DNA from: a virus
DNA: 64,000 nucleotides
Strand: one strand, 5' to 3'
Virus record (IMG/VR): IMGVR_UViG_3300033149_003715
Coordinates: 80,174 to 144,173 of that record
Notes under the pieces: generated by a model
The model's database searches: none
What the model was told of the DNA's origin: nothing
The model's input: the letters and a program-made list of their open reading frames with translations, nothing else
Shown here: piece after piece, positions 1 through 64,000 of the stretch
How the letters are laid out: each line of letters begins with the position of its first letter
Position numbering within the stretch: the first letter of the stretch is position 1
Made by a program: the position numbers and the translations under genes

Positions 1-622
1 CTAAAACTGCGTCTGCGAATCCATACCGTACAGCTTCTCTAGCAGTCATGTACCAGTCCTCTTTTTTATCCATTTTGTCTTTAAGAAATTTTTTGATTTT
101 ATCTATATTCCAATTTTTAAAATATTGTCCTCCGCAACATTTTTCGGCATAAATATTTAGCATTTCTTGTGTGGATTTGTTATTCCATTCAATTTCTGTA
201 GTAACTTGTTTATTAGTTCCTTGTGTGGAAATAAAACCTTCGTGAATCATAAATAAACAATTTTGGGTTAAAACTCTGTATGTTGCTGCTTGTGGAATTA
301 AACTTGACATTGATCTTGCATGTGCATATGATAAAACCGTTGTGGGGGCTTCACTCATTTTTAATGCATCGTACATTGCCATTCCATATTCCCAAGAACC
401 TCCACATGTCATCATATGAATCAAAATATCATCTTTACCAAAATTATTTAAAATTCTTAAATTCCTAATAAATAATGACGCAACATTAAAATCAATATCT
501 TCTGTGTTATCTGATGGTCGCACAAATATGTCACGATTTTCAATGTCTATACCATAATAATGTATTTCTTCAATAGCTTGAGATTTTTGTGTTCTAGTTA
601 ACCTTTTCATTGTTGTGTTCAT
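1..622 (-). CDS. ClpP-like serine protease, C-terminus beyond window
   Basis: Translating the minus strand gives at least 207 residues of a ClpP/crotonase-fold peptidase with no stop before the window edge. The nucleophile serine lies in HARSMSS, the histidine in FMIHEG, and the aspartate side of the triad in the DWYMTAREAVRYGFAD stretch typical of ClpP. ClpP-family proteases cut unfolded proteins or, in phages, process head proteins. ATG at 622 overlaps the upstream gene by 29 bases; a second ATG at 610 overlaps by 17. Neither has a clear ribosome site. The family is clear; whether it is a capsid-maturation or a housekeeping protease is open. Confidence 0.85.
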   Translation of the reverse strand, partial: MNTTMKRLTRTQKSQAIEEIHYYGIDIENRDIFVRPSDNTEDIDFNVASLFIRNLRILNNFGKDDILIHMMTCGGSWEYGMAMYDALKMSEAPTTVLSYAHARSMSSLIPQAATYRVLTQNCLFMIHEGFISTQGTNKQVTTEIEWNNKSTQEMLNIYAEKCCGGQYFKNWNIDKIKKFLKDKMDKKEDWYMTAREAVRYGFADAVL

Positions 623-1067
623 TATTTTTTTTATTTGAAAGATATTTATTTACTGCGACTGCAATTGAATTCATTACATTTCGTGGCACAAACAATTTTC
701 CAATACCAACCCTCATACGATATCTGGTATATATATCAAGAGTTTCTACTCCATCTATTTTATTAATGATGTGCAGTATATTATTATCTAGATCAAAATT
801 ACAGTGCCCAATCCAAAAATTAAACAATTTACCAGGAGTAGTTTGTTCTGTTAATGGAACTACACCATTTGGAGTAGAAAGAAGGCTCACTTTAGGGTTT
901 TGTTCGCTATTATTTGGTATATTATCATTGTATGAACTATCATATTCATCGTCTTGATTAAAATTTTTTACTAATTCAGAGTATGGATCTTGCCATTTTT
1001 CCCATGCAATCATAAACTTCTGCTTATTATATTCGATATTTTTGGTTTGCATTTTATGTAATATCAT
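594..1067 (-). CDS. hypothetical protein
   Basis: 157 residues, not recognised. The N-terminal half is polar and Asn-rich. The C-terminal half is better ordered, with an aromatic-basic stretch YTRYRMRVGIGKLFVPRNV, and the protein ends in a lysine/asparagine tail. It overlaps the thyX end by 14 bases and the ClpP-like gene start by 17-29 bases, so the three are probably co-translated. No signal peptide or membrane segment. Confidence 0.75.
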   Translation of the reverse strand: MILHKMQTKNIEYNKQKFMIAWEKWQDPYSELVKNFNQDDEYDSSYNDNIPNNSEQNPKVSLLSTPNGVVPLTEQTTPGKLFNFWIGHCNFDLDNNILHIINKIDGVETLDIYTRYRMRVGIGKLFVPRNVMNSIAVAVNKYLSNKKNNEHNNEKVN

Positions 1068-1767
1068 TAAAAATTATAGGGATATTATTTTGTAACTCTT
1101 TTAATAATGGTTGCATTATTTCACGCATTTGTGGATGTGCAGCACGAGATGTTCTTAATGCTAAAATATGTCTCCATTCTCTTAAATTTGCTGTACAAAC
1201 AATTTCTGTTTTTAGTGCGTGTGGTAAAACAGAACGTGCTTGTTGTGGTGACCAATTATTGTTCAATAAATTATTATATATTAAAGAAGAAGAAAATAAG
1301 GACGATAACCAGTCGTATGTATTATCATCAATATCATTTCTAGACAAAAAACTACCATCACGATGCACATTACCGCTTAAACTTTGTTGATATTTACCCG
1401 GTAATAAATTAACCCAAGGTGGAATAATAAATGTAATATTGTTATTGTATCTACAATACCTTGTACTTTCCACAGAATAAGAAGCTAATCTATGCCGTGT
1501 TAATTCTGCTAAAAATCCTCTATCTACTATAAATTTTACTGATAAATTGATATGTTCAATAACAGATAAATGTCCTATTTTGATAATTTTTTCTACAAAA
1601 TTTAAATAAGAATCAGTTGTTATTTTATATTCAGATTTATAACATGTACGAGCCGCATATTCAATTAATTTCAGGGCTTGTATACCCCATTGTTTCAGAT
1701 CCGAATCAGGATGTATGATTTGATAAAATGGTTTGATTAAATATATCTCGCTTATTGTATGTCGCAT
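1054..1767 (-). CDS. thyX: FAD-dependent thymidylate synthase
   Basis: Makes dTMP from dUMP using methylenetetrahydrofolate and FAD/NADPH. The ThyX signature is present as RHRLASYSVESTRY (residues 91-104), preceded by HLSVIEH (66-72) that belongs to the active site, and followed by the conserved ARSVLPHALKTE and NLREWRHILALR segments. Length (237) is normal for the family. It supplies thymidine nucleotides for phage DNA and suits an AT-rich genome. The gene stands first in a short run with the hypothetical and ClpP-like genes. Confidence 0.96.
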   Translation of the reverse strand: MRHTISEIYLIKPFYQIIHPDSDLKQWGIQALKLIEYAARTCYKSEYKITTDSYLNFVEKIIKIGHLSVIEHINLSVKFIVDRGFLAELTRHRLASYSVESTRYCRYNNNITFIIPPWVNLLPGKYQQSLSGNVHRDGSFLSRNDIDDNTYDWLSSLFSSSLIYNNLLNNNWSPQQARSVLPHALKTEIVCTANLREWRHILALRTSRAAHPQMREIMQPLLKELQNNIPIIFNDIT

Positions 1768-1811
1768 ATTACTAACACCTTTTATTTATATATTATCTAT
1801 ATTCATGTAAT

Positions 1812-2210
1812 TTAATCAACAAAGGTAAAGTTTGTCGATGTTGGTGTTGTTAAAGCAGATAATGGCGATATAACAGGATGTGTATTTGCTGTTTTATCAG
1901 CAGTTTCCCAGCTTTTCAAAACATTCTGCACAAAGCTTTTAAGTAAAATATTTTGACTATTATGCGATAATATTCTGTTTTTAATACCATCATCTAAACA
2001 ACCATTTGTTATATAATATATCAATTCTCCCAAATATTTAGCTACATCTTGATTAGCTAATATCCACTCACAATCTATATGTATTTTACCATTAAGCAAT
2101 AATGTGAAACTAACATTGGCAACTGGTGTTAATTCTGGGGGTAAATTTTGTAATTCTTGTTTATCTAATTGATCTGAAGATTCTTGTTGGTTTGTATTAT
2201 TTGTTGTCAT
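1812..2210 (-). CDS. hypothetical protein
   Basis: 132 residues, not recognised. A Gln/Asn/Thr-rich N-terminus is followed by a predicted beta region (VSFTLLLNGKIHIDCEW) and helices; the C-terminus is Thr/Pro/Ser rich and probably disordered. It lies 9 bases after the upstream gene and shares its direction, so it is probably in one transcript with 2220-3099. Confidence 0.7.
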   Translation of the reverse strand: MTTNNTNQQESSDQLDKQELQNLPPELTPVANVSFTLLLNGKIHIDCEWILANQDVAKYLGELIYYITNGCLDDGIKNRILSHNSQNILLKSFVQNVLKSWETADKTANTHPVISPLSALTTPTSTNFTFVD

Positions 2211-2219
2211 ATTTTACCC

Positions 2220-2531
2220 TTAAGCTACTAGATGTTTTGATGCCTGTACCCAATTGTATCCATGATTTAATTTAGTTTCTAAAGGAATCATACACTTATA
2301 AACAATGTATAAATTTTCATTTATTGTTGATACTTCATACAATTCTGGGTTAACCCATGCAATATCTAGATCTACACATTGTTCAAATAATTCCGTTAAC
2401 GTATGATATATACTCTTATCGGTTAATAAAATTTCTGGTTGATTGCCGTTATCATTGCCAACAAAATACATGGAACCGTTTTGCAAATTTACACCAATGA
2501 TTGTTAATTTAATTTTAACTATGTATTTCAT
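2220..2531 (-). CDS. hypothetical protein
   Basis: 103 residues, acidic, mostly alternating hydrophobic/polar residues that suggest a small beta-rich domain. No motif recognised. The start overlaps the end of the sigma factor gene by 17 bases, which suggests translational coupling. Confidence 0.7.
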   Translation of the reverse strand: MKYIVKIKLTIIGVNLQNGSMYFVGNDNGNQPEILLTDKSIYHTLTELFEQCVDLDIAWVNPELYEVSTINENLYIVYKCMIPLETKLNHGYNWVQASKHLVA

Positions 2532-3099
2532 CTTGATAGTGTTTTCTAAGTTTTCTTATGGCTTTTTTGTATGTATATTCGACAGCAGACTTGGTTATAC
2601 CAAATTTTGCACCAATGGCTTGAAATGTTAGGTTATCAACGTGATACATATGTACATATTGGCGTTCTCGTGTGGTTAATAGTTGGGATTGTAATAATTC
2701 CTCAATAGTTTCTTGCTTAATGATATGATCTAATGGTGTTTTGTTCTGAATAAATGTAAAATGATAATTGTTTGGTTGAACATCTTTGCAATTAAAGTAA
2801 TTATGTATAATTTTTTTAAGTACCCAATATACTTTTTGGTACCTATAAGCAGATTTGGTTGTATTATTACAACGTTTTTCTTCCCATGTCCAATCCGCCA
2901 TCATAATTGCCGTAGCTACATTACCCACAATATCATCACTATTTAACATAATATTTCTTAAGTATGAGCAATGCTTTGTAGTAAAATAATTAATACATCG
3001 TCTTGATAAATTCAAATATATTGATAAGGGCTCAAATTCATCATTTGTTTTGGTGGGTTTAGATTTACGTGGATTTTTTATGGCAGTTAAATCAATCAT
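2515..3099 (-). CDS. sigma-70 family RNA polymerase sigma factor
   Basis: 194 residues. The C-terminal part (141-186) is a region 4 helix-turn-helix: LTTRERQYVHMYHVDNLTFQ followed by AIGAKFGITKSAVEYTYKKA, the form used to bind -35 elements. The preceding helical part (about 55-100) with Tyr/Trp-rich DWTWEEKR and YRYQKVYWVLKKI fits a shortened region 2. It would redirect host polymerase to phage promoters. Only two domains are visible, so ECF-like architecture is likely. Basic N-terminus (PRKSKPTK). Confidence 0.82.
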   Translation of the reverse strand: MIDLTAIKNPRKSKPTKTNDEFEPLSIYLNLSRRCINYFTTKHCSYLRNIMLNSDDIVGNVATAIMMADWTWEEKRCNNTTKSAYRYQKVYWVLKKIIHNYFNCKDVQPNNYHFTFIQNKTPLDHIIKQETIEELLQSQLLTTRERQYVHMYHVDNLTFQAIGAKFGITKSAVEYTYKKAIRKLRKHYQDEIHS

Positions 3100-3103
3100 A
3101 TAT

Positions 3104-3292
3104 TTATCTTTTGTGTGTTTTTGTTTTATTTCTGATTCTTTCTATTTCAATCATTAGACCTTTTTCAATTATAGCCGACGATGTTGGTGAACATTGTAGT
3201 TTTTCAGCTTCAGATAAAGCCCAATCTGGAACTTTACCGTTTGGCCAAATACCAGTAGTTTTTAATGTTTTGATGTCATCGTATTCACTCAT
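3104..3292 (-). CDS. small hypothetical protein
   Basis: 62 residues from the second ATG (3292). That start has AGGAG seven bases upstream, while the first ATG (3298) is too close to it. Polar with a charged C-terminus. No family recognised. It ends five bases before the sigma factor start, so the two are probably co-expressed. Confidence 0.6.
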   Translation of the reverse strand: MSEYDDIKTLKTTGIWPNGKVPDWALSEAEKLQCSPTSSAIIEKGLMIEIERIRNKTKTHKR

Positions 3293-3321
3293 TATCATAC
3301 TCCTAAGATTATTCTCATATT

Positions 3322-4410
3322 TTATTCAAGTATATTAATAAGTTTCTGTACTGAATTTTCCCAAGTGAATTGTTTAGCCGTTTCAATACCCTCCTGATTA
3401 GACGGTCTTTCTTTATAGACATAACGCATATAATCTACTATTTGATCTATATGCTTATCAGTGATTTTACCCCATTGTCCTTGTCCATAAAACCATTTTG
3501 TATGAGGAAAAACATTGGATACGTTATCATATGCATCTTCTAATTCATCAATTTCTAATAGATAAGAATTATCATCATTAACGTATTCTGAATGTCCACT
3601 ATAATTTGTTGTAATAACTGGTTTACCGCATGATAAAGACTGTAAAATTGGTAATCCAAATCCTTCTGCTCGTGTTGGAAATATACAGCAGTGTGCAGTA
3701 TTAATTATATGTGCTAATAATTTATCAGTTTCAACTGGTGGTACAAAAATTATTTTATTACCAAGTGGTGTAGATTTATAATATTTTTCCCATTCTTGTA
3801 TCTCCTGTGGTGTTAGAAATGGATTGTGCCACATCATACCTAAGACTACATTGTCTTTTTGGGTAAATGCTTTATTAAACGCCTGAATAAGTACATCATG
3901 TCCTTTTCTTTTTTCGATTTTGGCTATGTTTAAAAAGTAAAAATTGTCTGTATGTTGGTATACTGTTTGTGGATAAAAAATTGATCTATCTACGCCTAAT
4001 GGCACAACAGATACATTACATTTTACCCGATGGTTACATAAAATATTTGCTGCCCACTCAGAAGCTACACATATATGATCCATGTAATTGATATTATATA
4101 AACTAACAGTACCTAATTTGTTTAATTCAAAAAATGGAAATCCAATATATTTACCTTTACCAATTGTTTTTTCAATTAAACCAAATTCATGCCATATAAT
4201 TAAACATGGATCATTGATATTTATATCGTAGTTAGATTTAATACATTGTTTTAGTGTATCTTGATATTCCGACGGAATTAACGGTTGACCAATTGAAAAA
4301 TATTTAACATTATAATATTGTTGCAAATTTATTAATAAATTAAAACATGCGTGTCCATATCCCAACTGAATATTTGATGGACCGTGAATTATTAAATTAT
4401 TTTTAGACAT
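3322..4410 (-). CDS. glycosyltransferase family 4 (GT-B fold)
   Basis: 362 residues. The C-terminal nucleotide-sugar domain is plain: VPLGVDRSIF (136-145), IAKIEKRKGHDVLIQAF, and the E-x7-E type donor site RAEGFGLPILQSLSCGKPVI (247-266) followed by TTNYSGHSEYV. The N-terminal acceptor domain starts with a Rossmann-like strand LIIHGPSNIQLGYG. It would move a sugar to a glycan or protein acceptor. It stands apart from the main glycan block at 11-25 kb. Substrate unknown. Confidence 0.88.
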   Translation of the reverse strand: MSKNNLIIHGPSNIQLGYGHACFNLLINLQQYYNVKYFSIGQPLIPSEYQDTLKQCIKSNYDININDPCLIIWHEFGLIEKTIGKGKYIGFPFFELNKLGTVSLYNINYMDHICVASEWAANILCNHRVKCNVSVVPLGVDRSIFYPQTVYQHTDNFYFLNIAKIEKRKGHDVLIQAFNKAFTQKDNVVLGMMWHNPFLTPQEIQEWEKYYKSTPLGNKIIFVPPVETDKLLAHIINTAHCCIFPTRAEGFGLPILQSLSCGKPVITTNYSGHSEYVNDDNSYLLEIDELEDAYDNVSNVFPHTKWFYGQGQWGKITDKHIDQIVDYMRYVYKERPSNQEGIETAKQFTWENSVQKLINILE

Positions 4411-4437
4411 ATACTTTAAGTTCTTTGTTTTTTATTA

Positions 4438-4722
4438 TTAATGTTCTTCTACTCTATTGTAAAATTTTACTCCAATTTTTTTGAGTGTTGGTATAATTTT
4501 TTGTACAAAACATTGTGGACATATATCTGCTTTTGTAACATCCGCATAGTATGAATCAGGATATTGTTTACCTGTTCTTATTTCAATGGTTGTTTCTTGT
4601 ATGTCGTATAGTCCATCATCCCAAACACTTTGGTGTTTTTTTTGTTTCCCACACAAATCGCATTGAATATAATCTACCTGCGTAACTTGTTGTGTTATTG
4701 TTTTTTTTGTGTACTTAATCAT
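4438..4722 (-). CDS. zinc-ribbon-like hypothetical protein
   Basis: 94 residues with two metal-binding pairs, CDLCGKQ near the N-terminus and CPQCFVQ about 50 residues later, consistent with one treble-clef or zinc-ribbon site. The middle is polar and Tyr-rich. It overlaps the upstream basic protein gene by 8 bases. Function not recognised. Confidence 0.7.
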   Translation of the reverse strand: MIKYTKKTITQQVTQVDYIQCDLCGKQKKHQSVWDDGLYDIQETTIEIRTGKQYPDSYYADVTKADICPQCFVQKIIPTLKKIGVKFYNRVEEH

Positions 4723-4993
4723 TTTTTATCTCTTGAGATGTTATAGTTAAATCAACATATTCATTCATATATTGTAACATAGCCCTAGATAAAGTTTGTT
4801 GAAATTTCAGTCTTTTTAATTGTTGTTCGTTCATGTTTGCTAAAGATCCATATTGACGTTTTAACCGATTGTGTTTCTTACGTGCCCTGCAAACTTCTTT
4901 TTTAGGTGGTAAGTTAGCAAGAATTTTGCCCCATTGTAACATTTTTTCTATGCGATATTTTTCTTTTTGTTTAGTATTCATATATAATACCAT
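4715..4993 (-). CDS. small basic hypothetical protein
   Basis: 92 residues (88 if the ATG at 4981 is used; neither start has a clear ribosome site). Very basic middle (ARKKHNRLKRQYG), helix-rich, no membrane segment. The charge suggests nucleic-acid contact, but nothing proves it. First gene after the 250-base gap 4994-5244. Confidence 0.6.
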   Translation of the reverse strand: MVLYMNTKQKEKYRIEKMLQWGKILANLPPKKEVCRARKKHNRLKRQYGSLANMNEQQLKRLKFQQTLSRAMLQYMNEYVDLTITSQEIKND

Positions 4994-5244
4994 TTTCGAT
5001 AGGAGTAGAATTGTGATTTAGGAAGGAATAAAAAAATATCATCCTCCACCCCACCCTCCAACCGCCACTTTTTATAGTGCTTAGCACGCACTGTTAGTAA
5101 TCTCTTCCTAAATGATAGCGAGTCATTTAGTATTTAGTTCGCTAGAAATGTATAATGATATCTATGAATATTACCCGTTCTTTTTGTGAACCCAGTATAT
5201 ATTATCATAAATATCTTAGAATACATCTCACTAAATCGAGATTA
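4994..5244 (-). other. intergenic region with small inverted repeats
   Basis: 250 bases without a credible gene. On the minus strand it contains a hairpin AGTGC-GTGCTAA-GCACT near 5075-5095 and a T-run (about 5028-5035). A second imperfect repeat involves AAATGACTCG/CGAACTAAAT near 5115-5145. It may end the upstream transcript and start the 4993 gene, but no promoter stands out. Confidence 0.35.
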
Positions 5245-5514
5245 CTATTTGGGTCTTCCGATAACAGCTTTAATACCATCCGCCAAAGAAATAGTACGAA
5301 AACTATCAGGTTTAAATTCGGTTGGTTCTTTTTGTCTTAATCGAAAACTCTTACTTGTTTCATCCACATTTGATGATTTAAAACCGTGATTTTTAGCCCA
5401 TTTTTTAGCTTGTTGTTTAGTAAATTTATCTTTACTAAAAATTAAAGTTTGTATAGTAGTCTTTTCTTGTGCTATATTTAAATTTGTCAATACTTCATTA
5501 ATAATTTTATTCAT
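5245..5514 (-). CDS. phage hypothetical protein with RSFRT-like C-terminal motif
   Basis: 89 residues. The sequence TLIFSKDKFTKQQAKKWAKN followed by HGFK, then RLRQKEP...FKPDSFRTISLADGIKAVIG, matches a small domain I recall from many tailed phages near structural genes: FT..QA..W...HG followed by (R/F)RQ.....F...SFRT......GI..V.G. Role unknown. Ribosome site AGGAG lies about 12 bases upstream, rather far. Confidence 0.7.
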   Translation of the reverse strand: MNKIINEVLTNLNIAQEKTTIQTLIFSKDKFTKQQAKKWAKNHGFKSSNVDETSKSFRLRQKEPTEFKPDSFRTISLADGIKAVIGRPK

Positions 5515-5522
5515 AAGTACAA

Positions 5523-5786
5523 TTATCTCCTAAATAATCGAAACCCACGCCGAACAGAGTATGTATTTATAGTATTGTTCATGCTTTGTATAGTCGGGGT
5601 TTTTTCTTTCACATTTTGCTTATTCAACTTTTCTTGAATTGTCGAAGTAGTAGTAGGAGTTGATGTTTCTTCTTTCATAATAATTAACGTAATTGTACTA
5701 GCTATCAACGATTTATATTCATAAGCAAATGTAGATTGTAATAAAAGAAAGAATGTTACTAACGCAAAAATTAGTTTTTTAAACAT
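5523..5786 (-). CDS. small secreted or lipid-anchored protein
   Basis: 87 residues starting at MFKKLIFALVTFFLLLQSTF; ATG at 5786 is preferred because GGAG lies seven bases upstream. The N-terminus is a typical signal peptide (KK, long hydrophobic core, TFA-Y cleavage). The mature part is Thr/Ser-rich and ends in a basic RRGFRLFRR tail. It follows the papain-like protease gene by 15 bases, so it may act in the same envelope process. No family recognised. Confidence 0.65.
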   Translation of the reverse strand: MFKKLIFALVTFFLLLQSTFAYEYKSLIASTITLIIMKEETSTPTTTSTIQEKLNKQNVKEKTPTIQSMNNTINTYSVRRGFRLFRR

Positions 5787-5801
5787 GATATGCTCCATAA
5801 A

Positions 5802-6731
5802 TTACAAATATGTGTTAAATCCATAGTCTGGTATATTTTGTGCCCTAAAACCTTTATAATCAGAATATGCAAAACAATCATTACCAGCAAAAACTTTATC
5901 GCAAATATCAGCCTCTTCCCACCAAGAACATACTTTCATATTATTTGGCATATCATCAGGCCAATGTCCACCACTAACGTGATCTCCCCAGCCAGTATTT
6001 GTTTTTAATAATGCCGGCTTTGGTTCCCATCGTACACCAATATAATTCATTGCATGTGCAATTTTACTACCACCATATCCATATCCATTTTTATCCCGTC
6101 TACGTGGTACTGGATTGCGACTATGTGCATTTGTAATTGGGTATCCATTTTGAATAAATCGTGCCGCAGTTTCAAAATCTTTGATTAACGTAGTATCTTT
6201 AACAATGTGTTCTCTAGCAATGGGTTCTAAACTATCAGGTACACCAACACGTCCATATTGTTTTGCTCGTTTACCACTGTATTGTCTAAAGTCATATTTA
6301 TTAAGATATGTTGTTCTATGTAATGTACCACATTGAATAACCGATTTAGCTCCTGCGGAACCGTATGATCCATCCCTACTATAATTTGGCCTTCCAAAAA
6401 TTTCCACACGCATAAAACCATATGAAGTTTCACTACAAACTTGAAACATTGCCTGTTCTGGTAGATTTTTAAGATAAATTTGTACACCCATTAACACATC
6501 TATCGCATGTGCTGTGGACCAAGAAACACAATCACCAATTCCTTGATAACCATAATTCCAATTTTGAAAAGCTTGAAATAAATATGGATATAATATTACA
6601 TTTTTTTTCTCATCCCTAAATTTTTGTTGTGCAATTTTCTTACCATCGGGTTCATTACCCAGTTTTGCCCATAAATTTAGAAAAAGATCAGTTTCTCTAG
6701 GGTTTGGAATATATCCTGTATATTGTGTCAT
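5802..6731 (-). CDS. papain-like (C1-fold) cysteine peptidase
   Basis: 309 residues. The oxyanion Gln and nucleophile Cys sit in QGIGDCVSWSTAHAID (Q63, C68), the catalytic His in KIAHAMNYIGV (H226), and the Asn in LLKTNTGWGDH (N245), in the order and spacing of C1 peptidases. The end is rich in Trp and aromatic residues. No signal peptide, so it may act in the virion or the cytoplasm, or be released by lysis. Phage C1 peptidases may cut host wall peptides or virion proteins; which applies here is not visible. Confidence 0.82.
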   Translation of the reverse strand: MTQYTGYIPNPRETDLFLNLWAKLGNEPDGKKIAQQKFRDEKKNVILYPYLFQAFQNWNYGYQGIGDCVSWSTAHAIDVLMGVQIYLKNLPEQAMFQVCSETSYGFMRVEIFGRPNYSRDGSYGSAGAKSVIQCGTLHRTTYLNKYDFRQYSGKRAKQYGRVGVPDSLEPIAREHIVKDTTLIKDFETAARFIQNGYPITNAHSRNPVPRRRDKNGYGYGGSKIAHAMNYIGVRWEPKPALLKTNTGWGDHVSGGHWPDDMPNNMKVCSWWEEADICDKVFAGNDCFAYSDYKGFRAQNIPDYGFNTYL

Positions 6732-6759
6732 ATTAATACCTTATCATATATTTTACAAC

Positions 6760-6831
6760 AGCCGGTTGTAGGATTTGAACCCACTTTCTCTGATTACAAA
6801 TCAGTTGCTCTACCAATTGAGCTAAACCGGC
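6760..6831 (-). tRNA. tRNA-Thr (UGU)
   Basis: A complete cloverleaf reads on the minus strand. The acceptor stem GCCGGTT pairs with AACCGGC, the D-arm is AGCTCAATTGGTAGAGC, the anticodon loop TTTGTAA gives UGU, and the T-arm is GTGGG-TTCAAAT-CCTAC. The outer anticodon-stem pair is an A/A mismatch. CCA is not encoded. It sits between the papain-like protease and the MT-A70 methylase. It reads ACA, a codon favoured in AT-rich genomes. Confidence 0.95.
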
Positions 6832-6836
6832 ACTTC

Positions 6837-7373
6837 TTATACTTCATTACCCCAAGCATCCCAACCTTTTATTTTTTCTCTTGCAAATAATTCGATACGT
6901 GGTAAATCACCAACAAGTTTAACAATTCGTTTTCTCACCTCGTTTGGTTTCTTACTATGTTCTTCGATGGATGTATCAATAATCGAGTGAATTCCTGCAT
7001 TTATTCTTTTTGGTTTTCCTTTTGTTGCTAAAAGGCACAATTCAGCATTTGCCCTAGTCCAATTACCCATTCCCCAAAACCAACTATTAGATTTTTTATT
7101 TCTTTTTACCCAAGTAAACGCTACTGTTTTATATTTGAAACCCCATTTTTCTATTAAATCCCAACACTCATTAAGTTTTGGCATTGTTACCCAAAGAAAA
7201 AGAATACAATTTTTATCAGTTATTTGAGTAACAGGCAAATTATCAAGATAATTTTTATCCAATGTTTGATATTTACACCCAGCCCCTCTATTACCTGCAA
7301 GAGCTTTATCTTTATAGCTCCACGGCGGATCGGCATAAATGATTTGATATTTCTTATTAGGAAATGGTATCAT
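6837..7373 (-). CDS. MT-A70 family N6-adenine methyltransferase
   Basis: 178 residues from the ATG at 7373, which overlaps the stop of the upstream gene as ATGA. The catalytic DPPW motif is at residues 15-18 (IIYADPPWSYKD). The conserved ILFLWVTMPKL, FTWVKRNK and WTRANAELCLLATKG segments of the MT-A70 family follow. It methylates adenine in DNA (or RNA) using SAM. No restriction enzyme is nearby, so protection of phage DNA is the likely role. Confidence 0.9.
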   Translation of the reverse strand: MIPFPNKKYQIIYADPPWSYKDKALAGNRGAGCKYQTLDKNYLDNLPVTQITDKNCILFLWVTMPKLNECWDLIEKWGFKYKTVAFTWVKRNKKSNSWFWGMGNWTRANAELCLLATKGKPKRINAGIHSIIDTSIEEHSKKPNEVRKRIVKLVGDLPRIELFAREKIKGWDAWGNEV

Positions 7374-8215
7374 TTTTTGCCACTTTCCAAACAAGCCCAC
7401 GCAATTGCTTTAAAAGTATCTTGAGCATATTGCCTCGTAGTGTTAGTTAATTCTTTATCTTCTAATCCAAGAACTTCTTTTACAATATTATTTAACATTT
7501 CAGATAAACCGGGATACTTACCTTGCATACCAGTTTGTTGAAACATTAAATTACCAGCACTAACATTAGCTTCTCTAATATGCCTTACATGTGTAATGAT
7601 TTCCTTATCACGCATAATAATATTAGCGAAGTCTAAATAAAATTTAGCTAATTCAATACTATCCTTTTTAGCATCAGGACCATTTAATAATGTAGTAATA
7701 GGTATTACTTTTTGTTTATAGTATTCGTGAGGTTCTGGTACAACAATAGAATCAGGATTAGGATTTGGTAGTGGATTTGGTGTCCCATTAATAAGTACGT
7801 GTTCTGCAATATCAGCCTTATTATTTTGTACCGCAACAAAAATAAAATAATATGTTCCTGCTGTTTTGCTCGTAAAGTGTGCTAAATAATGAACAATTGG
7901 TTGTCCGTTACTATCCATTCCACCAAACAATGGTAATTCAGTCAAATTGCTTTGGGCTTCTGTTGGATATACTCGCCAATAAAATGTGTTACCAACAGAA
8001 CCAGTTGTTCTTAACCAAACTGTATCACCAATTTCAACAGATTCAGGAGCTTCTATAATAGCTTTTGGAATATCGGATGTACTAATTGCATCAGGTTTTA
8101 TAATATTTGGTGTAACCACATTTGTTTGTGGTTTGTTATCTTCTATAATTTGAGAATTAACTACGGCGTTCCATAATCCTACCACAAGTCCTAAAATTAC
8201 AATAAACTTTTTCAT
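7370..8215 (-). CDS. secreted protein with Ig/PKD-like domain
   Basis: 281 residues from ATG 8215, which has AAAGGA upstream. The N-terminus MKKFIVILGLVVGLWNAVV is a signal peptide. A beta-sandwich-like segment follows (APESVEIGDTVWLRTTGSVG ... FYWRVYPTE ... TAGTYYFIFVAV), then a Pro/Asn linker (NPLPNPNPD) and a helical C-terminal half. This layout recalls secreted PKD-like proteins near papain-like proteases in phages linked to Planctomycetes; that link is from memory. Likely a cell-envelope or virion surface protein. Confidence 0.7.
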   Translation of the reverse strand: MKKFIVILGLVVGLWNAVVNSQIIEDNKPQTNVVTPNIIKPDAISTSDIPKAIIEAPESVEIGDTVWLRTTGSVGNTFYWRVYPTEAQSNLTELPLFGGMDSNGQPIVHYLAHFTSKTAGTYYFIFVAVQNNKADIAEHVLINGTPNPLPNPNPDSIVVPEPHEYYKQKVIPITTLLNGPDAKKDSIELAKFYLDFANIIMRDKEIITHVRHIREANVSAGNLMFQQTGMQGKYPGLSEMLNNIVKEVLGLEDKELTNTTRQYAQDTFKAIAWACLESGKK

Positions 8216-8233
8216 AACATATCCTTTGATCAA

Positions 8234-8581
8234 TTATGAATCAATTGTATTATACAATTCTTCAATTTCTTTTGATGTAGCTTGGGCTCCGGTTTTTAAT
8301 AGAGCGTTTACTACATCTGGACCATATTCTCGATATGCCCTGCGACCTAATACACGACGAGTTTTGGTGACTAACACACGTCTTTGTAGCCAGGTTGGTG
8401 ACTTGGCCATTTGAGGTATATCTTCTGGGGTTTTATCACACCATTCAATAATTTGGGGAATGATTGTAGAAAGTAGCTCCATAATTAATAAGATAATAGT
8501 TGGATCAAATCTTGCAGAATTGTGCTTTGAATCAATATTTCCAACAACTCTTTCGGTAAAATTTCGTAGTGGATCGTTCAT
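8234..8581 (-). CDS. hypothetical protein with basic helical C-terminus
   Basis: 115 residues. A hydrophobic segment ILLIMELLSTIIPQIIEWC (about 29-47) could be a membrane helix or amphipathic helix, followed by a basic stretch LQRRVLVTKTRRVLGRRAYR. It precedes the secreted Ig-like protein gene by 18 bases, and the pair is probably expressed together. Not assigned to a known family. Confidence 0.65.
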   Translation of the reverse strand: MNDPLRNFTERVVGNIDSKHNSARFDPTIILLIMELLSTIIPQIIEWCDKTPEDIPQMAKSPTWLQRRVLVTKTRRVLGRRAYREYGPDVVNALLKTGAQATSKEIEELYNTIDS

Positions 8582-8709
8582 TTCAATTATCCTTTTCTAA
8601 ATTAAGATTTATGTTACTCTTTATATATATACACAAAAAATATTATTTCTTAACAAACTCATTAAAGTTCAATAACACTAATTAACCAAAAAATATACTT
8701 TTTATCCCA

Positions 8710-8874
8710 TTAAGTATAAATCTGATATTTTTTCTTTGGCTTTTTTGGGTGTTCTTTCTTTTTTACACATTTTAGGCATAATTTATTATTTGAGATGGGA
8801 ACATGGTACACTTTACATTGTGGACACTTTACCGTATCATATATGTACACCTGCTGTGGAAAAATTGTTTGCAT
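8710..8874 (-). CDS. small zinc-ribbon protein
   Basis: A 54-residue ORF reads MQTIFPQQVYIYDTVKCPQC, then a short turn, then LCLKC and a lysine-rich tail. Two CxxC pairs 16 residues apart make a plausible single zinc ribbon. The start is six bases after the Hsp20 stop, suggesting coupling; its own ribosome site is weak. The basic tail suggests nucleic-acid binding, which is inferred. Confidence 0.6.
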   Translation of the reverse strand: MQTIFPQQVYIYDTVKCPQCKVYHVPISNNKLCLKCVKKKEHPKKPKKKYQIYT

Positions 8875-8880
8875 TATTAG

Positions 8881-9291
8881 TTAGTTACTAATTTTCAACT
8901 TAATCGGCTCCTCGATTTGTTTTTTGGGAATCTTAATATATAAAACACCATTGTTGAGAGAAACTGATGCTTTTTTGAGCATATATGTTTCACTATCCAC
9001 GTAGAAATCTGTTCTTAGTTTATCACTACGATTTCTAGATTGGTATTTAATATTTGCAGATTTTTGTTGTACAGTAGCTTTATTACATTTTACAGTTAAT
9101 GTATGATCTCTGACAGAAATATCAATTTCATCCTCGGTAAAACCAGGAACTTCTATTTCTAAAATTAATTCTGTATCAGTTGTTATAACATTTGATTTTG
9201 GTTTTGGTACTGATGTTGTTTTTGGATAGAGATCAGAAAAAATGAACGGATAACTAAATAAATTATCAAATAATCGTGTTGTATTAGACAT
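8881..9291 (-). CDS. Hsp20/alpha-crystallin small heat shock protein
   Basis: 136 residues with an alpha-crystallin domain from about residue 36 on: ELILEIEVPGFTEDEIDISV, LTVKC, then VSLNNGVLYIKIPK, which carries the domain-ending strand and GVL motif. The C-terminal tail EEPIKLKI contains an IxL/I-type anchoring motif. It holds misfolded proteins, perhaps aiding virion assembly. A strong AGGAGG ribosome site precedes the ATG. Such genes are frequent in large marine and freshwater phages. Confidence 0.92.
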   Translation of the reverse strand: MSNTTRLFDNLFSYPFIFSDLYPKTTSVPKPKSNVITTDTELILEIEVPGFTEDEIDISVRDHTLTVKCNKATVQQKSANIKYQSRNRSDKLRTDFYVDSETYMLKKASVSLNNGVLYIKIPKKQIEEPIKLKISN

Positions 9292-9325
9292 TTGTTCCTC
9301 CTATTCGTATACTTTTAAAATATTA

Positions 9326-10129
9326 TTACGTAAAATTCATCCAAAGACATTCTTTTTTTCGATTCTTTTTCTTACTGCCTGAAGCATGATTTGCAATATT
9401 AAATTCTACTCTATTCCATGTCGAATAAAGTTCGTCATAAAGTTTAGACGGATAACCACTTATAACAACCATACTTTTGCACGTAGTCAAAATCGCTGCC
9501 AAATTTCTATGGTCTTCATCAGTCATTTCCTGGTTGTATATATTGCGACTGTTTTGTTGTCTCGTAGATGAAACATAAGGTGGATCACAATAAATCAAAG
9601 TTTCGGGACTATCCCATTTCTGGATAACTTTTTCTGCTGGACGATTTAAAATTTCTACTGATCGGAGTCTTTCTACTATCATAGGAAGTTGTTCATCAAT
9701 AATAGAAAGATACCCAGATACCACATCAGCCATTCCTTTTCTAGCACGATGTAATGTAAAACTAAAAGAATCACCACGTCCACCAAGTGATAATCTCCAT
9801 CGTATAAAATCTCGACGAGCTTGCTCTATTTCATCTTTTGCCGACTCTGTTGATTCATAAAATTCGATTTCACTGTAAGGTGTCAAGGTAAGTCGTTTTT
9901 GTAATTCTTTCCCGTGATCACGAAGTACCCGAAATAGTCGAGTTATCCTAGAATCAATGTCATTATAAACTTCAATCATAGAAGGAGATTTATTTAATAA
10001 TACTGAAGCTGCACCACCAAACGGTTCTAGGTAAGTATGATGAGGTGGAAAATACTTAATAATAAGATGTGCTAAATAATACTTTCCACCATGCCATTTT
10101 ACTGGTGGTCTAAGTTTCTTTTTCTGCAT
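9326..10129 (-). CDS. dam: D12-class (Dam-like) DNA adenine methyltransferase
   Basis: 267 residues. The SAM-binding motif is KWHGGKYYLAHLI at the N-terminus with EPFGGAASVLL (35-45); the catalytic motif is DPPYV (172-176), with NDID between them. This order is that of D12 N6-adenine methylases. Target recognition is probably in the middle helices, and the site cannot be read from sequence. It is the second adenine methylase of the window and unrelated to the MT-A70 one. Confidence 0.93.
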   Translation of the reverse strand: MQKKKLRPPVKWHGGKYYLAHLIIKYFPPHHTYLEPFGGAASVLLNKSPSMIEVYNDIDSRITRLFRVLRDHGKELQKRLTLTPYSEIEFYESTESAKDEIEQARRDFIRWRLSLGGRGDSFSFTLHRARKGMADVVSGYLSIIDEQLPMIVERLRSVEILNRPAEKVIQKWDSPETLIYCDPPYVSSTRQQNSRNIYNQEMTDEDHRNLAAILTTCKSMVVISGYPSKLYDELYSTWNRVEFNIANHASGSKKKNRKKECLWMNFT

Positions 10130-10142
10130 TTACTTTTATATT

Positions 10143-10433
10143 TTAGTTTTCTAATTTAAAATATCGCTTTGCTCTTTCTTTCATCTCCTTGATGGTTTCA
10201 CCTATAATATCATAATCCCATGATGAACGAATAGCTGGATGTACATTGCTACCTTTTTTAGCTCGGCCGATTGCAATTTCTAATCCTCGTTTTTTGTCGA
10301 ATTTATCGCGTGGACAACACTGTGACCAACCTATTTTATCTTTATCAAGTGCGACTACTACTCCTATGGGTTTATCGCAAAATCTCACATATTTTACTAA
10401 AACCTTTTTACCATTTTCTGTTAATTGACTCAT
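10143..10433 (-). CDS. phage hypothetical protein
   Basis: 96 residues, beta-rich N-terminus (VLVKYVRFCDKPIGVVVALD) then GWSQCCPRDKFDKKRGLEIA and a helical C-terminus KEMKERAKRYFKL. I recall short phage proteins with the GWS.C.P.D.F.K..G..IA pattern but no function. Its ATG overlaps the upstream stop by four bases, a sign of coupling. Confidence 0.7.
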   Translation of the reverse strand: MSQLTENGKKVLVKYVRFCDKPIGVVVALDKDKIGWSQCCPRDKFDKKRGLEIAIGRAKKGSNVHPAIRSSWDYDIIGETIKEMKERAKRYFKLEN

Positions 10434-10885
10434 TGGCTAATTTTCCTCACAACAATATTTACATCTTCTAAAGCTTCAAAATGTCCTTCCCACGGTTTAT
10501 ATTTACCATCATATGTATTGTTACGTATGGATTCAACAATTTTCTCTGCTTGTTTGTAATTGTTATATATATCTTCAATGTACCATGCACCATGTGTTAT
10601 ACCAAATGTTCCTCCAGTTTGAAATCTGACTAATACTATATAAACTTCTTGACCAACATTTGGTTTAAATGATACATTATGTAATTCTCTGAAAAAATTT
10701 GCATTTTGTTTGTTTAGGTGTATGTTTTGTAATTCAAAGTTAATATATGATGGTTGAAGATTTGGCCACTCAGTATCTTCTTCTCCTGGACAGATTTCTC
10801 CGCCACTCTCATATTCTATATAATCTACATATAATGGATATTTAGTAACAGTATATTTTTCTTTAATAGTTGATGATATTGTCAT
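10430..10885 (-). CDS. hypothetical protein
   Basis: 151 residues, acidic, Tyr-rich, no motif recognised. The alternating strands around VGQEVYIVLVRFQTGGTFG and GAWYIEDIY suggest a small beta domain. Coupled to the next gene by an ATGA overlap. Confidence 0.65.
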   Translation of the reverse strand: MTISSTIKEKYTVTKYPLYVDYIEYESGGEICPGEEDTEWPNLQPSYINFELQNIHLNKQNANFFRELHNVSFKPNVGQEVYIVLVRFQTGGTFGITHGAWYIEDIYNNYKQAEKIVESIRNNTYDGKYKPWEGHFEALEDVNIVVRKISQ

Positions 10886-10912
10886 ACTATTTTCCTTTAT
10901 ATTTTTTGTAGT

Positions 10913-11176
10913 TTATACGTCAACTTCTTTCCAATGTATTAGAATTGCCTCAGCCATACACAAATAGTTTGCTTTTTTCGCTTGTTTATATGCTTCTTGA
11001 CTATTTCCATTTTGTAAATATTGACGACATTTTACTAATGTTTCAATCCTATCTCCATCTATCCAATTACGTTTTTTATTATGAAGAAAAAAGGCAATAT
11101 CAAGATTATAGAGTATTGATTCTTTATGTGGATAGCATTTTAATACTAATTCGTTTGACAACCTATGTGATGACAT
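10913..11176 (-). CDS. hypothetical helical protein
   Basis: 87 residues, predicted helical, with alternating Lys and Ala (EAYKQAKKANYLCMAEAIL), which could form a helical-hairpin repeat. No known family. It is the last gene before a membrane protein gene in the same direction. Confidence 0.6.
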   Translation of the reverse strand: MSSHRLSNELVLKCYPHKESILYNLDIAFFLHNKKRNWIDGDRIETLVKCRQYLQNGNSQEAYKQAKKANYLCMAEAILIHWKEVDV

Positions 11177-11187
11177 TCTTTGTGTTG

Positions 11188-11400
11188 TTATAATTTTTGC
11201 TTTATTGTTGTTCGTATTTGTTCATTTATAAGAATTAGAAATGTAACGACAAACAAAATAGATGCAAATGGTGTTAGAGTAATTAACAACAAACATACAG
11301 TGAATATAAACACAAAAGCCAATAATGTATGAAATATAAAAAATAATAGACTTAAAGGTATATTTACAATTTTCTTAAGAAAAGCAATAATCATGATCAA
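11188..11400 (-). CDS. small two-helix membrane protein
   Basis: 70 residues; residues 2-30 and 33-60 are both strongly hydrophobic (LLFFIFHTLLAFVFIFTVCL and LTPFASILFVVTFLILI), with a short basic tail. It would sit in the host inner membrane as a helical hairpin. Shape fits a pinholin or a superinfection-exclusion protein, but sequence does not decide. GGAAA lies upstream of the start. Confidence 0.65.
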   Translation of the reverse strand: MIMIIAFLKKIVNIPLSLLFFIFHTLLAFVFIFTVCLLLITLTPFASILFVVTFLILINEQIRTTIKQKL

Positions 11401-11406
11401 TTTCCA

Positions 11407-12309
11407 TTATGTATAGGAATCTAATAGTTGAATCCAATGTTTTTTAATTTTTTCTTTACTAAAATGTTTGATAGCAATATTGCGGCATATTTTTGATAAA
11501 TCTTGTGCTAAGTCTGGTTTATTTAGCAGATTTTTTATGATTTGTCTTAACCCTAATATGGAATCAGAACATAATTCTTTTGGTAACAGTTGATGTATCT
11601 CATAGGTAGTACCATAATATTTTGTGTCAAATCCTTTATAAAATAATTCTGGTCCTATAGCTACAATTGGTATACCGATCATAAGACATTCAATAAAACC
11701 CAACGTATAACTAGCCGGAAAGGTACCCGTATAAAGCATACAGCGATTTTGTTTTAATGTTCTAACTAATTCGGACGATGGCACTTCTTGATGTCGAATT
11801 ACTCCTTGATTTAAATCCTCATTTCCTTTACCATATAATACTCTTGCAAATCCATCTGTAATCTGCAAAAATTCTTGAAATTTAACATGTTTTGGTCTTT
11901 TTAATACTTTTTTGGAAAAACCACATACTCTTTTAATTTCTCCCGTGTATCCTTTCCAGATATTGGGATCTTTGTAGAATCTAATCACGCTACCACCGGC
12001 ATATTGTGGAATATTGACTTCACATGGCGAACAACGAACAATGTTAATCCCTGATTTTGTATATTTTTTGAGGGCTATTTCCATACCAAGATGAGATTGC
12101 CCAATAGTTCTAAATAAAATTGGTTTATGTTTAATAAGATGGTGGAAATTTTCAAGCCAGTGAAGTCGGTGGACTATTATATAAAGATCACAAGTTAGGT
12201 CTGGTGGTTCATCTAACTTTCCAACAATAATTTCATATCTTAGTTCTTTTAATAAAGATACTTCTGAAGCCATTAAAGAACTATGACATGGATAATAAAA
12301 AATTTTCAT
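11407..12309 (-). CDS. glycosyltransferase-like protein (GT-B fold)
   Basis: 300 residues. The second half fits a GT-B donor domain: RCMLYTGTFPASYTLGFIEC followed by LMIGIPIVAIGPELF, where the glutamate region before the small/hydrophobic GIPIVAIG strand is typical, and a C-terminal helix ends in HWIQLLDSYT. The N-terminus is Rossmann-like but weakly conserved. It overlaps the upstream small zinc protein gene by four bases. Substrate unknown. Confidence 0.68.
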   Translation of the reverse strand: MKIFYYPCHSSLMASEVSLLKELRYEIIVGKLDEPPDLTCDLYIIVHRLHWLENFHHLIKHKPILFRTIGQSHLGMEIALKKYTKSGINIVRCSPCEVNIPQYAGGSVIRFYKDPNIWKGYTGEIKRVCGFSKKVLKRPKHVKFQEFLQITDGFARVLYGKGNEDLNQGVIRHQEVPSSELVRTLKQNRCMLYTGTFPASYTLGFIECLMIGIPIVAIGPELFYKGFDTKYYGTTYEIHQLLPKELCSDSILGLRQIIKNLLNKPDLAQDLSKICRNIAIKHFSKEKIKKHWIQLLDSYT

Positions 12310-12524
12310 ATATTGTTTTGTGAAGTATTGTGTGAATAGATATTAGCATCTATCCAACATTTTTCATTACATACAGGACAAATAAATATATAATAACTTT
12401 CATTTCTTGGACTAAAGAAAAATTTACCTTCACTGGGTTTAGAACTAATAATAGATTTACAATAAATACACGTCCATAGTCTTTCTATTTCTTTTTCTGG
12501 TAGTGAACGTTTTATAATTTTCAT
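12306..12524 (-). CDS. small zinc-finger-like protein
   Basis: 72 residues with CIYCKS and, about 30 residues on, CPVCNEKCW; the four cysteines likely hold one zinc. An Asn/Ser tail follows. Coupled to the glycosyltransferase-like gene by a 4-base overlap. Function unknown. Confidence 0.65.
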   Translation of the reverse strand: MKIIKRSLPEKEIERLWTCIYCKSIISSKPSEGKFFFSPRNESYYIFICPVCNEKCWIDANIYSHNTSQNNI

Positions 12525-12542
12525 TTTTAAATAATTGCAAAT

Positions 12543-12740
12543 TTATTTCGATTGTCTAAAAGGTAATAACCATTGCAAAAATTGCCACAAGAAATCGTCT
12601 CTATTTCTCTCTCCAGCATCAATTTCGGCTTTTACAGCGTCATAATCCATATAAACTTCTTGATCTGTTTTGAGACTATAAATCAGATTAAATTTAGCCC
12701 ACTTATCTTTTTGACTGCCTGTTAATGGGTGTGAATACAC
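12543..12740 (-). CDS. hypothetical protein
   Basis: 65 residues if translation starts at the GTG at 12740, which overlaps the upstream TAG as TAGTG and has AAGGA 6-7 bases upstream. The longer reading from ATG 12809 would overlap the upstream gene by 70 bases and is less likely. Contains acidic DYDAVKAEIDAGERNRDDF and aromatic WQFLQWLLPF. Not recognised. Confidence 0.6.
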   Translation of the reverse strand: MYSHPLTGSQKDKWAKFNLIYSLKTDQEVYMDYDAVKAEIDAGERNRDDFLWQFLQWLLPFRQSK

Positions 12741-12949
12741 TATTTTTCCTTCATATTTTTCTTGGGAACTTTTACCTTTATTTTGCCGGTTCCGCAACAG
12801 TGTGGACATATCTTCTCTATTTGTACTGCATCTACAATTTCCGTTCCGTATTGTATTTTTCCATTTTTTAACGGTAATGGAACTCGAATTTTTGTAGGAT
12901 CTAAATCAATAGGATCAATGATATACATTTGTGAAACCTTTCTATTCAT
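12740..12949 (-). CDS. small protein with DnaJ-type zinc motif
   Basis: 69 residues. CPHCCGTGKIKVKVP is a half-site of the DnaJ central zinc repeat (CxxCxGxG); only one repeat exists, so metal binding would need a partner or dimer. The N-terminus begins MNRKVSQMYIIDPIDL. It overlaps the radical SAM gene end by 8 bases. Confidence 0.6.
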   Translation of the reverse strand: MNRKVSQMYIIDPIDLDPTKIRVPLPLKNGKIQYGTEIVDAVQIEKICPHCCGTGKIKVKVPKKNMKEK

Positions 12950-13910
12950 ATGTATATGTCCAACATTTTTCGCAGGGAGTACCTGTCATATCACCTTTTA
13001 ACATAGCAGCCCTCAAATCTTGATACTTTTGACTATGCCAAGCTCCCATGATACCAATTTCTTTTACATTACCCATATCAAAACTGTGATCGTGATTAAA
13101 ACAACATCCAGCAGCGATATTATCGTAAGTAATACGTAACTCAGAAAATAATGCAAAACAATAACCTTGCTGATTGTTGTTTTGTACTCCATATCGTCCA
13201 AAATTACCTTTTACTGGTTTTTTACCCATTAATTCTAAATCTTCAATTGCCATACCACCAGAAGAATATAATGGAAGATAATACATTTCATCAACATATG
13301 GTGCAATTTCTTTTAATGCTTTTTCCATTTTCTCAAATTGTTCGTCGTCATATTTTACACTAGATGCAAATAATCCGCACGAGTAATTATGTTCTTGGCG
13401 AAGATAGTATGCGTCCTTAATATTACGAATAATGGTATGAAAATGTTTTTTATTAACACCAGTTATTTCTTCGTATTGATTTTCATCTGCATAATTAAAA
13501 CTCCATTTGAGACTATCCAAACCAGCATCCATGCATTGTTTTACTTTCTCTTTATTAGCTTCTTTTCCATTGGTTGTTAAAAATACATATTCAATGCCAG
13601 CATCTTTGGCATATTTGATGGCTTGTGGTAATCGTTTATCTAGCATTGATTCCCCGAGATAGAACATACCTGCTTCTTTAATTCCCAAATCCACCATTTC
13701 ATTAATGATTGATTTGTAGTCGTCAAAGTTCATATATCCAGGTTTTCTAAGATTTTGGGCAACACCACAATATTTACATTTGTGAGAACAAATTCCACCA
13801 ACTAATTCAATTTTGATACTTTTTGGTGGTGGTGGTTTTAAGCACAATCGTTCTGGTGAAACTTGTGTAACTTGATCTACTTTATCTGTAATTGTAAACT
13901 TTTTTGTCAT
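12942..13910 (-). CDS. radical SAM protein with SPASM-like C-terminus
   Basis: 322 residues from ATG 13910, which has AAAAGGAC upstream; the longer reading would overlap the VWA gene. The [4Fe-4S] motif is CSHKCKYC (C41, C45, C48). The barrel follows with GIKEAGMFYLGESMLDKRLP and FLTTNGKEANKEKV. The C-terminus carries Cys pairs (AAGCCFNHD, GTPCEKCWTYTYE) like a SPASM/Twitch cluster. Such enzymes modify peptides or sugars. Next to sugar genes, a role in glycan or peptide modification is likely but not shown. Confidence 0.88.
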   Translation of the reverse strand: MTKKFTITDKVDQVTQVSPERLCLKPPPPKSIKIELVGGICSHKCKYCGVAQNLRKPGYMNFDDYKSIINEMVDLGIKEAGMFYLGESMLDKRLPQAIKYAKDAGIEYVFLTTNGKEANKEKVKQCMDAGLDSLKWSFNYADENQYEEITGVNKKHFHTIIRNIKDAYYLRQEHNYSCGLFASSVKYDDEQFEKMEKALKEIAPYVDEMYYLPLYSSGGMAIEDLELMGKKPVKGNFGRYGVQNNNQQGYCFALFSELRITYDNIAAGCCFNHDHSFDMGNVKEIGIMGAWHSQKYQDLRAAMLKGDMTGTPCEKCWTYTYE

Positions 13911-13935
13911 TTTCAAAGTCCTTTTGTTGGTATAG

Positions 13936-14580
13936 TTATTGCCATTTATTAACCATGCTATCTCTTTCACTTTGACTAAAACTGCTATCAATGGGCAATC
14001 CTCTATGTAGACGCGACCTCATATCTACAACTTTGCTACAAAGTGTATTATATACAGTACCACATATGTTCGTATCATATTGAGCAATAGCTGATGTTTT
14101 AATGCCGAGACTTCTTCCTTCATCAAAAGCATTAATATCGGCACCTAAAAATTGAAAATGCCAATTATACTTATTCTGTTGATGTTCAATCATTTCTTTA
14201 ACTTGTGTTTTTGTAAACTCTATACTGCTATTTTCGTGACCATCCGTAACTATAATAAAGATAACACATCCAGGTTTTTGGTTTTCTTCTAATTTATCTA
14301 AACGTAAACCAACTTCATTAATTGTTCGCCCTACAGCATCTAAAAGAGCAGTACAACCCCGTGGTACTAACTTATATGATCCCACATCTTGAATTGGTGT
14401 TCCATTATATAAAAAATTATACTTTGTATCAAATTCTACCAAGGTAAAATTAGCATTTCCAATAGCTTCTTTTTGTTTTTGTATAAATGTGTTAATTCCA
14501 CCTTCTGCATCAGATTGACATGATACCATAGAACCACTTCTATCTACTACTAATGTAATATCTGTTAAATCTTTTCTCAT
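13936..14580 (-). CDS. von Willebrand factor A (VWA) domain protein
   Basis: 214 residues from ATG 14580. The metal-ion-dependent adhesion site is intact: DRSGSM at residue 13-18, a Thr region in PRGCTALLDAVG, and FIIVTDGHENSS. VWA domains mediate metal-dependent protein contact. Upstream, at 14581-14790, lies a partial copy of its own 5' end, so the reading frame stays open to 14760 and would add 60 duplicated residues (see findings). Confidence 0.85.
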   Translation of the reverse strand: MRKDLTDITLVVDRSGSMVSCQSDAEGGINTFIQKQKEAIGNANFTLVEFDTKYNFLYNGTPIQDVGSYKLVPRGCTALLDAVGRTINEVGLRLDKLEENQKPGCVIFIIVTDGHENSSIEFTKTQVKEMIEHQQNKYNWHFQFLGADINAFDEGRSLGIKTSAIAQYDTNICGTVYNTLCSKVVDMRSRLHRGLPIDSSFSQSERDSMVNKWQ

Positions 14581-14775
14581 TATAAATATCTTTCTATTAT
14601 CATTTTGAACTTGAATTGGTGTTCCATTATATAAAAAATTATATTTTGTACCAAATTCTACCAAAGTAAAATTAGCATTTCCAATAGCTTCTTTTTGTTT
14701 TTGTATAAATGTGTTAATTCCACTTTCTGCAAATGTAATATCTGTTAAATCTTTTCTCATTATAAATATCTTTCT
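14581..14775 (-). repeat. partial tandem duplication of the VWA gene 5' end
   Basis: The about 195 bases upstream of the VWA start repeat the VWA gene from its leader (TATAAATATCTTTCTATTAT on the plus strand, both at 14580-14599 and 14760-14779) through about codon 50. The copy has lost about 45 bases covering the DRSGSM metal site, so MRKDLTDIT joins directly to GINTFIQKQ. It stays in frame with the true gene. Confidence 0.85.
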
Positions 14776-14789
14776 ATTATCATTTTATA

Positions 14790-15470
14790 TCAAATGTTTT
14801 TAATATATTCTTCTAATCGACAAATTTTTCCTTTGTTGATTAAATTATCTGTAAATTGTTTTTCTAAATCTCCGCGATGATATTGATGATCTTTTGGTTT
14901 GGTGGGAAAATAATGCAAAATTTGACCAGATTGTGATGGTACCAAATGGTCAAAGCCGTGAATTACTATTGGTTCACTTACTATAATACCATAATACACA
15001 TTGTTGGTCAAGGTCAAATCCCCATTTTGGCCACTATTTTCCAAGCTAAAATCACTACTGAATTGATGAACAAAGTAATCAATCGCCAAGATTCCTTGGC
15101 TACACCATTCCTTCATTGGTTGATTCAGGCCAAGTTTTTCTCCTGTTACCTTGGTGACATCAGGTGGTAGTACTTTACAAATATCGCCGTAGACTCCTAA
15201 TACATATTTGACTACTGTTGACATCCATGGTGTCCACTTACAATATGTCATTGCACACACTATAAGTTTAAACCATTCTTTAGGATGCCATATTACATCA
15301 TCACACGCTCGACGAAATAGAATATCTGTTTTTGTACCAATATATTTTTCGTAACCTTTAATTTGAAAATTATTGAATCGTATAACGATATCAAATTTAT
15401 TAATGTATTGTCCAAGTTCTTGATTAAATACTGATGGACCATTACCAACTAAAATCATTGTTTGTTGCAT
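14790..15470 (-). CDS. GT29 sialyltransferase-like glycosyltransferase
   Basis: 226 residues. The start ILVGNGPSVFNQELGQYI followed by FDIVIRFNNF and GYEKYIGTKTDILFRR matches the L-sialylmotif region of family GT29, which uses CMP-sugars. The C-terminal third has VIHGFDHLVPS and a histidine/tyrosine-rich DHQYHRGDLEKQF, possibly the S/VS motif equivalents. It is next to a KdsB-like CMP-sugar maker, so the donor is probably a CMP-ulosonate. Good family call, unknown acceptor. Confidence 0.8.
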   Translation of the reverse strand: MQQTMILVGNGPSVFNQELGQYINKFDIVIRFNNFQIKGYEKYIGTKTDILFRRACDDVIWHPKEWFKLIVCAMTYCKWTPWMSTVVKYVLGVYGDICKVLPPDVTKVTGEKLGLNQPMKEWCSQGILAIDYFVHQFSSDFSLENSGQNGDLTLTNNVYYGIIVSEPIVIHGFDHLVPSQSGQILHYFPTKPKDHQYHRGDLEKQFTDNLINKGKICRLEEYIKNI

Positions 15471-15472
15471 TA

Positions 15473-16069
15473 TTATTCTTTTTCGAATTTATAATTGAAA
15501 TACACAATATCTGTATTAAAATAATCTTTCACTATTTGTCGAATTTGATTATTATAATATGTAGAATAATGTTTGTGATTTGTTTTTAACAAATGTGGTA
15601 ATTTATGAAATTTTTCTTCAAGTTTTAAAATGGTGCATAAATTTAACCGATCTTGCTGTAAATTTTCAAATCGTAAAATATGGTTAACGATGATCTGCCC
15701 AATAGGCTTGTTATTGTTAGTTAAATAACACAATTGTGGTATACGACATATATGTGGTACATCTTTAATGTTTCTTTTGTTTTTACATACTAAATTCACA
15801 AATTGCTCAAATGATATTTTTTTAGCAATTACATTTGTTTGAATACAATATTTGTAAGCTGATACCATACGATCATATGGGTTTCTAACTACTGAAAATG
15901 ATACAAAATCATGCCAATTAATTTTATTTTGTAAATCAGATGCAGAAATATGTTTATTTAATTTAATGAACTTGTTATCATTTGTAGGAAAAAAAGATTT
16001 AATACTAGTACCGCCAGTTTTTGGTATATGTATTTGTACAAACCTATAATTTTTATTTACAATAACCAT
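15473..16069 (-). CDS. sulfotransferase (PAPS-dependent)
   Basis: 198 residues from ATG 16069, overlapping the KdsB-like gene by 17. The 5'-phosphosulfate loop is HIPKTGGTSIKSFF (near residues 14-27), and the 3'-phosphate site is VRNPYDRMVSAYKYC. These two motifs define the sulfotransferase family 2 fold. It would add sulfate from PAPS to a glycan hydroxyl. It is placed between a sialyltransferase-like and a CMP-sugar gene, so a sulfated acidic glycan is a fair inference. Later segments (HILRFENLQQD) agree. Confidence 0.86.
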   Translation of the reverse strand: MVIVNKNYRFVQIHIPKTGGTSIKSFFPTNDNKFIKLNKHISASDLQNKINWHDFVSFSVVRNPYDRMVSAYKYCIQTNVIAKKISFEQFVNLVCKNKRNIKDVPHICRIPQLCYLTNNNKPIGQIIVNHILRFENLQQDRLNLCTILKLEEKFHKLPHLLKTNHKHYSTYYNNQIRQIVKDYFNTDIVYFNYKFEKE

Positions 16070-16790
16070 CAACAAATCTATCGTAATCTTTTTGACAATC
16101 AATATTTAAAGATTTCGTAGTTTGTATTGATTGAATTAAAAATCTATTTTCCAACCACCATAATTGTTCTAATTTCTCGGTTGTGTTATGGAAAGAATTC
16201 ATAATTGATTCTGATCCATAAATAAGATCCAACATATGCGAACTCATAGCATAAACACCAACATTGATATTAAGTGTTTTCGATTTCCATGGAATAGGAT
16301 ATCTTGAATAATATATGGCAAAATCAAATTGATTCAATACTACTTTGGTACGATTATAATTTGGCATATCTAATTCAGTATTTGGCACAACATAGTGCAT
16401 AGCAGCAATGCTAGGAATACCATCTTTAAGTATTTTTGATAATGGTAAAAGATTTACATTTGGGGCATCCCCTTGTACATTGATATAAAAACCTTTACCA
16501 ATTTGTTGACTAGCTAAATAAGTTCTTTCAACACCACATGAAGCTTGACCAGTTGATATTGTGGATGCACCAAATTTTTTACATACTTGTTCAATTTTTG
16601 GAGAATCCGTAGCAATATATACGTCATTAATTCGACAGTTACATGGCAATAACTTATTGAGTTTATTTTTGTTTTCAATTACATTTTCCCATGTATGTTG
16701 AATTAAAGGTTTACCAGTTTTATCTAGCAACATCTTGTTTGGTAAACGACTACTATTTAATCGTGCCGGAATTACAATATAATTATTCAT
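16053..16790 (-). CDS. CMP-ulosonate synthetase (KdsB-like)
   Basis: 245 residues from ATG 16790, which overlaps the cupin stop as ATGA. It opens with VIPARLNSSRLPNKMLLDKT followed by GKPLIQHTWE, the nucleotide-binding signature of 3-deoxy-manno-octulosonate cytidylyltransferase, then VYIATDSPKI and FYINVQGDAPNV (QGDxP is a hallmark). LNINVGVYAMSSHML and TEKLEQLWWLENRF match the KdsB C-terminal part. It makes CMP-Kdo or a related CMP-sugar from CTP. Length fits the family (about 250). Confidence 0.87.
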   Translation of the reverse strand: MNNYIVIPARLNSSRLPNKMLLDKTGKPLIQHTWENVIENKNKLNKLLPCNCRINDVYIATDSPKIEQVCKKFGASTISTGQASCGVERTYLASQQIGKGFYINVQGDAPNVNLLPLSKILKDGIPSIAAMHYVVPNTELDMPNYNRTKVVLNQFDFAIYYSRYPIPWKSKTLNINVGVYAMSSHMLDLIYGSESIMNSFHNTTEKLEQLWWLENRFLIQSIQTTKSLNIDCQKDYDRFVDGYCK

Positions 16791-17257
16791 TCTATATGGC
16801 TTGGTTGACAAGTGATTGTTTTACCAGAAATATTTGACGGATTTGGTGGAAGATCAATCTTAATTATATTATCTTCCGTATTGGTATTATTGTTTGTTAT
16901 ACCACCACTAGTAACACGTTGAATATCTTTAGGATTCAACTCATCAATCCAATAAATTTCCAAACATAATGTATCCTGCAAAGCTTCAAATTTGTGTTTA
17001 ATATTTGGTGGAACGTCACTAGTCATACCATCTGTCAATATTGTTACATCTTCGCCATATTTTTTGTATAAAGTAATCTTTAGTTTGCCACTGATTACGT
17101 GAAACCTATTCCATTTATATAGATGACTATGCTGTGAACAATATCCACCAGCTTTTGCGTTAATGATATGTGTTTCAGAAAAAGGTCCAACATAAACGCA
17201 TCTAGTTGTACCCCATACTTTACCATTTTCGCTACCACATAAAGTTTTATGTCCCAT
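16787..17257 (-). CDS. cupin-domain protein
   Basis: 156 residues. One cupin barrel: the metal ligands SQHSH (H43, H45) and a third His in NRFHVISGKLKITLY, followed by DVPPNIKHKFEAL (the second-motif His). The double-stranded beta-helix fold fits phosphomannose isomerase-like or sugar-nucleotide epimerase cupins. A Thr/Asn tail of about 50 residues follows. The ribosome site GAAGG is clear. In this block a sugar-processing role is likely. Confidence 0.78.
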   Translation of the reverse strand: MGHKTLCGSENGKVWGTTRCVYVGPFSETHIINAKAGGYCSQHSHLYKWNRFHVISGKLKITLYKKYGEDVTILTDGMTSDVPPNIKHKFEALQDTLCLEIYWIDELNPKDIQRVTSGGITNNNTNTEDNIIKIDLPPNPSNISGKTITCQPSHIE

Positions 17258-17266
17258 ATTATACCT

Positions 17267-18669
17267 TCAATATTTTACATATACTCCATATTTTTTAGCC
17301 CAAACCCTAAAATAAATACAAACGGCTTGAGTTTTAAAGTTGTGTGTAAATAATGATTTCATTAATGCTTTACTTTCTGGATGATAATTAAGAAAGCTTT
17401 CTGGTACACGAGTGATACCTTCTAAAAATAATTGGTTGTTAATATGGTCATTACCAAGTACATCAGGACACCATGATAACATATATTCTAATGTTGTAGA
17501 TAATTGTTTTTTAGATAAGGATGGATAATAAATATTTTCTAATTCAATCCATTGTAATAAGTAATGTGATAATTTTGTTTGCGGCTTAATGCGTAAATGT
17601 CTAACATACCCTATAAAGATTTCATCTCAACCATCACCAGCTAAAGTAACAATTACTCCATTTTTGTGATGGGTTCACTAAAAATCTTAGTAGTTTTTTC
17701 TAAATTATTTATAAAATCATCCAAAGAAATATTAAGTTCATGGTGTTTGGTATTATACAAGTTGGTCAATTTTTTAGCTGTTAATGCATCATCATTATAT
17801 CGTTTGTTGTGCTTATCGTTATATTTGAAACTGGTAGTAAACGTATTGATATTTTTATGATATTTTGATGCTTCGTGTAATATTATAGACGAATCTAATC
17901 CTCCGCTAAGAAATAAACCTATCTTGCGTTTACCCATTAAGCATTTTTTGGTTGTTTTACTAATATAATCTTGTAATTCTTCTGGATGATATTCTACATC
18001 AATTAATTGTTTATGCAGATGTAAATCTTCAATAATTCTTTTACTTTTTAAGTCAAATACCAAAACTTGACCGGGATATAATTTTTGAACATATTTGAAG
18101 CACGTTTTAGGTCCCGGTACAAATCCAAAATATGAATATAAACTAAATGCAAACTTATCAAGTTGTGTATCAATGTCACACGCCATTAATGAATCAACAC
18201 TAGATGAAAACGCTATTTTATTGCGTGTTGTATAATATAAAGGCTTAACACCGGATTGGTCTCGTGCTAATGACAATGTATTTTTATTCTTGTCGTACCA
18301 TGCTATAGCAAACATTCCATCTAATTTATATAAAAATTCCTTACCGTATAATTTTAATCCAGTTGCCAAAATTTCTGTATCGGATTCTGTCTGAAAAATA
18401 CATCCTTGATTTTCTAGTTCGATTTTTAAATCAAGATAATTATATATTTCACCATTATATGATAATACGTGTGTATTTTTGTTTGTTTTAATGGTCCACG
18501 GCTGTTTTGATATATTAGCATCATCTGTAATAGCTAATAAATTATGTCCAATACTTATATTCTCATCGCAATAAGTACCGTTATTATCAGGCCCTCTGTA
18601 TTTAGAAGCCTTCATTATTTTAGTTAATATTTTTGGTTGATAACCAATAATACCGTAGATACCACACAT
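17267..18669 (-). pseudogene. asnB: asparagine synthetase-like gene, disrupted
   Basis: The first open segment (17653-18669, 338 residues) has the glutaminase domain with Cys2 nucleophile (MCGIYGIIG), RGPDNNG, YNGEIYNY, and the synthetase PP-loop SGGLDSS (245-251). It stops at KME. Reading on needs one extra A in an A-run at 17656-17660, giving KNGVIVTLAGDG, then TGA replaces the second Gly codon of the GDGGDE motif, then DEIFIGYVRHL continues to 17267. About 20 residues between EPI and the GDG motif also seem missing. Product, if any, is only the N-terminal part. Its role may have been amidation of a sugar or peptide. Confidence 0.82.
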
Positions 18670-19562
18670 TATTTTTTATATTTTTGTGGATTATAATGGA
18701 TGCCTTTAAAATGTCGAATATAATTTCTCAATATTCCATTTTCTACAACATTCATGGATTGTGTTTGAGTATTTACCATGTCTTTAAATTTGATGGTTTT
18801 TACTTCTTCTAGTAATTTTTGTAATATAAAGCTATCATCCCACCGACGATACTGTTTAAATTGATTTGTAAAATAGATGTTTATAAGTTGTCTAAGGAAA
18901 CGGGTTCCGTTTTGATTGCGAAATCCAATAAATCCTGATTCTACACCATACTGTTGTTTTTTTCTATATTCACCCAAATGACCAAAAACATCATATTGAT
19001 CAAAAGTGTCATTAATTAATTGTTGTGTAATTTGTTTTTTGAAAAGAATATCGGAATCAACAAAAATAATAGTAGTGTATATGTTGGTAAACTGTAACGC
19101 CAAATGAAGAGCAACAATTTTTTTGAACCACAATAGTACTTTTTGATTAAAATTTGTTTCATTAGCATCAAATGCTTTAAATGGACAATCTTTTACATGA
19201 ATAATTTTCTTGATTGTGGTAATTTTTAATGCTTTAAATTTTTTAGTTGGTTTTTTTACTTTAACAAACTTTTTCTTTCGTATAATTTTACATTTACAAT
19301 CTTCTATATTGCCTCCATATTGTTTTGGAATAATATCTTTGTTATCTTGGAACCATTTTGTTAATTCTGGTACATTATTCAAATTATGATAATAAAACTG
19401 TTGTGTATTAGATGTTGGTAGTTCATGTATAATACCATCTTCATACACAATCAACATATCACCTTCTATTTGTTTAGTAATAAAAGATGACAACATATTT
19501 TTACCAGTAAGATTAAATAATCTCTTATTAAAAGATGTTACATATAAAATGTTATATTTCAT
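18669..19562 (-). CDS. GT-A-like glycosyltransferase
   Basis: 297 residues. An acidic metal-binding motif of DxD type lies in TIIFVDSDILFKK, followed by YGVESGFIGFRNQNG and RRWDDSFILQKLLE. The N-terminus NILYVTSFNKRLFNLTGKNM and the C-terminus YIRHFKGIHYNP are shared with the paralogue at 23022-23873. A lysine-rich insert (about 95-120) is specific to this copy. It would transfer a sugar from a nucleotide donor; donor unknown. The start abuts the asnB remnant. Confidence 0.78.
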   Translation of the reverse strand: MKYNILYVTSFNKRLFNLTGKNMLSSFITKQIEGDMLIVYEDGIIHELPTSNTQQFYYHNLNNVPELTKWFQDNKDIIPKQYGGNIEDCKCKIIRKKKFVKVKKPTKKFKALKITTIKKIIHVKDCPFKAFDANETNFNQKVLLWFKKIVALHLALQFTNIYTTIIFVDSDILFKKQITQQLINDTFDQYDVFGHLGEYRKKQQYGVESGFIGFRNQNGTRFLRQLINIYFTNQFKQYRRWDDSFILQKLLEEVKTIKFKDMVNTQTQSMNVVENGILRNYIRHFKGIHYNPQKYKK

Positions 19563-19564
19563 AG

Positions 19565-20179
19565 TTAATTTTGTGTTAATGTAACTTTTACTACCTGAAC
19601 TTTAATTAGAATTTTGTTGCTAGTGTATATATTATCAATGGGTAACAAATTTGTAACATGATATCGTGGATTTGTTTTCAAATAGTCTATTAATACATGG
19701 CACCCTACATGTTTATGATTTAAATAATAATCGTCAAATAAAACTACAGTATTTGAATGTAAAAATTTTTTAACATTATTCCAATCTTGAGTTATTGTAT
19801 CAACAGAATGTCCACCATCTATAAAAATAAAATCAATAGGTTTATTAGGTACAAATTTTAGTAAAGTGTTTTTCGTATTTCCTTTTATTAATTGATATTC
19901 ACACTTACATTCATCTAATATTCGACATACTTGTTGATATGTCGGTTCAAGTTTTTTACCATGAAATTCATATTCTCGAATTTCTGGTGTTATTTCCTCA
20001 AATAAATCAAACCCATAATAAAAAACGTTATCATTAAATTGTTTAGCTAGTTTTGTCATTTTTATTGCGTTAACACCATTGTATGTTCCAATTTCTAAAA
20101 TAGTTTTTGGTCTATATTCTTTAATAAGAAGAAAAATATTATTATAACGTTGTGCTTTTTTTTTATTCTGTTTCTTCAT
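19565..20179 (-). CDS. class I SAM-dependent methyltransferase
   Basis: 204 residues from ATG 20179, chosen because GGAAAG lies just upstream. Motif I is TILEIGTYNGVNAI, motif II FYYGFDLF, and the Asp-rich motif FIFIDGGHSVD is that of the Methyltransf_24/cephalosporin-hydroxylase-like group, with VVLFDDYY after. It may methylate a sugar on the glycan built by its neighbours. It overlaps the upstream glycosyltransferase by 17 bases. Confidence 0.82.
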   Translation of the reverse strand: MKKQNKKKAQRYNNIFLLIKEYRPKTILEIGTYNGVNAIKMTKLAKQFNDNVFYYGFDLFEEITPEIREYEFHGKKLEPTYQQVCRILDECKCEYQLIKGNTKNTLLKFVPNKPIDFIFIDGGHSVDTITQDWNNVKKFLHSNTVVLFDDYYLNHKHVGCHVLIDYLKTNPRYHVTNLLPIDNIYTSNKILIKVQVVKVTLTQN

Positions 20180-20939
20180 TAATCTCTTTCCACGCCTGAC
20201 CACTTTTCATTTCTGATACCGTCCATTGGTAGTGAACCAAATCCTTCAAAAAATCTCTTTCATATATAGGACTTTCTATATTATCTCGAATGGTGCCGAT
20301 TTTCCTCATCGGGGAAGTAGTAATTACTGGTATTCCAGCAATTAATGCATCAACTTGTGCGTTTGAATGATCGGTTACCAACGTCCATGCATTTGGTAAA
20401 ACATCTTGTAATTTTATACTGCCACACTTAGTACATATAATAATTTTTCTATCTGAATATTTTTTAATTTCTGCAATTGTATCTTTTAACCATTGATCAG
20501 GGTTTAATCCTAAAAATTTTGACATAGGAGCAATATTATTTTTATGTGGAAGAGTAGTTGGTGGTGCTATAATAATATGACTACCGTGTTTTTTCCAAGG
20601 TTGTAATGGTCTATTAAATTTTTCAAATTTCTCCCACGAATGATCTCTACGTATATTTTTTATATCATGTAGTATACTATTATATACTATACGGTAATAA
20701 CCGTTAAATAAAGCTGGCGATCCTTTTCCTAAATATCCATGATCTATATACAGAAAATCTTTAGCTTCTTTAAGATATTTAGCAGTACCATACATTACAC
20801 CTAATGTACAAATAAATTTACCAGCAGCACTTTTTGGATTTTTCTCTACTTTTGCTCCACAGCCCTGTGCAAAAGCATTACCAATAACTTCAGTTTTATG
20901 TTGATTAACTGTTATTACTATAGGCGTTTGATATTTCAT
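20163..20939 (-). CDS. KpsC/S-like glycosyltransferase paralogue 1
   Basis: 258 residues. The fold resembles GT-B transferases of the capsule-polysaccharide type: IDHGYLGKGSPALFNGYYRI, HIIIAPPTTLPH, then VTDHSNAQVDALIAGIPVIT in the donor lobe. The C-terminus LVHYQWTVSEMKSGQAWKEI is the family signature (QW....M.SG..W..). Paralogues: 21157, 22146 and 24101. Four copies in 5 kb suggest successive sugar additions. Substrate unknown. Confidence 0.72.
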   Translation of the reverse strand: MKYQTPIVITVNQHKTEVIGNAFAQGCGAKVEKNPKSAAGKFICTLGVMYGTAKYLKEAKDFLYIDHGYLGKGSPALFNGYYRIVYNSILHDIKNIRRDHSWEKFEKFNRPLQPWKKHGSHIIIAPPTTLPHKNNIAPMSKFLGLNPDQWLKDTIAEIKKYSDRKIIICTKCGSIKLQDVLPNAWTLVTDHSNAQVDALIAGIPVITTSPMRKIGTIRDNIESPIYERDFLKDLVHYQWTVSEMKSGQAWKEINEETE

Positions 20940-21156
20940 TACTAGATATCTTGTAAATCATTTGTGTATAATACATCCAAATCTTTTAGTCAAGATTTCC
21001 ATAAACCTATTGTTTAAGTAATACTCCTCCAAATTCTTGCAATGAACCACCATGTTTAGTTTTTATTTCCATATAGATATTACACGGATCCTGTTAAACA
21101 ATAAAACTTTTTACAATATTAATTTCCCACTTTGTCAATGCAAACTGCGATACTCA
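20940..21156 (-). pseudogene. gene-free gap with a small coding-like remnant
   Basis: On the minus strand 27 codons near 21080 read DPCNIYMEIKTKHGGSLQEF then GGVLLKQ and a stop, with no start and stops before it. The codon use looks protein-like, and the ending resembles the end of a methyltransferase-type gene. The rest holds no gene. Probably a decayed copy. Confidence 0.35.
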
Positions 21157-22065
21157 TCATCTATCATTTAGTAAGCAAGTTGTAAAATATTCCCAATAAT
21201 CTCCTTGTGATAATTCATATAGTGACCAATGTGAATACGCTATATCATTTAACCATTGCTGTCTATCCATAGAACGTGGACTATTAACAGTGTCTACAAT
21301 ACTTTTTTGTGACATTGGAAACGACAGGCAATTAGGGTTAAGAGTATATATTGAAACCCCTTCCATAACAGCCTGAAAAGCTAATTTAGAACTAACCGTT
21401 ATTAGACTTTGTGTTAAAGATAAGTCATCAATACTATCAGAAACTATAATATCATTAAATATATCTAAACTTAAATCTTCTCCCAAACGCCCCCATCTTG
21501 GTCTTCCAGGATGTAATTTAACTAAAATAGGTAGCTTTGTATGTGTTTGAATAATCTTGCAAGTACGGATAAACCATTTTTTCCAGGATTTCCTGTCTTT
21601 AATGTTATGACCAAGACCTTCTGGTCTAAATTGTTCTGGAATTAGAATATAATCACCGTTTTCATGCTGTGTTTTTAGTTTAATATTAAATTTACGTAAT
21701 CTATCGTTGGGTTGATTACGAATATAAAAATGCGTTTGATAGTCCCTATCTAGTAAATCAGCAAATATATAAATGGATTTGGGATCATTTTGTGGTGATG
21801 TTTTCTTTTCTCTATTAAAAAAATCTACAATACCAGATTCATCAAACAATGGAGATTTAATGGTTAAAAATAATCCGTTACATTGTTTTTGTGACTGAAT
21901 GATTTGTTGTGCTTTATTATTAAAGGTAAATGAAACTATTAAATCATATTTTTCCTTTACGTTGAAAAGTTTATACTTCTGATTATGTTTGTTTAATCCA
22001 TTACAAAAATGATAACAAAAATTGTCAAGTACTTTTGTGGGTTTTCTAAGTATACCTATTTTCAT
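21157..22065 (-). CDS. KpsC/S-like glycosyltransferase paralogue 2
   Basis: 302 residues. The N-terminal part starts MKIGILRKPTKVLDNFCYHF and contains ILIPEQFRPEGLGHN. The GT-B C-terminal lobe has PILVKLHPGRPRWG, then ITVSSKLAFQAVMEGVSIYT and the signature RQQWLNDIAYSHWSLYELSQ. The conserved Ser/Lys region before the GVS strand corresponds to the donor-binding part. Preceded by an 80-base gap after paralogue 3. Confidence 0.72.
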   Translation of the reverse strand: MKIGILRKPTKVLDNFCYHFCNGLNKHNQKYKLFNVKEKYDLIVSFTFNNKAQQIIQSQKQCNGLFLTIKSPLFDESGIVDFFNREKKTSPQNDPKSIYIFADLLDRDYQTHFYIRNQPNDRLRKFNIKLKTQHENGDYILIPEQFRPEGLGHNIKDRKSWKKWFIRTCKIIQTHTKLPILVKLHPGRPRWGRLGEDLSLDIFNDIIVSDSIDDLSLTQSLITVSSKLAFQAVMEGVSIYTLNPNCLSFPMSQKSIVDTVNSPRSMDRQQWLNDIAYSHWSLYELSQGDYWEYFTTCLLNDR

Positions 22066-22145
22066 ATTGAACCTCCAAATTAAGCAATTTCTAAGTTTAA
22101 GAGTTTTTAAGTTTTACGATACTAGCAAAAAATTTTTTGTCAAAA

Positions 22146-23021
22146 TTACATATCACTTATGCCTTTTCTTAGATGGTCCCATGTTTCACCAGATTTCAAT
22201 TCTTCTAAATTCCATTGTGTGTATGCCAAGTTATATACCCATTGTTGTCGAAATTCAATTGGAGGTGGTTGTACATCATCAATATGTTCTAAGTCTTTAG
22301 TGCAAATATCCCATACCATTGATCCTTCATCGTAGGCGTATACTGGTATATTATGTAACAATGAGTCTACGCCAGTATTAGAATTAAAAGTAACTGTACA
22401 CCACGTATTAGATAAATCAGCCACCAAGTCTTTATTTTGTGATGTTGGCACTCCTTTTATTTTTTTAAATATATTTTTACCACTAGGATGTGGTCTGAAT
22501 ATAATTTTACGTTTTGTGTATTTTTGTAGTTTTTTGACTGTGTTATGACACCACTTTATAAAATCAATATGTTGTACAGATGAATCCCAAGGAATTTGTC
22601 CGCATAACAAAATATTATCACCGCGTTTTGCCGACCAATCTTCTAATGCTATACCAAGTTTATTCCATCTATCCGGAGGACTATTATCATTTAGAAAATT
22701 TGCACGATTGTTTAGTCCCCCCCAGCCAACCATGTAATATCTATCTCTATGTAAAAATCCTCGTTCAACAACAATGTTTGATTTGCCATCGAAGGGTTTT
22801 TGTAAATGCTTATAATGTTGTGTAATTAATCTTTCAGTTAGTTTACCTCTAAAAGACACTTTTTTAAGAATACCAAAAGTAACTAATATGTCACATGGTT
22901 GATAGCGACTATGTATATTGTGGCATTGTACTTTAACATTATATTTAGAAATACCTTTAGCAAATCCATAAATAATTGGTTTGTGATATTTATTATTTAT
23001 AGTATACAATCTAACTAACAT
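22146..23021 (-). CDS. KpsC/S-like glycosyltransferase paralogue 3
   Basis: 291 residues; N-terminal MLVRLYTINNKYHKPIIYGF, a central ILLCGQIPWDSSVQHID (equivalent to the ILILGQHEKGISTQNID of paralogue 4), KRKIIFRPHPSGKN, and the C-terminal VTFNSNTGVDSLLHNIPVYA with the QQWVYNLAYTQWNLEELKSG signature. RxHP in the donor lobe is shared with paralogues 2 and 4 and is typical of capsule glycosyltransferases. It immediately follows the GT-A-like gene (1 base gap). Confidence 0.74.
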   Translation of the reverse strand: MLVRLYTINNKYHKPIIYGFAKGISKYNVKVQCHNIHSRYQPCDILVTFGILKKVSFRGKLTERLITQHYKHLQKPFDGKSNIVVERGFLHRDRYYMVGWGGLNNRANFLNDNSPPDRWNKLGIALEDWSAKRGDNILLCGQIPWDSSVQHIDFIKWCHNTVKKLQKYTKRKIIFRPHPSGKNIFKKIKGVPTSQNKDLVADLSNTWCTVTFNSNTGVDSLLHNIPVYAYDEGSMVWDICTKDLEHIDDVQPPPIEFRQQWVYNLAYTQWNLEELKSGETWDHLRKGISDM

Positions 23022-23873
23022 CTACTTAGAATTTAGTTTTATTAATCCCATTCTTCTATGGCAACCCTTAAAATGACTAACATAATCCTTAAAGGGTCCA
23101 TGAATAATAACGTGTGCTCCATATTGTTCTATATGTGGTCTTACCAAATCTAACCCATTAATTTGATATTGTTCTAAAATCTTTCTTACAACATATCCAT
23201 CATCCCATCGTCGATGTTGTCGAAAATGACCGCTTTTATATTCATTGATGAGTAAATCTATAACACGAAATTGATTATTAGTTTTACGAAAGATAGTAAA
23301 TCCCATTTCTACACCAGTATCTCTTCTACGACGATTTTCACCCATATGATAACAAAATTCAAAATTACCACAAATATTGTTTAGTAATTCCAGGGTAATA
23401 TTTTGCATGAATACAATATCACAATCACACAAAATTACTGTATCAAATTTATCCAATCCTGCAACAATAGTGCGTTTTTCTGTAAATGCATGTAGTGTGG
23501 CAATTTTTCTAAACCATCGTGCTGTTTGTCTATTGAAATTATTACACCAATTTGGTCTATTTTTTTTGTCATAATCTATACATATTCCCCCATATTCTGG
23601 AGGAATAATATCACGATTTTGTGTAATCCAATCTTTCATAAATTGATTTTGCGATAAATCATGCAAATAACAAAAACCTCTAAAATCACGTAGTGCATTA
23701 GTAACTTTATTATATAAATCTCCTTCCATACCAATAGATAGATCACCTTCTGTTTTAGATTTAGCAAAAGATTGCAACATATTTTTTCCAGTTGCATTAA
23801 ATAATTTCTGGTTAAAAGTAGTAATGTATAATACATTTTTTATGGGTTCCAACTGGTTTATTATCTTTTCCAT
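23022..23873 (-). CDS. GT-A-like glycosyltransferase, paralogue of 18669-19562
   Basis: 283 residues. Matches the 18669 gene across NVLYITTFNQKLFNATGKNM, the acidic ILCDCDIVFMQNITLELL, TGVEMGFTIFRK, HRRWDDGYVVRKILE and YVSHFKGCHRRMG. CDCD is the DxD-type donor-metal site. It lacks the lysine insert of the sister gene. Two such genes around the four GT-B copies suggest that the cluster grew by segmental duplication. Confidence 0.78.
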   Translation of the reverse strand: MEKIINQLEPIKNVLYITTFNQKLFNATGKNMLQSFAKSKTEGDLSIGMEGDLYNKVTNALRDFRGFCYLHDLSQNQFMKDWITQNRDIIPPEYGGICIDYDKKNRPNWCNNFNRQTARWFRKIATLHAFTEKRTIVAGLDKFDTVILCDCDIVFMQNITLELLNNICGNFEFCYHMGENRRRRDTGVEMGFTIFRKTNNQFRVIDLLINEYKSGHFRQHRRWDDGYVVRKILEQYQINGLDLVRPHIEQYGAHVIIHGPFKDYVSHFKGCHRRMGLIKLNSK

Positions 23874-23928
23874 AGTCTTAAATTTACCATTTCTGTAATC
23901 TGTTAAGGGTTGTTCAACAATTTATGGA

Positions 23929-24114
23929 TCAAGAAGCATAGTATTCTTTTAATTGTTCCAAAGTACTAACTAATTTTTTTTTGTATTTATGTGTACGATT
24001 ACTTCTACAATAGTTACAAGAACCATGATTTCTACAAGTTCTATCAAATCGTTTCGATTTACGGTATTGTTGGCGTTTTTCTTTGCCGTATAAAATCGCC
24101 TTATTTAAACTCAT
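23929..24114 (-). CDS. small basic Cys-rich protein
   Basis: 61 residues: MSLNKAILYGKEKRQQYRKS, then RFDRTCRNHGSCNYCRSNRTH. The cluster CRNHGSCNYC with flanking His/Arg suggests zinc binding and nucleic-acid contact. I have seen this RTCRNHGSC.YC pattern in small phage and bacterial proteins without known function. It overlaps the end of the next gene by 14 bases. Confidence 0.7.
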   Translation of the reverse strand: MSLNKAILYGKEKRQQYRKSKRFDRTCRNHGSCNYCRSNRTHKYKKKLVSTLEQLKEYYAS

Positions 24115-25045
24115 AGTTTTTCTCGATGTACTTCTTTAGGTGTTCCCATGGTAATCCTTTGGCCATTTCTTTAATTGACCACTGTGCATATGCTAAATCA
24201 TATAAAAACTGCGTGCGGTCGTGAAATCGCGGACTATTTACGTGTGATAATTCTGTTTCTGCTATATTATACACAATATTCATTGGATCATTACAAATAA
24301 CTTGAACACCTGCTAAAATAGAATCAACAGAAGCATTTGTAGTTTTTGCTATAGTTACATATGACTTTTGTAAGTCATCGTAAATATTAGATGGAAAATG
24401 GAGATTAGAAAAAAAGAGTTCCCCGTGGTAGAGAAATTTATTGGGGAACTTTTTTTGATTTGGATGACAACGATAAAGAATTGGCCGGTCTGTATGCTTA
24501 TTTAGCTTTACAAGAAGTTGTTCAAACCAACCTATGGTATCTATGTTTTGAGTTGAGATACCTTTTTCGTGTTGTCCCAAGATAAGAATATAACTACGAG
24601 TTTTAGAAAAATGTTGCCAAGGGTCTAGTTTAAGTAAGACATTTGGTACATCTGAATTCTTAAGTAATGTTTCCCATCTATCTGGCGGACTATTTAAGTT
24701 GTTGTATATTGCATTTCCTTTAATACCCCCGATACCAACAGCCATGTATCGGTCAAGTGATTGTGAATTCCTATTATTTAATAAGCTAAAAAATCCCGTA
24801 TCAATAATAATTCTTGGTTTGTTGTAATGCTGACAATGTTCCTTAATAACATATCTTAAATCTTTACCTAGATAATGTGTATAATCACATACTTGAACTG
24901 TTACATCACAATGTTGTAGTAAGTGTGTGTTATATTCATATATAGAAATCGGTGTATCACCTTGACTTAATACACCATTACTAAATGCGTTGCATGCTCC
25001 TATACCTACTTTATCTTTTTTAGTATAACAAATGCCTACTTTCAT
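24101..25045 (-). CDS. KpsC/S-like glycosyltransferase paralogue 4
   Basis: 314 residues. Key segments are SYILILGQHEKGISTQNID, TDRPILYRCHPNQKKFP, VTIAKTTNASVDSILAGVQV and the signature FLYDLAYAQWSIKEMAKGLP. The A-x-V-D-S/A-x-L-x-G pattern corresponds to the acidic donor site of paralogue 1 (AQVDALIAGIPV). First of the array in transcription order. Confidence 0.74.
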   Translation of the reverse strand: MKVGICYTKKDKVGIGACNAFSNGVLSQGDTPISIYEYNTHLLQHCDVTVQVCDYTHYLGKDLRYVIKEHCQHYNKPRIIIDTGFFSLLNNRNSQSLDRYMAVGIGGIKGNAIYNNLNSPPDRWETLLKNSDVPNVLLKLDPWQHFSKTRSYILILGQHEKGISTQNIDTIGWFEQLLVKLNKHTDRPILYRCHPNQKKFPNKFLYHGELFFSNLHFPSNIYDDLQKSYVTIAKTTNASVDSILAGVQVICNDPMNIVYNIAETELSHVNSPRFHDRTQFLYDLAYAQWSIKEMAKGLPWEHLKKYIEKNYEFK

Positions 25046-25058
25046 TATTAGATTCCTT

Positions 25059-25193
25059 TTAATTTGTTAAATGATGCTCGATAATACTTAATTGTCCACA
25101 CGCAGCACCATTATCAATTTCTGCTTGTGTAGCTAATGCAACAGCGTATTCGTAACCACTTTCTTCTAGACTTTGCACAATAGTTTCCATCAT
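25059..25193 (-). CDS. RlmN-like C-terminal fragment carrying the AACGQL motif
   Basis: 44 residues: MMETIVQSLEESGYEYAVAL then TQAEIDNGAACGQLSIIEHH. RlmN/Cfr enzymes end with such a motif, and its cysteine carries the transferred methyl. It lies in the same frame as the radical SAM gene upstream, separated by one TAA (25206-25208) and four codons, and has its own AAGGAG site. Either a separately translated subunit or the tail of a gene broken by one nonsense codon. Confidence 0.72.
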   Translation of the reverse strand: MMETIVQSLEESGYEYAVALATQAEIDNGAACGQLSIIEHHLTN

Positions 25194-25205
25194 AATCTCC
25201 TTAAT

Positions 25206-26015
25206 TTAAACTAGGTTCATACCTGTAATAATACCATTTCCAAGGGCATGTTTCTCAGAAATTTCATTTTTATTAATTGGGGATAACTTAACAAAAAAAT
25301 GTTCAGGAGGAAAAAACTTCTTTAATTGTGTGATATCAAAATCGTCTTCACTCACTAAAGTTAAATTTAATGTTGTTTTCAGCCTTGAATTAGTACGAAT
25401 CTGACCTAACTCTTCAATCGGTATTTTGTTTTTATATGGAATTAATTCATTACGATATTTATCTACTAACGAATGTAATGAAACCTGTAGTGTAATGTTA
25501 TTTTTAATCCAGCTAAAATCAGATCCACAAATACCTATAGTTGATACGTAATGATGTGTATTAGGATATTTCGCGGATATTTTTTGTATAGCTTCTTTTA
25601 CCGCATTAATATTCAAAAACGGTTCACCCATTCTAGTATAGTTAATCTTAAATTCTTGACTATCTTGTGGGTGATGTTGTGAGTTTCGATTTAAAACAAG
25701 TTCTATCTGTGCTACAATTTCATCCACCGATAAATTTCTCCACTTTTTTAACTTTCCAGTAGCACAAAATTTACATCTGACCGGACAACCACTCATAACA
25801 GATACTCCGATCATCCATCTTTCAGATCTATCACCTAATTTTGTATTGGATAATTTGTTTTGCTTTCTTCCTATAGCATTTTTAGTATAAAAGGGTAAAA
25901 ATGAGTCTGTAGTTTCTATTGGATATCCGTCTGGCGTTTGTAATGCATACACAACACCATTAGCAAACCGTTTATACTTACTGATTTTTAACATATGCTT
26001 TCTCAAATTCTTCAC
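25206..26015 (-). CDS. RlmN/Cfr-like radical SAM enzyme, methyl-carrier Cys on separate ORF
   Basis: 269 residues. The cluster motif is SGCPVRCKFCATGKLKKWRN, identical in pattern to RlmN; YTRMGEPFLN is its MGMGEP equivalent, and LQVSLHS the SLHA strand. These enzymes methylate adenosine C2 or C8 in rRNA (and C2 in tRNA). The protein ends in LGNGIITGMNLV, short of the mandatory C-terminal Cys, which is supplied only by the next small ORF. It overlaps the 26012 gene by four bases. Confidence 0.82.
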   Translation of the reverse strand: MKNLRKHMLKISKYKRFANGVVYALQTPDGYPIETTDSFLPFYTKNAIGRKQNKLSNTKLGDRSERWMIGVSVMSGCPVRCKFCATGKLKKWRNLSVDEIVAQIELVLNRNSQHHPQDSQEFKINYTRMGEPFLNINAVKEAIQKISAKYPNTHHYVSTIGICGSDFSWIKNNITLQVSLHSLVDKYRNELIPYKNKIPIEELGQIRTNSRLKTTLNLTLVSEDDFDITQLKKFFPPEHFFVKLSPINKNEISEKHALGNGIITGMNLV

Positions 26016-26548
26016 TCAAAAAATACCCACCTGTTATCATCATCAATTTTGGGCGACTCATCTATATGAGCAATATAATTTTTTAATTCTTTCCAGGTAG
26101 AAAAAATATACTGATGAGGAATGGTTCCAAACAACCAGTTAGGAGTATTTTGTTTACTTTGTTTTATCATAACTAGACACGGTTTTTTAAGTCGATTACA
26201 CCAAAACAATTCTTCCCAAGTACCACACATTACAATATCTAAATCAAGATATGTAATGGTAAAGCTTGCAAGATCCACGCACCTTAAATCAAAATGACGA
26301 ATTTGCTTAATAATTTTAGTCAACTTGTCATATTCTTCATTCTCCCTCCATTTTTTCATTTGTGGTAGAAGTTGTATTTCGTCATTGACACAATTATTTT
26401 TAGGTTTATTGGTGGGATCAAGAACTATAATTTTTCTATCTACCAAAAATTTGGTAATATTTCTTCTCCAACCTGTACCCTGATCTACCGCATAATCAAT
26501 CGGACCAATTAAGTAACACACATTATTTGCTAAACGGTTTAGTTTCAT
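26012..26548 (-). CDS. nucleoside 2-deoxyribosyltransferase-like protein
   Basis: 178 residues from ATG 26548 (the open frame extends to a TTG at 26590). The start CYLIGPIDYAVDQGTGWRRN, then KIIVLDPTNKPK, a Asp/Glu-rich middle (VDLASFTITYLDLDIVMCGT) and EELFWCNRLKKPCLVMI follow the N-deoxyribosyltransferase fold (GPI...GWR...DP; CGT.EE). That family moves deoxyribose between bases or cuts nucleotides; related phage proteins may make unusual bases. The Tyr/Glu catalysts cannot be assigned securely. First gene after noncoding element A. Confidence 0.72.
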   Translation of the reverse strand: MKLNRLANNVCYLIGPIDYAVDQGTGWRRNITKFLVDRKIIVLDPTNKPKNNCVNDEIQLLPQMKKWRENEEYDKLTKIIKQIRHFDLRCVDLASFTITYLDLDIVMCGTWEELFWCNRLKKPCLVMIKQSKQNTPNWLFGTIPHQYIFSTWKELKNYIAHIDESPKIDDDNRWVFFE

Positions 26549-26638
26549 TTGTACTTTACACAATGTGCCATATGAAGATAAAGAAGCCAAATTTTATGTA
26601 TTCGTCCCATCAATATTTAGGTTAACAATAAAATGAAT

Positions 26639-26897
26639 GGCCAATAAGTAAAATTATCAAATATTGTTAAGTTTCTCAAACATACCTTTTTCTTACTGGT
26701 TAGTCTAACCTTAATTTTTCATCTTCCCTACAAAAGTTTATAAAGGGGGGAAAGTTATATGATGGTAGATGATTTCACGATTGCCGACAATCTTTTGGTA
26801 GTTTTGCGTTTTAGTTCTCTTCAATAAAGAATACGTCCCTAATATGACGACACGACCAAAATTGGAAACGATTCAATTTCGCTTGTGTCTGTATAAC
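26639..26897 (-). ncRNA. candidate noncoding RNA/leader, copy A
   Basis: Intergenic, transcribed leftward from the promoter at 26904-26932. About 200 bases (26639-26840) align with 34584-34782, the only other copy. Shared blocks include AAAGGTAT, GGTTAGACTAACC (short hairpin) and a TTCCC...GGGAA stem with a variable inner hairpin. No reading frame is conserved. It leads directly into the 26548 gene without a clear terminator, so it could be a leader or a separate RNA. Confidence 0.6.
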
Positions 26898-26903
26898 TAT
26901 TGT

Positions 26904-26932
26904 AGTATACCTTACGGAGGTAGAAAAGTCAA
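26904..26932 (-). promoter_or_regulatory. strong sigma-70-type promoter
   Basis: Minus strand: TTGACT, a 17-base spacer, TATACT, followed by an A-rich start region. This is the best match to the bacterial consensus that I found in the window. It drives noncoding element A and then probably the 26548-13910 run of genes. Confidence 0.8.
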
Positions 26933-27047
26933 GTTTTTATGTGATAATTTTATTCCCACAGTGGGAAATTTATCGCCAACAACCATAATGGTTGATTTTG
27001 TTTTACAATGATACAATATGAGGCACAATATACCGTAATTATATTAA

Positions 27048-27950
27048 TCATTTTATATTGTACATTCTTCCCTTACTTGTCTTTAGAACATACCCCTTGT
27101 TAACCAAAAATGGCTCAATAATATTTTCTATTGTGTAACGGTCAATTTTTGTCATTTCCATTAATGGTTTTAATCCAACAGGACGCTTTATTTTCAGTAG
27201 ACATGAAAGATATAATTTATCATTAGTAGTTAATCCGTTCTTATCTACCCCTTTTAGTTTAAGAGCAAATTGAACAGTTTTTTCATCAACTAATCGTACA
27301 GATTGGCTAACTATATAATCTCTAATCCAAATTAAATATGTATTCAAAATACGTGGCGTACCACGTGCAATTTTTGCTATATGTTTAATGCAATTGTGTG
27401 GCATATTAATATTAAGCTTTGATAAATGCAATTGTGCCAATGTAGTCAACTCATCCACCGAATACAATTGTAAATGTTCTTGTATGGGAAATCTGTCAAT
27501 CAATGGTAAATTTAAACTACCAATCTGAGTAGAACATGCTATGCAAGTAAATTTTGGCAAATCTATAACAATTGCTTCTTTGTCTATTTTATTAGCAACT
27601 AAATTAAGTTTAAAATCTTCCAATACTGTTAATAGTAAATCTTGACACCGCCTATTAAGGCAATGTATTTCGTCTGCAATCAAAATGTCTTGATATTGTA
27701 ATCTAACTAAATATGGTAATAATTGTTTAGGATTGGTAACATTTGCACAGTTAACAACTATAGGAGTTTTGTTAAACTCACGACTAATTGCTAACGCTAT
27801 AGTTGTTTTACCTAAACCTGGTCCACGGGACCCTAATAATATATGAGGCAGTATATCTTGCCTTTTTTGAGAAGATTTAATGTGGATTTTCAATCTAGTA
27901 AGTACATTTGATTGCCCTATGATATCAGACAATGATGTTGGTCTTAACAT
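27048..27950 (-). CDS. ruvB: RuvB-like Holliday junction branch-migration ATPase
   Basis: 300 residues. Starts LRPTSLSDIIGQ as RuvB does; Walker A GPGLGKTT (43-50), Walker B ILIADEIH (D93, E94), sensor region CIACSTQIGSLNLPLIDRF with the arginine finger, RGTPRILNTYL (sensor 2) and the winged-helix tail VGLKPLMEM...IENIIEPFLVNKGYV. RuvB hexamers drive Holliday-junction branch migration; RuvA normally guides them. No RuvA or RuvC is nearby, but see the next gene. Slightly short (E. coli RuvB 336). Confidence 0.93.
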   Translation of the reverse strand: MLRPTSLSDIIGQSNVLTRLKIHIKSSQKRQDILPHILLGSRGPGLGKTTIALAISREFNKTPIVVNCANVTNPKQLLPYLVRLQYQDILIADEIHCLNRRCQDLLLTVLEDFKLNLVANKIDKEAIVIDLPKFTCIACSTQIGSLNLPLIDRFPIQEHLQLYSVDELTTLAQLHLSKLNINMPHNCIKHIAKIARGTPRILNTYLIWIRDYIVSQSVRLVDEKTVQFALKLKGVDKNGLTTNDKLYLSCLLKIKRPVGLKPLMEMTKIDRYTIENIIEPFLVNKGYVLKTSKGRMYNIK

Positions 27951-27957
27951 AAACTTA

Positions 27958-28326
27958 TTACATTTGGCTTAAAATTTTTTTGACTAAATCTTGTACTTTC
28001 CACTCTTTTTTATTATTTGCTAAAATATGCATAACTTTTTGTTTAACTAACTTAACTGAAAAACCCTGAGCACTAAGAATATCTACCACTTGTTGTATTA
28101 ATTTCTTATATTGTGACCGATTATCACTAATACAATGTTTGTTTCCGTTACCAGTTGTAAAGTTAACTTCTATATTTTGCAATGGTGTAGTAGATAAAAT
28201 CTGTCCACAGTAACATTCTACGTTATTACACATCTGCGATTCTTTCATAGAAAACCAATGTGTGGACTTGCAGTATGGACAATTATATCCAAAGTGTAAG
28301 TCAATATCGGCAGGTTTTATTTTCAT
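27958..28326 (-). CDS. zinc protein with possible RuvA domain III
   Basis: 122 residues. The N-terminal half has CPYCKS and ECYCGQ, likely one zinc. The last 47 residues (LIQQVVDILSAQGFSVKLVK onward, LVKKILSQM at the end) look like a three-helix bundle with a G-F-S turn, similar to RuvA domain III, the part that binds RuvB. It lies seven bases upstream of ruvB. Inference: a replacement RuvA that recruits RuvB. Weak sequence support. Confidence 0.55.
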   Translation of the reverse strand: MKIKPADIDLHFGYNCPYCKSTHWFSMKESQMCNNVECYCGQILSTTPLQNIEVNFTTGNGNKHCISDNRSQYKKLIQQVVDILSAQGFSVKLVKQKVMHILANNKKEWKVQDLVKKILSQM

Positions 28327-28592
28327 ATATTATTTTCGTCATGATCAAAATCGAGAAATGTATCTTCGCCAATGACACAGTATACTCTATCTTTTGGTAT
28401 AGAATATTGTGGAAGATCACCTTTAATATACTTGTTAAGATCTGGACCACGAAAACCACGTTCATCCACAAAGAAAAAATGATCTATTATTTCACCATTT
28501 GCCATATTTAATGCTTTTTGTGCCGCTTCTACTGGAGCAGAAGCTATTACAATTTTATGTAATTGACCTGATTTAACATAATACTTAGACAT
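28323..28592 (-). CDS. phage hypothetical protein
   Basis: 89 residues: MSKYYVKSGQLHKIVIASAP then EAAQKALNMANGE, IIDHFFFVDERGFRG. I recall homologues in many phages, mostly with (Y/F)xV.SG....v..A..p..AA..A; function unknown. ATGA overlap with the zinc protein gene. A decayed partial copy lies at 29203-29271, and a distant relative at 29264-29512. Confidence 0.75.
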   Translation of the reverse strand: MSKYYVKSGQLHKIVIASAPVEAAQKALNMANGEIIDHFFFVDERGFRGPDLNKYIKGDLPQYSIPKDRVYCVIGEDTFLDFDHDENNI

Positions 28593-28677
28593 AATTATTT
28601 TTTTTGCTTCCAGTTATAAAACTAATTTTCATATTTTTCAATAGCATAGTAAATAAAGATCTAACAGATCATATCGT

Positions 28678-29190
28678 TTAACCATTGTTTTGCGTGTTAT
28701 AAAGTCGGTGTCGTCGTTGAAAAAGAAAACGCACTATTAGTATATGGTTTACAACCTGAAAGCCTGAGTAACTTATTAAGAAACCAAGAATTCCAAAAGA
28801 TATGTCAAGAAAGTATTTTGACCATAAGTCTGGTTTTGCAAACGCCCACAATACTAATATATAACCAATCAATGTTAAAAGAGTGAAAGCCGTCCATACA
28901 AGCCAATCAACAATTTTCTCAGCGACTAGTTTTATTTTTGAATCGTTTGACCAAGAACAAGCCGCCCAAGCTTGAAATAAAAGCATTATTAGCATAAAAC
29001 CAAGCATGATATTTGTTGCAACAAACAAATCTCCAAAATGTGAGCGGATATGGAAAATAGCTTCTGCGTCGTAATGACACCATATTCCAACACTAATTCC
29101 AATTACTAGAGCCGTCCAAAATTCACCATCTTTCCAAAGGAAAGGATTTTTTAGTATCTTTGGAATAAATTCGCCTATTTCGTAATACAT
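28678..29190 (-). CDS. multi-pass membrane protein
   Basis: 170 residues with four hydrophobic segments: FWTALVIGISVGIWC, LFVATNIMLGFMLIMLLFQA, VWTAFTLLTLIGYILVLW and ISFGILGFLISYSGFQVV. The loops are short, the C-terminus basic (RFLFQRRHRLY). No family recognised; the topology could suit a transporter-like or superinfection-exclusion protein. Confidence 0.7.
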   Translation of the reverse strand: MYYEIGEFIPKILKNPFLWKDGEFWTALVIGISVGIWCHYDAEAIFHIRSHFGDLFVATNIMLGFMLIMLLFQAWAACSWSNDSKIKLVAEKIVDWLVWTAFTLLTLIGYILVLWAFAKPDLWSKYFLDISFGILGFLISYSGFQVVNHILIVRFLFQRRHRLYNTQNNG

Positions 29191-29202
29191 TGTAACAAAT
29201 TT

Positions 29203-29271
29203 CTACCTATTTTTGGTTTTTTGACTGTTAGAAATGGAAACTATTACAGTTTTATGTAATTGGCTAGGCAT
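29203..29271 (-). pseudogene. decayed 5' fragment of the 28323-28592 gene
   Basis: 22 codons, MPSQLHKTVIVSISNSQKTK, echoing SGQLHKIVIASAPVEAAQKA of the gene at 28323-28592, then a stop. DNA similarity runs over about 30 bases (ACAGTTTTATGTAATTGG on the plus strand versus ACAATTTTATGTAATTGA). A remnant of a tandem duplication. Confidence 0.6.
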
Positions 29272-29512
29272 AATTAATTTCTTCGCAAATTGGTGATTGT
29301 CTTGCTAGATTTAAAATTTGTATAATGTGCAATAAATGAATGTATTGATCGTCATTATGTTTGTCAAATCCATATCTGGATATTCTAAATATAAGCGGTA
29401 TGTTATCTTGATAACTATTTAAATATTGTTTCAACGCTTTAATACATGCATGATATATATTGCCAGCCATATATAGATATTTTTTTTGTCCATACGTAAT
29501 ATAATATTTCAT
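29264..29512 (-). CDS. hypothetical protein, distant relative of 28323-28592
   Basis: 82 residues beginning MKYYITYGQKKYLYMAGNIY and continuing HACIKALKQYL, which aligns with MSKYYVKSGQLHKIVIASAP...AAQKAL of the 28323 gene. C-terminal halves differ. Function unknown. Confidence 0.6.
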   Translation of the reverse strand: MKYYITYGQKKYLYMAGNIYHACIKALKQYLNSYQDNIPLIFRISRYGFDKHNDDQYIHLLHIIQILNLARQSPICEEINYA

Positions 29513-29514
29513 TA

Positions 29515-29697
29515 TTACCCTTTCGTATTTTGATTATCCTTTAATTTTTCGTTATGTTGATTCTGAATAGATCGTCGAATTTGTATCAATTCATTTTTTA
29601 TTTCTTCCTTATGCATTTTCAATGATACATTTAATCCAATATTAGTGCCAAATACTGCACCTAAGATTAACCAAGGTAATATACTATTATCTTTCAT
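29515..29697 (-). CDS. small membrane-anchored protein
   Basis: 60 residues. One N-terminal hydrophobic segment (ILPWLILGAVFGTNIGLNV) followed by a charged helical tail (KEEIKNELIQIRRSIQNQHN). Likely an inner-membrane single-span protein with a cytoplasmic coil. No family. Confidence 0.55.
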   Translation of the reverse strand: MKDNSILPWLILGAVFGTNIGLNVSLKMHKEEIKNELIQIRRSIQNQHNEKLKDNQNTKG

Positions 29698-29706
29698 GCG
29701 TATTTC

Positions 29707-30165
29707 CTATTTATTATAAGGTTTAGCTGAATATACTTCTTTAATTAATTTTACTGCATCTACAAACAATGTTCCATTCGGTGGTCTTATTAAATGCACT
29801 AAGTGTTTGAACCTTTTTTTATATTTTCTTAATTTCCACGCTTTGATAACAGTTTGCCAATTATTCCTTAAACTATCAGCAACAATACCATTTTTTGATG
29901 GATTGTGTACTTCACACATCCAAATAGTCCCTCTATCAAAAATTGAAAAAGTAGAAAATTGATATTTAAGATTCATATTTGTATGTAAAAATTCCATAGC
30001 ATTTTCAATAGTATCGAATACAAACAATTTAGAACCTTTTATGGTTGGATATGTCCATTCGTTGATTTCATATTTGAGTATACGACCGTATCGGTGTTTT
30101 AATCCTCTATGGAAAATAGATAGCAAACCATTATCACGAATGACAAGCTTATATGCTATAAACAT
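29707..30165 (-). CDS. YKVV-family protein, divergent member
   Basis: 152 residues. Holds the family core: YKLVIRDNG at the start, YEINEWTYPTIKGSKLFVFD, CEVHNPSKNG, a basic helix, and PPNGTLFVDAVKLIKEV at the end. It is the longest member and leftmost of the 18 apparently intact copies. The family (about 130 residues, start M-K-x-Y-Y-K-V-V, end P-x-G-T-x-x-x-x-x-V-K-L) is not one I can name. Confidence 0.75.
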   Translation of the reverse strand: MFIAYKLVIRDNGLLSIFHRGLKHRYGRILKYEINEWTYPTIKGSKLFVFDTIENAMEFLHTNMNLKYQFSTFSIFDRGTIWMCEVHNPSKNGIVADSLRNNWQTVIKAWKLRKYKKRFKHLVHLIRPPNGTLFVDAVKLIKEVYSAKPYNK

Positions 30166-30204
30166 AATTATATAATTATTTTATATTTTAGAATACTGCT
30201 TACA

Positions 30205-30585
30205 TTAAGAACAACGATTGTGAATCAATTTATAAAAATTCTCCGGATTGTGGCAAAACTTAGTGTAAATTTCTTTACGAATTTTTTCCCTGTTGGTATT
30301 TAATTTCCATAGCAAATACAACACCAAATCACTTTCGCTAATATGTTCTAGTTGACATAGTGGACAATATTTTTCTGGAATTTCGTATCTCCAATCATTA
30401 GAGTTTTTCAACTGTTCCATAACATTCTTATTAAGATAACTTTCGTTAAAAACATGTCCTCTTACACACTCTACCATCCATGCATCTTCAAGGGTAAAAT
30501 CCCATCCTGATACAGTTTGTCCTGAAATATCACATGTAAAACTTGAACTACTTGAATTACTGACAAAACCAGTTCTAATTTTCAT
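30205..30585 (-). CDS. SNSSSSSF-type phage protein with zinc motif
   Basis: 126 residues. Starts MKIRTGFVSNSSSSSFTCD, the sequence (M..R.GFVSNSSSSSF) seen at the N-terminus of many large-phage proteins of unknown role. A later CPLCQLEH with an upstream CVRGH could hold zinc. Ribosome site GGAGG precedes it. Confidence 0.78.
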   Translation of the reverse strand: MKIRTGFVSNSSSSSFTCDISGQTVSGWDFTLEDAWMVECVRGHVFNESYLNKNVMEQLKNSNDWRYEIPEKYCPLCQLEHISESDLVLYLLWKLNTNREKIRKEIYTKFCHNPENFYKLIHNRCS

Positions 30586-30596
30586 TGTTTTTCCTC

Positions 30597-30878
30597 CTAT
30601 TTGTTGTTCTTACAATTATTAATTTTTTCTGCAATCTCACGAGCCTTAATTAGTGCTTGCCCTAATAAACTCCTTGATGTTTGTTGACATTGACTGTATC
30701 CTTCTCCACAGTAAATAATTTTTATTCCTCGTTTTTGAGCAACCTTTCTATTCAAAACTTTAAGTTTCTCCACATTATCAGGTACTACTTGAACTGCTAC
30801 ATACACATCTGGTCCACCAAATTGATGAGCACTTGATCCTCTTGAACGTTGTTTGCGAATTTCTACGTATGCTTTCAT
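30597..30878 (-). CDS. hypothetical protein
   Basis: 93 residues from ATG 30878, which overlaps the upstream stop as ATGA. Contains SRGSSAHQFGGPDVYVAVQV then VPDNVEKLKVLNRKVAQKRG. A small beta/alpha fold is likely. I recall similar phage proteins with GG.DVYVAVQ but no function. Confidence 0.68.
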   Translation of the reverse strand: MKAYVEIRKQRSRGSSAHQFGGPDVYVAVQVVPDNVEKLKVLNRKVAQKRGIKIIYCGEGYSQCQQTSRSLLGQALIKAREIAEKINNCKNNK

Positions 30879-31462
30879 AATTTTTTCCATTTATTACCAG
30901 AATACGGTTTTGCTAAAGTATTTTTATCAAGGGATGGACAATACGTAAATTCTTTGTTGTTAATTTCTTCTTCTAACGGATGATATGTTTGCGTAAAATC
31001 TTCATCATATGATGCTTTAATCAAAAAACACCCAGCTAATTCAGCACATTTTACTAATAAGTCTTCGGTTAATGCTACACCTCCATGAAATGTATATCTA
31101 TTTTGAAAAACTTTAACATCATTTGTAAGATCAATACAATCACCACATGAAAAACCTAAAGCACTTTTAAATCCTATTTTATTTATATGCCCAGCACGAC
31201 TAGACCACGGTCCTTTTAAACATTTTTGTACAATTTGATTATCTTCTTGAAGTTTAATATTAAATGTATGTCCGCCAAATCCTCGTCCAGGGCCTTTATA
31301 ATAGTAAAAACTAACAAAACCATCTTTTTCTGCATAATACGTATTATTTTTTTCTGTGAATATCATATCCGATAATGCAGGAAGTTTGTCCACTAAAACC
31401 TCAAAAATTGGATCACTATCAAAATAATGCATCCAATTAACACGCGATTTCAAAATTTTCAC
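30875..31462 (-). CDS. hypothetical protein
   Basis: 195 residues starting at a GTG (31462) that overlaps the stop of the YKVV remnant upstream as TAGTG. Gly-rich centre (GPGRGFGGHTFNIKL) and a Cys-containing SALGFSCGDCIDLTN. Not recognised; the sequence looks globular and well-conserved in style. Confidence 0.68.
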   Translation of the reverse strand: MKILKSRVNWMHYFDSDPIFEVLVDKLPALSDMIFTEKNNTYYAEKDGFVSFYYYKGPGRGFGGHTFNIKLQEDNQIVQKCLKGPWSSRAGHINKIGFKSALGFSCGDCIDLTNDVKVFQNRYTFHGGVALTEDLLVKCAELAGCFLIKASYDEDFTQTYHPLEEEINNKEFTYCPSLDKNTLAKPYSGNKWKKL

Positions 31463-31727
31463 TATTCTATCCTTTTAATTAATTTTACCGCTTTAGCTGC
31501 AACAGTACCTTTAGGAATACATACAATACCACCGTAATCTATTACTTTTTTCTTTTGTTTCTTTTTGTATAAAATTTCTATTAGAGACTCTAAATCAAAG
31601 GTAAATGGTATTTTTCTAAATCTACCTTTACCCTATAGGTAATAGCAGCTTCTCGTATACTATGCTCGTAATATGTAGAACATACTGACTTCATTTCCTG
31701 CGTAACAACTTTATAATAGATTTTCAT
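31462..31727 (-). pseudogene. YKVV-family remnant, subgroup A4
   Basis: Begins MKIYYKVVTQEMKSVCSTYY and continues to ITYRVK, then loses the central core, shifts frame near 31620, and ends with PFTFDLESL, KKKQKKK, IPKGTVAAKAVKLIKRIE. Both ends match 58562-58960 (GRFLKIPFTG; IPPGTIAVKSVKL). An internal deletion of about 40 codons plus a frameshift. Confidence 0.78.
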
Positions 31728-31741
31728 AATTATTCACTTAA

Positions 31742-32140
31742 TTAGCAGTTCAAGTATACTCGTTTTAATAGTTTAACTGCGGATACAAACACTGTTCCTT
31801 TTGGTACAGCCTTTTTTTCAAAGAACTTTTTATGTTGTTTTTGTTTTTTTCTTATCAAGTTCCATTTTCTTAAAAATACTGATGCTGAATGTATACTACC
31901 AATATAAGGTACAAACACACTTGAACAAGAAGGATTCTCTATCATACAATTATAAACATGTGATCCAAAATAACAAAATTTACGTGCATCTTTTAAATTA
32001 TTAAAGACCATTAATTTTGTACCCTCAACCTTAGGATATACCCACTCTCCAATCTCGTATTTAACTACAAATTCTTTCGGCAAATGTTTATAAAGATACG
32101 ATTTTAGATCAAATGAAACAACTTTATAATAGGTTTTCAT
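31742..32140 (-). CDS. YKVV-family protein, subgroup A1
   Basis: 132 residues: MKTYYKVVSFDLKSYLYKHL, PKEFVVKYEIGEWVYPKVEG, TKLMVFNNLKDARKFCYF, IENPSCSSVFVPYIG, a basic RKKQKQHKKFF, and PKGTVFVSAVKLLKRV. Closest to 33158-33577 in this region. The conserved Trp-Val-Tyr-Pro turn and the GT.FVSAVKLL end suggest a compact alpha/beta domain. Confidence 0.8.
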   Translation of the reverse strand: MKTYYKVVSFDLKSYLYKHLPKEFVVKYEIGEWVYPKVEGTKLMVFNNLKDARKFCYFGSHVYNCMIENPSCSSVFVPYIGSIHSASVFLRKWNLIRKKQKQHKKFFEKKAVPKGTVFVSAVKLLKRVYLNC

Positions 32141-32142
32141 AG

Positions 32143-32484
32143 TTATTCACCTAAAATTTGGGGGGAATTTTGAAGACCGTGAGAACGATCTAACTGTCCA
32201 AGTACGTTAGCAGTAGCAGTTACAATACCATTTCCAAATTGTTGGTTGTACGCATTTTTAATATCTTCATTAGGTTCTAATTGAAATAAGATATGATTTT
32301 TGGATATTACGACTTTTTTTTCGTTGGAGAATGGCATCCACGGTCTCATTGCTATACCTATTTTACCAGTTGCATCTTGACCAACAGACATAGCTACCGG
32401 ATTTATTAAACATACTTGATCTTTACATGATTCGATTTGTGCTATAATTTCTTCACCATAAATTAATTTAATGTATTTAACCAT
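32143..32484 (-). CDS. Sm/Hfq-fold-like phage protein
   Basis: 113 residues: MVKYIKLIYGEEIIAQIES, LINPVAMSVG, IAMRPWMPFSN, VVISKNHILFQLEPNEDIKN. This pattern (IKLI.GE.I.A.., NP..., PW.P.S, ...I......P...I...Y) is one I recall from marine phages with an Sm-like barrel. RNA binding is a guess. The gene is 2 bases upstream of the YKVV member at 31742. Confidence 0.6.
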   Translation of the reverse strand: MVKYIKLIYGEEIIAQIESCKDQVCLINPVAMSVGQDATGKIGIAMRPWMPFSNEKKVVISKNHILFQLEPNEDIKNAYNQQFGNGIVTATANVLGQLDRSHGLQNSPQILGE

Positions 32485-32495
32485 AGTTCAACTCC

Positions 32496-32891
32496 TTAAC
32501 TACTTTGTAACAACCATTTTTTAAATGGTTCATAGGGGTTTTTGGTACTATACCATAACTGTGTACAATTAAAATCTAGTAACAATTTTTGGCAACATTT
32601 ACATGGTTTAGACATGCCCAACATACCATTGGCCATGATCCTAATGTTAACAAATGTAAATTTAGGTAACAATGAGACAGGATATGGAAAATTTTGAATA
32701 GCTTTTAATTCAGAATGAATGTTATTAAATCTATAACCATATCGACCTGCCAGCGGATGTGTCTTAAAAGATAAATTATACCCTACGGAAATCACTCTTT
32801 TCTTAAGCAAAATAAAAGTAAAATGTTTTTGACGTGCATCGGGCAAATCTATCATTTTATAGGATAGTTTGATCAGTTTGTCAAATTTCAT
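32496..32891 (-). CDS. cytidine deaminase-like fold protein
   Basis: 131 residues with the two zinc motifs of the deaminase fold: NIHSELKAIQ (HxE) and SKPCKCCQKLL (PCxxC), in the normal order about 45 residues apart. It may deaminate a nucleotide or modified base. With ThyX it may serve the deoxynucleotide supply. Confidence 0.82.
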   Translation of the reverse strand: MKFDKLIKLSYKMIDLPDARQKHFTFILLKKRVISVGYNLSFKTHPLAGRYGYRFNNIHSELKAIQNFPYPVSLLPKFTFVNIRIMANGMLGMSKPCKCCQKLLLDFNCTQLWYSTKNPYEPFKKWLLQSS

Positions 32892-32908
32892 AACACTAAG
32901 TTTTATGA

Positions 32909-33145
32909 TTATGAAGGATTAAGATCGTAATATGGACAGTTTCGATTATTTGCCAACAAGTGTTTACGAAAATCTTGTGTAATTTGATGTTCCCATATAT
33001 TTTTAAAACTGCTTACATCAAAAATATTAATGCCAAATTTCCATTCCTTTATTCCTTCACAAAAAGAACATGCGTAACAATTTCCTAAACAGTTAATATA
33101 CATTGAAAACAATGTAGATTCACATGGTTCACATAATTGTTGTTT
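32909..33145 (-). pseudogene. SPASM-domain fragment of a radical SAM protein
   Basis: Reading from 33145 gives LCEPCESTLFSMYINCLGN, CYACSFCEGIKEWKFGINIF and a final NRNCPYYDLNPS. The Cys spacing and the C.f....eWkfGINIFD..SF..IW sequence are those of SPASM auxiliary-cluster domains. The radical SAM core is missing: a stop lies just upstream at the end of the 33158 gene. A translated stretch from ATG 33112 (67 residues) remains open. Confidence 0.65.
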
Positions 33146-33157
33146 TTGTATAAAATC

Positions 33158-33577
33158 TTAATTGTTCAATTCTGTTAATTGTAGTGATTTGTCTACTGGT
33201 TCTAGTAATTTAATTCCGTCCACAAATACTGTTCCTTTTGGTACAGCTTTTCTTTTAAAGAACTTTTTATGCTGTTTTTGTTTTTTTTGTAAGGAAAACC
33301 ACTTCTCCAAAAACTGTGATGGAAAATGTAGATTACCAACATGAGGCACAAATACACCTGAATAAGAAGGATTCTTGACTAAACAAGTATAAATATAGTT
33401 AATATCAAAACAGAAGTTATATGCATTTCTAAGACTATTAAAAACCATTAGCTTCGTACCTTTAATTTTAGGGTATACCCATTTTCCAACTTTGTATTGT
33501 ACAACAAACTCTTTCGGTAAAAGATAATAGATTCGTGATTTTAATCTATATGAAACAACTTTGTAATAAATTTTCAT
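33158..33577 (-). CDS. YKVV-family protein, subgroup A1
   Basis: 139 residues from ATG 33577. MKIYYKVVSYRLKSRIYYLL, VGKWVYPKIKGTKLMVFNSL, VKNPSYSGVFVPHVGNLH, QKKQKQHKKFFKRKAVPKGT and FVDGIKLLEPV. A C-terminal tail KSLQLTELNN extends past the usual end. Sister of 31742-32140. Confidence 0.8.
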   Translation of the reverse strand: MKIYYKVVSYRLKSRIYYLLPKEFVVQYKVGKWVYPKIKGTKLMVFNSLRNAYNFCFDINYIYTCLVKNPSYSGVFVPHVGNLHFPSQFLEKWFSLQKKQKQHKKFFKRKAVPKGTVFVDGIKLLEPVDKSLQLTELNN

Positions 33578-33662
33578 TCTCAAAATTTCCCAAGCGGAAT
33601 GTTTACTATTAACATATCATTTAAAAATACCTTGATACATTACCATTGAAATAAAACAATTA

Positions 33663-33878
33663 TTAAGTAGGGCTCGAATTTGCTTTAATTGTTTCTAAAT
33701 GATATGTATTATCTTCTGTCCAAATACTAACAGACATACCCCAAAGTTTTGATAGGAGTGATGCATACTGTACAGCTTCGTGATAACAAGAAAACTTCCT
33801 ATTTTCGTCAAACATAGGCATACTTTTATCACGATACTTTTTATAGTTTTTTCCGTAAAAATTGTATACTTCGGCCAC
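33663..33878 (-). CDS. small hypothetical protein
   Basis: 71 residues: MAEVYNFYGKNYKKYRDKSM then a helix YHEAVQYASLLSKLWGMSVS and IWTEDNTYHLETI. A short alpha/beta domain; not recognised. Ribosome site GGAG precedes the start. Confidence 0.6.
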   Translation of the reverse strand: MAEVYNFYGKNYKKYRDKSMPMFDENRKFSCYHEAVQYASLLSKLWGMSVSIWTEDNTYHLETIKANSSPT

Positions 33879-33904
33879 GATAATCTCCTTTATATCACTT
33901 ATAT

Positions 33905-34090
33905 TTAATTAAGTGTACGCGAGATTTCTTTTAGTAGTTGTTCTGACCTATCAATTTTTCCATTCGCTTGGTTGATTTTAATAGCTTGACCCTGTTTAAC
34001 AGCTTGCTTTCTGGTTGGAAAACATTTACCAGATTGACCGAATTTCCATCCTAATTTTCCATTAGGAAGTTTGCATCGCATAATAGGCAT
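33905..34090 (-). CDS. small phage protein with LPNGKLGWKFG motif
   Basis: 61 residues: MPIMRCKLPNGKLGWKFGQS, GKCFPTRKQAVKQGQAI. I recall small phage proteins with MP...C.LPNGK.G.k.G.SGKCY, also of unknown role. It is the first gene after the noncoding block 34091-34800. Confidence 0.7.
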   Translation of the reverse strand: MPIMRCKLPNGKLGWKFGQSGKCFPTRKQAVKQGQAIKINQANGKIDRSEQLLKEISRTLN

Positions 34091-34474
34091 TTCTCATTCA
34101 TTTTACAAAATTCGTAGAAATTGAATCTTGAAGGTAGCCTTTCATCTACCTAAAAATAAATACATTACTATGTTAATTAACTTATAATACACCCTTTAAG
34201 ATTTTCACGAAGCTTTCAAGGCTTACCTTATAAGTTTGTCGTCACTAAACTATCCTGTTTACCCACTACTACCTTGGTTCTGATTGGCACCAAAATAGCT
34301 CCCAGAATCTTACCATCAATATTCTATACAGCAAAAATGAATAACTTAAGACTAATAGGTATCAAACTACCAATAGAAGCAATGGGCCAAAAACTATCTT
34401 TTTTACGTAAGTCTAAAACTGACAAGGACTTATATTTTTATCAGCTATTATTATGTAAAACTTTGTAAAAAATT
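34091..34474 (-). other. gene-free stretch, shared 15-base motif
   Basis: 384 bases with no credible gene on either strand. It contains AGGTATCAAACTACC at 34357-34371, found identically at 57358-57372 in another gene-free gap, and a short GGTA/TACC hairpin around it. It lies after the ncRNA terminator and before the 33905 gene. Confidence 0.4.
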
Positions 34475-34510
34475 CAAAAAAATCCCAGAATTATTGGCCA
34501 TATTTCTGAG
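34475..34510 (-). terminator. Rho-independent terminator of noncoding element B
   Basis: Minus strand: CTCAGAA, a 13-base loop, TTCTGGG, then A and seven Ts (34476-34482). Seven base pairs, two of them G-T or similar, then the T-run. It ends a leftward transcript that has no protein gene. Confidence 0.72.
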
Positions 34511-34800
34511 TTCAGCTATATAATAAAATAGATACTATTTGTGAAGAATTGAGTTAATTATTTAAAGGCCGTATATTACGAAGGGCCAGTAAGTAAAAAT
34601 ACTAAATTTTGGATGTCTTAAGTATACCTTTTTCTATTGGTTAGTCTAACTTAAGTTTTTTAGTTTTCCCCGAAAAGTTCGTAAAGGGAAGAAAGTTTAA
34701 TGACTAAAAAAGATCTCACAATAACCAATAACCTTTAGTAGTTTTACGTGTTTGGTTGTACCTCAGTAAAGTACGGAACCCCAGAAATAAAGATTCAAGA
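34511..34800 (-). ncRNA. candidate noncoding RNA, copy B
   Basis: Bases 34584-34782 align with copy A (26639-26840) over about 200 positions, including AAAACTAC, GTTAGACTAACC and a TTCCC...GGGAA stem; the inner hairpin changes sequence but can still pair. The transcript would end at the terminator 34475-34510. A weak promoter (TTGTTA, 16 bases, TATTAT) lies near 34863-34890. No frame is conserved between the copies, so an RNA or a DNA site is more likely than a protein. Confidence 0.6.
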
Positions 34801-34870
34801 ATTGTTATTAATAGTTAAATAGGTTTCTATATGATTCTATTGTTACTATAGATTCTAATTGTATAATACA

Positions 34871-35224
34871 TTAATTAGACACAATAACAATTAAATTATT
34901 TTCTTCTGGATAAATACAACATTTTTTATTCAGTGTGATTTTATTTAAAATTTTACATGTACGTGTAAGATTGTTATATGGCTTAGTTGGTAATTTAAGA
35001 AATGGAACCTCTATAAGGTTTTTTATGTACTGTTTACTAAATCTGCGATAACAAGATATTTCAAAATTCCATCCTTCTATATAATTTGCTGTTGTATTGG
35101 TAATATATATTAATCTATGGGTACCTGGTTTTGATCCAGAATAATACTCAAAGCTAACAACATTACCTTTAAATAGAATCATAGTAGATAATATAGTATC
35201 AAGATTGGATTGTTTTTGATTCAT
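34871..35224 (-). CDS. hypothetical protein, WYL-like
   Basis: 117 residues. VSFEYYSGSKPGTHRLIYIT followed by GWNFEISCYRRFSKQYIKNL resembles WYL-type ligand domains (v.f.Y.....R........ ... RrF...rI). No DNA-binding part is present. A regulator part or an effector sensor is possible. Confidence 0.5.
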   Translation of the reverse strand: MNQKQSNLDTILSTMILFKGNVVSFEYYSGSKPGTHRLIYITNTTANYIEGWNFEISCYRRFSKQYIKNLIEVPFLKLPTKPYNNLTRTCKILNKITLNKKCCIYPEENNLIVIVSN

Positions 35225-35252
35225 TGTTATGATTTGTTAGAGTAAACTCCAA

Positions 35253-35284
35253 CCCCGAGTGGAATAATTAATATAAACTCGGGG
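35253..35284 (-). terminator. intergenic stem-loop, possible terminator
   Basis: CCCCGAGT (35253-35260) pairs with ACTCGGGG (35277-35284), eight base pairs. It lies between the HTH gene and the 34871 gene. The minus-strand tail has only scattered Ts, so termination would be weak, or it may be an RNA-processing or attenuation element. Confidence 0.55.
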
Positions 35285-35303
35285 CTGGATATGAATTTTT
35301 TAT

Positions 35304-35630
35304 TTATTTAGTATTACTGTTTATATCAATACCATACTTTTTACTTAATTCTTCCAAATTACACGAATCTGGAAGATCTAATGATTCTGCTAATTCTTTT
35401 AGGTTTAAAGTAATTTCTTTTGACTTCTTACGTCTTGGAAGTTTTTTGAGTTCTATTCCTTTCTTTCTGTATGACTTGATTTTTTGTTGTAATGAAGACG
35501 GTTTGATTTTTAACAATTCTGCTGCATCTTCAACAGTTTCTGATGTTTGTACAGCAAAAATAAATTTAACTAAATCTTGTGGTACTCCATTGTCTAATGC
35601 TTGTTTAATCGCGTTTTGTACTTCTGACAT
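35304..35630 (-). CDS. helix-turn-helix DNA-binding protein
   Basis: 108 residues. Residues 31-62 (ETVEDAAELLKIKPSSLQQK and IKSYRKKGIELKK) fit a Fis/HTH-8-like helix-turn-helix, in which the second helix reads DNA; a basic arm PRRKKSKE follows. I recall similar small phage regulators. Its target is not known. Confidence 0.72.
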   Translation of the reverse strand: MSEVQNAIKQALDNGVPQDLVKFIFAVQTSETVEDAAELLKIKPSSLQQKIKSYRKKGIELKKLPRRKKSKEITLNLKELAESLDLPDSCNLEELSKKYGIDINSNTK

Positions 35631-35694
35631 AATTCCTCCAATTTCATATTAATTCTTATGATAACCCTACACTAATTAATATTTTACCTCCTTT

Positions 35695-35847
35695 CTAATT
35701 GTAAAATTCTTTTAAAAATCGTGTTTGATCTTGACGTGTTTTTTGCCTTCTAGGTTTACGTGGTGATTTTGGTATTTTATTTTCTATATTTTTTTTGTTA
35801 CGTTTGTTGCGGTATTTTTGTTTGTTTTCGTACTTATTTAAACGCAT
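35695..35847 (-). CDS. small basic protein
   Basis: 50 residues: MRLNKYENKQKYRNKRNKKN then PKSPRKPRRQKTRQDQTRFL. Over one third Lys/Arg. Probably binds nucleic acid. Its ribosome site is weak, so the reading is tentative. Confidence 0.5.
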   Translation of the reverse strand: MRLNKYENKQKYRNKRNKKNIENKIPKSPRKPRRQKTRQDQTRFLKEFYN

Positions 35848-35862
35848 TACTATATTTATCTA

Positions 35863-36243
35863 TTAAAATTTAGATGGTGGTAAGACCATTATCTTATCTG
35901 TGATAATACAACAGTACATTTTACCATCAATGTCTTCTATACCTTCTGCAATAATCTTTGTGAAAAGTACCTGACATATGATTTCATCAGATTCTTTGTA
36001 TCTTTGTGCTGCTTTTTTGCTTGTCCATACGTGAAACCCACATTCATATAATTTATTATCTTCTGCTCGGATTTTATTATAACCTGATTGATTTTTTAGC
36101 CATTTCAGAAATGGTTTATTGTCATTATACAATGTCGAGAAAGTTTTATCTGTTTTACTTAATTCGACAACTTTATATCCTGTATAATATGTTCCATCTT
36201 TTTTGATTTTTGTTTTAGTAGATGTAACTTTCGAGAGACACAT
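35863..36243 (-). CDS. MCLT-family protein 1
   Basis: 126 residues from the conserved MCLSKVTSTKTK start at 36243. It has GYKVVELSKTDKTFSTLYN, the GFHVWTSKKAAQRYKE segment and VLFTKIIAEGIEDIDGKMYC. The MCLT family runs tandemly over 35.9-39.4 kb with this fixed order: MCL, GYKV, GFH, V..AEG, V..K. A GFH(v/i/a)-type domain of this kind is common in phages, of unknown function. Confidence 0.78.
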   Translation of the reverse strand: MCLSKVTSTKTKIKKDGTYYTGYKVVELSKTDKTFSTLYNDNKPFLKWLKNQSGYNKIRAEDNKLYECGFHVWTSKKAAQRYKESDEIICQVLFTKIIAEGIEDIDGKMYCCIITDKIMVLPPSKF

Positions 36244-36247
36244 TTTT

Positions 36248-36661
36248 TTACTCCTTTTTAAGTACTTTATAGTTTGGAGGTAAAACAAAGATTTTGTCGG
36301 TAACAACGCAACGATAATTATAATCAATTTCATGTTTATTAAGATTATAGATGTCTTCTATACCTTCCGCAATAATTTTTGTGAAGAGTACATAACATAT
36401 TATTTCTCCATCTTGTTTGTATTTTTGTGCTGCTTTTTTGCTTGTCCATACGTGAAATCCATTTTTGTATAATTTGTTATCTTTTGCTTCGATTTCATTA
36501 TTTGATCGACTCTTTAGCCATTTTAAGAATGATCTATTAACATTGTATAATGATGAAAAAGTTTTACCTGTTTTGCTTAAAACAACTACTTTGTATCCTA
36601 TATAACAGGATCCATCTTTTTTAGTTTTTGTTTTAGTAGATGTAACTCTTGTAAGACACAT
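36248..36661 (-). CDS. MCLT-family protein 2
   Basis: 137 residues: MCLTRVTSTKTKTKKDGSCY, GYKVVVLSKTGKTFSSLYN, RSFLKWLKSRSN, GFHVWTSKKAAQKYKQ, LFTKIIAEGIEDIYNLNKHE, RCVVTDKIFVLPP. Closely related to copies 1, 3 and 6 (same TSTKTKTKKDG leader). Confidence 0.78.
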   Translation of the reverse strand: MCLTRVTSTKTKTKKDGSCYIGYKVVVLSKTGKTFSSLYNVNRSFLKWLKSRSNNEIEAKDNKLYKNGFHVWTSKKAAQKYKQDGEIICYVLFTKIIAEGIEDIYNLNKHEIDYNYRCVVTDKIFVLPPNYKVLKKE

Positions 36662-36692
36662 TTTTTACTCCTTTTTAAGTACTTTATAGTAA

Positions 36693-37079
36693 TTAGTATC
36701 CAATTGGTGGCAAAACATACATCTGATCGGTAACAACGCAACGATATTCTTTATTACCAATATTTTCTATACCTTCCGCAATAATTTTTGTGAAGAGTAC
36801 TTGGCATATTACCTCATCAGGATGATCTTTCCATTCTTCTGCTGCTTTTTTGTTTGTCCATATATGAAATCCAAGTTTATACAATTTACTATCATCTGCT
36901 ATTATATAACCTGTTGCTTTTTTTGCTCTATTTAACCATTTCAAGAATGGTCTGTTTTTATTGTAAAATGTCGAAAAAGTTTTACCTGTTTCACTTAATT
37001 CTACTACTTTGTATCCTATATAGTACAATCCATCTTTTTTTATTTTTTCTTTAGCTGATATAACCTTTGTAAGACACAT
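36693..37079 (-). CDS. MCLT-family protein 3
   Basis: 128 residues: MCLTKVISAKEKIKKDGLYY, IGYKVVELSETGKTFSTFYN, RPFLKWLNRAKKATG, LGFHIWTNKKAAEEWK, FTKIIAEGIENIGNKEYRCV. FSTFYN.NRPFLKWLNR is the segment that recurs inside copy 6. Confidence 0.78.
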   Translation of the reverse strand: MCLTKVISAKEKIKKDGLYYIGYKVVELSETGKTFSTFYNKNRPFLKWLNRAKKATGYIIADDSKLYKLGFHIWTNKKAAEEWKDHPDEVICQVLFTKIIAEGIENIGNKEYRCVVTDQMYVLPPIGY

Positions 37080-37090
37080 TTTTATTTCTC

Positions 37091-38065
37091 CTAATTAGCC
37101 ATTTCTAGTGCAATTGTTAATGCTTTGCGATTAATTTGAGCATTTTGCCCAAACCATAAACTATTTAAACGACGATCCTGATTTTTTCCAAAATTATAAT
37201 TTAAATATTCGTTTACTGCGTTATATGCACCCCAATATGTACCTTTGACATGTGGAATATTAATACCTATACCTGTTTCCATTTTTTGTGTGATTGCATC
37301 AATTTTGTTACTTAGTCTTGTAGAAAGTTTATATTCTGGCTGTTCTGGATCAATACCTAAGACAACTTTAACATATTTTCTTAGATCGCGTTGGTTAATT
37401 GACTTGTTTGCCAAATATTTATATTGTTCTATGGTTGATTCAAAAGTAGCATTGAACGTATTAATAGTTTGTCTTACTTGTTCCAAATTGTATGTAAGTT
37501 GTGATGTATGACGAATCCTGATAGATTCACCGTGTTTTAGTGCCAACGACAAAGTATTCCAGCAAACAGTTCTAATAGGTGTAAGTGTAACCCGAACTGA
37601 CATTGTGCCGTCGTGTGAATTTGAAAGCATTAAGTATTTTGCTATATCATCTCCTTTTACTACTTCAGAATTTATACCTTTAAGTTTAGCCATTACCCAT
37701 ACTTTAGTTCCACCACATAATGAACCTGCTGTTTCTAGTTCGCATGATCCTGAATCCAAAAACGGTTGAAACCATTCAAACGCTTCTATGTTTTGTAGTG
37801 GTGTGTATTGTGGGCCGACTATACCCAATACATTATCTTTGTCTGTACGTACAACAGCTTTATGCTTGATTTCAGTAACTTGTTGTTGTAGGTAATGGTC
37901 AATTTTATCCGCTATAACCAAAGGTTTTAGTGCAACTGACCAATCCAAGCCGGCTGCAATTATACCACGTTTAACGTCAATTCTTTCATTTTGCGGGATA
38001 ATATTACCTTGTCTGTGCCAAGGAACTAACCCGCGAGACATCATTGTTTCAACAAAACTAGACAT
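37091..38065 (-). CDS. DUF932 phage/plasmid-like protein
   Basis: 324 residues. Typical of the DUF932 family: RGLVPWHRQGNIIPQ at the start, a mid AVVRTDKDNVLGIVGPQYTP, then LSNSHDGTMSVRVTLTPIRT, VCWNTLSLAL (the invariant VC.NTL), and GTYWGAYNAVNEYLNYN. The family is widespread in phages and plasmids; its function is unknown. It sits inside the MCLT array and overlaps copy 4 by 8 bases. Confidence 0.9.
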   Translation of the reverse strand: MSSFVETMMSRGLVPWHRQGNIIPQNERIDVKRGIIAAGLDWSVALKPLVIADKIDHYLQQQVTEIKHKAVVRTDKDNVLGIVGPQYTPLQNIEAFEWFQPFLDSGSCELETAGSLCGGTKVWVMAKLKGINSEVVKGDDIAKYLMLSNSHDGTMSVRVTLTPIRTVCWNTLSLALKHGESIRIRHTSQLTYNLEQVRQTINTFNATFESTIEQYKYLANKSINQRDLRKYVKVVLGIDPEQPEYKLSTRLSNKIDAITQKMETGIGINIPHVKGTYWGAYNAVNEYLNYNFGKNQDRRLNSLWFGQNAQINRKALTIALEMAN

Positions 38066-38456
38066 TGCTTTCTCCTTGATTTTCGTTGTGAACTACGTAC
38101 ATTTTTTTGGCAACTACGCATCCTTTGTCTTCTTGGTATCCTTCTGCTACCACTCTACGGTAATATACTTTTACAACAATATCGTTATCAATATAAGGTT
38201 CTAAGTATCTTATTGCATCTTTTTTTTCTTTAAAAATATGAAATCCTGCTGGATATTGTTTACCATCGTCTGCTGTGATTTTGGTGGTTGGTCTTTTGTA
38301 GCACACAATCCATTTGTTAAATGGTTTTTCTTTTCTAAACCATAAAAACTGAAACTTTTTATAATTACTTGATATAACAACAACTTTATATCCAACACCA
38401 TATTTTTTTGGAGGAAAGTTTTTCTTTTCAAGAGATGTAATTTTTGTAAGACACAT
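38058..38456 (-). CDS. MCLT-family protein 4, FPPKKYG subgroup
   Basis: 132 residues: MCLTKITSLEKKNFPPKKYG, VGYKVVVISSNYKKFQFLWF, RKEKPFNKWIVCYKRPTTKI, AGFHIFKEKKDAIRYLE, YYRRVVAEGYQEDKGCV. With copy 5 it forms a second subgroup distinguished by FQFLWF..E.PFNKWI.CYKRP. Confidence 0.78.
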   Translation of the reverse strand: MCLTKITSLEKKNFPPKKYGVGYKVVVISSNYKKFQFLWFRKEKPFNKWIVCYKRPTTKITADDGKQYPAGFHIFKEKKDAIRYLEPYIDNDIVVKVYYRRVVAEGYQEDKGCVVAKKMYVVHNENQGESNV

Positions 38457-38486
38457 AATAGTTTTTCTGTTTTCTGTTCTCTGGAT

Positions 38487-38927
38487 TTATACGTATAAGA
38501 ATGGTTTATTAAGATTGATGATTGTTGTTTTGCGTAATTCTACCCCTTTATTATTTTTATCGTAAACTACGTATATTTTTTTAGCGATTACGCATTTAGC
38601 TCCATCTTGAAATCCTCGTGCTACTATTCTGCGATATCGCACTTGTACAACAATTTCGTCGAAATGAGGTGTTTTATATTGTTCTGCATCCGATCTTTTT
38701 TCAAAAATATGAAATCCGGCTGGATAATTCCAACCATTTAATGCCATAATTTTTGTATTCGGTCTTTTATAACATATAATCCACTTATTAAACGGTCTTT
38801 CTCCCTCAAACCATAAAAATTGAAATTTTCCCTTTTTAGTTGATAAGCGAATTACCTTATACCCGATACCATACTGCTTTCGCGGAAAATTTTCTTTTCT
38901 GACTAATGTAACTTTTGTAAGACACAC
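38487..38927 (-). CDS. MCLT-family protein 5, FPRKQYG subgroup
   Basis: 146 residues: MCLTKVTLVRKENFPRKQYG, IGYKVIRLSTKKGKFQFLWF, PFNKWIICYKRPNTKI, AGFHIFEKRSDAEQYK, YRRIVARGFQDGAKCVIAKK. The C-terminus is extended by about 20 residues beyond copy 4 (ELRKTTIINLNKPF). Confidence 0.76.
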   Translation of the reverse strand: MCLTKVTLVRKENFPRKQYGIGYKVIRLSTKKGKFQFLWFEGERPFNKWIICYKRPNTKIMALNGWNYPAGFHIFEKRSDAEQYKTPHFDEIVVQVRYRRIVARGFQDGAKCVIAKKIYVVYDKNNKGVELRKTTIINLNKPFLYV

Positions 38928-38942
38928 TTTTGTTTTTCCTAT

Positions 38943-39440
38943 TTATTTACTTTTAGATGGAGGTAAAACAAAAATTTTATCGGTAACAACGCAACGATAA
39001 CCATGTTCAATTTCATGTTTATTAAGATTATAGATGTCTTCTACACCCTCTGCAATAATTTTTGTGAAGAGTACTTGACATATTATTTCTCCATATCGTT
39101 TGTATCTTTGTGCTGCTTTTTTACTTGTCCATATGTGAAATCCATTTTTGTATAATTTGCCATCTTTTGCTTTAATTTCATCAACAGTTATATCCATATG
39201 TAGTCGATTTAATCCACTCTTTAGCCATTTTAAGAATGGTTTATTAAGATTATATAATGATGAAAAAAAAGGTTTATCTGTTTTTATCCTATTTAACCAT
39301 TTCAAGAATGGTCTGTGTTTGTTAAAAAATGTCGAAAAAGTTTTACCTGTTTTACTTAATTTTACTACTTTGTATCCTGTATAGTACAATCCGTCTTTTT
39401 TAGTTTTTGTTTTAGTAGATGTAACTCTTGTAAGATTCAT
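38943..39440 (-). CDS. MCLT-family protein 6, with internal duplication
   Basis: 165 residues, the longest. The start is MNLTRVTSTKTK, so the second residue is Asn, not Cys. It carries two versions of one segment in tandem: FSTFFNKHRPFLKWLNR (as in copy 3) followed at once by FSSLYNLNKPFLKWLKS (as in copy 2), then the usual GFHIWTSKKAAQRYKR and LFTKIIAEGVEDIYN. It looks like a chimera formed by unequal exchange between paralogues. Confidence 0.78.
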   Translation of the reverse strand: MNLTRVTSTKTKTKKDGLYYTGYKVVKLSKTGKTFSTFFNKHRPFLKWLNRIKTDKPFFSSLYNLNKPFLKWLKSGLNRLHMDITVDEIKAKDGKLYKNGFHIWTSKKAAQRYKRYGEIICQVLFTKIIAEGVEDIYNLNKHEIEHGYRCVVTDKIFVLPPSKSK

Positions 39441-39450
39441 AATGGTTTCC

Positions 39451-40167
39451 TTATTTTTTTGGTTGAGTACCGTGTTTCAATAAAGCAAAATCCCCCATTT
39501 CCGGAGAATAAATTGCATGACAATCATTATAATCTACAGGAAGCTTTAATTTATGTGCTTCTATAACATTGTTGACAATTTTAACAGATGAAAAATACCT
39601 GTAATGGATATCGTTTTGTAATAACCATATTAAATGATCATGTGTACCTCCGTATGATAATACCAGTCTAAGATTATTTGGTAATTTGCCTTGTTTATTG
39701 ATGTAGTTGACTATGTATGGAAATGCTTTTGTATATCCGTAAAAAATGACATTCTTATGGTTTTTCACAAAGGAAACGAAACCATTAAAGTATGTTTGAC
39801 TAAAGAAATCGCCGCTTACATGCATACGACATATACCACAATCAGAAGGAAAAGAAGACTCGAAAAGAGTTGTGATTTGTTTTGCTGATTTGCATTGTCG
39901 TAATTTTTTATAGTTTTGATGTCGTTGTTTCCTTACGTTTTGGTACATCAGTTCCTGTTGTGTTGCATAACACCTTATTTTAGTGTAACGACCATCTTTA
40001 ATTTTTACACAATTGTCATTTGTTGTTACAACGCATGAACGACATATTTTAGCAAACCTACATGAATAACCAGCCGGCAAAGATAACGAGTAAATTTTCT
40101 TTTGTTGTAGTTTTTCGGTTTTTACTAATTTTTTATTATTAATACCTTGGCCAAATTTCAACATCAT
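39451..40167 (-). CDS. phage gene product 88 family protein
   Basis: 238 residues. SLSLPAGYSCRFAKICRSCV, IRCYATQQELMYQNVRKQRH, RMHVSGDFFSQTYFNGFVSF and GYTKAFPYI follow the gp88 family (SLPAG.SCP.A..C ... RCYA ... R.H.SGDf.s..Y). A Cys-rich N-terminal region may bind metal. Known from many phages; role unknown. Confidence 0.86.
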   Translation of the reverse strand: MMLKFGQGINNKKLVKTEKLQQKKIYSLSLPAGYSCRFAKICRSCVVTTNDNCVKIKDGRYTKIRCYATQQELMYQNVRKQRHQNYKKLRQCKSAKQITTLFESSFPSDCGICRMHVSGDFFSQTYFNGFVSFVKNHKNVIFYGYTKAFPYIVNYINKQGKLPNNLRLVLSYGGTHDHLIWLLQNDIHYRYFSSVKIVNNVIEAHKLKLPVDYNDCHAIYSPEMGDFALLKHGTQPKK

Positions 40168-40192
40168 ATCATTACTTGTATGTTTCTTGTAA

Positions 40193-40624
40193 TTACTTTA
40201 AATTTTTCAATAATTGTGACGCCGAACATAATTTTTCGATTAATTTTACTTTTTTGACAGCAATAGTACCAGCAGGGATTAACGTACCACGCAAACTCCT
40301 TCTTTTTTGTTTCTTTAATTTTATATTATATTGAAGTGTTGATAAACTTCCAAATAATGGAATTACTTTCATGTAGCCTTTCATGTACGCTATATATACA
40401 TCCATAAACTGTAAATATTTATTATTCTTATAATTCTCATAATAAGTTCGAAGAAATTCACATGTATTTCGTAAATTATCAAAAACAAACAACGCTGAAT
40501 GTTTAAGTTTTGGTTCAATCCATTTTCCAATTTTGTATTGTATGCCGATGTCAGTAAAATCATTATTGAATATGGTAGAAAGTGATTTCAAATCTTTCGT
40601 AACAATTTTGTAACATATTTCCAT
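40193..40624 (-). CDS. YKVV-family protein, subgroup A4
   Basis: 143 residues: MEICYKIVTKDLKSLSTIFN, IQYKIGKWIEPKLKHSALFV then FDNLRNTCEFL, IPAGTIAVKKVKLIEKL. The middle, with YLQFMDVYIAYMKGYMKVIP, is unlike the CxVKNPS of other subgroups. Relatives: 58562-58960 and the remnant 31462-31727. Confidence 0.75.
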   Translation of the reverse strand: MEICYKIVTKDLKSLSTIFNNDFTDIGIQYKIGKWIEPKLKHSALFVFDNLRNTCEFLRTYYENYKNNKYLQFMDVYIAYMKGYMKVIPLFGSLSTLQYNIKLKKQKRRSLRGTLIPAGTIAVKKVKLIEKLCSASQLLKNLK

Positions 40625-40638
40625 TTTTATCTTTCCTG

Positions 40639-41118
40639 TTAGAATGGCCTAAAACACCATAAAGCACAACTATATACACAACAATTTTTTACTTCTTTTT
40701 TAACATACCCCGAACAATCTAAGCATTTTAATTCAACAGCAGATTTTAAACTGCCTTTTTTGACTTTGTTGACCCTATTGTGCAGATTTTGTGGTGTGAC
40801 TTCTTTTAATTTTTTAAGAGATTCTAAATACTCAGAACTTTGAAATTTCTGCGTTTTAGACATTCTTTTTTGAGAATATGATGTAACTTTACGTGCTGGT
40901 TGTGTTTTTGTTTGAATATTCCACTCTCTCATTCTCAAATAAACAATAGATGGTGTAATTTCTGGTAGGTTTTGTAATGTTCTATCTGTACTACAGTTAT
41001 AAATCTCACTCACTTTTGTACATAAATTTCTCAATGTTGAAAATATTTCTTTTTGTTCGGCTTGTTCAACGGCCGTATTTAATGCTTTTTGACTAACCTT
41101 TATTTTAGTTTTTGCCAT
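40639..41118 (-). CDS. phage hypothetical protein, C-terminal Cys cluster
   Basis: 159 residues. The C-terminus ELKCLDCSGYVKKEVKNCCV then YSCALWCFRPF holds a compact cysteine cluster (C..C...C....C.LW.FRP) that I recall from many phage proteins, probably a zinc site. The rest is helical and basic (SYSQKRMSKTQKFQ). Function unknown. Confidence 0.75.
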   Translation of the reverse strand: MAKTKIKVSQKALNTAVEQAEQKEIFSTLRNLCTKVSEIYNCSTDRTLQNLPEITPSIVYLRMREWNIQTKTQPARKVTSYSQKRMSKTQKFQSSEYLESLKKLKEVTPQNLHNRVNKVKKGSLKSAVELKCLDCSGYVKKEVKNCCVYSCALWCFRPF

Positions 41119-41130
41119 TAAAATAATCCT

Positions 41131-42546
41131 TTACTGTAGACTTCTTTGTCTGATTGTATCGAATTTTTGAGTGACTAATAATCGTCCATTACGATATACC
41201 TCCACTAATTTATTTATGTGCTGGGGTAGATAGTCATAATTTACTGTCTTAAAACATTTTTCGTCGTCCGCATAAATAAGCCTCAATCGTCCCTTTTTTG
41301 ATTGTTTATTTTTGTCTTTAGGTCGTTTAGATATATCATGCCATGTATTACATCTTTTTTGTGCTGAACATTTGAAGGCGAAAGCTTGGGTGTCTCTGTT
41401 AATTTTTTGTAGTAATCCGCCACCCATACCAAATACTAGGCTTTCTACTGAGAATTTGTTTTCTACAACGATTTTACATATTTCTGTGATAGTATTTACA
41501 CTCAAACCATCTCCCCATAACACACCTACAACTGGATTTATTACAGTATACCCTTTGGAATTAACATGATATCCAAACGTATTTGCCAATTGTTTTAATA
41601 TCCAGACTATTTGCTTACCTGGATGTTTGTGTTGTTGTGTTATACTATCTGGTCTAATAACCACTTTAGCTATACCAGATTTGTTTGCTTTTCTGTTAAT
41701 TATTTGCTGTTTGAATTTGGGTATAATGTTTTCCACAAAGTTATAAATATCATACGAATCCGCGACTATACTTAGAATTCCATTCGGGTATTTTTGGAGC
41801 AATTCGTTAACTAACGTTACTTCTCCTTGATGATCGTATGATGTCATTATTGAGTGTTCGGTTGCGGGGACACTAAAACCTAATGTTTTTGGATCAGCTT
41901 GGTAATATTCTATACCTTCTAATAGGGCTGGAACTGTATCGGTTCCTTTGAAATTAATTAAGTGTGCTAATCCACCTAAACTTGCAGATTCATTAGAGCT
42001 TACACCACGATAACCAAAATCGTGAAGCATAAAATCTAAACACTGTGTTTGTTCTGACGATATATTAAGATATTCAGCCAGTGTTCTTTTAGTGTAATAA
42101 CTAATAGTAGCTACAGTTGATGGATACCATACATGTGTTAGCAAAGATTCCACAAAATTAGTTAACCAATAACATTTTGGATCTGTATTTTCCACTGTCA
42201 TCATTACATTATTAATATCAACTGGCGTACCTTCTGGCACTGCCTTGATTGATAGTGGTAAATACCCATTGTGCTTTTTAACTATATGCAACCAGCCATC
42301 TTCGTTGAATAAATTTTGTCCAAAATGATTTTGGATAATTGTTTTGGCCACTGTAATTTTTTCTCGCGTGACTCTCCTTCCTACCATATTTTTAAGTAAA
42401 ATAGATTGTAAACCAAAAAAAACAGTTTTTGGATATTTTGCCCATTTTCTACATTCTAAGTAGGAATAAATTGTCCGTGTGTTTTTTGGGTACATTTTGT
42501 AATGAGCAAATTTGTAACTATCCGATAATAAACAGATATTATCCAT
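41131..42546 (-). CDS. nadV: nicotinamide phosphoribosyltransferase
   Basis: 471 residues, the normal length. It makes NMN from nicotinamide and PRPP, the first step of NAD salvage. Conserved parts: DSYKFAHYKMYPKNTRTIYS, YLECR, the catalytic-His segment FSVPATEHSIMTSYDHQGEV, VIRPDS, and GVLWGDGLSVNTI and FGMGGGLLQKINRDTQAFAF. No second-step enzyme (NMN adenylyltransferase) is in the window. Phages use it to restore NAD drained by host defences. Confidence 0.95.
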   Translation of the reverse strand: MDNICLLSDSYKFAHYKMYPKNTRTIYSYLECRKWAKYPKTVFFGLQSILLKNMVGRRVTREKITVAKTIIQNHFGQNLFNEDGWLHIVKKHNGYLPLSIKAVPEGTPVDINNVMMTVENTDPKCYWLTNFVESLLTHVWYPSTVATISYYTKRTLAEYLNISSEQTQCLDFMLHDFGYRGVSSNESASLGGLAHLINFKGTDTVPALLEGIEYYQADPKTLGFSVPATEHSIMTSYDHQGEVTLVNELLQKYPNGILSIVADSYDIYNFVENIIPKFKQQIINRKANKSGIAKVVIRPDSITQQHKHPGKQIVWILKQLANTFGYHVNSKGYTVINPVVGVLWGDGLSVNTITEICKIVVENKFSVESLVFGMGGGLLQKINRDTQAFAFKCSAQKRCNTWHDISKRPKDKNKQSKKGRLRLIYADDEKCFKTVNYDYLPQHINKLVEVYRNGRLLVTQKFDTIRQRSLQ

Positions 42547-42596
42547 TTGTTATCTCCATCAGTTCAATCTGATTAGACATTATACTATCCTTTTTG

Positions 42597-42803
42597 TCAA
42601 TTTAACGCCCTAACAAAAGACAGTGTTTTGTGGATATTTTTCACATAAGTATCTATATTTCTTTTTTGTAACTTTAACTTTCCTATTTTCTTTAAAAGTT
42701 GTAATTGTAATGTTTGAATTCCCTGAATAAAAACACCGAAGCGTGCTGGATTTAATACTTGACATTCATATATTCGATAGTTATGTGGTTTATGGTAATT
42801 CAT
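42597..42803 (-). pseudogene. YKVV-family remnant (middle only)
   Basis: 68 residues overlapping 42790-43047. RIYECQVLNPARFGVFIQG matches the ECEVKNPAR segment of subgroup A3, but the N-terminal core and the GT..VD.VKL end are absent. A piece left from a broken copy. Confidence 0.55.
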
Positions 42804-43120
42804 TTATTTCTCGTGTAAGTTTTACGGCATCTACCAGATATGTACCCTTTGGAGCAAATATTCTTGGTGGGTACATTTTTTGTTCATACTGTGTTAATGC
42901 CCAGAAATCTTCTAAAAATAGATTACGACTACAAATAATATGGGCTTTGTGTGGGTTTTTAACCTCACACTCAAAAAGACGATATTGTGTAGAAATAGTA
43001 TTTTGACTTTGCTGAAGTAGTCTAGCTGGTTTTATGTCATTAAACACGAAAAGCTTTGAGTATTTGAGAGTTGGTTTAACCCACTTATTTATTATATTTT
43101 AACAAAAAATTGTACCTTCG
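42790..43120 (-). pseudogene. YKVV-family remnant, subgroup A3, broken N-terminus
   Basis: The 3' part is open (42790-43047, 85 residues): FECEVKNPHKAHIICSRNLF then KGTYLVDAVKLTREIN. Upstream the core IINKWVKPTLKYSKLFVFND reads through 43100 but follows a stop (TAA at about 43099), and the first 25 codons are scrambled with a frameshift (KFYKIK...). Closest to 47404-47778. Confidence 0.72.
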
Positions 43121-43127
43121 TTTGATT

Positions 43128-43490
43128 TTATAAAATTTCTCTAATTAATTTAACCTTACTTGTAGTATATGTACCTGGGTAAATTATTGTTGAACAAGGT
43201 CTTTTTTTATGTTGTTTTACTGATTTCCAAAATTTTTCAAATGCTTTTTCTGTGTAACATGCATATTTTATCCGGGCGGGATCTTTTACTTCACATTCAA
43301 AAATACGTTCTTCACCAATTCTGTAACAACGAGCAGTTCTTAAATCACAAAATACAAATAATTTTGAGTGCTTTAGTTTAGGTTTGATCCACTTATTTAT
43401 GACATACTGTATCCTAAATTTATCATTACAGGTATTTGAAGATCCAAGATCTTTACTAACAACTTTATAAAATTTTTTGTTTTTGGACAT
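43128..43490 (-). CDS. YKVV-family protein, subgroup A3
   Basis: 120 residues: KKFYKVVSKDLGSSNTCND, YVINKWIKPKLKHSKLFVFC, FECEVKDPARIKYAC, VKQHKKRPCST, PGTYTTSKVKLIREIL. Shorter than most members. ATG is followed by SKN before the KKFYKVV start. Confidence 0.75.
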   Translation of the reverse strand: MSKNKKFYKVVSKDLGSSNTCNDKFRIQYVINKWIKPKLKHSKLFVFCDLRTARCYRIGEERIFECEVKDPARIKYACYTEKAFEKFWKSVKQHKKRPCSTIIYPGTYTTSKVKLIREIL

Positions 43491-43494
43491 TGAA

Positions 43495-44379
43495 TTACTT
43501 CTGTGTAAGTTGTTGTGTTAATTTTTGGAAATATTTTTTAAATATAATTGCCGTTTGACGATTTATTTCTTTTTCTACAGGCTTAGACCAAGCAATTTCA
43601 CCTCTTGCTTCTCGTTTAATGTCTTCGCACATACTGATTAGAATTTCCCTCATATTTTCAATACTTGGCGGCTGCTGGTTTTTTGAATGAATTTTATCTA
43701 AAACGTGTTTTAATCTGTTTATTGTGACCCATTCTGTTGCTATATCTTGAGCTTGTTTAAGAACTTCTAATTTTTTAGGATCTTTAATTTGCCGTTTCTT
43801 TTTTGTTTCTCGGAAGTCGTCATTTTTATACTTTGCAATTACTCGTTCATTATTATTTTTCCTTAATTCAATAAGAGGGCGAATAACAATTCCTTCTCGG
43901 GTTTGATTGTGGTTACCTGCCCATTCTGCTACAACAGATGGTTTATCTCGTTCTTCTGTAAGAATATCTAAATCAGTAGAACATTTTATATATGGGACAA
44001 ATGTAAGCCCACATCTTTTTACTATTTTTTCGGCTGTAGGAACATCTAACCAGCAATCACCTATTTTTACATCAAAGGCAATAAATTTTAGGTTACTACC
44101 ATACTTTTTTGATTGACCTTGTACTTTTCCACCATATCCTTCGCCGTAGATTATAATATCATCTACTTTAGGTAAATTAGCTAAAATTTCTTCTTGGTTG
44201 AATAAATTGGTGAAGTTTTCGTGTTTAATACAGCCAGAGAAAAATGATAACTGTGGTTGTCTTGTTACTTTATACTTTATATGTGTGCTTGTACCATCCA
44301 CCTTCTCCAGAGCGTACACTTCCTTAAATAGTAAAACTTCTTGAGCTTTATATAAATTATTTATATGTAAGTAACCCAT
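43495..44379 (-). CDS. rnl: ATP-dependent RNA ligase
   Basis: 294 residues from ATG 44379, which overlaps the upstream stop as TAATG. Nucleotidyltransferase motifs: I KVDGTS (nucleophile Lys26), III YGEGYGG, IIIa FIAFDVKI, IV EGIVIRP, V VIAKYKND. It seals nicked or cleaved RNA by adenylylation. Together with tRNA genes it fits repair of tRNA cut by host anticodon nucleases. No polynucleotide kinase is in the window. The C-terminal half is helical and charged. Confidence 0.9.
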   Translation of the reverse strand: MGYLHINNLYKAQEVLLFKEVYALEKVDGTSTHIKYKVTRQPQLSFFSGCIKHENFTNLFNQEEILANLPKVDDIIIYGEGYGGKVQGQSKKYGSNLKFIAFDVKIGDCWLDVPTAEKIVKRCGLTFVPYIKCSTDLDILTEERDKPSVVAEWAGNHNQTREGIVIRPLIELRKNNNERVIAKYKNDDFRETKKKRQIKDPKKLEVLKQAQDIATEWVTINRLKHVLDKIHSKNQQPPSIENMREILISMCEDIKREARGEIAWSKPVEKEINRQTAIIFKKYFQKLTQQLTQK

Positions 44380-44555
44380 TACTGTTTCCTCAAAAGACTT
44401 TTTGGAAATTTCCAATAATACTCACATTTTTTGGTTGATTTGTCATATGGTGGTGCAATAAAATATGATTGGTATTTACTTGGTTTAATTAAATATCGAA
44501 GACAACTTTCTTTGTGTGGACAATCTTTTCCATAACACATGGTAATATCAGGCAT
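44379..44555 (-). CDS. small phage protein with Cys motif
   Basis: 58 residues: MPDITMCYGKDCPHKESCLR, YLIKPSKYQSYFIAPP then CEYYWKFPKSLL. The C...C....C pattern plus YQSYF.(A/T)PP is one I recall from small phage proteins that carry CP....CYR and YQ.YF. It overlaps the YKVV gene by 8 bases and is coupled to the RNA ligase (TAATG). Confidence 0.78.
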   Translation of the reverse strand: MPDITMCYGKDCPHKESCLRYLIKPSKYQSYFIAPPYDKSTKKCEYYWKFPKSLLRKQ

Positions 44556-44973
44556 CTGTTTGTACCTCCATTTGATTACAAAAAATAATTTTAGTAAGTT
44601 TTACTGCTGAACAAAAAATTGTACCACTCGGTGGAAACGCACATTTATCTAAAAACCTTTTGTTACATTTTTTTAGACGTAAAATATCTTTTAACCCTTC
44701 AAGATTTACGAAAATCAAGAAAATACCATACTTTTTTGGATGTTTTGCTTGACATTCGCAAATAACAAATTCTTTAATATCATTATTAATTATAAAATGG
44801 TATACTTTTTTCAAATCATCAAAAACCATTAAATCTGAGTCTTCAAATCCTGGGTTGGGGTATGTCCATTGATTCATATTATATTGGACTACTAATGGTT
44901 TTAGTTTTACATTTGGCGAATTAACACAAATTGATTCAAGTGTTGGTGTTAAAATCTTGTAATACTTTTTCAT
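44548..44973 (-). CDS. YKVV-family protein, subgroup A2
   Basis: 141 residues: MKKYYKILTPTLESICVNSP, QYNMNQWTYPNPGFEDSDLM, VFDDLKKVYHF, PKKYGIFLIFVNLEGLKDIL, PPSGTIFCSAVKLTKIIFC. Subgroup A2 has (N/D)QW.YPNPGFE and GTIFC.A. Ends in a Gln/Val/Thr tail. Confidence 0.78.
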   Translation of the reverse strand: MKKYYKILTPTLESICVNSPNVKLKPLVVQYNMNQWTYPNPGFEDSDLMVFDDLKKVYHFIINNDIKEFVICECQAKHPKKYGIFLIFVNLEGLKDILRLKKCNKRFLDKCAFPPSGTIFCSAVKLTKIIFCNQMEVQTDA

Positions 44974-45013
44974 TTAATTGCTCCTGATTTTTTAACAATT
45001 TTGGTTAAGTGAT

Positions 45014-45187
45014 TTAGTTCCATATTCTTTTTAAGCGATATCCGCAATGTAAACAAAAATGTGCCCACCAGGATTGTTTTGTGCATTTATAACAGTAATA
45101 TGCTCCACAATTTTTACACAAAAAGAAACAGTGTAAAATACCTCGACATATACGTCCGCAATTAACACAACAAACTTTGGCAAACAT
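45014..45187 (-). CDS. Cys-rich zinc-ribbon protein
   Basis: 57 residues with four CxxC-type pairs: MFAKVCCVNCGRICRG, LCKNCGAYYCYKC, FCLHCGYRLKRIWN. Twelve cysteines likely hold two or three zincs. Too short for standard ORF length cutoffs. It starts after an AAAGGAC-like site. Role unknown; such proteins often bind nucleic acid. Confidence 0.72.
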   Translation of the reverse strand: MFAKVCCVNCGRICRGILHCFFLCKNCGAYYCYKCTKQSWWAHFCLHCGYRLKRIWN

Positions 45188-45231
45188 GGTTTTGTCCTTT
45201 TAATATGGTATATTGGACGACTAATTTTTCT

Positions 45232-45642
45232 TTATTCTATGGTTCTACATTGAATAATTTTTGTAAGTCTTACCGCTGAACAAAAAATTGTACCTCGTGG
45301 TGGATATGTTTTTGTTAAGAACTTTTTCTTATTTTTCTTTTTACGTAAAATAACATTTAGTTCTGATATTAACATTAAGTGTAAGAAGATACCTATTTTT
45401 CGTGGATTTTTGACCTTACATTCACAAACTGCATATTTTTGAAGATTATTAAAAGTTACAAATCCATGTACACTATCTAAGTCATCAAAAACCATTAGAT
45501 TTGAGCCTTCAAATCCTGGATTTGGATACACCCATTGATTAATATGGTATTGAACAGCCAGTTTATCTTTTTCTTTATTATTCAACCATGTTGTACTGAT
45601 TGACTTGAGATCTGGCGTGAGAACTTTGTAGTATTTTTTCAT
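45232..45642 (-). CDS. YKVV-family protein, subgroup A2
   Basis: 136 residues from ATG 45642: MKKYYKVLTPDLKSISTTWL, QYHINQWVYPNPGFEGSNLM, VFDDLDSVHGFV, CECKVKNPRKIGIFLHLM, KKFLTKTYPPRGTIFCSAVR then LTKII. Close sister of 44548-44973 (same PNPGFE, GTIFCSAV). Confidence 0.8.
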   Translation of the reverse strand: MKKYYKVLTPDLKSISTTWLNNKEKDKLAVQYHINQWVYPNPGFEGSNLMVFDDLDSVHGFVTFNNLQKYAVCECKVKNPRKIGIFLHLMLISELNVILRKKKNKKKFLTKTYPPRGTIFCSAVRLTKIIQCRTIE

Positions 45643-45664
45643 TTTAAGCAATCTATTTTTGTTG

Positions 45665-46147
45665 TTAGTTTACATTTTGTAGACGATTCATAGCAGATGT
45701 TAGATCACCTTGGAGTAATTCCCAGCCTGTTGTACCTATTGCATTAACGGGTCTATCCATGTAAAAACCAAATAGACTTTCAACAAACTGTGCTTTTTGT
45801 TTTACTTCTTTTAACAATTTTTTGTAATTTGAACCACGTTTTGTAATGACTGGTACAGAAATACCATAAGCATACAATGCGTAAACCAATTGTTTATCAT
45901 CTATGATTGTTTTAAATCCACAACAATTTTTAGCTGCTTCAATGTTTTCTTTTCTGGCTTGTTCCGGACTAACCACAGATAAAGTTACTAGATATTGTGG
46001 CTGATCTTCATCAACCGCATCCCACCAATTGATGAGTTCTAGCATAAAATAGTAATTGAATTCGCCATTGTTTAGTTTTTGAGAAATCCATGTACCGCCG
46101 TATTGTCGGTAGTTTACGTCGCCTGATAACCAAAAAAATCTAATCAT
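45665..46147 (-). CDS. WISQKL-family protein 1
   Basis: 160 residues. Family pattern: GTWISQKLNNGEFNYYFMLE, LVTLSVVSPEQARKENIEAA, YGISVPVITKRGSNYKKLLK, TTGWELLQGDLTSAMNRL. Paralogues at 53999, 54429 and 54937, 8 kb away. Its start is MIRFFWLSGDVNYRQYG. Function unknown; no catalytic residues stand out. Confidence 0.76.
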   Translation of the reverse strand: MIRFFWLSGDVNYRQYGGTWISQKLNNGEFNYYFMLELINWWDAVDEDQPQYLVTLSVVSPEQARKENIEAAKNCCGFKTIIDDKQLVYALYAYGISVPVITKRGSNYKKLLKEVKQKAQFVESLFGFYMDRPVNAIGTTGWELLQGDLTSAMNRLQNVN

Positions 46148-46149
46148 AA

Positions 46150-46275
46150 TTAACCTTTCTGTGTGACAATTAGAATGAAAAAACTACACCAACACAAAAG
46201 AAGTACAATTAGAAAAAACCACCCGGGTAGTTTAGTTCTAACATACTTGCGACTAATAAAGTTTTTTATTTTCAT
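46150..46275 (-). CDS. small single-span membrane protein
   Basis: 41 residues: MKIKNFISRKYVRTKLPGWF then FLIVLLLCWCSFFILIV, a strong membrane helix with a positive N-terminus. The stop lies just before the start of the WISQKL gene (TAATTATG). Short but well placed in the operon. Confidence 0.58.
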   Translation of the reverse strand: MKIKNFISRKYVRTKLPGWFFLIVLLLCWCSFFILIVTQKG

Positions 46276-46281
46276 TTGATC

Positions 46282-46791
46282 TCATCCTAAATCGTAAACG
46301 GTCCATACGATATTTGTATCACCAAATGCGAATTCGATACATTCTTGAATATTTTCCCATTTACCTCCAGCTAAACCGCAACCAAATCTTGGACTATGTA
46401 GAGATACTTGATGTTGTATTTTGGTAGTATTTAAATGTAAACGTAAACGGATTAATCCTTCTTTGATTGCTTCATATCTAATAGGAGGAATTATAATTCT
46501 GTTAAATCGAAGTGGTTTGATATTTTTTTGTCCTATTAAATTGCATACGAATTGCGTTAGTGTTGGTGATTTGTGTACTTGTATAAGTTGTATATCTCCT
46601 AGCTTTTGACGATCTATGTTGGCTTGATATGTTAATTTAGTTTGTGGCCATTTTTTAGCCAAAGGAATTACAAAACCTGCACCCCATGCTCCAATATCAT
46701 TACAACAGTGTACAATAATTTGTTGTTCGTATCCGTTGGGGTAAACACGGATTGGGTTTGTTGCATCACCTTTAACGGTTTGTAGTTTCAT
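46282..46791 (-). CDS. macro domain protein
   Basis: 169 residues. VKGDATNP and IIVHCCNDIGAWGAGFVIPL are the ADP-ribose binding loop 1 of macro domains; PRFGCGLAGGKWENIQECI is loop 2 (GCGLAGG). Most like the ALC1/TARG-type group that removes ADP-ribose from bases or proteins. It may undo ADP-ribosylation in the host or phage DNA, or deal with products of NAD-linked defence. ATGA coupling to the upstream small gene. Confidence 0.88.
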   Translation of the reverse strand: MKLQTVKGDATNPIRVYPNGYEQQIIVHCCNDIGAWGAGFVIPLAKKWPQTKLTYQANIDRQKLGDIQLIQVHKSPTLTQFVCNLIGQKNIKPLRFNRIIIPPIRYEAIKEGLIRLRLHLNTTKIQHQVSLHSPRFGCGLAGGKWENIQECIEFAFGDTNIVWTVYDLG

Positions 46792-46958
46792 TTTTGGTAT
46801 CCTTGAGTGTGAAGTTTATAAACTTTACCTAGTTTACGTCGAAATTTTGAGGCTTGTCTTGGTGTTGGTTTTACGTTTGCCAATTCACATAATTTGATAA
46901 ATCTTTCTTGTTTGGCATATTCTTTGTTACTTAGGTCAATGTGCAATTGATTCATCAT
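46788..46958 (-). CDS. small hypothetical protein
   Basis: 56 residues: MMNQLHIDLSNKEYAKQERF then NVKPTPRQASKFRRKLGKVY. Basic, helical. Its stop overlaps the macro-domain gene start (ATGA), which supports it as a real gene despite its size. Function unknown. Confidence 0.62.
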   Translation of the reverse strand: MMNQLHIDLSNKEYAKQERFIKLCELANVKPTPRQASKFRRKLGKVYKLHTQGYQK

Positions 46959-46968
46959 TAGGTTCCTA

Positions 46969-47259
46969 TTAGGAGTTGTCTAAAATTTTGATTGGTTCGT
47001 CTTCTGTTGGAATATGTTGCTTTGTTTTTTTGCACCAATCCAAATATTCAGCATCTGGATTTTCTAAACGATAAATAGAACCGCTTTTCGTGTAAATAAC
47101 ATTTCCTTTCACTTTGGTAACTGTCGATGTTTGTATGAAACTGCCATTGTTAAATTCTGGGTGATTGTAAACATTACCTTTTAAGTAAATTTTATGACAT
47201 TCTGGTGGAGTATACGGATTACTATCACTAAAAACCGCCCAATTTTTTAGTACAAACAT
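46969..47259 (-). CDS. hypothetical protein
   Basis: 96 residues from ATG 47259 (GGGAGAA upstream); the longer frame to 47340 runs into the tRNA-like gene and is rejected. FVLKNWAVFSDSNPYTPPEC, YLKGNVYNHPEFNNGSFIQT, YTKSGSIYRLENPDAEYLDW, followed by a Lys/Thr tail. A small beta-rich domain; no family. Confidence 0.6.
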   Translation of the reverse strand: MFVLKNWAVFSDSNPYTPPECHKIYLKGNVYNHPEFNNGSFIQTSTVTKVKGNVIYTKSGSIYRLENPDAEYLDWCKKTKQHIPTEDEPIKILDNS

Positions 47260-47297
47260 AAGAATTCTCCCTATTTTTAGAGGAAAAGAAAAATAGA

Positions 47298-47388
47298 TTG
47301 GACTACGGGGAATCGAACCCCACGGAGTTACCATCCGCAATTATTTATACTCCCACAAGTTTATAAGACTTGCTGCGGCTATAGTCCA
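47298..47388 (-). tRNA. tRNA-like gene, aberrant, anticodon UAU
   Basis: Acceptor TGGACTA/TAGTCCA and a T-arm TGGGG-TTCGATT-CCCCG are normal. The anticodon stem CAAGT/ACTTG with loop CTTATAA gives UAU (Ile). A proper D-arm is missing (only TAGCCGCAG between acceptor and anticodon stem). The variable region is unusually long, able to pair GGAGT with ACTCC, while CCGCA could pair with TGCGG. Length 91. Whether it is charged or used is doubtful. Confidence 0.7.
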
Positions 47389-47403
47389 AGTTTGCTGTTT
47401 GGG

Positions 47404-47778
47404 TTAAGTAATTTCTCGTGTAAGTTTTACGGCATCTACCTGATATGTACCTTTTGGAGTAGGCATCCTTGTTAGGGGCATTTTTTGCTTTTGGTGTCTT
47501 GATGTCCAGAAATCTTCCAAAAATAGATTGCAACTACAAACAACAAGTGCTTTGCGTGGGTTTTTAACTTCACACTCGAAAAGACGATATTGTGTAGAAA
47601 TAATATTTTGACTTTGCTGAAGTAGTTTAATTTGTTTTATATCATTAAACACGAAAAGTTTTGAGTATTTAAGAACTGGTTTAACCCACTTATTTATTAT
47701 ATATTGTACGCAAAATCTATTCCCAGTATTATTAATAGATTTAAGTTGTAAGTCAGTAACTTTATAAAATTTTTTCAT
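47404..47778 (-). CDS. YKVV-family protein, subgroup A3
   Basis: 124 residues from ATG 47778: MKKFYKVTDLQLKSINNTGN, YIINKWVKPVLKYSKLFVFN, IISTQYRLFECEVKNPRKAL, KGTYQVDAVKLTREIT. Its stop lies 15 bases before the tRNA-like gene. The most complete A3 copy, and the likely source of the broken copy at 42790-43120. Confidence 0.8.
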   Translation of the reverse strand: MKKFYKVTDLQLKSINNTGNRFCVQYIINKWVKPVLKYSKLFVFNDIKQIKLLQQSQNIISTQYRLFECEVKNPRKALVVCSCNLFLEDFWTSRHQKQKMPLTRMPTPKGTYQVDAVKLTREIT

Positions 47779-47780
47779 TA

Positions 47781-48200
47781 TTACCATTTTTCTATTTCTT
47801 GTACAAGCTTGATTTCATCTACTTGATACGTGTTTTTAGGAGCAGGAATTCTTGTCGCAGGCATCTTTTGTTTATGATGTCTTGATATCCAAAACTCTTT
47901 GAAAAGATGTGTAGCATTGCATATAACAAGTAATTTACGCGGGTTTTTAACTTCACATTCAAAAATTCGCATTTCTTTGTATCCGTAAAAGAGTTTGGCA
48001 GAAAGGTTTTTAGGAAAAAATGTTTCGCAGAAGGACGCAAATGTTATAGCGGATTTTAAATTATTAAAAACGAATAACTTTGAGTATTTAAGAACTGGTT
48101 TAACCCATTCATTCATTATATATTGTACGTAAAATTCGTTACATTGATTATCAGCGGATCTTAATAGCGAGTCAGTAACTTTGTAAAATTTTTGAGTCAT
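47781..48200 (-). CDS. YKVV-family protein, subgroup A3
   Basis: 139 residues: KFYKVTDSLLRSADNQCNEF, YIMNEWVKPVLKYSKLFVFN, ECEVKNPRKLLVIC, PAPKNTYQVDEIKLVQEI. One difference: the GT motif of the last block is NT (PKNTYQVD). Between core and ECEV it has an extra loop TFFPKNLSAKLFYG. Confidence 0.78.
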   Translation of the reverse strand: MTQKFYKVTDSLLRSADNQCNEFYVQYIMNEWVKPVLKYSKLFVFNNLKSAITFASFCETFFPKNLSAKLFYGYKEMRIFECEVKNPRKLLVICNATHLFKEFWISRHHKQKMPATRIPAPKNTYQVDEIKLVQEIEKW

Positions 48201-48310
48201 TTTTTATTCTTTCTGTACTCGTTTGCGATTTTTTCTCCAAAATACCAAATTATGTAAAAAGTGATCAAGGATATAGTGTATTCCAAAAACCCCTCAGTTG
48301 TATTAATCAT
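48197..48310 (-). CDS. small single-span membrane protein
   Basis: 37 residues: MINTTEGFLEYTISLITFYI then IWYFGEKIANEYRKNKK. One membrane helix and a basic tail. ATGA overlaps on both ends (48307-48310 and 48197-48200) make it likely to be real. Confidence 0.6.
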   Translation of the reverse strand: MINTTEGFLEYTISLITFYIIWYFGEKIANEYRKNKK

Positions 48311-48528
48311 TTTTCACCCCTTTCGTAGTCTTGTAATTTATAGTGATATTTTCTTTTGTAGACTTCTGCGTATTTATCACTATTTTGACTAAACTGAGAA
48401 GGAAGATTAACTAATAAGTGATGTTTTAATATCGTAAGAGTTTTTTGGGGTATTTCGCTTCCAGTGTGTGAATTCCAATATTCTTGGATTAGAAGTACAA
48501 GTCCACAAATTATATCTTTGCGTTTCAT
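48307..48528 (-). CDS. hypothetical protein
   Basis: 73 residues: MKRKDIICGLVLLIQEYWNS, HHLLVNLPSQFSQNSDKYAE then VYKRKYHYKL. Amphipathic N-terminal helix. Start overlaps the upstream stop as TAATG. Function unknown. Confidence 0.6.
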   Translation of the reverse strand: MKRKDIICGLVLLIQEYWNSHTGSEIPQKTLTILKHHLLVNLPSQFSQNSDKYAEVYKRKYHYKLQDYERGEK

Positions 48529-48614
48529 TATGTTTTACTTATAAAGTAGCAAGCTGTTAAGATAATAATTGCCCAGCTAAAAAGTATTAAGGTACAACAT
48601 AATGCACTAGTCAT
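48528..48614 (-). CDS. very small membrane protein
   Basis: 28 residues: MTSALCCTLILFSWAIIILT then ACYFISKT. Almost all hydrophobic. AAAGGAAAAT lies upstream and TAATG couples it to the next gene. Likely a real but minimal membrane peptide. Confidence 0.55.
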   Translation of the reverse strand: MTSALCCTLILFSWAIIILTACYFISKT

Positions 48615-48665
48615 GTTTATTTTCCTTTTTAAATTTTGTGAAAATTGTAATTTTTTTATTGTCTT

Positions 48666-48911
48666 TTAGTCTATTACTATTTTAGTTTCTTCTTCGGCAT
48701 GATCGTATTCTTTTACAATACTTCTTTCGTATACTCCAGGGGGAAGTTCAATTGGATGATGTTCTTCATGTTCTATTTTAACTTTTTTAGAAGATTCCAA
48801 AATCAAAGAAGTATCTTCTTTTTCAAGTAAACGAAAACCGTCTCCAATTACTTTGTGGGTATGCCCTGTTGCTTCTCCTTCTGCTAATTTGTTGGTCTTT
48901 AATTCTTTCAT
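48666..48911 (-). CDS. phage hypothetical protein
   Basis: 81 residues: LAEGEATGHTHKVIGDGFRL and HEEHHPIELPPGVYERSIVK then EYDHAEEETKIVID. I recall this (GEATGH.H.v ... HEEH.pI.LP.G.Y.v..q.EYd) from phages and bacteria, next to DUF6745 genes exactly as here. Role unknown; the His cluster suggests metal binding. Confidence 0.78.
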   Translation of the reverse strand: MKELKTNKLAEGEATGHTHKVIGDGFRLLEKEDTSLILESSKKVKIEHEEHHPIELPPGVYERSIVKEYDHAEEETKIVID

Positions 48912-48922
48912 ATTTTTCTCCT

Positions 48923-50155
48923 TTATGTTAAAACTACGGGTAATCTTTTGTATTTAGAAGCCCCTTTTGGTCTTAATATTACATCCCCCTGTTGATACCA
49001 ATTTGCCCCATTTTCATCATCTATTTGATTTTCTGTTAATCCATTACGAAAGTTTAACGCTTGATAAACAGTTTCACACTCATTTGGAACACCTTCTACA
49101 TGCCAAATACCTATTGATGGATTTTGCATCTTCAAAAATTTCCAAATTCTTCCTTTTACGTCTAATTCCAGCAGTGTATATTTTCCACCAATTGGAGCTT
49201 CCCAAACATCTATTTCTTTTGCTCCTAATGAATAACAAAGTCTTTCCATACCTATTTTTCTAACAAACTCTCTTCTAATTTCAGCGTTTTCGATATCAAA
49301 CAGTTTTATTGGATTTAATTCAGAGCTAGTTTGCATTGCCAACCATTCAGGAACACGAACTCCGTTTAAGGCGAAAATTTTCCAAGATCCTTCGTAATCT
49401 AAGGCTGGCCCACCATGACAATGAAGCCCAAATTCATTTGTGTGTAGGGTACTTGGTTTTGGCGTGAATAAGACTAGATTTTCAAATGGCCACCACCATC
49501 CAACGTGTAAAGAAAGTTCGTATAGAGGTGCTAGTTTGTGTGTAGGCTGTATACCACACACCCTAAGAAAATCAAAAAATGATAACCATAAAGCATCTTG
49601 TGATCCACGGCCACATGCATGAATTTGTTTATGAATTTGTTTTTTGATTTGGATTTTATCTTGATTCCATATTTCGTTTGGAACACAATACCCAGTTTGT
49701 ATTTTAATTTGGGTCCGAACTCGATTTTCAATTTGGGATTTTATTCGATACCAAGTATGATTTTCGATTTGATATCCAATTTGTCCTATAATTTGTTTTG
49801 TAAGTTGGTTCCAAATATGATCCCAAATTTTATTTTTGACTTGATTCCAAATTTGGCTTCTAATTTGATATGGTGTTTGGTTCCAATCTTTTTTTCCAAT
49901 CTGACTACTAATATAGTTCCAAATCTGATTTCCGGTGTGGTATTTCATTTGAGTTAAAAAATAGGCACCCCAAACACCATGATAAGGAGAATCTAACCAA
50001 ACTTGAGTAGTTGGAGCTTGTAAGCCTACCATTCGATAAGTAGCTTTAACTGCTTTCCAAGCAACTTTTTTGTTACCTGGAGTTGTAGAAAAACCTATTT
50101 TTAACCATTTATCCCTATGTTTTGGGACCTGTTGTTGAATTAATTGGGCTATCAT
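48923..50155 (-). CDS. DUF6745-type protein with Trp/Gln repeat region
   Basis: 410 residues from ATG 50155 (AAAGGAAG upstream); the first ATG overlaps the upstream gene and has no site. The C-terminal half, GGPALDYEGSWKIFALNGVR then VPEWLAMQTSSELNPIKLFD and GMERLCYSLGAKEIDVWEAP, is the DUF6745 domain. Residues of about 80-195 are a repeat region with (Q/N)IWNQI..QI units. It pairs with the 48666 gene. Function unknown. Confidence 0.8.
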   Translation of the reverse strand: MIAQLIQQQVPKHRDKWLKIGFSTTPGNKKVAWKAVKATYRMVGLQAPTTQVWLDSPYHGVWGAYFLTQMKYHTGNQIWNYISSQIGKKDWNQTPYQIRSQIWNQVKNKIWDHIWNQLTKQIIGQIGYQIENHTWYRIKSQIENRVRTQIKIQTGYCVPNEIWNQDKIQIKKQIHKQIHACGRGSQDALWLSFFDFLRVCGIQPTHKLAPLYELSLHVGWWWPFENLVLFTPKPSTLHTNEFGLHCHGGPALDYEGSWKIFALNGVRVPEWLAMQTSSELNPIKLFDIENAEIRREFVRKIGMERLCYSLGAKEIDVWEAPIGGKYTLLELDVKGRIWKFLKMQNPSIGIWHVEGVPNECETVYQALNFRNGLTENQIDDENGANWYQQGDVILRPKGASKYKRLPVVLT

Positions 50156-50165
50156 ACAACTTCCT

Positions 50166-50408
50166 TTAAGGAGAATCATCAATAATCTTAAAATGTTTTA
50201 GTGTTCGCACAATCACATTTCCATTGATATTAATGAGACATTTGATGCAACTATTTCTTGCGGTATCATAATAGACGCCGACTATTTTTCCAACACAACC
50301 AGTATATTCCTTACAATATTCATACTGAAACTCTTTTTTTGATAATCCTAGATCATTGTGGGTGTAAAGTTGTACTGTTTTGCCAAGCAAATTGGTTTCA
50401 ATGAGCAT
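50166..50408 (-). CDS. hypothetical protein
   Basis: 80 residues, beta-rich: MLIETNLLGKTVQLYTHNDL, YTGCVGKIVGVYYDTARNSC, IKCLININGNVIVRTLKHFK. Three strand pairs with GKIVGVY resemble a small SH3-like or KOW-like barrel. Cys pair might bind metal. Unknown role. Confidence 0.55.
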   Translation of the reverse strand: MLIETNLLGKTVQLYTHNDLGLSKKEFQYEYCKEYTGCVGKIVGVYYDTARNSCIKCLININGNVIVRTLKHFKIIDDSP

Positions 50409-50444
50409 GTTAATTTCTCCTATGAAAATGTTGTAACAATTGTT

Positions 50445-50858
50445 CTACCAACAAGTTACCTTTGATATAAGCTTTACTCCTTTGCAAAAAATGATGTTTG
50501 AGCTTGGATATATACATAGATATTTATACCGCTTGTGTTGTTTCTTAAGTCGTAAAATTTTCATAAGTTCTCTTTCGTTTACAGTACAAAGAAGAGTTTG
50601 GAGATATATGCCGAATTTTGACGGATTTTTTACGTGGCATGTGTAAATATACATGTTTGATTGGCAATATTTTCTACTAGAATAAAAAAATCTTTTGGCG
50701 GCATTCAGATTATTATATACCATTAAAGATGTACCATGTATGTTTGGATATGTCCATTTATTAACAAAATATTCTACAGCTATGTTTTCTACCCATGCAG
50801 AATAAATACGACCATTATGTTCACGTACTACTTTATAATAGGTTTTCTTGTAACCCAT
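50445..50858 (-). CDS. YKVV-family protein, ungrouped
   Basis: 137 residues: MGYKKTYYKVVREHNGRIYS, FVNKWTYPNIHGTSLMVYNN, NAAKRFFYSSRKYCQSNMYI, YTCHVKNPSKFGIYLQTLLC, SSNIIFCKGVKLISKVTC. The final block has NIIFC instead of GTIFC. The next closest is A1, but no subgroup is clear. Confidence 0.75.
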   Translation of the reverse strand: MGYKKTYYKVVREHNGRIYSAWVENIAVEYFVNKWTYPNIHGTSLMVYNNLNAAKRFFYSSRKYCQSNMYIYTCHVKNPSKFGIYLQTLLCTVNERELMKILRLKKQHKRYKYLCIYPSSNIIFCKGVKLISKVTCW

Positions 50859-50900
50859 TTCAATTCTTCAAAAGGTTAGATTAAGTGAGACACTTATGTT

Positions 50901-51296
50901 TTATTGGCGGATTTTTTCAAGAAGTTTAACTGCGGATACAAATACTGTTCCTTTGGGTATTCCATGAGAACAGAAGAACTTTTTATGCTGTAATTGCTTT
51001 TTGCGTAATCGGTTCCAATCTTTTATCATCAAATTTTGCTTATGATGATAGATATGTATATAAGGTAAAAAAAGTGCTTTGTTGGATGGATTTTTAATTG
51101 CACAACTATAGATATGATTGCCAATCCCTGCAAAATTAATTGCTTGGTTTAAATTTCTAAATACCATTAATTTTGTTTTGGGTATATTTGGATACACCCA
51201 TTCACCGATTTTATACTTGACAGTAAATATGGGTGGTAAATATCCAGATAAAGCTGAACACAAATTTAGTCTCACAACCTTATAGTAAATTTTCAT
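50901..51296 (-). CDS. YKVV-family protein, subgroup A1
   Basis: 131 residues from ATG 51296 (GGAG upstream); the longer frame runs through the tRNA-Leu gene and is rejected. MKIYYKVVRLNLCSALSGYL, PPIFTVKYKIGEWVYPNIPK, TKLMVFRNLNQAINFAG, IKNPSNKALFLPYIHIYHHK, KKQLQHKKFFCSHGIPKGTV. Close to 51858-52250. Confidence 0.8.
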   Translation of the reverse strand: MKIYYKVVRLNLCSALSGYLPPIFTVKYKIGEWVYPNIPKTKLMVFRNLNQAINFAGIGNHIYSCAIKNPSNKALFLPYIHIYHHKQNLMIKDWNRLRKKQLQHKKFFCSHGIPKGTVFVSAVKLLEKIRQ

Positions 51297-51329
51297 TTTT
51301 AACTCCTTTGCAGGTAATGATTTGTTTAA

Positions 51330-51414
51330 TAGCCCTGATGGGATTCGAACCCATACGTTCAATATGAACAAGGGATTTTAAGTCCCTAGCGTCTGCCAAT
51401 TCCGCCACAGGGCC
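51330..51414 (-). tRNA. tRNA-Leu (UAA)
   Basis: Cloverleaf with long variable arm: acceptor GGCCCTG/CAGGGCT (first pair G-T), D-arm GCGGAATTGGCAGACGC, anticodon stem AGGGA/TCCCT with loop CTTAAAA (UAA), variable arm GTTCATATTGAAC, T-arm ATGGG-TTCGAAT-CCCAT. Discriminator A; CCA not encoded. Reads UUA, the codon AT-rich genes use most for Leu. Confidence 0.95.
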
Positions 51415-51419
51415 ACTAT

Positions 51420-51836
51420 TTAATTGAAATAGATTTGGCGTATTATTCTTAGTGAAATATCACTGTAACCATTATTGATGGCATTTTCTTCAATATCATT
51501 TACATATTCACCAATACGAATAAAAACACCTGGTAATTCATATTTATCTGCTAAATCCCACAAGAGGTGAAATTGATAAACTATGTCTGTGTATTTTTTT
51601 ATGGAAGAGGGAAAAATATCATTCCATTTTATCCACTCACAATACCATTTTAGACTATAAATATCTTCCGGCTGTTGGGTTAGTGTTTGTCGTTTTGTTC
51701 TATCTAGCGGGCCTGTAAGAATTTCCGACTTTTTCAATTCGTTGCACTCAAAAAGTTCCTCAAATGTTCTTTGGAAAAATTCTAACAAGTCTTTAGGACC
51801 ATGAATTTCAAACGCGACATCACTTCTATAACCCAT
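51420..51836 (-). CDS. phage hypothetical protein, MGYRSDVA type
   Basis: 138 residues from ATG 51836 (GGGGAGAA upstream). MGYRSDVAFEIHGPKDLLEF is the well-known start of a small phage protein family; later segments KWYCEWIKWNDIFPSSIKKY and GVFIRIGEYVNDIEENAINN agree. Function unknown. Confidence 0.82.
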   Translation of the reverse strand: MGYRSDVAFEIHGPKDLLEFFQRTFEELFECNELKKSEILTGPLDRTKRQTLTQQPEDIYSLKWYCEWIKWNDIFPSSIKKYTDIVYQFHLLWDLADKYELPGVFIRIGEYVNDIEENAINNGYSDISLRIIRQIYFN

Positions 51837-51857
51837 TTGAATTCTCCCCAAAAATAG

Positions 51858-52250
51858 TTATGGATGAACTCTTTCTAAAAGTTTGACTGCTGATACAAAG
51901 ATTGTTTCTTCTGGTGGTTCGTTTGGATTAAAGAATTTTTTATGTTGTAGTTGTTTTTTACGCAATTGACGCCAACGATATAGAAAATCTTCTTTATCGG
52001 AGTATAAATGTATGTAAGATACAAAAAGTCCCTTGTATGATGGGTTTTTAACCACACAACTGTAGATATAATCATATGGTGAAGCAAATTCCATTGCTTT
52101 TTCAAAGTTATTAAATACCATTAATTTTGTTCTAGGAATATTTGGATATATCCATTTGTTAACCTTGTATCTAACAACAAAGTTCAACGGTAAATGTTTA
52201 GATAACACCGAACTCATATCTGGATTAACAACCTTATAGTAAATTTTCAT
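51858..52250 (-). CDS. YKVV-family protein, subgroup A1
   Basis: 130 residues: MKIYYKVVNPDMSSVLSKHL, NFVVRYKVNKWIYPNIPRTK, LMVFNNFEKAMEFAS, VKNPSYKGLFVSYIHLYSDK, KKQLQHKKFFNPNEPPEETI. The GT of the last motif is ET here (PPEETIFVSAVKLLERV), so this site varies between copies. Confidence 0.78.
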   Translation of the reverse strand: MKIYYKVVNPDMSSVLSKHLPLNFVVRYKVNKWIYPNIPRTKLMVFNNFEKAMEFASPYDYIYSCVVKNPSYKGLFVSYIHLYSDKEDFLYRWRQLRKKQLQHKKFFNPNEPPEETIFVSAVKLLERVHP

Positions 52251-52306
52251 TTTTAACTCCTTTGTAGGTAACGATTTATGAGTTGATATACAACTTTGTA
52301 GTAAAT

Positions 52307-52429
52307 TTAGTTTGTATTCATTTGATCTATCTTGTATTGAACTACTAAGCCGTGTAATGCTACATAAGATTCTGGCGGGCGATATGGTGTTTCTCGTACA
52401 ATTTTGTAATAAAGCTTGTTTGTGTTCAT
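52307..52429 (-). pseudogene. YKVV-family remnant, N-terminal piece
   Basis: 40 codons: MNTNKLYYKIVRETPYRPPE then LVVQYKIDQMNTN and stop. LYYKIV and VVQYKI mark it as the first third of the family. A second scrap (IYYKVVYQL) lies 10-40 bases downstream, so two truncated copies meet in front of 52250. Confidence 0.6.
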
Positions 52430-53141
52430 ATTTTTATTTTTATTATTTTTATGGTTGTAGTGGGGTTGTTTTTGTGATATAATGGGTAAAATTATATGAA
52501 TTTTTGTTGAGGTTATGATAGATTTTTAATGGTGTTGTGTTCATTTTGGGATATTTTTGGGTGTTAGATGGTTAAATGATTATTTCTTTCTTTATAAAAA
52601 CACTGAAAAAATCAATAAAAACGTAAATAAGAGGAAATGACTGGTTGGATGGGGTATTTGGTTAAAGTTTTGTACATTTTTTGGGGGTCTAGCTGTTAAA
52701 ATTAACCTTTTCTTATAATTACCAAAATTCATTTTACCCCTGGTTTTACCGTGTAAAACGCATTTCTGGACTACTTTTTTAGGTCATTATTTTGGTCAAA
52801 ATTTTGTACAAAACTTCCTACCTTTGACAGGTTGTTTGTTTGTTTTTTATGAAATTTTTTGACAAATTTTAGAAAACGTTAAAAATTTTTCTAAGAAAAT
52901 TGTTCCAAGACATCAAATTTTTCAACATATTGTTTCCATTATATATGATATTTGTGTGTGTGTCAAGTAAAATGGGCTTATTTTAGCCAAATTTTCATGT
53001 ATTTTTCTAAATTTTTTCCTTACCGTATAAGCTATATGGGGGGTTAGACCCGGATTTTCAAGAAAAAAATGATTTTTGGGCCAATTTTTGTGATTTTTTT
53101 CGGGTATCGGAGAGATTTCTACAATTTTTGGTGAAGTTTTA
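52430..53141 (-). other. 710-base gene-free T-rich stretch
   Basis: No credible gene. The plus strand is very rich in T with runs TTTTTGGG and ATTTTTCT; GC is only high in short G clusters (for example near 52683 and 53037). A minus-strand ORF (52922-53194) has no homology-like pattern, is biased toward Lys/Pro/Phe and overlaps the next gene, so it is likely chance. Confidence 0.5.
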
Positions 53142-53546
53142 TTAAAAAATTGGATATTTTTGTGTTTCGATAATTTTTGTGAGACGAATACCATTACAAA
53201 ATATGGTTCCTAATGGTGGAGATGTGTGGTTTATTGAAATTTTTCCGTTGATGATTTCGCGTAAATGTTTTAGGTCATATACTGGATAATGTTTGCCAAT
53301 CGGACATGGAAATAATACATCACATTTAGCAATTACGTATGTTGGAATATTATTGTAAAAGACAAAGTTTTTGGCTATTGATATACTATCAAAAACCATC
53401 AATTGTGTTGTTTCAAATCCTGGGTTTGGATAAACAAATTTGTCCATTTTATACTGGATTACCCAAGGTGTTTCTTCATCGTTTAGATACCACATTTTAG
53501 AGATTGACTGAAGATTAATTGTCAACACTTTGTAATAGGTTTTCAT
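53142..53546 (-). CDS. YKVV-family protein, subgroup A2
   Basis: 134 residues: MKTYYKVLTINLQSISKMWY, IQYKMDKFVYPNPGFETTQL, MVFDSISIAKNFV, CDVLFPCPIGKHYPVYDLKH, PPLGTIFCNGIRLTKIIE. The W of the WVYP turn is F here. Sister of 53559-53948. Confidence 0.78.
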   Translation of the reverse strand: MKTYYKVLTINLQSISKMWYLNDEETPWVIQYKMDKFVYPNPGFETTQLMVFDSISIAKNFVFYNNIPTYVIAKCDVLFPCPIGKHYPVYDLKHLREIINGKISINHTSPPLGTIFCNGIRLTKIIETQKYPIF

Positions 53547-53558
53547 TTTAACAACCCT

Positions 53559-53948
53559 TCAAAAAGAACCAGAAACAATTTTTATGAGACGTACTCCAAT
53601 GCAAAACCAAGTTCCTGAAGGTGGTGGTGTATAATGTGGTTGGTATTTTCCATCTATAATATCATAGAAGTGTCTTAGATCTTGCATTTCATAATGTTTT
53701 CCGAATTGACGTGCCAATAAACCATGACATTCAGCAATTACATATTTTTTGATTAAATGATAAGAGATAAATTCTTTGGCTGCTAGCATACTATCAAAAA
53801 TCATTAGGTTTCCAAATTTATGTGATTTTCTGCGTACAATTTTGTTTATTTGATATTGTACTACCCAAGGGGCTGCTTCATCTTTTGGGCACCACAATTT
53901 GGAAATTGATTGAAGATCGGTAGTTAATACTTTATAACCAACTGTCAT
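53559..53948 (-). CDS. YKVV-family protein, subgroup A2
   Basis: 129 residues from ATG 53948: MTVGYKVLTTDLQSISKLWC, VQYQINKIVRRKSHKFGNLM, IFDSMLAAKEFISYHLI, AECHGLLARQFGKHYEMQDL, PPSGTWFCIGVRLIKIV. The start MTVGYKV has replaced MKxYYKV, and WVYP became IVRR. A diverging copy. Confidence 0.75.
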   Translation of the reverse strand: MTVGYKVLTTDLQSISKLWCPKDEAAPWVVQYQINKIVRRKSHKFGNLMIFDSMLAAKEFISYHLIKKYVIAECHGLLARQFGKHYEMQDLRHFYDIIDGKYQPHYTPPPSGTWFCIGVRLIKIVSGSF

Positions 53949-53998
53949 TTTAACAACCTTTCTCAAAAAAAGTAAATGTTATACAGTATGTTTTTCTT

Positions 53999-54439
53999 CT
54001 AAGAGAAGGAATAGATATCACACAATATGTCTCCTTTTAGAAATTTCCAGTTAATTGTGTAAGATTTTATGGATTTTGCTATTTCTTGTGCTTTTTGTTT
54101 AATTGTTTTTAGTAAGTTTTTGCGATTTGTTCCTTTTATTGTCGTAATTGATAATGAAATGCCGTTAAGGTCTAATGTGTCAGCTAGTGTTTCTTCATTC
54201 AACTTTGTATTCAATAAGTATTTTTTTACTATTTTAAGGTTACATTCTTTTAATCGTTCTGGGCTGGATATACATAGACTGGCTAAATATTTTAGCGGTT
54301 TTTCAAAGTTTTCTTCTTCAAGAATTTCTATTATGAAATAGTAACCGAATTTTCCATCGGTCAGTTTTTGAGAAATCCACCTATTTTCATGTTCGCTTTG
54401 ATAGGATTGTTTAGGCAGTGAAGAAAATTTAATTGCCAT
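53999..54439 (-). CDS. WISQKL-family protein 2
   Basis: 146 residues from ATG 54439 (GGAGAG upstream, overlap with the next gene 11 bases). MAIKFSSLPKQSYQSEHENR, WISQKLTDGKFGYYFIIEIL, SLCISSPERLKECNLKIVKK, SITTIKGTNRKNLLKTIKQK. The GW.LL.G end is NWKFLKGDILCDIYS. Confidence 0.74.
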   Translation of the reverse strand: MAIKFSSLPKQSYQSEHENRWISQKLTDGKFGYYFIIEILEEENFEKPLKYLASLCISSPERLKECNLKIVKKYLLNTKLNEETLADTLDLNGISLSITTIKGTNRKNLLKTIKQKAQEIAKSIKSYTINWKFLKGDILCDIYSFS

Positions 54440-54899
54440 TGTTGATCTCTCCATAAATATCACACAATGTTTTACCATTTAACAGATCCCAACCAGTTAC
54501 ATCAATGCCGTCTATAATTTGGTTCATATAATAATTGACAGATTTAATCACGTCAGGAATTTTTTGTTTAACTATTTCTAGTAATTTTTGGCGATTTGAT
54601 CCATATTTAAAAATAATTTGTAGATCAATATTTGCAAGATATAATCTGTCGGCCAGTTTGATTTCATTTAGTAATATGTCTTTGCCCCATACCTTTTGAA
54701 CTATATCAAGATTGTGTTTTTTAATTTGATCTGGACTCACTATAGACAAGCTAACTACATATCCTGGGGTATATTCTAAGCTGGTGGTTTCTAGTATGAA
54801 GTAATAATTGAATTCCCCGTTGGTGAATTTTTGGGAAATCCATCTACCGTCGCCTTTATTTCGATACATCTTATCCGGTATTTGTGAAAATGTGATCAT
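54429..54899 (-). CDS. WISQKL-family protein 3
   Basis: 156 residues: MITFSQIPDKMYRNKGDGRW, ISQKFTNGEFNYYFILETTS, SLSIVSPDQIKKHNLDIVQK, VWGKDILLNEIKLADRLYLA, DVTGWDLLNGKTLCDIYGEI. Almost a twin of copy 4 (same FSQIPD, VWGKDILL.EIKLAD). Confidence 0.76.
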   Translation of the reverse strand: MITFSQIPDKMYRNKGDGRWISQKFTNGEFNYYFILETTSLEYTPGYVVSLSIVSPDQIKKHNLDIVQKVWGKDILLNEIKLADRLYLANIDLQIIFKYGSNRQKLLEIVKQKIPDVIKSVNYYMNQIIDGIDVTGWDLLNGKTLCDIYGEINNGN

Positions 54900-54936
54900 A
54901 ATTTTAGTGGATTCTTTTTAAGAATTTCTATTAGTG

Positions 54937-55389
54937 TTAATCTTCATAATTGTTACATATTGTTTTACCACCTAATAAATCCCAGCCGGTTATACTTCGA
55001 CCTTCTACAATTTTGTTCATGTAATGGTTGATTGCAGTTGCATCGGGAATGTTTTGTTTGGCTGTTTCCAGCAATTTTTGATGATCTGTGCCATATTCAA
55101 TAAACACTGGAACATAAACGCCGACTAAATATAGTGCATCAGCTAGCTTGATTTCATCTAATAATATGTCTTTACCCCAGATATTTTCTACTGCACTAAA
55201 GGTGCATTTTTTTAATTGATTTGGGCTAACTATAGATAAGCTGACCATATATTCTGGCGTATATCCCAAGCTTACAATTTCTAGCATGAGATAATACTCA
55301 AACTTCTCATGGACTAATTTTTGAGAAATCCATCTGCCGTTATTTTCGTTTTGATATATATCATCTGGTATTTGTGAAAATGTAACCAT
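54937..55389 (-). CDS. WISQKL-family protein 4
   Basis: 150 residues: MVTFSQIPDDIYQNENNGRW, ISQKLVHEKFEYYLMLEIVS, LSIVSPNQLKKCTFSAVENI, WGKDILLDEIKLADALYLVG, SITGWDLLGGKTICNNYED. Leads the tandem trio; the ATG follows a AAAAGGAT-like site. Confidence 0.76.
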   Translation of the reverse strand: MVTFSQIPDDIYQNENNGRWISQKLVHEKFEYYLMLEIVSLGYTPEYMVSLSIVSPNQLKKCTFSAVENIWGKDILLDEIKLADALYLVGVYVPVFIEYGTDHQKLLETAKQNIPDATAINHYMNKIVEGRSITGWDLLGGKTICNNYED

Positions 55390-55410
55390 GATTTTAGTGG
55401 ATCCTTTTTG

Positions 55411-55500
55411 TTAGGTAGTTTTCCCAATATTATCGTAAAATGCCGCTCCTGTTACCAAGTTTAGGGCCATTTGCCAAAGTGCCCGCCTGTTTCGTTTTAA
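55411..55500 (-). pseudogene. GSRFFG-family C-terminal remnant
   Basis: Reads KRNRRALWQMALNLVTGAAF then YDNIGKTT and stop, matching KQNKRELWQMALNLIHDTKY at the end of the family member 61901-62350. The N-terminal part with the GSRFFG motif is gone. It stands 2 kb left of the first full family member. Confidence 0.72.
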
Positions 55501-55527
55501 CTAGTGCTATGACTTACTCCTTTTTAA

Positions 55528-55914
55528 TTAGGAAACTCGTTCTAGTAATTTAACCGCTGATACGAAAATTGTTCCTTCAGGAATCCATTTTTGGTTGAAG
55601 AATTTTTTATGCTGTAATTGTTTTTTGCGTAATTTTTTCCATTCCTGTAGAAATTCGTTTATAAAGTAACGCTGTATACGAGGTACAAAAATGCTCTTGT
55701 GTGATGGATTTTTTACTAAACAGGTAAAAATAATACTATTGAAAGCAGAGAATTTTCGTGCTTGCTCTAATTTTTCAAAAACCATTAACTTTGTCTTGGG
55801 AATATTTGGGTAAATCCATTTTCCGATTTCGTATTGGACTACGAATGTTGAAGGCAATTTCCAACTTATTGCCGAACGTAAACTGTTATTAACAACTTTG
55901 TAGTAGATTTTCAT
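55528..55914 (-). CDS. YKVV-family protein, subgroup A1
   Basis: 128 residues: MKIYYKVVNNSLRSAISWKL, PSTFVVQYEIGKWIYPNIPK, TKLMVFEKLEQARKFSAF, VKNPSHKSIFVPRIQRYF, RKKQLQHKKFFNQKWIPEGT. Very close to 56376-56762, with SAISWKLP in place of SAVSWKLP. Pro-Glu-Gly-Thr in the last block. Confidence 0.8.
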   Translation of the reverse strand: MKIYYKVVNNSLRSAISWKLPSTFVVQYEIGKWIYPNIPKTKLMVFEKLEQARKFSAFNSIIFTCLVKNPSHKSIFVPRIQRYFINEFLQEWKKLRKKQLQHKKFFNQKWIPEGTIFVSAVKLLERVS

Positions 55915-55921
55915 GTCAACT

Positions 55922-56356
55922 TTATCTTTTTTGGTAGATTTCTAGAAGTTTACTTTTGGCTTTTTCTATTTCCGATTTTGGAATAAATATCTTGGTGCAT
56001 ACAATCTCGTCAAAATAACCGATAGCCACGACATCTTTTCTTAGGGCTTTACATCGTAGATTAACATGAAAATCTGTTAACATGAGATTGTTTTTTATGT
56101 GTGCATGTATCCCATGATATATTCTTTCGGTGAGTTTTTCTTCTTCGGTTAATTCTTCTGTTTTGCGATCTGATTTATACCAACCGCCGTGAATTGTAAC
56201 GTCTTGGACAGGAGAAAATACTTTCACATTTTTTCTTATTGGATTGTGAGAAGGATCATACGATACGCAAACTTCCTTATAAACATACATCCACGGAGAT
56301 TCGGTTTTTTTGTTTTTGAATTTTGATGTTTTTTCTTTGTCCAATAGGAGACACAT
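55922..56356 (-). CDS. MCLT-family protein 7, distant
   Basis: 144 residues, distant from the 36-39 kb cluster: MCLLLDKEKTSKFKNKKTES, VYKEVCVSYDPSHNPIRKNV, YHGIHAHIKNNLMLTDF, DVVAIGYFDEIVCTKIFIPK. The MCL start, the GIH(A/V)H position and the C-terminal TKIFIP survive. This is the form I recall most from other phages, so the cluster copies may be its offshoots. Confidence 0.7.
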   Translation of the reverse strand: MCLLLDKEKTSKFKNKKTESPWMYVYKEVCVSYDPSHNPIRKNVKVFSPVQDVTIHGGWYKSDRKTEELTEEEKLTERIYHGIHAHIKNNLMLTDFHVNLRCKALRKDVVAIGYFDEIVCTKIFIPKSEIEKAKSKLLEIYQKR

Positions 56357-56375
56357 TTTGTTACTCCTTTTTAAT

Positions 56376-56762
56376 TTAGCAAACCTGTTTTAACAATTTG
56401 ACCGCTGATACAAACATAGTTCCTTTTGGAATACGTTGTGTGTTTACGTGTTTTTTATGTTGTAACTGTTTTTTTCGTAATTCATTCCATTTTTGTAAGA
56501 ATTCATTTACGGAGTCACACTGTATGAGAGGTACAAAAATACTTTTGGATGATGGGTTTTTTACTAAGCAGGTGAAAATAATACTGCTAGAATTAGAAAA
56601 TATTTGTGCTCGGTTTAAATTTTTAAATACCATTAGTCTTGTCTTTGGTATATTCGGATACACCCATTCTCCAATTTTGTATTGAACAATGAATCTTGAT
56701 GGTAATTTCCAACTTACTGCTGAACACAAATTGTTCTTAACAACTTTGTAGTAGACTTTCAT
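56376..56762 (-). CDS. YKVV-family protein, subgroup A1
   Basis: 128 residues: MKVYYKVVKNNLCSAVSWKL, PSRFIVQYKIGEWVYPNIPK, TRLMVFKNLNRAQIFSNS, VKNPSSKSIFVPLIQCDS, RKKQLQHKKHVNTQRIPKGT. KKFF has become KKHV. Twin of 55528-55914. Confidence 0.8.
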   Translation of the reverse strand: MKVYYKVVKNNLCSAVSWKLPSRFIVQYKIGEWVYPNIPKTRLMVFKNLNRAQIFSNSSSIIFTCLVKNPSSKSIFVPLIQCDSVNEFLQKWNELRKKQLQHKKHVNTQRIPKGTMFVSAVKLLKQVC

Positions 56763-56778
56763 GTTAATTTTATCCTTG

Positions 56779-57225
56779 TTAGTAAACTTTTTTTAATAAC
56801 TTAATTGCGGAAACAAAAACGGTGTCTGTAGGAATTCCTTTTGGACTAAAGAATTTTTTGTGCTGCTGTTGTTTTTTTCGTAATTTTTTCCACATGGATT
56901 TGAATTTTATGAGGAATCTTGCTTCTGCGAGTGGAATACATCTCTCCGCCGTTGGAAACCACATTCTATTTAGTTCGGAGAAAATATTTTTAGTGTCTAT
57001 GAATATTGCTTTATTTGTTGGATTCTTTACTACACAAGTATAAATTGGATAATTTGGGGCAAATCTACTGGCACTTGCAAGGTTGTCAAATACCATTAGT
57101 TTTGTATTTTTTACCTTGGGATATATCCATTCTCCAATTTTGTACTGCACAATAAACTCTCTAGGTAAATACCGATATAATATCGAACATAAATCGTAAC
57201 TAACAACTTTGTAGTAAATTTTCAC
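56779..57225 (-). CDS. YKVV-family protein, subgroup A1 with insert
   Basis: 148 residues, starting at a GTG (57225). VKIYYKVVSYDLCSILYRYL then PREFIVQYKIGEWIYPKVKN, TKLMVFDNLASASRF, VKNPTNKAIFIDTKNIFS. An insert of about 20 residues (WFPTAERCIPLAEARFL) sits before KKLRKKQQQHKKFF, and the end is PTDTVFVSAIKLLKKV (GT lost to DT). Confidence 0.78.
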   Translation of the reverse strand: MKIYYKVVSYDLCSILYRYLPREFIVQYKIGEWIYPKVKNTKLMVFDNLASASRFAPNYPIYTCVVKNPTNKAIFIDTKNIFSELNRMWFPTAERCIPLAEARFLIKFKSMWKKLRKKQQQHKKFFSPKGIPTDTVFVSAIKLLKKVY

Positions 57226-57477
57226 TTTTTATCCTTTTGTTCTGGAACTAATTACATAAGAGAAAAAACTGTGTTGTGTTGACTAAACTATTCCCGGCAG
57301 GTATATTTTTATTGAAATAACAATTATTAATGCGTTTTTTGACTTTGGAACTAATTTAGGTATCAAACTACCTATTTTCCTTTTGAGAATAATTTTTGCC
57401 CTTAAAAATATTAACGACAAGATTCTAGGGCATATTTACAGGGTGATTGTGACCTATTTTGGTCGTGTGTGAGTTCA

Positions 57478-57536
57478 CCGGATTAGTTTAGCTACTATTT
57501 TCCGGTGATTTTGCCCTAAGAGATGTTTTCAGGGCA
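57478..57536 (-). repeat. paired stem-loops after the 57516 gene
   Basis: CCGG-ATTAGTTTAGCTACTATTTT-CCGG (57478-57505) next to TGCCCT...AGGGCA (57512-57536), which includes the stop of the 57516 gene. The same two hairpins follow the 58100 gene at 58031-58087 (CCGG...CCGG, GCCC...GGGC). Conserved paired hairpins after each member may terminate or process RNA; neither has a T-run on the minus strand. Confidence 0.6.
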
Positions 57537-57953
57537 AGGAGAGAAGATTTTGCAGACTTCAATTAGAAGTTTCCAGATCTTTTTCATTACAGATTTGTCC
57601 CCTAACGGGACTAGATCTGGATATAAGTCTGCCACTTCACGCAATCTTTTTTGAATTGCGTTTTTTAATTTCGCATCTTTGACAACTTGAACATGAATAT
57701 CTGTATCTTTATGTATATATACAGTAGCTATTAGTGGATCTGTTCTATATGTAGAACCAGATGTTTCTACAAATCCCAATTTTTTCAAAAACTCGTGTGT
57801 ATTGGAACAATCTTGAGTAAAAAAGTCCCAATCCGATCTTTCGCCATATGTACCAAAGAATCTGCTGCCAGTTAGGTAAAATTCTATTGGACTACTTTCC
57901 AATTTATTGATAACTTCCATCGTTTGCGGTTTTCTTGAATTGATGATCGTCAT
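57516..57953 (-). CDS. GSRFFG-family nucleotidyltransferase-like protein 1
   Basis: 145 residues from ATG 57953. The nucleotidyltransferase-fold site is complete: GSRFFGTYGERSDWDFF (GS...DxD) and a third acid in TDIHVQVVKD. These folds move nucleotides onto proteins, RNA or drugs. A domain of this kind alone resembles MNT or phage tRNA-modifying nucleotidyltransferases. No HEPN partner is near. GGAG lies just upstream. Confidence 0.78.
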   Translation of the reverse strand: MTIINSRKPQTMEVINKLESSPIEFYLTGSRFFGTYGERSDWDFFTQDCSNTHEFLKKLGFVETSGSTYRTDPLIATVYIHKDTDIHVQVVKDAKLKNAIQKRLREVADLYPDLVPLGDKSVMKKIWKLLIEVCKIFSPCPENIS

Positions 57954-58099
57954 CACTTCTCCTTTTTAATTAAGGTTGTCGGCAGATATATTTTGTTAAA
58001 ATAACAATATTTGTGACCTGAGGGAATTCACCGGATTAGTTTAGTTACTATTTTCCGGTGATTTTGCCCTAGAAGAGTTGGGTGGGCAAGAGTGGCACA

Positions 58100-58516
58100 T
58101 TAAGGCCAATTTTGACAGAATTTTATTAAGAGTTTCCAGATCTTTGACATTTCACGCTTGTTCTTTAATGGAACTAGATCTGGATCTAAATCTGCCACAT
58201 AACGCAATCTTTCTTGGACTGCGTTTTTTAATTCTACATCTTTGACGATTTGAACGTGAATATTTGCTTCTGTGTGCATGTATATAGTGTCTATTAGTGG
58301 GTCTGTTTCATATGTAGAATCGGATGTTTTCACAAATCCTATATTTTTCAAAAAGTTGCGTGCATCGAGAGAATCTAATGTAAAGAAATCCCAATCTGAA
58401 TTTTCATCGTGTGTGCTAAAAAATCTACTTCCAGTCAAATAAAACTTTATTGGACTGTTTTCGAGTTTTCTAATGATTTCCAATATTTGTGGCATTTTTG
58501 AATTAGCAATTACCAT
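58100..58516 (-). CDS. GSRFFG-family nucleotidyltransferase-like protein 2
   Basis: 138 residues from ATG 58516. GSRFFSTHDENSDWDFFTLD keeps GS and DWD, but the third acid is Asn (EANIHVQIVKD). Otherwise like copy 1, e.g. YETDPLIDTIYMH versus YRTDPLIATVYIH. Without the third acid, catalysis may be lost or the binding mode changed. Confidence 0.75.
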   Translation of the reverse strand: MVIANSKMPQILEIIRKLENSPIKFYLTGSRFFSTHDENSDWDFFTLDSLDARNFLKNIGFVKTSDSTYETDPLIDTIYMHTEANIHVQIVKDVELKNAVQERLRYVADLDPDLVPLKNKREMSKIWKLLIKFCQNWP

Positions 58517-58561
58517 CACTTGTCCTTTCTTAATTTGGACTATTCCACTGGGTTAGTTTAG

Positions 58562-58960
58562 TTAGTATGTTTTGATTTTTTCGAGCAATTTTACAGATTT
58601 GACGGCGATTGTGCCGGGAGGAATTTCTTTATTTTTCCAGTTGTAGCGAAGTGGGCGTTTGTGTTGTGCTTTTCTTTTAGCGATTTCTTTTAATCTATCA
58701 ATATTTCCCGTGAAAGGAATTTTTAGGAATCTACCCTTGGTGTGGACTTTATAAATATGAACTGAACAATAATTATGTTTTTCTAAAAATTTGCAAGCAT
58801 CATCAAATGTTTTGAATACAAATAGTGGAGTATATGGTATTCTAGGATATACCCACTCATTTTCTTTGTATTGAATTGCTGCTTCATGCATAGTTCCAAA
58901 TATCTGACGAATACACAAAGAATACATATCTTTTGTTACAATTTTGTAGTAAATTTTCAT
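58562..58960 (-). CDS. YKVV-family protein, subgroup A4
   Basis: 132 residues: MKIYYKIVTKDMYSLCIRQI, IQYKENEWVYPRIPYTPLFV, FKTFDDACKFLEKHNY, KGRFLKIPFTGNIDRLKEIA, IPPGTIAVKSVKLLEKIK. Sister to the remnant 31462-31727 (GRF.KIPFT, IP.GT.A.K.VKL). It sits between two GSRFFG genes. Confidence 0.78.
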   Translation of the reverse strand: MKIYYKIVTKDMYSLCIRQIFGTMHEAAIQYKENEWVYPRIPYTPLFVFKTFDDACKFLEKHNYCSVHIYKVHTKGRFLKIPFTGNIDRLKEIAKRKAQHKRPLRYNWKNKEIPPGTIAVKSVKLLEKIKTY

Positions 58961-59035
58961 TGCGTGGGTTCCTAATTTGTGGTTTTAGTAAAAAACATCG
59001 TGTGTGCAAATTGGGCAATCTTTCGTCGGGTTAGT

Positions 59036-59470
59036 TTAGTCAATGTGTTTTGATTTTCGGTCAAATAACCTAATGCAAACGTCCCACATTTTTTTTGTTT
59101 TTGTTTTGCCGTCGAGAAATGTGAATTTTGGATATATTTTCTTTAAGTACAATAGTCTTTTTTGGAGGTAAATTTTGATGTCAACAGTTGTCAATAGTTG
59201 CACGTAAATATTGCCCGCTTGATGTACAAATACCGATTTTACAAATGGATCATCATAGTAAGGTAATATGGATGTTTTCTTGAATCTTAAAGATTTCAAA
59301 AATTGACATGTTTCCGGAGTGTATTTTGCAAACAAATCCCATCGAGGTGAATGATGAGTGTTATCGAAAAACTTTTCACCTATCAGGTAGAATTTTATGT
59401 AACAATTTGTTAACTGCTCAAGAAGATAATCAGATATTAGGTTTGTGGTGTTGGTACCCAAAATAAGCAT
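59036..59470 (-). CDS. GSRFFG-family protein 3, degenerate active site
   Basis: 144 residues. The signature is broken: GSRFFGT...SDWDFF is GEKFFDNTHHSPRWDLF here, with Ser, both catalytic aspartates but one, and the third acid (QAGNIYVQLL) all changed. The fold positions (FYLIGEKFF, VFVH, YLQKRLLYLKKIYPKF) remain. Likely a non-catalytic or decaying copy. Confidence 0.7.
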   Translation of the reverse strand: MLILGTNTTNLISDYLLEQLTNCYIKFYLIGEKFFDNTHHSPRWDLFAKYTPETCQFLKSLRFKKTSILPYYDDPFVKSVFVHQAGNIYVQLLTTVDIKIYLQKRLLYLKKIYPKFTFLDGKTKTKKMWDVCIRLFDRKSKHID

Positions 59471-59508
59471 CGTAAATCCTTTTTTGAATTAGAATGATGA
59501 AATGTTAC

Positions 59509-59775
59509 TTACTTGGTGGATCCAGTTACTATTTCGTAGATTTTTTTGCACAAATTATGCGTAATGCCATCGGCAAAGAGTTTCAGTAGTGCAATTGTCT
59601 CCCTTTTGCTGTATCCCTCGATTTTGGGATATTCGCCGTTTTCGATGCTGTACATTAGACTTTTTGTTAAAGCATCTATTTTTTTTGTTACAATTGTATC
59701 GGATGGGATTTGAATGGCAAGTTCTTCCAGCAAATTGTGGAATATTTTCGTGCAATCTTTTGGGTTTTCTTGCAT
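59509..59775 (-). CDS. hypothetical helical protein
   Basis: 88 residues: FHNLLEELAIQIPSDTIVTK, LTKSLMYSIENGEYPKIEGY, ETIALLKLFADGITHNLCKK. Helical, acidic, no motif. Not related to the four families; it is the only single-copy gene in this stretch. Start ATG with GGAACAA upstream. Confidence 0.6.
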   Translation of the reverse strand: MQENPKDCTKIFHNLLEELAIQIPSDTIVTKKIDALTKSLMYSIENGEYPKIEGYSKRETIALLKLFADGITHNLCKKIYEIVTGSTK

Positions 59776-59793
59776 GATTTGTTCCTTTTTGGT

Positions 59794-59880
59794 TTAGTAA
59801 ACCCTTTTGAGTAATTTGATCGAAAAAATAAAAACGGCGTTTGCAGAAATCCTTTTTGAACTAAAGAATTTTTTGTTATG
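59794..59880 (-). pseudogene. YKVV-family C-terminal remnant
   Basis: 29 codons: HNKKFFSSKRISANAVFIFS then IKLLKRVY and stop, matching QHKKFFSPKGIPTDTVFVSA of 56779-57225. The rest of the gene is gone; it abuts the 59883 GSRFFG gene. A scrap of subgroup A1. Confidence 0.7.
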
Positions 59881-59882
59881 AT

Positions 59883-60299
59883 TTACGTTATTTTTTGCAT
59901 ATAGAAAAACAGATTTGTCATCGCTTTCCAGACTAGATGTCTATAACATTTGGGAAGATATGTCCAAAAATTTGGATGCTTTTTTGTTGTTTCCAACAGG
60001 CTATTTTGAATATGTTCTTTTATGCGTGCGTTTTTGACACATTGCACGTGAATATTTGCTTGCTTGTGTGCATAAACTATGTTTGTTAACATATCAAAGT
60101 AGTGGTATTTGTTTTCTTCAACAAATCCCCAATTTTCTAGCACTTTTCTAATTTGTGGTGAATCTTCTACGAAGAAATCCCAATCCGAATTTTCGTGGTG
60201 TGTACCGAAGAACCTACTTCCAGTCAGGAAAAACTTGAAGTTGCTGTTTTCCATTTCCGTAATGGTGTAAACAGTTGAATTTACCTTACAAATGATCAT
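59883..60299 (-). CDS. GSRFFG-family nucleotidyltransferase-like protein 4
   Basis: 138 residues. GSRFFGTHHENSDWDFFVED keeps the DxD; the third acid is Asn (QANIHVQCVKN). Shortened linker between the halves. tRNA-Lys lies 53 bases upstream. GGAGTGAATC before the ATG. Confidence 0.75.
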   Translation of the reverse strand: MIICKVNSTVYTITEMENSNFKFFLTGSRFFGTHHENSDWDFFVEDSPQIRKVLENWGFVEENKYHYFDMLTNIVYAHKQANIHVQCVKNARIKEHIQNSLLETTKKHPNFWTYLPKCYRHLVWKAMTNLFFYMQKIT

Positions 60300-60351
60300 G
60301 ATTCACTCCATTTTAGTTTGGGGTTGAACAAACAAACATAGACTATGCAAA

Positions 60352-60425
60352 TGAGAACGGTGGGATTTGAACCCACGATCTTCGGATTAAAAGTCCGATG
60401 CTTTACCAGACTAAGCTACGTTCCC
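60352..60425 (-). tRNA. tRNA-Lys (UUU), copy 1
   Basis: Acceptor GGGAACG/CGTTCTC (one G-T), D-arm AGCTTAGTCTGGTAAAGC, anticodon stem TCGGA/TCCGA with loop CTTTTAA (UUU), T-arm GTGGG-TTCAAAT-CCCAC. Discriminator A. Reads AAA, very common here. Identical to copy 2 except near the acceptor 5' end. Confidence 0.95.
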
Positions 60426-60443
60426 ATTTCCTTATAAAACACA

Positions 60444-60499
60444 CCAGGGTAGTTTAGTTAATTCACACCAATTTTGGTTGAATTTCCTAAACACCCTGG
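60444..60499 (-). repeat. long stem-loop between GSRFFG gene and tRNA-Lys
   Basis: CCAGGGT-A-GTTTAG (60444-60457) pairs with CTAAAC-ACCCTGG (60487-60499), 13 base pairs with one bulge. It holds a TAGTTTAG word found in other family gaps. It could help release the tRNA from the transcript. Confidence 0.55.
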
Positions 60500-60511
60500 G
60501 CTTTGTTATCT

Positions 60512-60552
60512 AATCCCACCAGACTTCTCTGAAGTGGGATTGTTTGTTTTTT
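60512..60552 (+). terminator. plus-strand Rho-independent terminator
   Basis: AATCCCAC pairs with GTGGGATT around a 14-base loop, followed by TGTTTGTTTTTT. It points rightward although all genes here run left, so it could block antisense transcription. A degraded copy follows tRNA-Lys copy 2 (61121-61146). Confidence 0.62.
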
Positions 60553-60578
60553 CCTCTTGGGTTACGTTCTTGCTGTTT

Positions 60579-60995
60579 TTATATGCTTCCTCGCATATAG
60601 TAAGCAAATTCTATCATTGTTTGCCAAAGTTCATATTCCCGTTTTTTGGAAATGTTTTTGAAGAAGGATGGGTGTTTTTTGCTTGTTACTAGTAAGCTGT
60701 TTTGAACATGTTCTTTTACGTGTATATCCTTGACACATTGCACGTGTACGTTGGCACTTTGATGTACGTACACTTTGCTCGTTAACCCATCGGAATATGA
60801 GTTTTTCTCTTCAGTGAAGCCTAAATTTTCAAGTTCTTTTCTGACTTCCGGACAATCCGCTACGTAAAAATCCCAGTCGGAATTCACCGTGTACGTGCCG
60901 AAAAATCTGCTTCCGGTTAGGTAGTAGTTTGCTTGACTTTGTGCCATCTTGTTGAAGATGCTTTCAAACGAGTTTTCCGGGCTGATCAATGTCAT
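60579..60995 (-). CDS. GSRFFG-family nucleotidyltransferase-like protein 5
   Basis: 138 residues: FESIFNKMAQSQANYYLTGS, RFFGTYTVNSDWDFYVADCP, EVRKELENLGFTEEKNSYSD, SANVHVQCVKDIHVKEHVQN. GS and DWD are kept; the third acid is Asn. The 50-base leader (60987-61035) is identical to that of copy 6. Confidence 0.78.
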   Translation of the reverse strand: MTLISPENSFESIFNKMAQSQANYYLTGSRFFGTYTVNSDWDFYVADCPEVRKELENLGFTEEKNSYSDGLTSKVYVHQSANVHVQCVKDIHVKEHVQNSLLVTSKKHPSFFKNISKKREYELWQTMIEFAYYMRGSI

Positions 60996-61047
60996 GATCT
61001 ACTCCTCTTTAGTTAGGGACTGAACGAGTAAACACAAACTATACAAA

Positions 61048-61121
61048 TGAGAACGGTGGGATTTGAACCCACGATCTTCGGATTAAAAGTCCGATGCTTT
61101 ACCAGACTAAGCTACGTTCTC
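61048..61121 (-). tRNA. tRNA-Lys (UUU), copy 2
   Basis: As copy 1 over nearly the whole molecule, but the acceptor is GAGAACG/CGTTCTC with a perfect helix. Upstream (5') sequence then joins directly to the degraded terminator. The tRNA and the adjacent GSRFFG gene were copied as a unit. CCA is not encoded. Confidence 0.95.
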
Positions 61122-61144
61122 TGTGAAGTGGAATTGTTTGTTTT

Positions 61145-61558
61145 TTATATTTCTTGTACTTGCATAATTAGGTTTACAAGTGTTTGCCACAACCATTTTT
61201 TTCGGCTTTTGCTTGCATTTTTCAAGAAACTGGGAATTTCATTGCTTAATTCTGCTATGCAATCTTGAATTACTGTTTTTGCCCAAACATTTTTGACGCA
61301 TTGCACATGTATTCTAGCACTTTGATGTACGTATACTTTGTTTGTTAAATCATCGGAGTATGAATTCTGTTCTTCAACGAAACCCAGATTTTCAAGTTCT
61401 TTTCTAACTTCTGGACAATCTTCTGTGAAGAAATCCCAATCTGAATTTTCATTGTGTGTGCCGAAAAATCTACTTCCCGTGAGATAGAATTCTTGGTTGC
61501 TGTTTTCCATTTCGGGGAAAACGTTCGTAATTAGCCTTTTCGGGTTGATCAATGTCAT
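61145..61558 (-). CDS. GSRFFG-family nucleotidyltransferase-like protein 6
   Basis: 137 residues: MENSNQEFYLTGSRFFGTHN, ENSDWDFFTEDCPEVRKELE, NLGFVEEQNSYSDDLTNKVY, SARIHVQCVKNVWAKTVIQD. Third acid replaced by Arg (ARIHVQ). About as close to copy 5 as to copy 7. Confidence 0.78.
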   Translation of the reverse strand: MTLINPKRLITNVFPEMENSNQEFYLTGSRFFGTHNENSDWDFFTEDCPEVRKELENLGFVEEQNSYSDDLTNKVYVHQSARIHVQCVKNVWAKTVIQDCIAELSNEIPSFLKNASKSRKKWLWQTLVNLIMQVQEI

Positions 61559-61571
61559 GATCTACTCCTCT

Positions 61572-61838
61572 TTAGTTAGGGACTGAACGAGTAAACACCG
61601 ATTTGTTTGTGTGTGTACGAACACAACGTTTCTGCCCACAAATCTTGAAAAATCTGTGGTCAAAACAATAAACCCCGGCAATTTTTGTACCGTTGTTTTT
61701 ATGTTTTGTTTTGTTTTCAAAAAAGAGTTGGGCAGATTCTACGGAAAAGTTGTTGGGAGTGTTGAAGATAATGAAGTAAGGTTCTCTAGTTTGGAGAACA
61801 TACTGGGCGACGATTTTTTCTGCTTTTTGAATTGTCAC
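61572..61838 (-). CDS. hypothetical protein
   Basis: 88 residues starting at a GTG (61838), with AGGA nine bases upstream. EPYFIIFNTPNNFSVESAQL, GTKIAGVYCFDHRFFKICGQ then KRCVRTHTNKSVF. The C-terminus overlaps the duplicated 61560-61600 leader. Not similar to its neighbours; might be spurious. Confidence 0.4.
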   Translation of the reverse strand: MTIQKAEKIVAQYVLQTREPYFIIFNTPNNFSVESAQLFFENKTKHKNNGTKIAGVYCFDHRFFKICGQKRCVRTHTNKSVFTRSVPN

Positions 61839-61900
61839 TGGTTAAATCCTGTAAATTTTCGATTTTTTCCAAATATTGGAATAATCCTCCCAAGAAGAAT

Positions 61901-62350
61901 TTAGCCCAAGTTATCACCCATTGATTCCCAATATTTTGTGTCATGTATTAGATTCAAAGCCATTTGCCAAAGTTCTCGTTTGTTTTGTTTAGACAAGTAG
62001 TTTAGCATACCAGTTTTTTTGTTGAGTTCGAGCAAATTGTCTTTGATGAGCGTTTTTGCACCAACATTGTTCACACATTGGATATGCACATCGGCTTCTT
62101 TGTGTACGTACACTTGATTTGTTAGTGAGTCCAACAAATAAGCTGGACTGTTTTCGAGAACAAATCCCCAACTTTCAAGTTCTTTTCTGACTTCTGGACA
62201 ATCTTCCGTGTAAAAATCCCAATCAGAATCTTTTGTGTGGGTATCGAAAAACCTGCTTCCGGTAAGATAAAAGTTTTTGTTGCTGTTGTTCATTTGATCG
62301 AAAATATGATTGATTGTATCACAGGTTTTATGCATGTCAATCAATGTCAT
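61901..62350 (-). CDS. GSRFFG-family nucleotidyltransferase-like protein 7
   Basis: 149 residues: IFDQMNNSNKNFYLTGSRFF, GTHTKDSDWDFYTEDCPEVR, KELESWGFVLE, EADVHIQCVNNVGAKTLIKD, KRELWQMALNLIHDTKYWES. With Asp in ADVHIQ it has all three acids, as copy 1. Transcription of the array probably starts in the gap to its right. Confidence 0.78.
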   Translation of the reverse strand: MTLIDMHKTCDTINHIFDQMNNSNKNFYLTGSRFFDTHTKDSDWDFYTEDCPEVRKELESWGFVLENSPAYLLDSLTNQVYVHKEADVHIQCVNNVGAKTLIKDNLLELNKKTGMLNYLSKQNKRELWQMALNLIHDTKYWESMGDNLG

Positions 62351-62657
62351 AATCTACTCCTTTTTGGTGATTTGGTAAGTTAACAAAAAACTTTTCACCT
62401 GGCTTTGTATTTGGGCTGACTATCTACGCGGCTAGTTTACCTAAATCACCCAGTTTGTGTTTTGTGTTTAATTATCCTGGTTTGTGCAAATTGCCCATTT
62501 TATCCAGTTTCCCAGGATTGCGTAGTTTATCTGTTTTACCCAGTTTTCCAGGGTTATGTAATTTATCCAAGTTATTTATTGTACCTATTTTATTTTAGGT
62601 TATATTATTTCAATATAGGTACAATAGATAATTTGGGTAATTTGTTTTTTGCCCATT
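62351..62657 (-). repeat. gene-free gap with 36-base tandem repeat and inverted repeat
   Basis: Three units of 36 bases: 62532-62567, 62496-62531 and a worn one at 62460-62495. On the minus strand they read as 12-codon repeats (DKLHNPGKLGKT, DKLRNPGKLDKM), but without a clear start. To the right, ATTGTACCTAT (62578-62588) pairs with ATAGGTACAAT (62615-62625), 11 base pairs. A regulatory or replication site is possible. Confidence 0.6.
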
Positions 62658-62691
62658 AAAAAACCCCCCCGAATAACCGGGGGGGTAGGTT
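62658..62691 (-). terminator. strong Rho-independent terminator
   Basis: Minus strand: ACCCCCCCGG, short loop, CGGGGGGG, then TTTTTT. Seven or eight G-C pairs followed by the T-run. It ends transcription of the 62706-63581 gene pair and marks the border with the AT-rich region. Confidence 0.88.
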
Positions 62692-62705
62692 GGCCAAGCA
62701 GTTAG

Positions 62706-63242
62706 CTACTCGGCTTCGTTAAACAGTTGATTGCGGAGATCATCAAGGTCGATATCCGCACCTACTGGCGTCGGCAATGCTGCTGCAAGGGTTTGAAGGT
62801 CGTGAGTGGAAGACGATTTTCCACGGCCATGGGAACGGGGGATGTCGAGGTGATACAAGATCTTTTTTCCGTGTTTGAGAATTTCTTCCTCCTCTTTCTT
62901 CCCCTCTTCGGGGGTGATTTCCTCCGCCGTGATTCTCCGTTTTACGTCCATGAGTTTCGTCCTGCAATCCATCTTCACTTGCTCTTGCAGGGCTCTCACA
63001 CTGTTATACGCTTTGTTGAGATCCCAAGGCGTTCGTCGCGGTTGATCCTTTGCGAATTGTGCGTTAACTGTTAACGCCACCTCCTCGCAGGTTCCTTTGG
63101 CTTGCTTTACTTTGCCGCAGATCCCCAATAGGGTGAGGGTTTCTTTCCCCACTGGCAGTACGAGAAACCTTTGCCTTTTCTTGGTGGTTGGGGAAGCGAT
63201 TTCAACGGGAGTCGTTGAAGCCAATACGTTTTTGTTGCTCAT
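62706..63242 (-). CDS. hypothetical protein, GC-richer segment
   Basis: 178 residues: KKRQRFLVLPVGKETLTLLG, ICGKVKQAKGTCEEVALTVN, PWDLNKAYNSVRALQEQVKM, DVKRRITAEEITPEEGKKEE, LHGRGKSSSTHDL and LAAALPTPVGADIDLDDLRN. Charged helical, with acidic/basic coiled-coil-like middle. GGAGGG lies before the ATG. Codons use more G/C at the third position than genes to the left. Not recognised. Confidence 0.72.
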   Translation of the reverse strand: MSNKNVLASTTPVEIASPTTKKRQRFLVLPVGKETLTLLGICGKVKQAKGTCEEVALTVNAQFAKDQPRRTPWDLNKAYNSVRALQEQVKMDCRTKLMDVKRRITAEEITPEEGKKEEEEILKHGKKILYHLDIPRSHGRGKSSSTHDLQTLAAALPTPVGADIDLDDLRNQLFNEAE

Positions 63243-63284
63243 TGTGAGCCCTCCAACTAGGGGTAAATGGGAAACGAAAAGTAG

Positions 63285-63581
63285 TTAGTTGTTTTCTGCG
63301 GTTTCTTCCATGATTTCTCTTTGTAGGCGTTGCCAATCAGCCAATTCATTCTCACAAAGTTTTTCAACTCCAACCGTGAAAGTGACAAATACAGATGTTA
63401 GCTCATTAAAGTCTAACAGGTGTAATATGGGGATTTCTCCGTTCCATATTTTACACCTGAGTTGCCTTGCCCCTTCCGCAACGTCTGAAGCATTATAGTG
63501 ATCTAGGTTACCCGGAAAAATCGCTTTAATGAGAGTTTTCAGGGCATTTGTTACGTTTTTGTTTTGGATACTCAAACTCAC
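63285..63581 (-). CDS. hypothetical protein, GC-richer segment
   Basis: 98 residues from a GTG at 63581 with TTGGAGGC upstream. SLSIQNKNVTNALKTLIKAI, FPGNLDHYNASDVAEGARQL, LRCKIWNGEIPILHLLDFNE, LQREIMEETAENN. Mostly helical. Forms an operon with 62706-63242 (42-base gap). Function unknown. Confidence 0.7.
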   Translation of the reverse strand: MSLSIQNKNVTNALKTLIKAIFPGNLDHYNASDVAEGARQLRCKIWNGEIPILHLLDFNELTSVFVTFTVGVEKLCENELADWQRLQREIMEETAENN

Positions 63582-63812
63582 GGTTTAGCCTCCAATACTA
63601 GGAGAAGGGGGAACGGGTTCGGTGATACGATCAGGTTACCATATTATCGGCTAGGGGACAAGCCGAGAACCACCTTTTCTTGGAAAATCAGAAAAGTATT
63701 TATCTTCTGGAAAATGCTAACACCCGATGTATGTAGCACCTATAAAGTATTCCAACCACCCATAATAGGGCCTACAATTGGGGGTAAAATCCCACCTAGA
63801 ATCTATCAGTGA
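63582..63812 (-). other. gene-free region before the GC-richer pair
   Basis: About 230 bases. On the minus strand CGGCTTGTCCCCTAGCCG forms a small hairpin near 63645-63665, and TTGTCC...17 bases...TAACCT near 63635-63665 could be a weak promoter for the 63581 gene. Sequence is moderately GC-rich. Nothing else seen. Confidence 0.4.
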
Positions 63813-64000
63813 TTATGGGGGAATAAATGGTATCTATGGTTCTAGTAAAATCGGGGAATGAGGGAGGATCTGTGGCTTTAGTAAAGTTGGGGGGATGAAG
63901 GGGGATCTGCGGCCCTGGTGAAATTGGGGGGATGAAGGGGGATCTGCGGCCCTGGTGAAATTGGGGGGATGAAGGGGGATCTGCGGCCCTGGTGAAATTG
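63813..64000. repeat. 37-base tandem repeat array reaching the window edge
   Basis: Five units of exactly 37 bases: 63813, 63850, 63887, 63924 and 63961; a sixth begins at 63998. The last three are identical (TTGGGGGGATGAAGGGGGAT then CTGCGGCCCTGGTGAAA), while those to the left are increasingly diverged (tatggggga...tagtaaa). G-rich on the plus strand; no reading frame, spacer variation or CRISPR-like structure. It may continue beyond the window. Confidence 0.95.

Follow-up and report, generated by a model that had tools for sequence, protein, structure and literature searches.

From our analysis of a 64,000-base window (the whole stretch of DNA examined, bases 80174-144173 of a phage record of 144,173 bases), we found that a non-coding element of about 230 bases is present twice, in diverged form, in a large uncultured phage. 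Our tentative reading, held at somewhat less than an even chance, is that both copies are intergenic and may encode a structured RNA of about 160 nt on the + strand, against the surrounding genes. The duplication itself is real. Copy A (window 26613..26841, + strand; blastn E 1e-20) and copy B (window 34559..34790, + strand), with limits set by nhmmer, are homologous at 72% identity over 197 columns (blastn E 6e-21 to 1e-20), and since no third copy is present in the 144-kb phage record, the element occurs exactly twice. No reading frame common to both copies is conserved, and the substitutions between them are spread evenly over the codon phases (21/63, 18/64, and 14/65). The blastn and nhmmer alignments and the codon-phase counts thus agree with the first-pass annotation of this DNA, which had described about 200 aligned bases at two loci without a conserved frame. 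The blocks TGGTTAGTCTAAC and ATACCTTTTTC are intact in both copies despite the change of 28% of the bases.

Both copies are situated in gaps inside leftward gene runs, which bears out the earlier remark that they stand before such runs. At 457 bases (copy A) and 780 bases (copy B), these gaps both rank among the genome's three largest. Copy A adjoins a RuvB-like gene (window 27048-27950, - strand) with all three RuvB domains; this neighbor looks complete, and a split gene or intron at A was rejected. The gene is kept in the near-complete relatives of this phage. Further along the window, a nicotinamide phosphoribosyltransferase gene (41131-42546, - strand) shares 46% identity with its counterpart on an IMG/VR contig of 236 kb.

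The consensus fold of the + strand predicts a compact anatomy for the candidate RNA. RNAalifold and the pair counts place it within a closing helix, P1, at window 26648..26807 in copy A (arms 26648-26661 and 26794-26807) and 34593..34747 in copy B (arms 34593-34606 and 34734-34747), both on the + strand. P1 has 13 predicted pairs, joining GUAAAA.UAYYAAA with UUURGUA.UUUURC. Within it are predicted a hairpin P2, GGUUA-GUC-UAACC (A 26698..26710, B 34639-34651, + strand), whose outer G-C pair becomes G-U in B through a change of the last base to U, and a long hairpin P3/P4 (A 26712..26757, B 34653-34698, + strand) of 13 pairs, three of which are changed on both sides. Between P1 and P2, the pyrimidine-rich segment ACCUUUUUCU (A 26684..26693, B 34626-34635, + strand) is predicted to be unpaired and is conserved in the A/B alignment. 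The most likely mechanism would be a small RNA of the phage, with P1 closing it and the single-stranded tract ACCUUUUUCU offering a contact surface to an RNA or protein partner; in pairing with translation starts, this tract showed no consistent advantage over reversed controls.

The structural support for a + strand RNA is modest. For the BLAST-defined core, which was selected without regard to structure, RNAalifold gave z -2.04 on the + strand (38/1200 shuffles) and z +0.44 on the leftward (-) strand (774/1200 shuffles); ribosum scoring weakened the + strand signal of the same core to z -1.32 (118/1200, p 0.10). Across all 261 aligned columns, the values were z -2.56 (6/500) on the + strand and z -1.04 (73/500) on the - strand, and the region cut at P1 reached z -3.18 on the + strand, a value biased by the choice of the cut. 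When folded singly against dinucleotide shuffles, copy A in the P1-cut region gave z -2.16 on the + strand and 0.05 on the - strand, and copy B was unremarkable on either strand (z about -1.2). The strands of 301-331 nt that were folded first were no better than their shuffles, and several intergenic stretches elsewhere in the genome fold more stably than those over A and B. As an empirical null, we folded both strands of 30 alignments of the phage's own or kin DNA, comparable in length and identity but probably for the most part coding, which makes the comparison imperfect. Of the 60 control strand-alignments, not one reached -2.04, and in none of the 30 alignments did the two strands differ as much. 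All 31 predicted + strand pairs are standard in both copies, with four changed on both sides and five on one side via G-U, although the agreement is kept partly by construction, as the structure was derived from the same two-sequence alignment and covariation is thin; a shuffle test on the pairs gave 31/500.

The strand matters because G-U pairs of the + strand are A.C mismatches on the other. The stems put forward in the first-pass annotation, which had read the RNA leftward, fare poorly in this light. Its TTCCC/GGGAA stem is out of register between the copies on the leftward strand, and its GTTAGACTAAC hairpin is nearly invariant and so little informative, its single outer change being A.C leftward and G-U rightward. 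Stems that lacked support from covariation had been named as the outcome that would count against a structured RNA, and the leftward strand, with its z of +0.44, shows that outcome. If the element is a transcribed RNA, the + strand, rather than the strand first proposed, is probably its source.

The same observations bear on the possibility that the element is a DNA site present twice, such as a protein-binding, replication, or partition region, in which the palindromes act as DNA. The almost invariant palindromic P2 block and the presence of two copies within 8 kb, near the RuvB-like gene, are consistent with such a site. A DNA site, however, should lack a strand preference, and the one-sided pair changes go via G-U on the + strand. 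In addition, the cumulative GC skew has its minimum at 51849 and makes no turn at A or B, and a replication origin at either copy was rejected on this basis. We consider a DNA site unlikely.

The idea of a leftward leader or small RNA, starting from a promoter at A or ended by a hairpin at B, rested on two signals that are indeed in the sequence. A sigma-70-like site, TTGACT-17-TATACT (26904..26932, - strand), is located just upstream of A, a 7-pair terminator-like hairpin with a T-run (34475..34510, - strand) is seen after B, and leftward genes follow both copies. The description of the promoter as near-perfect was nevertheless overstated: it matches 10/12 consensus bases, 13 sites as good occur in the surrounding 10-kb stretch, and the total of 61 promoter-like sites in that stretch is no greater than expected by chance (58.5 +/- 8.1 in shuffles). 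Likewise, the hairpin has a 13-base loop and does not pass the rules of the terminator scan. Each signal occurs at one copy only, there being no matching promoter at B and no matching terminator at A, and each lies outside the homology, so neither defines the two-copy element. A leftward RNA driven by a sigma-70 promoter would carry its signals as part of the repeated unit, and neither is duplicated. As the consensus folding also shows no structure on the - strand beyond that of column shuffles, we regard a leftward RNA as unlikely, slightly more so than a DNA site. No + strand promoter or terminator shared by A and B was identified. Promoters of the Bacteroidetes type were considered and set aside, there being no clear excess of them and the phage using Shine-Dalgarno sequences; SD-like sequences precede 46% of the genes examined by upstream region, compared with 6% for a control stretch. 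What stands of the earlier claim of an unlisted structured RNA is the absence of a family match and a modest degree of structural support; its leftward strand and its own promoter and terminator do not. Nothing found here points to the polymerase-binding or packaging role that it also suggested.

No family was matched in Rfam 15, a search that the first-pass annotation had suggested: neither strand gave a hit at A or B at the gathering cut-off, and lenient searches up to E 10 returned matches at chance level only. Likewise, blastn against phages and plasmids gave no homologue, nor did pattern scans of IMG/VR (four) and GTDB (one). Among the pattern matches, L016 was rejected as it looked like coding DNA, L216 because it lay inside a reading frame, and the other stretches for lack of a covariance-model match; a weak similarity in L101/L102 was dropped as a coding region of kin phages. 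The proposed covariance modeling with related phages brought out no further homologue, as model R1 recovered only A and B among 49 records, 48 of them other phage records. Homologues with compensatory changes in other genomes, which would be looked for in a structured RNA gene, were thus absent from the collections searched. As far as these collections show, the element appears to be lineage-specific. It resembles the orphan RNAs of the Rfam type, candidates from comparative genomics, in being intergenic and frameless with predicted stems and few compensatory changes; it differs from them in consisting of only two paralogous sequences in one genome, with no Rfam match and no homologue across genomes.

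Single-protein scans found no close relative of this phage except through the nicotinamide phosphoribosyltransferase, at 46%. A terminase alignment, however, brought up many related phage contigs, at 55-60% terminase identity; six of these are near-complete in length and carry the RuvB-like gene at 41-45%. The conserved gene following copy A has orthologues in all six near-complete relatives (44-49%), and coding DNA is found upstream of these orthologues in the six; in the kin, the RuvB-like gene mostly has another gene directly after it.

These results give weight to the main rival, namely that A and B are duplicated non-coding or decayed DNA, the relic of a gene or a small mobile element, with no RNA function and a fold produced by chance in AT-rich sequence. 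The modest p values (p 0.10 with ribosum scoring), the absence of homologues in any kin phage or collection searched, and the presence of further intergenic duplications in this genome are all in its favor, as is the lack of synteny, since the region upstream of the gene after A is coding in the kin. The asymmetry between strands is, however, beyond that of all controls, and the persistence of TGGTTAGTCTAAC and ATACCTTTTTC at 28% change is not favored by uniform neutral decay. We consider duplicated DNA without RNA function possible, at a lower probability than the + strand structured RNA.

All six near-complete relatives also carry a tmRNA above the Rfam RF00023 cut-off (L268-L270 and L272-L274, in records G003, G005, G007, G021, G026, and G030); for three of these, ARAGORN gives tags such as GTTQLALAA. 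The record of this phage, which may be incomplete, yielded no tmRNA. This distribution is what would recommend a decayed or permuted tmRNA as the origin of A and B. A tmRNA is likewise a phage-borne structured RNA of the same phage group with an end-to-end closing helix. Nevertheless, ARAGORN, the Infernal RF00023 model, and a profile of the kin tmRNAs found no tmRNA at A or B. The element is half the length of a tmRNA, no tag or tRNA-like domain was found in it, and the tmRNA copies of the kin are on the strand of the RuvB-like gene. With no match to model or profile, a tmRNA remnant was rejected, and we regard this origin as the least credible of those considered.

Type I toxin mRNAs also have an end-to-end closing helix. 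A type I toxin-antitoxin-like unit would here combine an mRNA on the + strand, enclosed by P1 and carrying a small frame after AAAGGGGGG/AAAGGGAAG, with an antisense RNA made from the - strand. In both copies, a purine-rich tract, partly within P4, precedes an ATG, the promoter-like site at A is on the opposite (-) strand, and transcription of the other strand is possible, as in such toxin systems. The frames, however, differ in length (22 codons in A and 12 in B), their products have no clear hydrophobic character, and no codon-phase bias is seen; the element thus lacks the conserved hydrophobic peptide of a type I toxin. Such a unit is very improbable, scarcely more credible than the tmRNA remnant.

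Copy B shares its gap with another duplicated non-coding element, unrelated to A and B (window 34295..34447, + strand), whose partner lies at genome 73867-74019 (L013:13867-14019); the pair is 74% identical over 159 columns (E 1e-21) and folds weakly better on the + strand (z -1.9 vs -0.3 on the - strand). The partner copy is directly 3' of a ribonucleotide reductase gene (L013:14013-17327, - strand) with a B12-dependent-type insertion domain and an intein bearing a LAGLIDADG-type endonuclease domain. The adjoining reductase looks complete, and a split gene or intron at the second element was rejected. Several further repeats were noticed in this genome. A 59-base stretch occurs with 100% identity at L010:16681-16739 (+ strand) and at window 8621-8679 (- strand). 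Each time it precedes a gene, and the L010 copy comes right after a gene for a putative major head protein; the stretch resembles a promoter region common to the two loci. An intergenic hairpin, TCACCGGA/TCCGGTGA, is duplicated at window 57455-57515 and 58008-58068 (87% over 61 bases), and two tRNA-Lys(TTT) genes (window 60352-60425 and 61048-61121) lie within an intergenic duplication (91% over 119 bases). In addition, the non-coding stretch at window 62360-62690 is strongly structured (z -5.7 on the + strand at 62511-62670); it contains several CCCAGTTT-like units, a long inverted repeat, and a strong terminator-like hairpin (C7/G7).

Returning to the + strand structured RNA, a more specific form of this reading is that A and B represent a two-copy phage RNA, specific to this lineage and running counter to the genes, that has a closing helix and a conserved pyrimidine tract and belongs to no described family; this phage may have several duplicated intergenic RNAs of this sort, including the second pair (window 34295-34447 and genome 73867-74019). 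In this fuller form the proposal is doubtful, and we rate it below the simple reading. A functional RNA at A and B would be specific to its lineage within a broad group of environmental phages, in which the near-complete members have tmRNA. A leftward operon transcript that crosses the locus of A or B would be a perfect antisense of the + strand RNA, and the orientation against the gene run would thus make such an RNA a natural antisense to the operon transcript. In essence, A and B form an orphan RNA candidate, and the useful outcome is that such an RNA, if there is one, probably has the orientation opposite to the earlier proposal.
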